DNA of 23,801 bases from an uncultured Lachnospiraceae bacterium (lineage in GTDB: Bacteria; Bacillota_A; Clostridia; Lachnospirales; Lachnospiraceae): contig USDU01000009.1 of the NCBI GenBank assembly GCA_900553635.1, positions 1-23,801 of the forward strand, read 5' to 3'. Of the stretch, positions 1 to 23,801 are shown piece by piece. Each line of letters starts with the position of its first letter. The first letter of the stretch is position 1. Position numbers and translations under genes: made by a program. Under the pieces are notes generated by a model, which searched no databases, had not been told where the DNA came from, and was given only the letters and a program-made list of their open reading frames with translations.

Positions 1-1144
1 TGGCTCCTGCGTCGGTGCTGTAGTCGTAGTACATGATACGGCTGTCGGGATCTTCGGCGTGGAGCGTGATCCGGGCGTTCGCCGCATCCTGCCTGGTCAG
101 TGTATAGCAGACATTGACCGGATCGGTCGTGTCCGGACGTACCGGAGAGGATACAGGCTCCGGTGTGTCGGTTGTGGGCAGCTCTGGCAGGTTTTTCCCC
201 TTCTGAAGACCAAAGAACGCGGCAATTCCAGCGGCGTCACATTTGCCGAGCTCTGCCAGCTTTTCATCGGTATTCATGCGTGCCCAGTCGTCATCCTGAT
301 CCATGTAACCGTGCTCGATGATGATAGCCGGAATCCTAAGCGCCTTGCTTTCCCGGATGATTCCATAGTAATCTGCCCCTTTGCTTCCAAGCCGTGTCTT
401 CACCCCTTTGGATACGAAGCCGTCGCCGACCAGCCGGCTCAGCACCTGATCGCCGACACCCTTTCCCCAGGCGTAGTAGCTTCCGAAAGCTGAGGTGAAT
501 ACTTCGGATCCGAAAAAATTGTGTTCCTCTGAGGCATTCAGATGCAGACTAATCAGATAGTCCGCGCCTACGGATTTTGCGTAGGCCGCCCGCTGTTTCA
601 GGGTCAGGGCTTTGTCTGTCTCCCGCGTATACAGAACTTCCACATTGCCGTAGGCGGACAGCTCCGCGCCTGCCGCCTGCGCGATTTTCAGCGTCAGATC
701 CTTTTCGAAGGTATCACGGTATTTCGCGCCCAGCTCCTGCTCGTCGGTGATTCCCGGACCGCCGTGACCGGGATCGAGGACGATGCGGATACGGGGAACC
801 CTGGGTTCCGCAGCCAGTTCTTCCGGACTCAAAAGCCCTGTCTCATTTGACTGCGCGTCGGCGTCTTCCTTTTCTGTTCCCTCCGTCTCAGCGTTTCCAT
901 TTTCTTCCAATTCTTTCTCATCACTTGCGGATGCCGCATCCTCTCCTGCTGCCATAAACACATTTCCCCCGGACGCCAAAAGAGCAGACCCGGCATCACT
1001 GCCAGGTCCGCTGATTTCATTGTCTTGCATGGAATATACCAGAAGCAGGGCGATGACTGCCACGCAGAGCACCGCCGCCCCGGTCAGAACATATTGCAGC
1101 CGGAGTAACGCCTTTTTCCGTCTTCTTTTACTGTTCTTTTTCAT
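1..1144 (-). CDS. N-acetylmuramoyl-L-alanine amidase, membrane-anchored (3' end outside window)
   Basis: This is a zinc-dependent cell-wall hydrolase of the Amidase_3 family, which cuts the bond between N-acetylmuramic acid and the stem peptide. Reading from ATG at 1144, 381 codons are open to the left edge. Residues 1-12 are very basic, residues 17-38 form one membrane segment, and residues 40-118 are an acidic, low-complexity linker. The catalytic domain starts near 119: DPGHGG gives zinc ligand His127, Glu147 (in FEKDL) is the second ligand, His201 (in ISLHLNAS) the third, and Glu277 (in IIIEHGY) the catalytic acid. The domain ends near residue 313. A Pro/Thr-rich linker follows, then the start of an extra C-terminal domain cut by the window edge. 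The gene lies 51 bases after the permease and has only a weak ribosome site, so it may share the ABC operon's transcript. The family call is firm; the physiological role is inferred. Confidence 0.9.
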   Translation of the reverse strand, partial: MKKNSKRRRKKALLRLQYVLTGAAVLCVAVIALLLVYSMQDNEISGPGSDAGSALLASGGNVFMAAGEDAASASDEKELEENGNAETEGTEKEDADAQSNETGLLSPEELAAEPRVPRIRIVLDPGHGGPGITDEQELGAKYRDTFEKDLTLKIAQAAGAELSAYGNVEVLYTRETDKALTLKQRAAYAKSVGADYLISLHLNASEEHNFFGSEVFTSAFGSYYAWGKGVGDQVLSRLVGDGFVSKGVKTRLGSKGADYYGIIRESKALRIPAIIIEHGYMDQDDDWARMNTDEKLAELGKCDAAGIAAFFGLQKGKNLPELPTTDTPEPVSSPVRPDTTDPVNVCYTLTRQDAANARITLHAEDPDSRIMYYDYSTDAGA

Positions 1145-1195
1145 ACTATCTTACCGTTTTTTATTCTGTCTGGTTCCTGTTTTCAGCCCTTCCTG

Positions 1196-2596
1196 TTACT
1201 CATTTCGAATCGCTGCCAGCGGACTTAAGCGCATAGCCCGAAGTGCCGGGAACAATCCTGCCAGCATACCGATCACTACCGCGAAAACAAGCGCCAGCAG
1301 CGTCAGATAGGGAGGAATGTATGACACATTCGAGTAATAACTGTCCCGCAGGATGAAATTGATAATGGCCGATATCATATAGCTGAGAACGATTCCCGCA
1401 ATTCCACCGATGAAACCGATAAAGCCCGCCTCTGCCAGGAACATATTGCGGATAGCAGACATATCGCAGCCCAGCACCTTCATGACGCCGATTTCCTTGG
1501 TTCTCTCATAGATGGACATCATCATGGTATTCGCGATGCCAATAGCAGCCACGAACAGGGATACCGCGCCGATACCGCCCAGGGTCGCCTGAATGGAACG
1601 GGAGCTCTGTTGTACCTGCTCCATCCATTCCGCATTGCTGTTGGCCTGCAGTCCCAGATTCTGTATCTCCTGCTGCACAGCCTTGACATTCTTCATATCG
1701 TCCACGCGGATATAAGCCGAATCGTAATAAATCTCTTTATAGGGCTTGCCGGACTTGGTGGTAGGCTGGCCCGGAATGGCCTTTCCCTTATAAATCTTTT
1801 TCAACTGCATTTTCAGCGCTTCCACATCACAGAGTACGCTGTTGGAATTCTCCGTATAGTCATTTTCTGTACCCGCCATCACGCCGCAGGCCGGAATCAG
1901 ATACTTCTTCGGCGCTGCCACCGGAGCTCCCTTCTCGTCGGTACCGCCATTCTTGCTGTTCCAGTAGGCGTCCGTATCGAAAATGATAAACAGCGGATCC
2001 TTCATATAATCAATGTCTGCCAGCTGGCCCGTATCCCAGTAATACTGGTTCGTCTTTGCGTCATAAAAGTCCGTGATTACCGTATTACCGTATAAGAATT
2101 TCAGCTCCGAGTCTGACAGCGGCAGCTCGCTTCCCTCTGTCAGCTCCAGGTTCATCTTCTGCAGGGCTTCCTTACTCATACCCTGAATATTCAGATAAGC
2201 TTCCCATTTTCCATACTTGGCAATGGCTGAGGTGGAAAGAACCGGGGAGGCGAGCTCCACGTGATCGATGGCTGCCAGCGTCTCTATCATGGTATCGTTG
2301 ATCCGGATCGGCTCATTGTCGGCAGAGCCGGACGAACTGCTTTCCGCAGTCATGGCCATGCCGCCCCCGCCGTAATGCATTCCGCCGCCATTTTCATTGG
2401 GATAGACCGTAATCGTGGTCAGGCCTCCGTACTGCTCGATCTGTTCCATATTGGACTTGCTGAGTCCCAGTCCCAGGGAAATCATAACCATAATGGAAGC
2501 CGTTCCCACAACTACGCCCAGCACCGTCAGAACTGTTCTGAGCTTCCGCCTCCAGAGGCTGCTCAGACTCATTTTGAGCAAATCGCTAAAACTCAT
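1196..2596 (-). CDS. MacB/FtsX-type ABC transporter permease
   Basis: This 466-residue permease follows the MacB plan of four membrane segments: about 20-42, a large outside domain about 43-338, then about 339-361, 390-412 and 430-450. The MacB-family coupling motif ERTKEIGVMKVLG (364-376) follows the second segment, and the protein ends with the usual SPLAAIRNE-type tail. MacB proteins are not classic channels; they couple cytoplasmic ATP hydrolysis to work on the outer face (export, lipoprotein handling or hydrolase control). The outside domain has an odd Gly/His/Met-rich insert at about 69-82, then a Ser-rich stretch. The gene starts 3 bases after the surface-protein gene, so translation is probably coupled, and it completes an ATPase-surface protein-permease operon. 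The substrate cannot be read from the sequence. Confidence 0.92.
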   Translation of the reverse strand: MSFSDLLKMSLSSLWRRKLRTVLTVLGVVVGTASIMVMISLGLGLSKSNMEQIEQYGGLTTITVYPNENGGGMHYGGGGMAMTAESSSSGSADNEPIRINDTMIETLAAIDHVELASPVLSTSAIAKYGKWEAYLNIQGMSKEALQKMNLELTEGSELPLSDSELKFLYGNTVITDFYDAKTNQYYWDTGQLADIDYMKDPLFIIFDTDAYWNSKNGGTDEKGAPVAAPKKYLIPACGVMAGTENDYTENSNSVLCDVEALKMQLKKIYKGKAIPGQPTTKSGKPYKEIYYDSAYIRVDDMKNVKAVQQEIQNLGLQANSNAEWMEQVQQSSRSIQATLGGIGAVSLFVAAIGIANTMMMSIYERTKEIGVMKVLGCDMSAIRNMFLAEAGFIGFIGGIAGIVLSYMISAIINFILRDSYYSNVSYIPPYLTLLALVFAVVIGMLAGLFPALRAMRLSPLAAIRNE

Positions 2597-2599
2597 GGA

Positions 2600-4411
2600 T
2601 TACTCCTTTTCTGTATCGTCTGCGTCGTCAGTGTCTTCTGCGTCCCCGCCCAGATCCACTTCCTCCAGGCCGTCCAAATCCTCTGCGTCCAGAAGAGCTG
2701 CCGCTTTCTTTGCCTTTTTCTTACGAATGACGATAACAGCCACAACGGCTGCAAGGATAAGCACCAGCGGAACCAGGACATACCAGATCTTGAAGCCGCC
2801 CTGGGACTGACTGCCGTCGTCCATCATTCCGTCGTCCGTCATTCCGTCGTCATAATCCATCATTTCCGTCACATAGAGCTCCATCTCTTTTTCGATGGTT
2901 GTTTTTTCTCCGGACTCGTCCTCAAAGGTAATGAGAATTTTCACCTTGCCATCGTCTGTGGTGGCTGCCGCGCCGCTCAGATACGCGTCCACGGAACCGG
3001 TTGCGCCCGGATCGATATTGCCCAGATAGGTGTCGCCGCCGGTGACGGAATCTGCCTGGAATTTTACAGAAGCATTGTAAAGCTTGGTTTTGCCGATATT
3101 ATAGAGGCTGAAGGATACGTTAGCCTCACCGCCCACCTCGATGGACTGGGGCGTCACCTCGACACTGCTGGTGTCAATCCGTGCCTCCTGGCGCACCGGA
3201 ATGGATACGCTGGCGGTATTCTCATAAGCGTTGACACTCTCGTCCTCATAATTCATCTTTACATTGATGACGTAAGGCTTCTGAGCCAGGTCGGAACGGG
3301 CCTCCAGTTCAATGCTGATGTCCTTGTTCGCGCCTGCCGCAATCTTGTCCACGAATACGGTGCTGGATCCTGCGGTGGGCAGGAAGGAAGCCGCCACATA
3401 GGTGGTATCGGTGCTCTCGCTGGCCGCCTGGATATCAAATACCATATTCTTTACCGCGGTAGCCTTGGAGGTGTTCTGCATGTGCAAGGTCAGCGTGAAG
3501 GTGTCTCCTGCGTGTACGGTCTCCGGACTGGTGGAAAATCCGGTTACAATGACACGAGGCGTAGAAGACTTGCCGTCTGCTGAGATTCCTGTGGTTCCCA
3601 CTACTTTTACGTAGGAAGTCAGGGTTACGGTAGTCAGGCTCTTGTCATCATTTTCAAAGGTTACACTAAAGGAAATGGGCATATAGCCGCTGGGCGCATC
3701 CTTTCTTGTCTTCAGCGTCCAGGTCAGCTCCCGGCGCCGCTCCATATCCGTACCGCCGTCGTCTGTACCCGGCAGACGGTCGATAGTCTGGCTGTAATTG
3801 GAGGTTTCAATCTCGAAGGGCCATTTTGCCGCGTCCTCGCTGATAGCCGGAGTCACTACCACATTTTTCACACGGGTACGTCCCATGTTGACCACCGGAA
3901 GCACCACGTTGACCTGCTGGCCCGCGTTGGCCACCGGGGTTACCCAGTTACCGCCCACCATGATGTTATTGTTGGTGGTCGTCGGGGTGGTGTCGGGGGT
4001 GGTGTCACCGGTGTCCGCTGATGAAACAAAGGTATCCAGCTTTGCGGTTGCCTTGGCCAGATATGCGGTTACCTGCTCACTGGTACGCATATTGGAAATG
4101 ACTGTTTCTGCATCCTTCTTTGCTTTGTCAAAATCAGCCTTCTTATCGGCAGACACGGAATCCTTCAACGCATCATAATAATCCGCAAGCTGATCCAGTG
4201 CATTTTTCTTAGCATCTGCCAATTGCTCCGCTGGGGTCTTTTCTGTTCCTGTTGTAACTCCCGCTCCGGCTCCACCTGTCGGTTCCGCCTGCACCGCCGG
4301 AGTTCCTGCCGTCGCCTGCGCTACCATGGGCTGTGCCATTCCCGCTGCCGGAACTGCCAACGCGCCGCACATCATCAGCACCAGTATTTTTTTCATCCAC
4401 TTATTCTTCAT
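2600..4411 (-). CDS. Membrane-anchored surface protein with CARDB-like repeats, ABC operon partner
   Basis: This 603-residue exported protein carries a signal peptide (KK then a hydrophobic core, about 7-36). A charged helical stretch at about 60-130 is probably coiled coil, and a Thr/Asn-rich linker follows (about 135-150). At least three beta-rich repeats resembling CARDB or COG1361 domains follow; phrases such as VVNMGRTRVKNVVV, MQNTSKATAVKNMVF and LYNIGKTKLYNASVKF recur at equivalent places. A DDGM-type repeat (517-533) precedes a membrane segment (540-562), a Lys-rich stop-transfer (563-569) and a strongly acidic tail of about 30 residues predicted to be cytoplasmic. It lies between the ATPase (5 bases) and the permease (3 bases), where a MacA/HlyD adaptor would normally be encoded, so it may be the extracellular partner of the transporter (inference). 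No HlyD-type lipoyl or barrel domain is visible. Function unknown. Confidence 0.8.
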   Translation of the reverse strand: MKNKWMKKILVLMMCGALAVPAAGMAQPMVAQATAGTPAVQAEPTGGAGAGVTTGTEKTPAEQLADAKKNALDQLADYYDALKDSVSADKKADFDKAKKDAETVISNMRTSEQVTAYLAKATAKLDTFVSSADTGDTTPDTTPTTTNNNIMVGGNWVTPVANAGQQVNVVLPVVNMGRTRVKNVVVTPAISEDAAKWPFEIETSNYSQTIDRLPGTDDGGTDMERRRELTWTLKTRKDAPSGYMPISFSVTFENDDKSLTTVTLTSYVKVVGTTGISADGKSSTPRVIVTGFSTSPETVHAGDTFTLTLHMQNTSKATAVKNMVFDIQAASESTDTTYVAASFLPTAGSSTVFVDKIAAGANKDISIELEARSDLAQKPYVINVKMNYEDESVNAYENTASVSIPVRQEARIDTSSVEVTPQSIEVGGEANVSFSLYNIGKTKLYNASVKFQADSVTGGDTYLGNIDPGATGSVDAYLSGAAATTDDGKVKILITFEDESGEKTTIEKEMELYVTEMMDYDDGMTDDGMMDDGSQSQGGFKIWYVLVPLVLILAAVVAVIVIRKKKAKKAAALLDAEDLDGLEEVDLGGDAEDTDDADDTEKE

Positions 4412-4416
4412 TTATC

Positions 4417-5145
4417 TTATTCCCCCTCTATCTGCTCTGATTTATTTCGATTGTCTTCTATCTTCACAATCTTACCATCAATAATATGAAAAATCCGATC
4501 CGCGAAGCTGGCCAGATGGTTGTCATGGGTTACCATCACCAGGGTCTGATTCCGCTCCCGGACTACCTTCTGCATCAACCGCATGACCTCTGCTGAAGTG
4601 TTCGAGTCCAGATTACCCGTAGGCTCGTCAGCAAAGATAATCTCCGGATCCAGCACCAGGGCTCTCGCCACGCCCACACGCTGCTGCTGGCCGCCCGACA
4701 TCTCGTTGGGCCGGTGATCCTTGTGCTTGGACAGTCCCACCAGTTCCAGCATCTTATCGGCTTTTTCCATCCGTTCCTTCTTCGGCACGCCACGAAACAT
4801 CAGCGGCAGCGCCACATTTTCCACAGCGTCCATGGTGCCCAGCAGATTAAAGGACTGGAAGATAAAGCCCACATGCTCCCGCCGGAACTTTACCAGCTGG
4901 TTCTCATTCATTTTCTCCAGATGCTGTCCTGCTATGACAATCTCGCCCTTCGTGGGCTTCTCCAGTCCTGCCAGCATGTTCAGCATCGTCGATTTACCGG
5001 AACCGGAGGTTCCCACGATGGAACAGAACTCCCCGCGGTAAATCGTCAAATCCACACCGTTCAGCGCACGTACCTTATTTTCGCCGACTCGGTAAATCTT
5101 ATAAAGATTCTTCACCTGAATCACAGGTTCTCTTTTCTGCGCCAT
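4417..5145 (-). CDS. ABC transporter ATP-binding protein, MacB/LolD type
   Basis: This 242-residue ATPase powers the permease two genes downstream. All parts are present: Walker A GTSGSGKST (45-53), Q-loop Gln97 in FIFQSFNLL, signature MSGGQQQRV (149-157), Walker B EIIFADEP (168-175), D-loop GNLDS and the switch His207 in MVTHD. The short form and the NLLGTMDAVENVALPL segment are typical of the LolD/MacB/YknY branch. The frame stays open back to an ATG at 5274, but that extension is Arg/Cys-rich, overlaps a predicted promoter and leader hairpin, and is poorly placed. The ATG at 5145 has GGAGAGAG just upstream and gives the normal family N-terminus, so I chose it. It is first in the operon. 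Confidence 0.93.
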   Translation of the reverse strand: MAQKREPVIQVKNLYKIYRVGENKVRALNGVDLTIYRGEFCSIVGTSGSGKSTMLNMLAGLEKPTKGEIVIAGQHLEKMNENQLVKFRREHVGFIFQSFNLLGTMDAVENVALPLMFRGVPKKERMEKADKMLELVGLSKHKDHRPNEMSGGQQQRVGVARALVLDPEIIFADEPTGNLDSNTSAEVMRLMQKVVRERNQTLVMVTHDNHLASFADRIFHIIDGKIVKIEDNRNKSEQIEGE

Positions 5146-5163
5146 TTTCTCTCTCCTGTGCCT

Positions 5164-5195
5164 GCGGTCCTGCCGCGCCCGGCAGGGCGAACCGC
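5164..5195 (-). promoter_or_regulatory. Stem-loop in the ABC operon leader
   Basis: CCTGCC (5169-5174) pairs with GGCAGG (5181-5186) around a six-base loop, and outer arms GCGGT (5164-5168) and ACCGC (5191-5195) pair with a four-base bulge on one side. The structure is in the predicted 5' untranslated region, 18 bases before the ATPase start codon and just before its ribosome site. It has no U-tract, so it is not a simple terminator. A role in mRNA stability or translation control is inference. Confidence 0.5.
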
Positions 5196-5219
5196 TACAT
5201 CTAGTGTTATCTATGATCA

Positions 5220-5228
5220 AGTATAGCA
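5220..5228 (-). promoter_or_regulatory. Extended -10 promoter of the ABC operon
   Basis: On the minus strand TGC-TATACT forms an extended -10 element about 75 bases before the ATPase start at 5145. The hexamer 17 bases upstream is a poor -35 match, as often found with extended -10 promoters. It places transcription start inside the region otherwise read as an N-terminal extension of the ATPase. Confidence 0.5.
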
Positions 5229-5277
5229 TACGCCTAACATAAAAACTATTTAAGAAATTATTAATTTGCTGCATGCG

Positions 5278-5311
5278 AAAACCCCGAAAGCCACTGTCCG
5301 CCTCCGGGGTT
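5278..5311 (-). terminator. Rho-independent terminator of glyA
   Basis: On the minus strand, 21 bases after the glyA stop, AACCCCG (opposite 5305-5311) pairs with CGGGGTT (opposite 5280-5286), with further partial pairing inside, followed by a short TTTT run. Stem and position fit a terminator; the T-run is short, so some read-through into the ABC operon is possible. Confidence 0.65.
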
Positions 5312-5332
5312 CCACACTATTTTCTATTCTTT

Positions 5333-6574
5333 TTACATATCCAGCGGATACTTGTCTGTCAGGCTCTTTACCAGCGCTTTCGCCTTCTCAGTGGCACTCT
5401 CGCCCTCCTTGATCATCAGGGCTACCGCCTCCGCGATGGTCTCCATATTCTCTTCCTTCAGTCCTCTTGCCGTAACCGCCGGAGTTCCGATGCGGACGCC
5501 GCTGGTGACGAAGGCCGATTTCGGGTCGTTGGGAATGGTGTTTTTGTTTGCGGTGATATTGGCCGCGTCCAGCAGATGCTCCACCTCTTTACCGGTCAGG
5601 TCAAAGGGCGTCAGGTCTATCAGCATCAGGTGATTGTCGGTACCGCCGGACACGATCTTGATGCCGCGGTCCATCAGTCCCTTGCAGAGCGCCTGGGCGT
5701 TCTTTACAATCTGCTGCTGATATTCTTTATATTCAGGCTGCAGCGCCTCCTGGAAGCAGACTGCCTTGGCCGCAATCACATGCATCAGCGGACCGCCCTG
5801 GATGCCCGGGAAGACAGCCTTGTTGAAGTTGAACTGCTTCGCGGTCGCCGCGTCGGAGAGAATCATGCCGCCTCTGGGTCCTCTGAGGGTCTTGTGGGTG
5901 GTGGTCGTCGTCACATGGGCGTAAGGAATCGGGCTCGGATGCACGCCTGCCGCCACTAGTCCGGCGATGTGCGCCATATCCACCATCAGGTAAGCACCCA
6001 CCTCGTCGGCAATCTCACGGAACCGCTTGAAATCAATGGTTCTGGCGTAAGCGCTGGCTCCGGCGATGATCATCTTCGGCTTGCACTCCTTCGCGATACG
6101 CAAGATTTCATCGTAATCCAGCACACCATCGTCGTTGACTCCGTACGGAACCACGTTAAAATAGGTTCCGGAGAAGTTCGCGGGGCTTCCGTGTGTCAGG
6201 TGTCCGCCGTGGGCCAGATTCTGTCCCATGATGGTATCGCCCGGCTTCAGCATGGCGAACTGTACTGCCATATTGGCCTGCGCGCCGGAATGGGGCTGTA
6301 CATTCACGTACTCGCAGCCGAAGAGCTTCTTCGCCCGCTCACGTGCCAGCTCCTCCACCTCGTCCACGCATTCGCAGCCGCCGTAATAACGTTTTCCCGG
6401 ATATCCTTCTGCATATTTATTGGTCAGGGGGCTTCCCATGGCGGCCATGACCGCTTTGGATACCCAGTTTTCCGATGCAATCAGCTCAATATGACTGTTC
6501 TGACGGGCCATCTCTGCCTCGATGGCTGCCGCTACTTCCTTGTCCACTGCCTTCACTTCATCCAATGAATACAT
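5333..6574 (-). CDS. glyA: Serine hydroxymethyltransferase
   Basis: This PLP enzyme interconverts serine plus tetrahydrofolate with glycine plus methylene-tetrahydrofolate, the main source of one-carbon units for purine, thymidylate and methionine synthesis. The protein has the usual bacterial length of 413 residues. Visible motifs are LIASENWVS near the N-terminus, the tetrahydrofolate-site stretch [15 protein letters not shown] (52-66), DMAHIAGL around 199-206, and the PLP lysine Lys228 in [14 protein letters not shown]. An AGGAGG ribosome site lies just before the ATG. It is a single-gene unit with its own promoter (6654-6682) and terminator (5278-5311). No riboswitch was recognised in the leader of about 75 bases. 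Confidence 0.97.
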
Positions 6575-6653
6575 TGTAAAATCCTCCTCGTTTTACGGCG
6601 CTTCGACTGTGAGTGTCTTTCTCTGGCGCACATTTGTCTTTTTTGTTTGCTTT

Positions 6654-6682
6654 ATTATATGAAAGCAGACCGAAAAAAGCAA
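6654..6682 (-). promoter_or_regulatory. SigA-type promoter of glyA
   Basis: On the minus strand TTGCTT (opposite 6677-6682) and TATAAT (opposite 6654-6659) are separated by exactly 17 bases. It lies about 80 bases before the glyA start codon. The -10 is perfect and the -35 matches at the key TTG. Confidence 0.8.
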
Positions 6683-6747
6683 GTATTTTTTTGCAAAATA
6701 TTATAGTTCGTATATTTGTAAACCCAGGTTCCGAAGTCAGATAACTT

Positions 6748-6776
6748 TATGTCTATCTTTGTCGTTTCTTGTCGGA
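6748..6776 (+). promoter_or_regulatory. 10-bp-phased TGTC repeats, possible tandem 0A-like boxes
   Basis: TGTC occurs at 6750, 6760 and 6770, so three copies are exactly one helical turn apart. The last two are TTTGTCG and CTTGTCG, close to the first part of the Spo0A box consensus TTTGTCRAA. Tandem 0A boxes about 10 bp apart are known for Spo0A targets. The tract is about 110 bases upstream of a gene for a Spo0A-type DNA-binding domain and about 70 bases upstream of the glyA -35, so it could act on either gene. Functional assignment is inference. Confidence 0.4.
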
Positions 6777-6826
6777 TTCCTGCTTTCTCATCGAACTTTC
6801 TGTCCTTATTCGTCATCATTTTCTGA

Positions 6827-6854
6827 AACAAACATCTCGCGTAAACTGTTTGTT
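6827..6854. repeat. Inverted repeat AACAAACA/TGTTTGTT upstream of the first Spo0A_C gene
   Basis: AACAAACA (6827-6834) and TGTTTGTT (6847-6854) are perfect eight-base inverted arms around 12 bases. The left arm is within TGAAACAAACA (6824-6834), repeated exactly 60 bases later at 6884-6894 across the start codon of the next gene. It could be an operator or an mRNA structure near the ribosome site; no T-run makes it a terminator. Confidence 0.4.
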
Positions 6855-6882
6855 CTATTTTTCTATGAGGGGAGTTTTATCA

Positions 6883-7239
6883 ATGAAACAAACAATCCAG
6901 ATTCTGCTGAACTCGGCCGGTGTGTTCAGCCACTACTGCGGATACCGCTATTTTATCCGCGCTGTGGAACTTGCTGTTCAGGATCCCACCCGTCTCCAGT
7001 ATATTCAGAAGGCTATCTATGTCACCGTAGCCTTTGAATATGCCACCACTGTAACCAGTGTGGAGCGGGACATTCGAACCATCCGCGATGTGATGATGAG
7101 GAATGGCGGCCATCAGCTTCTCGTCCGAATGACCGGCAGTCCGGTCTGGTCCGACAAAACGCCCTATCCGAAGGATCTGATTGCCATCTTCTGCGAGTAC
7201 CTGCTTCACAGGAAAGAAACACTCCCGATGGCACAGTAG
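6883..7239 (+). CDS. Stand-alone Spo0A C-terminal-domain DNA-binding protein (first copy)
   Basis: This 118-residue protein is made almost wholly of a Spo0A_C-like domain, the winged/helix-turn-helix DNA-binding half of the sporulation master regulator. Key features are GYRYFIRAV (20-28), the IYVTVAFEY helix (45-53) and SVERDIRTIRDV (59-70), which aligns with the recognition helix pattern SRVERAIRHAIEV of true Spo0A. No phosphoacceptor receiver domain precedes it, so it cannot be switched by the usual phosphorelay. The ATG at 6883 was chosen because GGGGAG lies eight bases before it and family similarity begins there. A second copy lies at 8973-9311. It converges with the Wzz-type gene and shares a terminator with it. 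Targets are unknown. Confidence 0.8.
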   Translation: MKQTIQILLNSAGVFSHYCGYRYFIRAVELAVQDPTRLQYIQKAIYVTVAFEYATTVTSVERDIRTIRDVMMRNGGHQLLVRMTGSPVWSDKTPYPKDLIAIFCEYLLHRKETLPMAQ

Positions 7240-7261
7240 CTATACCGGGAAGAACAGAAAA

Positions 7262-7290
7262 AGCCCGGCAGCCTTTCAGGCCGCCGGGCT
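7262..7290. terminator. Bidirectional terminator between Spo0A_C copy 1 and the Wzz-type gene
   Basis: AGCCCGGC (7262-7269) pairs with GCCGGGCT (7283-7290); inside, GCCT (7271-7274) pairs with AGGC (7278-7281). The plus strand continues CTTTCTATGTTTTT and the minus strand TTTTTC, so it can end transcripts from both convergent genes. Stops lie at 7239 (plus) and 7303 (minus). Confidence 0.88.
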
Positions 7291-7302
7291 CTTTCTATGT
7301 TT

Positions 7303-8772
7303 TTACAAAATCACTGTGCCAAGGATTCTGACGTCTCTGTCTGCCGCCAGCGCACGCTCTTTTTTTATCATTTTACTGTAGGATACTCCCTGTTTCTCCA
7401 CAAACAGGATTCCCTCGTATTCATTCAGTTCCTCCAGCGCAGCTGCTTGGAAAACGATGCGCTCATAGGATGAAAGGGTAAGATCGCCCAGCTCCCGGAC
7501 AAGCTCTGCCCGAAAGGCTTCCGCTTCTTCCTTCGCAATGGTTCCCGCAAGCATGATTTTCTTCACACCCGTATCTCTGGCTGCCGCCTTCAGATTGGAC
7601 GCCGCAATCTTTACCTGCTCCTCGTAGGTAATATCCGCATACGCGCCTTCCTGTAAATGTACCAGCCAGCTGTCGATAAAGCTGAACAGACGCTTTTTGC
7701 CATTCTTTTTGGTAACCTGACCCAGAAGCGGCATATCAAATTCTTCCCGGAAATCGTCAATTCCTTCCAGCTTTCCGCTCATCAGATACAGAACCACCAG
7801 GACAAAGGCTGCCAGGAACGCTCCCAGTACCAGACCCACAACAGCGTACTTGACTGCTCCGCTGACCGGATTGTCATAGACTACTTCTTCGCCTACCACA
7901 ATGGTTTCGCCCTCGTCATTTTTCACATTTTTCAAATCGGTCTGCATAGACTTAAACTGCGAATACAGCGTGCTGTATGTATTCAGAATACCGGTCTGAT
8001 AATCCTGTACGCTCTGATTTACACATTCCGTCCGGGAAGAAGAAAGCAGCTCCAGAGAATGGGCTCCCATCTTTCCCTGCACCTCCCGGGCATATGCGCG
8101 AAACGCCGCTTCCGCAGCTTCTGTATAGGCCTCACATCTTTCCGCTGTGTCTGCCCCAATCTGAACCCGGAAAATTGCCAACTCATTCTGCGTGTCGCCT
8201 GTCACATATACTACAGACGTCTTATCGGAAGCAGTCTGCATCGTATTGGACGACTCCACGTTAAAGCTAATCAGATACTGCAGCTCTGATTTTTCAATAC
8301 TGTCGTCTGCCTGAAGCAGCGCGTCAGCCAGTCTTCCATCCTCTGTGAAGGTCTTATAGACCGCCAGCAGATTCACGCGCTCAGACTCGCTCATTCCATC
8401 GGTATTGATATAGTAGCTTAAAATTCCCGTATTCAGATGATAAGCGTCCAGTCCCATCACAACAGAGCTGTCAATGTATTCCTTCATGGTTTCCAGCGTC
8501 TGCTGCGTATTGTCTACAGCCAACTGGCCATATTCCACATTGGGATTGGTAATGACGCCTTTTTCCTGGGTTTCTTCCTTTTTATCATCTCCCAGCGCCT
8601 CTGCTTCTTTCTTCAGTACGTTCCCCTTCACGGTAGCCTGGTACTTATAACCGCCGGCCAGCACTGCCAGAATCAGCATGGAAGCTACGATCCAACGCCA
8701 TTTTTTCAGGCAGTAAAACATAAGGTCCATCAGGCTGATTTCTTTTTCGTAAGTCTCCTGATACTCGTTCAT
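7303..8772 (-). CDS. Wzz/CapA-type polysaccharide co-polymerase with degenerate kinase-like tail
   Basis: This 489-residue membrane protein resembles chain-length regulators (Wzz, CapA, EpsA) that control surface-polysaccharide assembly and activate bacterial tyrosine kinases. Two membrane segments (about 27-43 and 305-331) bracket a large outside region, followed by a linker with the family signature FDMPLLGQV (345-353). The cytoplasmic tail (about 385-489) follows the fold order of a BY-kinase: KIAASNLKAA, a beta strand KKIMLAGTI (404-412), and a closing ILFVEKQGVS...RILGTVIL, but there is no Walker A glycine-lysine loop, no Walker A' or B aspartates and no Tyr-rich C-terminus. It is therefore probably a pseudokinase fusion. 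No polymerase, flippase or glycosyltransferase genes are adjacent, so it is an orphan flanked by two Spo0A_C genes. Confidence 0.8.
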   Translation of the reverse strand: MNEYQETYEKEISLMDLMFYCLKKWRWIVASMLILAVLAGGYKYQATVKGNVLKKEAEALGDDKKEETQEKGVITNPNVEYGQLAVDNTQQTLETMKEYIDSSVVMGLDAYHLNTGILSYYINTDGMSESERVNLLAVYKTFTEDGRLADALLQADDSIEKSELQYLISFNVESSNTMQTASDKTSVVYVTGDTQNELAIFRVQIGADTAERCEAYTEAAEAAFRAYAREVQGKMGAHSLELLSSSRTECVNQSVQDYQTGILNTYSTLYSQFKSMQTDLKNVKNDEGETIVVGEEVVYDNPVSGAVKYAVVGLVLGAFLAAFVLVVLYLMSGKLEGIDDFREEFDMPLLGQVTKKNGKKRLFSFIDSWLVHLQEGAYADITYEEQVKIAASNLKAAARDTGVKKIMLAGTIAKEEAEAFRAELVRELGDLTLSSYERIVFQAAALEELNEYEGILFVEKQGVSYSKMIKKERALAADRDVRILGTVIL

Positions 8773-8833
8773 ATCTGTTTCTTCCTCCTGTTTCTATTTT
8801 TACTTTCTGTCCTTTTTTTCACATAGATAATTT

Positions 8834-8862
8834 ATTATATAACATCTCTCTCCAAATAGCAA
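8834..8862 (-). promoter_or_regulatory. SigA-type promoter of the Wzz-type gene
   Basis: On the minus strand TTGCTA (opposite 8857-8862) and TATAAT (opposite 8834-8839) are 17 bases apart. The start codon is about 60 bases downstream with AGGAGG before it. A single TTTGTC match on the plus strand (8873-8878) lies 10 bases upstream of the -35; its meaning is unclear. Confidence 0.8.
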
Positions 8863-8972
8863 TTCCTGATTTTTTGTCTGTTTTTTCCTTTTCCAATCGT
8901 ATTTTTTAATATTTACTCATAACTGTTCCGTACCAGAATCGTTACATTTACTCTTACAAAGGAGGAATTTTC

Positions 8973-9311
8973 GTGAGACAATCTGCATTATACTCTCTGC
9001 TACAGCTGGCAGGCCTCCGCGCGCAGTATCTTGGATACGCTTATTTCGCTGACGCAGTTCTTCTGGCTTCAGAGGATCTGACGCGGCTTCAAAATCTCCG
9101 CCGTGATATTTATCTCCCTGTGGCGGCAAAATATCATGTCAGTTGCTCCAGCGTCGAGCGGGATATCCGCACGGCCAGGGACGTGATTTTCCGTCATCAG
9201 AATTTTGAAGTGTTCCGGACCCTCGGCGTCTATCCGCTCTGGAAAAATGCACAGCCCTATCCCCGCGAATGCATTGCCGCCTTTGCCGACTATCTCGCCC
9301 GGCTTTCTTGA
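8973..9311 (+). CDS. Stand-alone Spo0A C-terminal-domain DNA-binding protein (second copy)
   Basis: This 112-residue paralogue of the protein at 6883-7239 has about 45 identical residues over about 102 aligned by eye, including GYAYFADAV, DLTRLQ, SVERDIRTARDV (60-71) and the C-terminal W...PYP...IA.F..YL pattern. It is again only the Spo0A_C-like DNA-binding domain, without a receiver. Translation starts at GTG (8973), supported by a near-perfect AAAGGAGG (8958-8965) seven bases before. The gene is divergent from the Wzz-type gene across a 200-base AT-rich region. No convincing SigA promoter was found on its side, so it may need another sigma factor or an activator. The promoter of the following gene overlaps its stop codon. 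Confidence 0.8.
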   Translation: MRQSALYSLLQLAGLRAQYLGYAYFADAVLLASEDLTRLQNLRRDIYLPVAAKYHVSCSSVERDIRTARDVIFRHQNFEVFRTLGVYPLWKNAQPYPRECIAAFADYLARLS

Positions 9312-9337
9312 CAGGCTGCGGGAGAAAAAGTTATACT
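9308..9337 (+). promoter_or_regulatory. SigA-type promoter of the radical SAM gene
   Basis: A perfect -35 TTGACA (9308-9313) and -10 TATACT (9332-9337) are 18 bases apart. The -35 overlaps the TGA stop of the second Spo0A_C gene, so the two genes are packed tightly but can be transcribed separately. Confidence 0.75.
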
Positions 9338-9370
9338 ATTACTTAACTACTATTGTAAGGAGACTTTTTC

Positions 9371-10288
9371 ATGCCGCAGAACCGCTTCCGTTCCCTGAAC
9401 ACTGCCCTTCAGGAGCGCTTTGGAGAGAAAATCTATAGGCTGTCCCTGAACGGCGGCTGTACCTGTCCCAACCGGGACGGGACCCTGGGAACCAGAGGCT
9501 GCATCTTCTGCAGCGCCGGTGGTTCCGGGGATTTTGCCTCCAGCCCTGCCCTTTCGATAACGGAGCAGATCGAGGACGCGAAAAAGCGCCTGGCCGGGAA
9601 ACGCCCGGTACAGCGCTACATTGCCTATTTTCAGGCTTACACCAACACCTACGCTCCCATAGAACATCTGCGGATGATTTTCACAGAGGCCATCACCCAC
9701 CCGGATGTGGCTGTACTCTCTGTCGCCACCCGCCCGGACTGTCTGGGACCGGACGTGCTGGAACTGCTCTATGATCTGAATCAGATAAAACCGGTCTGGG
9801 TGGAACTTGGACTGCAGACTATTCACGAGGAGACCGCATCCCTTATCCGGCGCGGTTACCCGCTTCCTGTCTTTGACGAAGCCATGGAGCATCTGAAGGC
9901 CATCGGCGTCGAAACCGTCGTACACACCATCCTGGGACTGCCCGGCGAAACGCCGGACATGATTCTGGATACGGTGCGTTATATCAATACATCCGGCGCA
10001 GACGGAATTAAACTGCAGCTCCTTCACATTCTAAAGGACACGGATCTGGCCGCTTATTATCAGGATGCCGGCTTTCACGTACTGACCCTGGATGAATATG
10101 TGGATCTGGTCATCCGCTGCCTGGAGATCTCCCGCCCGGATCTGGTGATTCACCGTCTGACCGGCGACGGACCGAAGGATTTGCTTATCGCGCCCCTCTG
10201 GAGTCAGGCCAAGCGGCAGGTGCTGAATACGATTCACAGGGAGCTCAAAAACCGGGATACTTATCAGGGACGGCTTTATACACCCTGA
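9371..10288 (+). CDS. TIGR01212-type (YhcC-like) radical SAM protein
   Basis: This 305-residue protein belongs to the radical SAM group related to YhcC. The N-terminus has the family phrase NGGCTCPNRDGTLGTRGC with CIFC; Cys32, Cys44 and Cys47 are the likely ligands of the [4Fe-4S] cluster that cleaves S-adenosylmethionine. Downstream are the barrel phrases YFQAYTNTYAP, VATRPDCL, VELGLQT and HTILGLPGETPDM, typical of the Elp3/MiaB-like radical SAM fold. The biochemical substrate of YhcC-type proteins is not well established; a role in RNA modification or anaerobic metabolism would be a guess. AAGGAG precedes the ATG. It forms a two-gene unit with the DUF4364 gene 29 bases downstream. Confidence 0.9.
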   Translation: MPQNRFRSLNTALQERFGEKIYRLSLNGGCTCPNRDGTLGTRGCIFCSAGGSGDFASSPALSITEQIEDAKKRLAGKRPVQRYIAYFQAYTNTYAPIEHLRMIFTEAITHPDVAVLSVATRPDCLGPDVLELLYDLNQIKPVWVELGLQTIHEETASLIRRGYPLPVFDEAMEHLKAIGVETVVHTILGLPGETPDMILDTVRYINTSGADGIKLQLLHILKDTDLAAYYQDAGFHVLTLDEYVDLVIRCLEISRPDLVIHRLTGDGPKDLLIAPLWSQAKRQVLNTIHRELKNRDTYQGRLYTP

Positions 10289-10317
10289 CATTTCAAAAGA
10301 AAGGACGGCGGACTGCC

Positions 10318-10830
10318 ATGTCAGACACTTTGACCTTATACAAATTGATTCTTCTCCATATTCTGGACAAGGTAAGCTTCCCCATGAGCAACGGACAGCT
10401 TTCCGAATTTATGCTGGACAAGGAATATACTGATTATTTCACCGTGCAGACTGCCCTGTCAGAGCTGGTGGAAGCGCATTTTATCCATATGAAGACCGTC
10501 CGCAATACTTCTCTCTATTCCATCACCGATGAGGGATGTAAAACGTTGGAATTTTTTGGCAAAAAAATCTCTTCCCAGATACAGGAGGAGATTGCGGATT
10601 ATCTGAAAGAACACAATTATGAACTGCGCAATGAGCTCTCTGTTCCGGCTGATTATTACCCCACCGGAAATGGCGAATATGCCGCCCGCTGCCGGGTTCT
10701 GGAAAAAGGCTCTGCTATCATCGATCTGACCCTCACTGTGCCAACAAAGGAACAGGCCGAATCCATCTGCGCCCACTGGAGCACCAAAAGCCAGCAGATG
10801 TACGCGTATCTGATGCAAAATCTTCTGTAA
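10318..10830 (+). CDS. DUF4364 family protein, probable winged-helix
   Basis: This 170-residue protein matches DUF4364, a family common in Clostridia. The first 90 residues read as a winged helix-turn-helix (LYKLILLHILDKVSFPMSNGQLSEFM, given here in outline, then a recognition-like helix VQTALSELVEAHFI and wing YSITDEGCKTLEFF), as in PadR or MarR-like regulators. The C-terminal half is an alpha/beta region of unknown function. It follows the radical SAM gene by 29 bases and is probably cotranscribed, which could make it that gene's regulator, though DNA binding is inferred only from the helical pattern. A terminator follows directly. Confidence 0.8.
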   Translation: MSDTLTLYKLILLHILDKVSFPMSNGQLSEFMLDKEYTDYFTVQTALSELVEAHFIHMKTVRNTSLYSITDEGCKTLEFFGKKISSQIQEEIADYLKEHNYELRNELSVPADYYPTGNGEYAARCRVLEKGSAIIDLTLTVPTKEQAESICAHWSTKSQQMYAYLMQNLL

Positions 10831-10842
10831 CTCCCTGAAAAT

Positions 10843-10872
10843 AAGGAGAGCAGGCTTTCGCCTATTCTCCTT
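10843..10872. terminator. Bidirectional terminator between DUF4364 gene and ytvI-like gene
   Basis: AAGGAGA (10843-10849) pairs with TCTCCTT (10866-10872) and, inside, AGGC (10852-10855) with GCCT (10860-10863). The plus strand ends in TTTT (10871-10874); the minus strand continues into ATTTTC. On the minus strand the hairpin overlaps the end of the membrane-protein gene, whose stop codon is at 10862-10864. Confidence 0.75.
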
Positions 10873-11980
10873 TTCTGTATTCGTTCAGGCCTTCGGCCAG
10901 TTCTTTCACATCTTTGATAATATCGTCAAAGGCTCCTGCCTCGTAGAGATTGACCACAATCAGTCCGATGGGAACTGCGATAATCATCGCGATAATTCCG
11001 CCGACTTTATAACCGATGTACATAAATACCATGGTGGACAGCGGATTCAGTCCAATGGTGTCGCCCACAATCTTCGGCTGAATCACCTGACGCACCAGCT
11101 GACTTACCAGATAAATGATGATAAGCCCCACCGCAAACTTATAACTGCCGCTTAAGACCTTTAAGACTGCCCATGGAATCAATACAGTTCCGGTTCCAAA
11201 AAATGGGAGGAAATCCAGTAGCGCAACCAGAATGGCCCAGAGAATCGCGTATTTGATATGCAGTACAAAGAATCCCACCAGCAGAATCACAGCAACCACG
11301 CCCATGATTTTGAACTGGGCCCTGAAGTAGCCGCCCACAGCGCCCCGGAACTTGCCCGTGATAAAGCGCCATTTGGAGCGCAGCTCCTCCGGCGTGTGCT
11401 CCCGCCCCCACTGGATGATTTTGTCCCGCTCTGCGATAAAGAAATAGGCGGACAGGATCGTAAAGATCACATTTACCAGAATATTGGGGATATTCTTTGC
11501 GATATTACCTGCAGCGGTCACTGTCGGCCCGCCGATGGTACTGATCACATTCCCCAGGGATTCGGTCAGGCTGTTGACCGTCGTGGCCAGCTTTTCCACC
11601 AGCTCCGGCGGTATCTTCTCAGACAATCCGGCCAGGTTGGCGCCGGTAATCTCCAGATCGCCCAGCAGTGATTCATAAAGATCCGGCAGGATTCCGATAA
11701 AGCCGTAGATCTCACGGGCCAGCCAGGCAATCAGACCGTAGCCGCCCAGTACAATCAACGCAATGGTTCCGATGATAATCACCATGGAACTGTGTTTCCG
11801 CACGATTTTCAGACGTTTTTCCATGAACCGTACCAGAGGATTCGCGATCAACGCGATAACCCATCCCACCACAAAGGGCATGAAAAAGATCAGAAACCGT
11901 GGAACCAGAAGACAGACCAGCACCACCCCCATAAGAAACAGTACAATGTTTACCACATTTCTCAAGTACTTTCTGTCCAT
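10862..11980 (-). CDS. AI-2E family / YtvI-like membrane protein
   Basis: This 372-residue protein of the AI-2E transporter superfamily is closest in style to the sporulation-associated YtvI branch. Several hydrophobic helices are visible: two at about 8-48, one at about 65-90, a soluble insert about 95-150, and a C-terminal bundle from about 155 to 350. The family motif LLDFLPFFGTG occurs in the bundle, followed by QPKIVGDTIGLNPL, a hallmark of the superfamily. Proposed roles include export of small signals or ion/solute exchange; the substrate here is unknown. It is last in the clp cluster, 57 bases after ysxC with a stem-loop in the gap, so it may be cotranscribed with or processed from that mRNA. 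Confidence 0.88.
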   Translation of the reverse strand: MDRKYLRNVVNIVLFLMGVVLVCLLVPRFLIFFMPFVVGWVIALIANPLVRFMEKRLKIVRKHSSMVIIIGTIALIVLGGYGLIAWLAREIYGFIGILPDLYESLLGDLEITGANLAGLSEKIPPELVEKLATTVNSLTESLGNVISTIGGPTVTAAGNIAKNIPNILVNVIFTILSAYFFIAERDKIIQWGREHTPEELRSKWRFITGKFRGAVGGYFRAQFKIMGVVAVILLVGFFVLHIKYAILWAILVALLDFLPFFGTGTVLIPWAVLKVLSGSYKFAVGLIIIYLVSQLVRQVIQPKIVGDTIGLNPLSTMVFMYIGYKVGGIIAMIIAVPIGLIVVNLYEAGAFDDIIKDVKELAEGLNEYRKGE

Positions 11981-12002
11981 CTATTTAACCTCTTTTCATA
12001 GG

Positions 12003-12020
12003 ATCCGGCTTACGCCGGAT
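12003..12020 (-). other. Intergenic stem-loop between ysxC and the ytvI-like gene
   Basis: ATCCGGC (12003-12009) pairs perfectly with GCCGGAT (12014-12020) around a four-base loop. No T-run follows on either strand, so it is more likely an mRNA processing or stability element than a full terminator (inference). Confidence 0.45.
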
Positions 12021-12037
12021 ACTCCGCTTATTCCGCG

Positions 12038-12673
12038 CTAATTTTCCAGCTGCTCCGGCGCTTCTGCCTCTGTTTCCGCTTCTGTCTCCGGCGCAATCAG
12101 CCTGTCGATGAGCGCCCAGATCTCATCCCGTCCCTGCTTGGTTTCCGCAGAAAATGGAAGAATCTGGGTGCCGGGCTTCACGTTCAGCCCGGTACGAATC
12201 AGCTTTAACTGCTTCTGAATCTGGCTGCGCTTAATCTTATCCAGCTTGGTGGCAATGATAATCGGATCATAACCGTTCCAGACAATCCACTCATACATGC
12301 GCTTATCATTTTCCGACGGCTCATGACGGATATCAATCAGCAGAAATACCGCCTTCAGCTGCTTCGAACCATGCAGGTAGCGCTCAATGAGCTTTCCCCA
12401 TTTTTCCCGGATTTCCTGGGTCACCTTAGCATAGCCGTAGCCCGGCAAATCCACCAGGTACATGGCCTGATTCACGTTATAAAAGTTGATAGTCTGGGTC
12501 TTCCCCGGCTGGGCCGAGGTCCTGGCCAGAGACTTCCGGTTCAGAAGTCCGTTGATCAGGGAAGATTTTCCCACATTGGACTTGCCTGCGAAGGCGATCT
12601 CCGGCAATTCATTTTCCGGGAGACGGCTGGTGATACCGCAGACCGTCTCCAGATTTACATTTTTAATAATCAT
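12038..12673 (-). CDS. ysxC: Ribosome biogenesis GTPase YsxC/EngB
   Basis: This TrmE-Era-EngA-YihA class GTPase is needed for late assembly of the 50S ribosomal subunit in bacteria. The G motifs are clear: G1 GKSNVGKS (30-37), G2 region around TQTINF (59-64), G3 DLPGYG (75-80) and G4 TKLDK (142-146). Length is 211 residues, slightly longer than usual because of an acidic, Glu/Ala-rich tail (about 195-211) with repeated ETEAE units. The start codon overlaps the lon stop by four bases (ATGA), so the two are translationally coupled; lon-ysxC linkage is conserved in Firmicutes. Confidence 0.95.
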   Translation of the reverse strand: MIIKNVNLETVCGITSRLPENELPEIAFAGKSNVGKSSLINGLLNRKSLARTSAQPGKTQTINFYNVNQAMYLVDLPGYGYAKVTQEIREKWGKLIERYLHGSKQLKAVFLLIDIRHEPSENDKRMYEWIVWNGYDPIIIATKLDKIKRSQIQKQLKLIRTGLNVKPGTQILPFSAETKQGRDEIWALIDRLIAPETEAETEAEAPEQLEN

Positions 12674-15000
12674 TTCGTCTCTCCATGAAAGGCTATTTTC
12701 AGCACATCTTCCATCTGCTCCGCGTAGACAAGATCCAGTCCCTTCTTGATTTCCGCGGAAATCTCCTCCACATCCCGGCGGTTCTTCTCCGGCACGATGA
12801 CCGTCCTGATTCCTGCGTTTTTCGCTGCCAGAAGCTTTTCTTTTAAGCCGCCGATGGGAAGTACCCGGCCCCGCAGGGTGATTTCGCCGGTCATGGCCAC
12901 ATGGGCATACACCGGGATGCCTGTCATCGCCGACAGCATAGCCGTCGCCATGGTGATACCGGCGGACGGGCCGTCCTTCGGCACTGCTCCCTCCGGAATA
13001 TGGATATGTATATCATGCTCTCCAAAGAAAGCTTTGTCAATCCCGTAGCGGTCGCTGACGGAACGGATGTAGCTTAAGCCCGTCCGCGCGGACTCCTTCA
13101 TCACGTCGCCCAGCTGGCCGGTCAGGGAGATTTCACCCTTTCCGGGCATGATGTTGACTTCGATCTGCAGGGTATCGCCGCCTACACTGGTCCAGGCCAG
13201 ACCACGGACGATGCCGATCTCATCGGTTTCATTGGCCATATCATAATGATAACGGGCCTTGCCCAGATATTTCTCCAGATTATTTTCGGTAAGCTTTACA
13301 CTCTTTTTCTTCTTCTCCAGAATCTCCCGGGCCGCTTTGCGGCAGACCTCGCCGATTTTACGCTCCAGCTGGCGCACGCCGGCCTCCCGGGTATAGCTGT
13401 GAATCAGATCCTCCAACGCCTTCGGGCTGATAGTAAGCTGTCCTTCCTTCAGTCCGTTCTTCTCCATCTGCTTGCTGATCAAATGCTCGCGGGCAATATG
13501 TACCTTTTCATTTTCCGTATAACTGCTGACCTCAATAAGCTCCATACGGTCAAGCAGAGGTCTTGGAATGGTCTGTACGTCGTTGGCGGTGGCGATAAAG
13601 AGCACCTCCGACAGATCCATGGGAATCTCCACATAATGATCCTGGAACCGGTTGTTCTGCTCGGAATCCAGTACCTCCAAAAGAGCCGATGAGGTATCTC
13701 CCTTGTAATCACTGCTGACCTTGTCAATCTCATCCAGCAGCATTAGCGGATTTTTCACGCCCGCCTGCTTCATGCCCGTGGCGATGCGGCCCGGCATGGC
13801 GCCCACATAGGTTCTCCGATGACCGCGTATCTCTGCCTCATCCCGGACGCCGCCCAGGGAAATGCGGACATATTTCTTATTCAATGCCCGCGCAATGGAA
13901 CGGGCTATAGAGGTCTTACCGGTTCCGGGCGGGCCCACCAGACAGAGAATCGGACTGCTTCCCTTCTTCGTCAGGATCCGCACGGCCAGATACTCCAGCA
14001 CACGCTCCTTGACCTTCTCCATACCATAGTGATCCTCGTTCAGGATCGCTTCAGCACGTTTCAGATCACTGCTGTCCCGGGATGCCTTGTCCCAGGGGAG
14101 CTCCAGCATAGTCTCAATATAACCACGAAGGACTGCGCTCTCAGAAGAATTCATTCCCATATTGCGAAATCTGGAGATCTCCTTATTCAGCTTTTCCTTC
14201 ACTTCCTTGGAGGCCTTCAGTTTCTGCACTTCTTCTATGAAATGATCCGCGTCGGAAAAGGTGTTATCCTCTCCTAACTCCTCCCGGATGACCTTCATTT
14301 CTTCCCGAAGCAGATATTCCCGTTGACCTTTATCCACATGGGCCTTTACCTTCTGCTGCAGTTCTCTCTTGAAACGCATAATTTCAATCTCTTTATTCAT
14401 CAAAAGGCAAAGCTGTTCATAACGTTCCGACAGATTCACAGCCTCCAGGAGTCTCTGCTTATCGTCATAGAACAACGGCAGGTTGATCAGCACCTGGCTC
14501 ATCAGCTTCTCCAAATCGGTCTCCTCCAGAATCTGACGTTCCATATCCTTGTTCATCTTACCATTTTCCTGGCAGTAAAAGCTGAAGATTTCCGCCAGAT
14601 TCCGAACCATGGCTTCCCTGGCGCTTTCCGGCAGCGCCTCCAGCTCTCTGTCCTTCTCAAACCGGATAATTTCCGCCTCCAGATAGTCCCCTTCTTCCGA
14701 AAAATGGGACAGTTCCCCGCGTTCCAGGCCCTCGGCCAGCACACGGATAATTTTCTGGGGCATCTTGATGACCTGCTTTACCGAAGCGATCGTACCGATC
14801 CGGTACAGATCCTCCGGTCCCGGATTGTCCACCTGTACGTCCTTCTGGGTTACCAGAAAGACTCTCTGATCACGCAGCATGGCTTCTTCGATGGCTTTCA
14901 CCGAGCGCTCCCTGCTCACGTCAAAATGTATTACCATGTCGGGAAGGATGGTCATTCCGCGTAGTGCTACCACGGGTAGGGTTTCGGTTAATTCTGACAT
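12670..15000 (-). CDS. lon: ATP-dependent protease La (Lon)
   Basis: Lon is a cytoplasmic AAA+ serine protease that removes damaged and short-lived regulatory proteins. The 776-residue protein shows the N-terminal substrate-binding domain (about 8-200), a coiled helical middle (200-300), Walker A GPPGTGKT (356-363), Walker B LMLLDEID (419-426), and the C-terminal peptidase with the Ser-Lys dyad Ser679 in PKDGPSAG and Lys722 in GGLKEK. Domain order and length match canonical LonA. It lies between clpX (92 bases upstream, with a stem-loop) and ysxC (four-base overlap). AAGGAT is present just before the ATG, with GGAG a little further upstream. No CIRCE or CtsR operator was recognised around it. 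Confidence 0.97.
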
Positions 15001-15053
15001 AAATCCTTTTCACTCCTTCTCATTTGTATTTCGTTTCTTCTTATCTTATGCAC

Positions 15054-15081
15054 GAAAGAGTCCCGCAAACGGAACTCTTTC
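15054..15081 (-). other. Stem-loop in the clpX-lon gap
   Basis: GAAAGAGT (15054-15061) pairs perfectly with ACTCTTTC (15074-15081); CCG (15063-15065... inner arm) pairs with CGG (15070-15072) beyond a one-base mismatch. No U-tract follows on the minus strand, so it is not a strong terminator. It may tune expression of lon relative to clpX by RNA processing (inference). Confidence 0.5.
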
Positions 15082-15092
15082 TGACTCCGGAC

Positions 15093-16364
15093 TTACGCCC
15101 GCGCTTTTATCTCGTTGCTGGCGGTCACAGGCGTACCTGTTCCCTCTACAACTTCTTTTGTAATCATACAGTTGGTGATACTGTCATCGGACGGAATCTC
15201 GTACATGGTGTCCATCATAATGCCTTCCATGATGGAACGTAAGCCCCGGGCTCCTGTCTTCCGTTTCACCGTCTGCTCCGCGATGGCCTCAATGGCCTCA
15301 CGCTCAAAGGACAGCTTCACGCCGTCCAGCTCAAACAGCTTCTTATACTGCTTTACGATAGAATTCTTCGGTTCCACCAGAATCCGGACCATGTCATCCT
15401 TGGTCAGAGCGTCCAACGCTACTGTCACCGGCAGACGTCCCACAAACTCCGGAATCATACCGAATTTTACCAGATCCTCCGGAAGCATCTCATGAAGCAG
15501 ATGTCCGATCTCCTCGTTCTCACTCGGCCGACCAAGGTATGCGCCGAAGCCCATGCTTCTGCGATCCATACGGTGCTCAATGATTTTCTCCAGCCCCTCG
15601 AAGGCTCCGCCGCAGATGAACAGAATATTGGTCGTATCTATCTGTATCAGTTCCTGATGGGGATGCTTTCTTCCGCCCTGAGGCGGAACGGAAGCAATGG
15701 TTCCCTCCAGAATTTTCAGCAGCGCCTGCTGCACGCCCTCACCGGATACATCGCGGGTAATGGACGGATTCTCAGATTTTCTGGTTATCTTGTCGATCTC
15801 GTCGATATAGATAATGCCGTGCTCCGCACGCTCAATATCGTAATCCGCTGCCTGAATGATTTTCAGCAGAATGTTCTCTACATCCTCGCCTACATAGCCA
15901 GCCTCTGTCAGAGATGTGGCATCCGCAATGGCAAACGGAACATTCAGAAGGCGGGCCATGGTCTGAGCCAGCAGCGTCTTACCGGAACCGGTGGGTCCCA
16001 GCAGCAGAACGTTACTCTTCTGCAGCTCCACGTCCGAAGTATCCTTCTTATCTTCCATCGCCAGAATTCGCTTGTAATGATTGTAGACTGCCACGGAAAG
16101 TACTTTCTTGGCTTCTTCCTGGCCGATGACATAATCATCAAGGACTGCTTTGATCTCCTTGGGCTTCAGCAGATTGATCTGCTCCCGTACTTCTTCCTCC
16201 TGTGCTTCATCGTGCTCGAATTCTTCTTCAATCAGTTCGGCGCAGAGTTCCACACACTCGTCGCAGATATAGGTTCCGCTGGGGCCGGATATCATCTTTC
16301 GTACCTGGTCGCCCGTCTTTCCGCAGAAAGAACATCTCACCTTATCATCACTAATTCTAGCCAT
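15093..16364 (-). CDS. clpX: ATP-dependent Clp protease ATP-binding subunit ClpX
   Basis: ClpX is the AAA+ unfoldase that feeds substrates to ClpP. The 423-residue protein begins with the zinc-binding domain (Cys11, Cys14, Cys34, Cys37), then Walker A GPTGSGKT (123-130), pore loop GYVGE (156-160), Walker B IIYIDEID (184-191), the ClpP-docking loop MGF (271-273, in place of the usual IGF) and sensor-2 TGARGLRS near residue 370. It starts 18 bases after clpP, in the conserved tig-clpP-clpX order. All catalytic features appear intact. Confidence 0.97.
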
Positions 16365-16382
16365 TCAACAATTTCCTCTATA

Positions 16383-16982
16383 TTACTGTCTTTTTGTTAC
16401 AATGCTGTCGATCAGGCCGTACGCAACTGCTTCCTCGGCGCTCATATAGTTGTCGCGCTCGGTGTCCGCGGCGATAACCTCCAGCGGCTGTCCTGTGTTG
16501 GCCGCCAGAATCTCGTTCAGCTTCTTCTTTGTCTTCAGAATATGATCCGCTACAATCTTGATGTCTGTAGCCTGGCCCTGTGCTCCGCCTGAGGGCTGGT
16601 GAATCATAATCTCAGCGTTAGGAAGCGCCATACGCTTGCCCTTGGCGCCGCCTGCCAGAAGGAATGCTCCCATGCTGGCTGCCATGCCCATACAGATGGT
16701 GGAAACGTCGCACTTGATATACTGCATGGTATCGTAGATAGCCATACCTGCGGTTACGGAACCACCCGGGCTGTTGATATACAGGCTGATGTCCTTACCC
16801 GGATCCTCAGACTCCAGAAACAGGAGCTGGGATACGATCAGGCTTGCGGATACGTCTGTAACTTCCTCCCCCAGAAAGATAATTCTGTCTTTCAGCAGAC
16901 GGGAATAGATGTCGTAAGATCGCTCTCCCCTGCTGGTCTGCTCAATGACATAAGGTACCAAACTCATATTTGCCATATTCAA
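16383..16982 (-). CDS. clpP: ATP-dependent Clp protease proteolytic subunit
   Basis: ClpP forms the double-heptamer serine protease chamber for ClpX and other Clp ATPases. The 199-residue protein has the catalytic triad Ser103 (MGMAASMGA), His128 (MIHQPSGG) and Asp177 (ADTERDN), and the oligomerisation and hydrophobic-groove regions ([10 protein letters not shown]) of canonical ClpP. It starts 20 bases after tig and ends 18 bases before clpX. Translation could begin at any of three close methionines (1, 3 or 6); the first is placed behind AAAGGATTGA and was kept. No separate promoter fits in the short gap, so it relies on the tig promoter. Confidence 0.97.
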
Positions 16983-17002
16983 TCAATCCTTTATTATCTT
17001 GC

Positions 17003-18289
17003 TTATTTCTCTACTGCTGCATCAGTTACCAGTTCTACGGCTTTCTGAATAGCCAGATCCTCACGGACAGACTTCAGATCCTCCTCGGCGAACATCTCCT
17101 TCAGCTTCTCAACTTCCATCTTGTACTGCTCAGCCATTCTTCCAAGCTCTGCGTCCAGCTCCTCATCGGATGCAGTCAGGTTCTCTGCTGCTGCAACTGC
17201 CTCAAGTACCAGACGGCTCTGGATACGCTTCAGCGCCTGCGGCTTGGACTGCTCAACCAGTGCCTGTACGTTACCGCCTGTGAACTGCAGGTACTGCTCC
17301 ATGGTCAGACCCTGCATCTGCAGTCTCTGTGCGAACTCGTCTACCATACGCTCTGCCTGAGTCTCAACCATAGCGTCCGGAATCTCCATGGCAGCGCCCT
17401 CAATGATCTTCTCAATGACAGCATCTTCCTTCTTTGCCTTAGCGTCTGCTGCCTTCTTCTCCTCTACCTTCTTGCGGACGTCTGCCTTGTACTCCTCCAG
17501 AGTATCGAAATCAGATACGTCCTGAGCGAAATCGTCATCCAGCTCCGGAAGCTCTTTTACCTTAATCTCCTTAACCGTGCACTTGAAGACTGCCGGCTTT
17601 CCTGCCAGCTCTTTTGCGTGATACTCCTCCGGGAAGGTCACGTCTACTTCTACTTCCTTGCCGATCTCAGCGCCTACCAGCTTCTCCTCAAAGCCCGGGA
17701 TAAATGCGCCGGAACCGATGGTCAGCGGGTAATCGGTTCCCTTGCCGCCCTCGAATGCCTCTCCGTCAACAAAGCCCTCGAAGTCGATGACGGTCATATC
17801 GCCGTCCTGAACTGCTCTGTCCTCTACGGTGATGGTTCTGGAGTTCGCCTCGCGCTCCTTGTCGAGCTCTGCTGCTACTTCCTCATCAGTCGCTGTGGTG
17901 TCAGCCTTCTCTACCTCGATGCCCTTGTACTGGCCCAGGGTTACTTCCGGCTTTACTGCTACTTCTGCGGTGAAAATGAAGGGCTTGCCCTTCTCCAACT
18001 GTACGATGTCTACGGCCGGGCGGGATACGATCTCAAGCTCGCACTCGTCTGCTGCCTGCGGATATGCCTTCTGAATCAGCGCGTTTGCCGCGTCATCATA
18101 GAATACTTCCGGTCCGTACATCTTCTCGATCATCTGACGCGGAACCTTTCCCTTACGGAAGCCCGGAACAGAAATCTGCTTTCTATTCTTCAGATAAGCG
18201 TTCTGAAGCGCTGCCTCTACTTCCTCTGCGGGAACTTCAACAGTCAGCTTCGCCATGTTCTTCTCTAATTTTTCAACCTGTAAACTCAT
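17003..18289 (-). CDS. tig: Trigger factor
   Basis: Trigger factor is the ribosome-bound chaperone and peptidyl-prolyl isomerase that meets nascent chains. The 428-residue protein has the three expected parts: ribosome-binding N-terminus with the signature GFRKGKVPRQMIEK (43-56), an FKBP-type isomerase domain about 155-245 (VEDRAVQDGDMTVIDFEGFV onward), and a helical C-terminal arm rich in Glu/Lys/Ala. AAGGAGG precedes the ATG. It is first in the tig-clpP-clpX-lon-ysxC cluster. Confidence 0.97.
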   Translation of the reverse strand: MSLQVEKLEKNMAKLTVEVPAEEVEAALQNAYLKNRKQISVPGFRKGKVPRQMIEKMYGPEVFYDDAANALIQKAYPQAADECELEIVSRPAVDIVQLEKGKPFIFTAEVAVKPEVTLGQYKGIEVEKADTTATDEEVAAELDKEREANSRTITVEDRAVQDGDMTVIDFEGFVDGEAFEGGKGTDYPLTIGSGAFIPGFEEKLVGAEIGKEVEVDVTFPEEYHAKELAGKPAVFKCTVKEIKVKELPELDDDFAQDVSDFDTLEEYKADVRKKVEEKKAADAKAKKEDAVIEKIIEGAAMEIPDAMVETQAERMVDEFAQRLQMQGLTMEQYLQFTGGNVQALVEQSKPQALKRIQSRLVLEAVAAAENLTASDEELDAELGRMAEQYKMEVEKLKEMFAEEDLKSVREDLAIQKAVELVTDAAVEK

Positions 18290-18376
18290 ATTCTATTTTC
18301 CTCCTTAAGTGTGGGGCACTTTGTGCCTTCCACGAATTCTCTGTGTATATTTTTACATACTTACAGTCATTTTAGT

Positions 18377-18406
18377 AGTATAGCATGAGTGAGGCTTAAA
18401 AATCAA
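18377..18406 (-). promoter_or_regulatory. SigA-type promoter of the tig-clp cluster
   Basis: On the minus strand TTGATT (opposite 18401-18406) and TATACT (opposite 18377-18382) are 18 bases apart, about 90 bases before the tig start codon. I did not see CtsR or HrcA operator sequences in the leader. Confidence 0.65.
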
Positions 18407-18461
18407 GTATTTATACCAAATTTACATAGGTCTGACGGGGGATTTTTCTCATTATCCACAT

Positions 18462-18513
18462 AAAAAACCCCGGCGAAAGGCTCCTGTGTCTTACAGGCGA
18501 CTTTCGCCGGGGT
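18462..18513 (-). terminator. Rho-independent terminator of the spore protein gene
   Basis: A perfect 13-base stem (18467-18479 with 18501-18513, ACCCCGGCGAAAG and complement) carries an inner CCTGT/ACAGG stem and is followed on the minus strand by six T residues (opposite 18462-18467). It lies 15 bases after the spore-protein stop codon and insulates the tig promoter downstream. Confidence 0.92.
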
Positions 18514-18528
18514 CTGTTTTCTTTCTTT

Positions 18529-18747
18529 TTATTTACCGCTCATCTGCTGTTCCTGCTTCATGATCATTTTTTTGACCATTTCGCCGCCGATGGAACCGGC
18601 CTGAGCGCTGGTCAGGTCGCCGTTATAGCCCTCTTTTAAGGGGACGCCCAGCTCGCTGGCTACTTCTTCTTTGAAGCGGCTCATGGCTGCTTTGGATTCG
18701 GGGACTGCCATCTGGTTCTGGGTGGAACCGGAATTCTGCTGTGTCAT
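18529..18747 (-). CDS. Small acid-soluble spore protein, alpha/beta type
   Basis: These proteins coat and protect DNA in the dormant spore and are cut by the Gpr protease at germination. The 72-residue protein has the two conserved blocks: FKEEVASELGV (the Gpr-cut region) and YNGDLTSAQAGSIGGEMVKK, which forms the DNA-binding helical half. A frame open to 18762 exists, but the ATG at 18747 has GGAGGTGATAA at ideal distance and gives the usual MTQQNS start, so it was chosen. A SigG-like promoter ends about 20 bases upstream and a strong terminator follows, so it is a single-gene forespore unit. Confidence 0.95.
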   Translation of the reverse strand: MTQQNSGSTQNQMAVPESKAAMSRFKEEVASELGVPLKEGYNGDLTSAQAGSIGGEMVKKMIMKQEQQMSGK

Positions 18748-18767
18748 GATTATCACCTCCATGATGG

Positions 18768-18797
18768 TAGTGTGCGCGGCGAGGGCAGCGGATATGC
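18768..18797 (-). promoter_or_regulatory. SigG-like forespore promoter of the spore protein gene
   Basis: On the minus strand GCATA (opposite 18793-18797) and CACACTA (opposite 18768-18774) are 18 bases apart. The SigG consensus is roughly GHATR, N18, CATNHTA, so only one -10 position differs from CATACTA. The leader would be only about 15 bases, just holding the ribosome site. Confidence 0.7.
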
Positions 18798-18917
18798 TGG
18801 AAATTTTTTGAAAGACGGACGGTTCCGGCAGGGCGCAGAAAAATTTTCCACGCTCGGGCGCAAATAGGCCCTCCTTAGGAAAGTTTCTCTGCCGCCTGTC
18901 GAAACCTGTTCTTCGCC

Positions 18918-19469
18918 TTACAATCCGTACACGATGCTCCGGGCGATCTCGTCCGCCTTCTCCTGGCTGTAGAGCTGGGCGATTAGGCTCAGGGCGAAGG
19001 GAATCGCGGTGCCGACGCCGCGGCTGGTGGTGATGATGCCATCGGTGACTACCGGGGCGGTCTGGCAGATGGCTCCGGTGAGGCCGTCTTCGCAGCCCGG
19101 GTAGCAGGTGGCGTTTTTGCCGTTCAGGAGACCTGCATGACCCAGGACAGTGGGCGCGGCGCAGATGGCCGCCAGCTTTTTCCCTTTGGCGTTATGCTCT
19201 TTCAAGAGAGCCAGCAAAGGCTCGCATGCCTTCAGGTTCAGGGTACCTGGCATGCCGCCGGGAAGTACCAGAAGATCTGCGTCTTCATAATCCGTCTCCT
19301 CAAACAGACGGTCTGCAGTGATAGAAATGCCATGGCTCCCAGTCACTGTCTTCTCCGCTTTGATGGATACCAGCGTCACTTCCGCTCCGGCCCGGCGCAG
19401 CAGATCTGCGGGCGTCAACGCCTCTACTTCCTCAAATCCTTCTGCCAAAAATATACTTACTTTTTTCAT
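18918..19469 (-). CDS. DJ-1/PfpI family protein
   Basis: This 183-residue protein is of the DJ-1/YajL branch of the PfpI superfamily, which includes stress-protective proteins and proposed glyoxalases or deglycases. The nucleophile-elbow cysteine is Cys103 in AAICAAPTVL, with the partner acid in the EGFEEVE motif (10-16, Glu13 or Glu14), and the strand motif LLVLPGGMPG (66-75). AAGGAGT lies before the ATG. It reads from its own extended -10 promoter. The exact reaction cannot be told from the sequence; older annotation as a thiamine gene (ThiJ) is unreliable. Confidence 0.9.
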   Translation of the reverse strand: MKKVSIFLAEGFEEVEALTPADLLRRAGAEVTLVSIKAEKTVTGSHGISITADRLFEETDYEDADLLVLPGGMPGTLNLKACEPLLALLKEHNAKGKKLAAICAAPTVLGHAGLLNGKNATCYPGCEDGLTGAICQTAPVVTDGIITTSRGVGTAIPFALSLIAQLYSQEKADEIARSIVYGL

Positions 19470-19519
19470 TTTTTCCGACTCCTTCCGTTTTATGTCACAG
19501 TCTTTTGTTTTCTTCGCCC

Positions 19520-19528
19520 ATTATAGCA
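19520..19528 (-). promoter_or_regulatory. Extended -10 promoter of the DJ-1/PfpI gene
   Basis: On the minus strand TGC-TATAAT is a perfect extended -10 about 50 bases before the start at 19469. The hexamer 17 bases upstream is a poor -35, which is usual for this class. Confidence 0.6.
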
Positions 19529-19570
19529 AATTCCCGTTGAATTTTCTATATCTATGTGCTACTGTCCTTT

Positions 19571-19576
19571 TATAAT
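19571..19576 (+). promoter_or_regulatory. Possible -10 element of the CYTH gene
   Basis: TATAAT occurs 66 bases before the CYTH start codon in an AT-rich stretch. No good -35 lies at the correct distance, so the call is tentative. Confidence 0.35.
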
Positions 19577-19642
19577 ATGAATGATTACGACCTTTCCTTT
19601 TTTCACACAGGATTTTATGGAACGGTCTAAGGGGGTCTTTTT

Positions 19643-20092
19643 ATGGAAATAGAACGCAAATTTTTAATCCCGAAGCTGCCGGATAACCTGGATTCTTTTC
19701 CCTGCAGATTGCTGGAGCAGGCCTATCTGTGTACGGAGCCTGTGGTGCGGGTGCGCCGCAGCGATGATTCTTTTATTCTCACTTACAAATCCAAAGGACT
19801 CATGAGCCGCGAGGAGTATAATCTGCCCCTGACAGCTGAAAGCTATGAGCATCTGAAGGCCAAGGCCGACGGTAATATTATTTCCAAGAAGCGGTATCTG
19901 ATTCCGCTTCCTGACGGCCTGACTATTGAATTGGATGTGTTTGCCGCTCCCTTTGAGGGGCTTTGGATCGCAGAAGTGGAGTTTTCGTCCGAGGAGCAGG
20001 CCAATGCCTTTACGCCGCCGGAGTGGTTCGGAGAAGAGGTTACCTGGTCGTCCGAGTATCATAACAGTACGCTCAGCCGCAAAAAATTCTGA
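19643..20092 (+). CDS. CYTH domain protein
   Basis: This 149-residue single-domain CYTH protein is of the triphosphate tunnel metalloenzyme group, which bind triphosphate and divalent metal inside a beta-barrel. The signature ExExK is present at the start (MEIERKF: Glu2, Glu4, Lys6), followed by the barrel residues VVRVRR, FILTYKSKG, KKRYLIP and TIELDVF, with the acidic pair in AEVEF. Short bacterial members act as tripolyphosphatases, but the substrate here is unproven. AAGGGGG lies seven bases before the ATG. It stands alone between divergent PfpI and the XRE regulator. Confidence 0.92.
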   Translation: MEIERKFLIPKLPDNLDSFPCRLLEQAYLCTEPVVRVRRSDDSFILTYKSKGLMSREEYNLPLTAESYEHLKAKADGNIISKKRYLIPLPDGLTIELDVFAAPFEGLWIAEVEFSSEEQANAFTPPEWFGEEVTWSSEYHNSTLSRKKF

Positions 20093-20131
20093 TTCGGATT
20101 CTCTGACGCAGTTTATGAAATCGCGATATTT

Positions 20132-20149
20132 TGTCATCGTTCGCCGACA
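20132..20149. promoter_or_regulatory. Interrupted palindrome upstream of the XRE regulator
   Basis: The 18 bases read TGTC-nn-CG-nn-CG-nn-GACA, symmetrical at 12 of 18 positions. It is about 60 bases upstream of the regulator's -10. It could be an operator, but no second copy was found in this window. Confidence 0.3.
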
Positions 20150-20204
20150 TATTATTTTACTTGAGCTGCGTTTTGTGACATTGCGCATATGAAAATCCGC
20201 AAAC

Positions 20205-20213
20205 TGGTATAAT
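20205..20213 (+). promoter_or_regulatory. Extended -10 promoter of the XRE regulator
   Basis: TGG-TATAAT (20205-20213) is an extended -10 about 35 bases before the start codon at 20248. No clear -35 is seen at 17 bases. Confidence 0.6.
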
Positions 20214-20247
20214 AATGCCATCTTTTCGGAACACAAGGAGAAACGCA

Positions 20248-20652
20248 ATGTCGGAATCTTATCTGGCTGATAATCTTCGCAGCCTGCGCGAAGCTAAAAA
20301 GTATTCCCAGAAATATATCAGTGAACAGCTTCATATTGCACGGCAGACCTACACTGTTTATGAAAGCGGCAACCGTGTCCCGGATATCAGCCTTATCTGT
20401 AAGCTGGCCGATATTTACGACGTTTCTCTGGATCAACTGGTACTGACGGATCTGTCGGCCCACTCGGATATTATCGCCGACGGAACCGAGCCCCGCCACT
20501 ACGCGGCCGTCCCCAACAAGAGTCTGATTCCCTTAAGCGGCGCCAACGCCAAGTCCATCATGGATTTCTTAAGCTTTCCGGAGGAGACGCAGTTGGAGAT
20601 ACGGGAGTATATCCGGTTTAAGAAGTATTTGTTGGCGAAGGAGCAGAAATAA
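20248..20652 (+). CDS. XRE-family helix-turn-helix regulator
   Basis: This 134-residue protein has a Cro/CI-type DNA-binding domain at about 6-65: LRSLREAKKYSQKYISEQL, ARQTYTVYESGNRVPD (recognition helix and turn) and LADIYDVSLDQLV. The C-terminal half (about 75-134) is a short helical region ending LEIREYIRFKKYLLAKEQK, of unknown function, with no peptidase or sensory motif. A frame open from 20215 has no ribosome site; AAGGAG lies just before the ATG at 20248, so that start was chosen. It is a monocistronic unit ended by the 20702-20753 terminator. Targets unknown. Confidence 0.9.
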   Translation: MSESYLADNLRSLREAKKYSQKYISEQLHIARQTYTVYESGNRVPDISLICKLADIYDVSLDQLVLTDLSAHSDIIADGTEPRHYAAVPNKSLIPLSGANAKSIMDFLSFPEETQLEIREYIRFKKYLLAKEQK

Positions 20653-20655
20653 GCT

Positions 20656-20678
20656 TGAAGCCGCATTTTGCGGCTTCA
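20656..20678 (+). other. Stem-loop after the XRE regulator
   Basis: TGAAGCCGC (20656-20664) pairs perfectly with GCGGCTTCA (20670-20678) around a five-base loop, four bases after the stop codon. No T-run follows, so it may protect the 3' end rather than terminate; the true terminator is 25 bases further on. Confidence 0.5.
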
Positions 20679-20701
20679 TAAACTCTGCTTTCTGTTACCC
20701 A

Positions 20702-20753
20702 AAAAACGCTGCTTGTGTGGATGATGAAGTTCATCTGCACAGGCAGCGTTTTT
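20702..20753. terminator. Bidirectional terminator between XRE regulator and pyrC
   Basis: AAAAACGCTGC (20702-20712) pairs with GCAGCGTTTTT (20743-20753), and inner arms (about 20715-20724 with 20731-20740) extend the stem. Both strands end in a run of five or more T residues, so it serves the regulator (plus) and pyrC (minus, stop at 20774). Confidence 0.9.
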
Positions 20754-20773
20754 CTTTTCGCATATAGTTATTC

Positions 20774-22039
20774 TTATAGACTGTATACTATCTTTCCATC
20801 GCAGATGGTGTAATGCACCCGGCCGGTCAGATTCCAGCCCTTGAAGGGGGTGTTGACTGCTTTGGAGCAGAAGCTTTCGGGCTTCCATTCTTCGTCTGCA
20901 GCGAAGATGACCAGGTCTGCGGGGGCGCCTTCGGCGATGCCCTGATAGGGCAGGTGGTAGAGGGCGGCGGGGTTCTGGCTCATTTTGCGCATCAGTTCCA
21001 TAAGGGTCAGGCAGCCCGGTTTGACCAGTTCTGTGATGCCAAGGGCCAGAGAGGTCTCCAGGCCGACGATGCCGCTGGGGGCTTCGGTCAGGGGCTTTCC
21101 CTTTTCGTCGATGCTGTGGGGCGCGTGGTCGGTGGCAATCATGTCGATGGTTCCGTCCTTCAGGCCCTCGATAACAGCCTGCCGGTCTGCTTCCGTCCGA
21201 AGGGGCGGATTCATTTTCGCCAGGGTGCCATAGGTCAGGACAGCTTCATCCGTCAGGGTAAAATGATGGGGCGCCGCCTCGGCGGTCACATGGGAGCCCC
21301 GTCTCTTAGAGGCGCGCACTGCTTCTACGGCTCCTGCCGTACTGATGTGCTGGATGTTTACGTATGAGCCGGTCTCCTCGGCCAGACGGCAGTCCCGCTC
21401 TACCATGGTGATCTCGGCCTCCGCCGGGGAACCGCCGATACCGAGCTTCTCTGATACCGGGCCTCGGTTTATACCGTTGTTTGTAATAAGCTTCGGATCT
21501 TCTTCATGAAGGCTGACAGGCACCTGCAGTTCTTCTGCTTTGATGAGTGCTGCCTTCAGAACCTCTTCGTCCAGAATTGGGATGCCGTCATCGGTAAAGC
21601 CTGCTGCTCCCGCCGCACGTAAAGCATCCATATCTACCAGTTCTTTTCCCTGCATGCCTTTGGTGACACAGGCACAGGAAAGTACGTGGATGCCGGTTTC
21701 TTTTCCCTTATTCAATACATATTGAAGGGTCTCGGCGTTATCAATTACCGGCTTCGTATTGGCCATGCAGACGACGGTGGTAAAACCGCCTGCTGCCGCC
21801 GCATGCGCACCGGTCAGGATATCCTCTTTATACGTAAGTCCCGGATCGCGGAAATGCACATGCACATCCACCAGGCCCGGCGCAACCGCCATGCCTGCCG
21901 CTTCTATGATATCTTCGCAGCCGTCCAGGTTCAGCTGCTCTCCTACAGCTTTGATTGTCCCATTTTCCAGAATCAGATCTCCGATAAAATCTTTGCCGCT
22001 TACCGGATCGATGATTCTGCCTCCGCGAATTCCTGTCAT
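20774..22039 (-). CDS. pyrC: Dihydroorotase (class I)
   Basis: The third step of pyrimidine synthesis: reversible ring closure of carbamoyl-aspartate to dihydroorotate. The 421-residue protein has the metal motif DVHVHFRDPG (His60, His62, Arg64), the class I motif FTDDG near residue 154 whose Asp replaces the bridging lysine, the histidine-bearing HEEDP and QHISTAG stretches, and ATDHAPH near residue 304. Its ATG (22039) follows the stop of the upstream solute-binding gene by one base (TAAC-ATG), with its ribosome site inside that gene, so translation is coupled. No other pyr genes are in the window. Confidence 0.96.
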   Translation of the reverse strand: MTGIRGGRIIDPVSGKDFIGDLILENGTIKAVGEQLNLDGCEDIIEAAGMAVAPGLVDVHVHFRDPGLTYKEDILTGAHAAAAGGFTTVVCMANTKPVIDNAETLQYVLNKGKETGIHVLSCACVTKGMQGKELVDMDALRAAGAAGFTDDGIPILDEEVLKAALIKAEELQVPVSLHEEDPKLITNNGINRGPVSEKLGIGGSPAEAEITMVERDCRLAEETGSYVNIQHISTAGAVEAVRASKRRGSHVTAEAAPHHFTLTDEAVLTYGTLAKMNPPLRTEADRQAVIEGLKDGTIDMIATDHAPHSIDEKGKPLTEAPSGIVGLETSLALGITELVKPGCLTLMELMRKMSQNPAALYHLPYQGIAEGAPADLVIFAADEEWKPESFCSKAVNTPFKGWNLTGRVHYTICDGKIVYSL

Positions 22040-22040
22040 G

Positions 22041-23447
22041 TTAATCTTCCTCTTTCTCTGTCAGCGTTTTGGTCGCATACTCATTAAAGCTGTTGGCGGC
22101 TTCTTTTACACTGTACTGTCCGTCCAGAATCTCGCTTTCCATCTGGTACCAGTATACACGCATCTTCTCAAAGCCGTTTACAGACTGGTAGTATGTGCCG
22201 CTATAGGGCATCAACGCCTCGAAAAGCTGCGCCTCCTCGTTGCCGTCGTACACGTCGCCCATGGACGCGCGTACCGGGAACGCGCCGCTGCGTACCACGT
22301 TTTCCTTCGCAACAGCTTCATCGTTGCACAGGAAATCGATCAGATAACGGGAAGCCTGCTCTTTGGCTTCATCCTCGGTCTTGAATACGCAGAAACCGTT
22401 CAGCATATATTCCAGAGACGGGCTACCATCCTCGGACGGGTAGGGCATAACAACCACGTCCACACCATTTTCCTGAAGGGCCGCCGCGTTGTTGATAGCC
22501 TGTGGCAGGCTCCACAGCAGGCAATAGGACTGATTGCCCGCCACGAATTCTTCCACCGCATCCGCGCCGGTGGAATCGGCGCCGTTCAGCATCCAGCCTT
22601 TGTCCACCCACTCTTTTATCTTGGTAAATGCCTTCTGATTGGCGTCACTGTTCATGGTATAGGCGGTCTTCTCATCGTTCATCAGGCTGCCGTCATACAG
22701 ATTTGTGATGAAGGAGCGGGTCGCGTAGTCGCCTGCGATTCCGGAGCAGTAGAGCATGCCCGATCCGAAGCCGGATGCGTTTAGCTTCTCCAGTACCTGC
22801 TCGAAGGCGTCGGTGGTCCAGGTGCAGGCTCCTTCCCGGTTCATCAGATCGATGGCTCCGGAGCCCTCCAGCATTTCCCGGTTGAAGGCCATCACGTAGT
22901 TGGATCCACTTAAGGGGTACATAACGTAGGCGTCGCCATTTTTGCAGGCGCTTAACAGGTTTTCGCTTATCATGTCATTCTTGACTTCGTCGGTGAACAG
23001 GTCGCTGATGTCGCTGAGCATGCCTGCTTTTGCGTAGGTACTGATTCTGCCCGGCTCGTCCAGAAGGACGTTCGGGAGTTCGCCGCCTTCGGCTTTGATC
23101 TGCTCGTCGATCATGCCGGGGCCGTCGGTGTAATCCAGGAGTTTCAGTTCTACTTTGATGTTCGGGTACTTTTCGTTGAATTTTCGGATCAGTGTCTGCT
23201 CGTAGGTGCCGTCGGCCTGGTCCTCGTCCTGTACGAACACGGGGTAGGTCCACCAGGTGATGCTGGCCTCCAGGTCGGAGACAACTTCGGCCTGCGTCTC
23301 TGCTTCGGCTGTGTCTTCGGTGTCTTCTACTACGTCTGCGATATCTATATCTTCGCTGCCTGTGTCTTTTTTACTCTGGCATCCCATGGCAGATACGGCC
23401 AGGAGACTGGCAGCGGTGAGTGCTGTAAGTTTTTTCCAGTTTGTCAT
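22041..23447 (-). CDS. ABC solute-binding lipoprotein (family 1, sugar-type)
   Basis: This 468-residue extracellular solute-binding protein has a lipoprotein signal: MTNWKK, a hydrophobic core and the lipobox VSAMGC with Cys23 as the lipidated residue. After an acidic linker (about 25-60) the mature domain starts SITWWTYPVFVQ, and shows phrases typical of sugar-type binding proteins: FNEKYPNIKVELKLL, IKAEGGELPNVLL and GMLSDISDLFTDEV. No permease or ATPase genes follow; instead it is fused in an operon with pyrC. The ligand is unknown: a sugar by family, but the pyrC link allows a pyrimidine-related compound (inference). It has AGGAGG and its own promoter. Confidence 0.9.
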   Translation of the reverse strand: MTNWKKLTALTAASLLAVSAMGCQSKKDTGSEDIDIADVVEDTEDTAEAETQAEVVSDLEASITWWTYPVFVQDEDQADGTYEQTLIRKFNEKYPNIKVELKLLDYTDGPGMIDEQIKAEGGELPNVLLDEPGRISTYAKAGMLSDISDLFTDEVKNDMISENLLSACKNGDAYVMYPLSGSNYVMAFNREMLEGSGAIDLMNREGACTWTTDAFEQVLEKLNASGFGSGMLYCSGIAGDYATRSFITNLYDGSLMNDEKTAYTMNSDANQKAFTKIKEWVDKGWMLNGADSTGADAVEEFVAGNQSYCLLWSLPQAINNAAALQENGVDVVVMPYPSEDGSPSLEYMLNGFCVFKTEDEAKEQASRYLIDFLCNDEAVAKENVVRSGAFPVRASMGDVYDGNEEAQLFEALMPYSGTYYQSVNGFEKMRVYWYQMESEILDGQYSVKEAANSFNEYATKTLTEKEED

Positions 23448-23473
23448 GTTTGTAAGTCCTCCTAATCTGTTTT

Positions 23474-23502
23474 ACTATAGCACAGATGTGGGGGTGGGAC
23501 AA
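23474..23502 (-). promoter_or_regulatory. SigA-type promoter of the solute-binding protein-pyrC operon
   Basis: On the minus strand TTGTCC (opposite 23497-23502) and TATAGT (opposite 23474-23479, preceded by TGC) are 17 bases apart, about 30 bases before the start codon. The spacer and upstream flank are C-rich on this strand (G-runs on the plus strand). No room exists for a PyrR attenuator between it and the gene. Confidence 0.65.
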
Positions 23503-23541
23503 GGGGGAAATCGTGGAAATGGGTGGATTGAATAAACGGAC

Positions 23542-23576
23542 GAAGAGAGGAAAAAGTGCCACTTTTCCCTCTCTTC
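23542..23576 (-). terminator. Long stem-loop after dapL, possible terminator
   Basis: GAAGAGAGG (23542-23550) pairs with CCTCTCTTC (23568-23576); after one mismatch AAAAGTG (23552-23558) pairs with CACTTTT (23560-23566). It lies 99 bases after the dapL stop and before the solute-binding gene's promoter. There is no clean T-run after it, so termination is less certain. Confidence 0.5.
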
Positions 23577-23674
23577 TGATATCGGATGTATTTGCTTTAC
23601 CCTGACATGGAAACGATGGGAGCATGGGACGGGGGGGTGGGTTTGCTTCTGGCTTTCTGTCGCTATCGTCCGCC

Positions 23675-23801
23675 TTATAAAGCCTTGATTCTCTCCAACG
23701 CCTTCACGGTATTTTCATAAGATCCAAAGGCCGTCAGCCGGAAATACCCCTCTCCGCTGGGTCCGAATCCCGATCCCGGCGTACCAGCCACGCCCGCGTT
23801 C
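23675..23801 (-). CDS. dapL: LL-diaminopimelate aminotransferase, C-terminal fragment
   Basis: Only the last 41 codons and stop are in the window; the start lies beyond the right edge. The visible part reads [20 protein letters not shown], then [20 protein letters not shown]. The [11 protein letters not shown] stretch, with its arginine that holds the substrate carboxylate, is highly characteristic of DapL, a PLP enzyme that makes LL-diaminopimelate directly from tetrahydrodipicolinate for lysine and peptidoglycan. The call is based on this short but diagnostic end. Confidence 0.85.

Follow-up and report, generated by a model that had tools for sequence, protein, structure and literature searches.

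Receiver-free Spo0A paralogues with spo0A-like control sites suggest a Spo0A-derived side network in Lachnospiraceae

Spo0A is usually regarded as one master regulator. Its Spo0A_C domain is used to separate it from other response regulators (PMC6136694, in the portion available), and the available sections of PMC3485338 describe how the isolated domain binds DNA, with the core TGTCGAA contacted at G2, C4 and G5. According to excerpts of two further papers, the mobile elements of gut Firmicutes are enriched in PF08769 (PMC6907783), and loaP genes often adjoin secondary-metabolite or polysaccharide operons (PMC12691694); among the listed papers that mention LoaP, none was counted as naming Spo0A. 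Here we describe a window, the whole 23,801-nucleotide stretch of DNA that was analysed, from an uncultured Lachnospiraceae bacterium, in which two genes for Spo0A_C-only proteins (copies A and B) bracket a Wzz-like gene. Both copies belong to an expanded Lachnospiraceae family of receiver-free Spo0A paralogues, and what is new here is that direct TGTC repeats with a 10-bp period lie upstream of many Spo0A_C-only genes. Such spo0A-like control sites, together with the surface-sugar neighbours of some copies, suggest a Spo0A-derived side network.

Receiver-free Spo0A_C proteins and their kinship

Copy A (118 residues; 6883..7239, plus strand) and copy B (112 residues, GTG start; 8973..9311, plus strand) both match PF08769 in a profile search with a cut-off of 25 (A: 1.5e-20, 73.6 bits; B: 3.3e-18, 66 bits), and a single Spo0A_C domain spans almost all of either protein. 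Both copies fall far short of the 200 bits required by TIGR02875, the Spo0A equivalog (A 44.5, B 46.4 bits), their alignment being confined to the C-terminal part of the model, and a receiver with the phosphoacceptor Asp is absent from A and B. The description of the pair as receiver-less Spo0A_C proteins in an earlier note on this DNA is thus borne out. Searching PDB sequences with A and B returned only the Spo0A chains 1fc3 and 1lq1, and A, when modelled with AlphaFold (pLDDT 93), is predicted to share the Spo0A effector fold, with a TM-score of 0.81 against 1fc3 and up to 0.81 against 1lq1, at a sequence identity of 25–29% to the solved domains. The motif SVERDIRT occurs in both copies and A is convergent with the Wzz-like gene, with B divergent from it, all as first described; the similarity of the copies also holds, with 47 of 108 residues identical (44%) in place of the 45 of 102 given before.

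The local duplication once proposed for the two copies is not supported, and a recent one is rejected, as the identity of A is 74% to an An131 copy and only 44% to B, and A lies in a separate clade of the tree (support 99/98). B was grouped (97/90) with L095 from An131 and L099 from Merdisoma, the copies that are linked to MnmL there, a grouping that is less sure because both are long branches. Raw identity fails to sort the relatives of B (43.8% to L095, 44.5% to L010 and 43.5% to A), and the placement of B therefore relies on the tree and on position. Copies of the A and B clades both occur in An131 and Merdisoma, on separate contigs. The tree was built with 12 of 27 database homologues, excluding the short fragments L094 and L012 (partial). 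In other assemblies, protein homologues of A and B reach 97 and 98% identity, respectively.

Spo0A_C matches were found in 104 of 150 sampled family genomes, 58 of which contain at least two, some of the extra matches being second full-length Spo0A genes; several diverged Spo0A_C-only paralogues are found per genome. For the proximity and upstream counts, 51 of 62 Spo0A_C matches were used, after removal of ten scoring below 34 bits, among them a truncated second copy in G006, and of an additional full-length Spo0A in G002. Of the 11 copies assigned to other clades, one (G161:C30, L084) has a receiver-like N-terminus.

Tandem TGTC arrays, promoters and spo0A loci

Upstream of copy A, three TGTC half-boxes with a 10-bp period form a tandem 0A-like array at 6750, 6760 and 6770 (6750..6773, plus strand), 133 to 113 bp ahead of the start of A and on its strand. 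In the window alone this array is only modestly above chance, with two overlapping pair matches against 0.5 expected and 10 of 100 shuffles reaching two. The TGTC pair recurs in all eight relatives L001–L008 (seven exact, one with one mismatch), and the array accompanies the gene in all nine of its closest clade-A members for which DNA was at hand, the window included, in several settings. In the motif set, for which 40 of 72 unique sequences qualified with a score of at least 90 in a purpose-built model and whose members are related rather than independent, a same-strand pair with at most one mismatch is present in 22 of 40 family upstreams versus 36 of 643 controls (p 2e-15), and an exact pair in 15 of 40 versus 2 of 643 (p 2e-18), the controls lying upstream of greedily chosen long ORFs, some perhaps not genes. 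Dinucleotide shuffles gave means of 1.95 (at most one mismatch) and 0.055 (exact) out of 40. A spacing of 10 is the peak in this set (22 regions; other spacings 1–16; reverse strand 2).

Among related copies outside motif discovery, those with fewer than 150 bases upstream having been omitted, the pair is present in 13 of 33 with at most one mismatch (p 6e-8) and exactly in 5 of 33 (p 4e-6); with kin collapsed by hand the count is 5 of 23 (p 0.01). Here the spacing of 10 leads narrowly, at 13 versus 12 (spacing 20) and 10 (spacing 17), with 6 on the reverse strand. The tandem pair is missing from 18 of the 40 family upstreams, that of window B included, and from 20 of the 33 further copies. 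Judged by sequence, the operators of the family appear to vary by clade, an inverted TACGA-N15-TCGTA element taking the place of the tandem array in the L010 clade.

The array stands 43–44 bp from TATAAT in 8/8 of L001–L008 and 34 bp from it, one turn less, in 4/4 of the L013 clade. This fixed helical phase to the −10 element, combined with a poor −35, points to activation in clade A and the L013 clade; a TATAAT at the conserved phase is absent upstream of A in the window. Upstream of B, TTTTGTC and ATCGTAT elements (8872..8902, plus strand) form a candidate B operator, in which one TTGTC and one ATCGTAT are present without a tandem TGTC pair. TCGTAT is frequent upstream of Spo0A_C copies at the MnmL site.

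A same-strand tandem pair is also present at 12 of 16 spo0A loci of relatives (15 genomes), as a triple in 11 of these 12. The half-boxes of the window A array carry G2 and C4 of TGTCGAA and are arranged like those at the relatives' spo0A. Since arrays precede both many family genes and 12/16 spo0A loci, the earlier suggestion that Spo0A-type boxes are shared is plausible. The family genes might be plain targets of Spo0A~P, which would bind the arrays and switch the genes on at the onset of sporulation, with products that act elsewhere and not on their own promoters. Such a reading, which we consider plausible if on balance doubtful, gains from the 10-bp arrays at the spo0A loci, from exact TGTCGAA-type tandem boxes in G164 and from the spore-protein (SASP) gene within the window, but 13 Spo0A sequences conserve SRVERAIRHAIEVAW, yet the family operators shift with clade, and 2 of 11 genomes (G005 and G007, drafts that may be incomplete) have proteins of the family and no full-length Spo0A match.

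Elsewhere in the genomes of relatives, the clade-specific patterns are matched at few sites. Although patterns derived from family promoters recover those promoters by construction, all six exact matches of the clade-A pattern in eight genomes lie upstream of an A-type gene; with one mismatch there are 10, three at family genes and seven elsewhere, versus 11 for the reversed control. The inverted element, again in eight genomes, is matched at family genes in 5/5 cases with at most two mismatches and in 4/8 with three (reversed control 2). For GTCGAANNNTGTCGA, five exact matches were found in 16 genomes, four of them family promoters in G164; it was rejected as a regulon predictor and counted by exact matches only, because the reversed control far outnumbers the pattern once one mismatch is allowed.

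The scarcity of matches away from family genes bears on whether A and B are decoys, occupying 0A boxes genome-wide without activating and so delaying sporulation. The predicted fold of A, which resembles that of Spo0A (TM 0.81), and the common core half-box would suit a decoy, as would the segment after the recognition helix, which in alignments is unlike that of Spo0A. In Spo0A this segment is the sigma-contacting region. We nevertheless regard decoys as improbable, given the rarity of further pattern matches, the phasing to −10, which suggests activation, and the several diverged paralogues per genome, which suggest private rather than global targets.

The Wzz-like gene and its exopolysaccharide context

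Between the two copies lies an orphan gene for a Wzz-like polysaccharide co-polymerase (7303..8772, minus strand; 489 residues), which scores 14.1 bits against PF02706, below the cut-off of 25.5, and shares 47, 55 and 58% identity with the Wzz genes that occupy this site in L010, L095 and L099. Its homologues lie inside exopolysaccharide (EPS) operons in L010, L085, L089, L091, L092 and L099, and it is this context that identifies the gene, so that the earlier Wzz-type assignment stands by operon and not by profile. Downstream of B, the genes for the MnmL/YtqA radical SAM tRNA-modification enzyme (9371..10288, plus strand; TIGR01212 318.8 bits, cut-off 180) and a DUF4364 protein (10318..10830, plus strand; PF14277 200.7 bits) are conserved neighbours at the relatives' loci and provide two anchors. 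Eighteen MnmL-site loci were compared, the window, seven preselected for a Spo0A_C gene and ten from a genome search that gave matches in 11 of 12 genomes, G161 being excluded since L088 covers it.

Relatives keep a CapD-Wzz-LoaP operon opposite a Spo0A_C gene. LoaP (NF033641, cut-off 125) scores above the cut-off in L010 (172.2), L085 (174.8) and L092 (168.3) and below it in L086 (107.4) and L090 (106.4), and tblastn gave no LoaP match in the window. The orphan Wzz of the window is a residue of such an operon. The window also contains the SASP gene; no tRNA genes were found in it, and Rfam leaders or riboswitches gave no matches at gathering thresholds in the window and six relatives.

A Spo0A_C gene is divergent from CapD/Wzz at 8 of 13 MnmL loci with Wzz, which is no unbiased rate because these eight, the window aside, were chosen for holding a Spo0A_C gene. 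In G164, copies also head two further EPS operons with a LoaP-like protein. A PF02397 gene lies within 10 kb of 10 of 16 non-A copies of this family group (0.42 expected), and of 0/8 A-type and 0/11 other-clade copies, whose gene neighbourhoods differ among relatives; these EPS placements amount to about three independent ones. A general EPS enrichment near all Spo0A_C-only genes is not supported by these counts, and the polysaccharide link drawn in the earlier note holds for part of the family, at the relatives' loci, and fails for A-type copies. PF02706 was dropped as an EPS marker, being too insensitive because these Wzz-like genes score below or near its cut-off.

It may be asked whether B, and with it A, is a dedicated regulator of the adjoining polysaccharide gene, with the divergent promoter as its main target. 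The 8/13 divergent arrangement (preselected), the two other EPS operons of G164 and the PF02397 neighbours of 10/16 non-A copies would fit, but several observations render this rather unlikely. Wzz or CapD-Wzz is kept at 5 of 13 MnmL loci without the B-position gene. The Wzz gene of the window has a sigma-A-like promoter (8834..8862, minus strand; TTGCTA, 17 bp, TATAAT), with an equivalent (10 or 11 of 12 matches) in 12/12 EPS-side regions scanned, the window included, and in 4/4 scanned loci where the B-position gene is absent; as the promoter is kept without that gene, CapD/Wzz genes do not need it. The MnmL-site element is closer to the Spo0A_C gene and missing in the five relatives without it, the A-type copies and other clades occupy other contexts, and the EPS loci are few in independent origin. 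Dependence of Wzz on B is thus disfavoured by L219–L223, and control of Wzz by either copy, as envisaged in the earlier note, is no more than possible.

A synteny survey, as had been proposed, found the A-Wzz-B block in the window alone (1 of 13 MnmL loci with Wzz), and a conserved three-gene block was discarded. Judged by the refuting condition that the earlier note set for it, the block as a unit fails. Copy A with its array occupies the B/Wzz site only in the window and lies elsewhere in the relatives examined. The block may be a chance one, in which a decayed EPS operon and an inserted copy A lie side by side and the three genes have no functional connection today, a reading that we rate at slightly under an even chance. 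Its absence from the 12/12 other MnmL loci with Wzz, the sister loci L219–L221, which have the GlyA flank in common and neither copy, and the reported enrichment of PF08769 in gut Firmicutes mobile elements (excerpt of PMC6907783) agree with chance. On the other side, the reading frames of A, Wzz and B are all intact, of the five relatives without a Spo0A_C gene, four have a complete Wzz frame (that of the fifth is cut by a contig edge), and close homologues of A (97%) and B (98%) exist in other assemblies.

A proposed circuit and its comparison with known systems

The reading that we favour, and hold to be probable, is that these receiver-free Spo0A paralogues are governed via 0A-type arrays by themselves and/or Spo0A. 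As the receiver is absent, A and B should bind DNA without phosphorylation, by analogy with the isolated Spo0A DNA-binding domain. Many family genes would be controlled via 10-bp direct repeats of 0A half-boxes, presumably bound head-to-tail on a single helix face, and in clade A and the L013 clade the phasing suggests that the array would activate its gene. In the most likely circuit, each array would place its gene under its own product, Spo0A~P or both. The B-position gene would be the ancestral divergent neighbour of the CapD-Wzz-LoaP operon, on which it may act from the shared region, the operon having apparently shrunk to Wzz in the window. A bolder version, which we think unlikely, is that of local switches that activate themselves independently of phosphorylation, that arose as copies of the autoregulatory spo0A unit (the gene with its array) and spread from locus to locus, and that in one lineage group head LoaP-type capsule operons and set the surface polysaccharide, tied to yet separable from sporulation. 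If several Spo0A_C-only paralogues are under spo0A-type arrays, the sporulation switch of Lachnospiraceae has a side network, and counts of Spo0A that rely on the domain only may be misleading. With the arrays, binding assays have short and well-defined targets, and the EPS-operon link of some copies makes the tie between coat and sporulation state directly testable.

Compared with Spo0A itself, the family has in common the C-terminal DNA-binding fold (predicted for A, TM 0.81), VER-x-IR in the recognition helix of A and B, and tandem 0A-type boxes upstream of many members, whereas A and B are without the receiver and far under the TIGR02875 cut-off, and the family comprises several paralogues per genome with clade-varying operators. 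The Spo0A-DBD of Clostridioides difficile, as presented in the available part of PMC3485338, is likewise a lone Spo0A_C domain, whose binding to DNA without phosphorylation would by analogy extend to A and B; there it is a laboratory construct, whereas here the genes are natural. The mobile-element occurrence of PF08769 is echoed by Spo0A_C genes in varied places, with neighbours that differ by relative, although the excerpted text of PMC6907783 gives domain enrichment and nothing on receiver-less copies or operators. The Wzz/PCP family (PF02706) is matched in the EPS-operon context of the relatives of the window gene, which is itself sub-cut-off and an orphan. Finally, the EPS operons of relatives (L010, L085 and L092) resemble LoaP operons in having LoaP above the cut-off, and differ in that a divergent receiver-free Spo0A_C gene heads the operon.

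Domain content, ancestry and breadth of the family

The earlier note's observation of two Spo0A_C-only proteins flanking a Wzz-type gene is confirmed by profile scores, PDB matches, a model of A and the gene layout. A (118 aa, 6883–7239, + strand) and B (112 aa, 8973–9311, + strand) score 73.6 and 66 bits, respectively, against Spo0A_C (cut-off 25), and both match the C-terminal part only of the Spo0A equivalog model, with scores far under its cut-off. In a PDB sequence search (E up to 1), the Spo0A C domains 1fc3 and 1lq1 were the only matches to either protein, and the predicted model of A (pLDDT 93) fits these domains with a TM score of 0.81. The Wzz-like gene between them (7303–8772, − strand) stays below the Pfam threshold; by our own reading, with no tool match over threshold, ∼120 residues past the second membrane segment, in the C-terminal third of its product, resemble a degenerate CpsD/Wzc-type domain. 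Where the ends of A and Wzz converge, a G+C-rich hairpin (7262–7290), the arms of which were checked, is likely a shared terminator.

Local duplication as the origin of the pair, also put forward in the earlier note, does not hold up. A is 74% identical to L001, a copy of Lachnoclostridium sp. An131, whereas it shares 44% identity with B over 108 aligned residues. In a tree of 82 sequences, for which the tool warned of few columns, open forks and long branches, A groups with L001–L009 and others (support 99/98), whereas B groups with L095 (An131) and L099 (Merdisoma) (support 97/90; both long branches). The latter two are copies at the same MnmL site as B, although in raw identity to B L095 (43.8%) is no closer than L010, a copy at another MnmL locus (44.5%), or A (43.5%). 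An131 and Merdisoma each carry copies of both clades on separate contigs. Together, the identities, the tree and this separation indicate that A is no recent local copy of B.

Protein searches returned 17 relatives for A and 10 for B, fragments among them, and one genome contig scan gave 22 loci. Each of the 16 genomes assigned to the genus of G001 encodes full-length Spo0A and has two or more additional Spo0A_C matches, not all of them strong. A Spo0A_C match is present in 104 of 150 sampled family genomes and two or more in 58, part of the second matches being full-length Spo0A. On these counts, receiver-less Spo0A_C proteins are a widespread paralogous family and no peculiarity of the window. 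A further Spo0A_C-only clade, found in seven genomes (L077–L083), has by our reading a lysA-like neighbour in most loci, and TGTC arrays (≤1 mismatch) in 7/7. L084 (G161:C30, 9046–9888) encodes 280 aa with a strongly diverged Spo0A_C domain and an N-terminus that we read as receiver-like, on which reading it would be a second response regulator of Spo0A type in addition to Spo0A. Frames of 143–174 aa with weak Spo0A_C matches (23–28 bits) in seven related genomes (G003:C21, G004:C1, G167:C93, G168:C108, G169:C232, G170:C8 and G171:C89) may represent a very diverged member.

The MnmL locus and the polysaccharide genes

The history of the locus was followed in 18 loci around MnmL (TIGR01212), a radical SAM tRNA-modification enzyme, and DUF4364, the anchor genes downstream of B. 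A Wzz gene lies on the far side from these anchors in 13/18 loci, the window counted, and a Spo0A_C gene intervenes in eight of the 13 (the window, L010, L085, L089, L091, L092, L095 and L099), which is no unbiased rate because the seven loci other than the window were already in hand for holding such a gene. CapD is also present in seven of these eight, and a LoaP match in six (all except the window and L095); of these six, L010, L085 and L092 were tested, and all three score above the LoaP cut-off. The Spo0A_C gene is missing in L219–L223, among which L222 and L223 keep CapD-Wzz, and L219–L221 keep Wzz alone with a GlyA and exporter flank common to the window up to the contig limits; in L224–L228 neither Wzz nor a Spo0A_C gene adjoins MnmL. 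The window thus looks like an L219-type locus in which the B gene was retained and copy A acquired, and the comparison indicates that reduction of an exopolysaccharide operon has left Wzz as its last gene there. The order A-Wzz-B occurs in the window only (1/13 MnmL loci with Wzz), which speaks against the three genes being a conserved block. Copies at the MnmL site in L010, L085, L089, L091 and L092 fall in clades other than that of B, and are therefore tied to B by position, not by sequence. According to PMC6907783, mobile elements of gut Firmicutes are enriched in PF08769, which fits genes changing place; PMC10663231 lists the domain.

A sigma-A-like promoter is found on the Wzz/CapD side in 12/12 regions scanned. 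In L219, L220, L222 and L223, which lack the Spo0A_C gene, the Wzz/CapD-MnmL intergenic region contains a perfect TTGACA-17-TATAAT for MnmL, and in the eight loci with the gene the best promoter in the region scanned upstream of it reaches only 9–10/12. None of the five loci without the gene has a TCGTAT element in its intergenic region, and the four of them scanned still have the Wzz/CapD promoter; the element therefore travels with the Spo0A_C gene, and Wzz or CapD has a promoter in its absence. An action of B on Wzz is possible, being compatible with these data but superfluous for explaining them.

The suggested link to surface polysaccharides stands for one lineage group and fails for the family as a whole. 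In the 16 genus genomes, the A/B-type group has 16 copies outside clade A, and 10 of these have a PF02397 sugar-transferase gene no more than 10 kb away, where gene density would predict 0.42, although these ten genes represent eight loci, six of them at one ancestral site, and hence about three independent placements. By contrast, no PF02397 gene lies within 10 kb of clade A (0/8), other clades (0/11) or spo0A (0/16) in the same genomes. Two of the placements, both in G164, stand at the head of operons that include a LoaP-like protein scoring under the LoaP cut-off. L013, L015 and L016 have two or three Spo0A_C-only genes in tandem, with flagellin and glycosyltransferase genes nearby (Pfam check: L015). 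In the wider sample (L140–L159), we read most neighbourhoods as unrelated to polysaccharides. The gene neighbourhoods thus indicate a genuine link in one lineage group that is no trait of the entire family.

Upstream TGTC arrays and promoter geometry

Many regions upstream of Spo0A_C-only genes contain direct repeats of TGTC, spaced at a period of 10 bp and lying on the same strand as the gene. With ≤1 mismatch, the tandem is found in 22/40 regions vs 36/643 control upstreams (shuffle mean 1.95), and in exact form in 15/40 vs 2/643 (shuffle mean 0.055); spacing 10 stands out clearly on the gene's strand, with no such peak on the other. Among copies outside the motif-finding set, 13/33 regions have the tandem, five of them exact; on orthologue groups made by hand the count is 5/23 (p 0.01), and spacing 10 is only narrowly ahead of spacing 20 in this set (13 vs 12). 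Upstream of copy A in the window lie three half-boxes (6750, 6760 and 6770, + strand), and the upstream region of B has no tandem TGTC pair. Two such matches in the window alone are little above chance (10/100 shuffles reach 2), so the weight of the A array comes from relatives.

As the search patterns derive from these very promoters, matches there arise by construction and the rest of the genome is the informative part. Across eight genomes, the clade-A pattern is matched exactly six times, each time in front of an A-type gene; with one mismatch there are 10, three at Spo0A_C-only genes and seven elsewhere, vs 11 for the reversed control. Exact GTCGAANNNTGTCGA matches number five in 16 genomes, four being the four G164 promoters of the Spo0A_C-only family and the fifth lying upstream of an HTH gene resembling window 20215–20652. 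L010-clade copies have a different, inverted upstream element, TACGA-N15-TCGTA, for which 5/5 matches at ≤2 mismatches, and 4/8 at three, lie at Spo0A_C-only genes in eight genomes (reversed control two). At L194 (G163:C64, near 67535), an XRE-type HTH gene, the window counterpart of which is 20215–20652, is preceded by a triple array of 10-bp period (two GTCGAA boxes and one GTCGC box); exact TGTC-N6-TGTC has no match upstream of this counterpart.

In L001–L008, the second half-box lies 43–44 bp upstream of a perfect TATAAT, the −35 being poor; the four L013-clade copies have this distance shortened by one helical turn, to 34 bp. Such phasing to the −10 with a poor −35 would suit an activator site in these two sets; no fixed box-to-TATAAT distance was found in the remaining copies, and window A retains the boxes and has lost the TATAAT. 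Spo0A has a sigma-contacting region.

Proposed working and relation to the 0A box

On balance, we favour a working, inferred as regards binding, activation and targets, in which the single-domain Spo0A paralogues would bind 10-bp-phased 0A-type arrays with no requirement for phosphorylation, and their own genes would be controlled via such arrays by their own products, Spo0A, or both. Self-control is favoured because the operators of Spo0A_C-only genes vary by clade while the Spo0A recognition helix is unchanged across 13 rows. A say for Spo0A is favoured because the arrays resemble the spo0A promoter, the same tandem arrangement occurring upstream of spo0A in 12/16 loci from 15 related genomes, with three boxes in 11 of the 12. 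Among the open-access titles and abstract openings listed, none has receiver-less Spo0A_C proteins as its topic. According to PMC3485338, the isolated Spo0A DNA-binding domain binds DNA, and the 0A core is TGTCGAA with contacts at G2, C4 and G5. Compared with this known core, the TGTC half-box retains G2 and C4.
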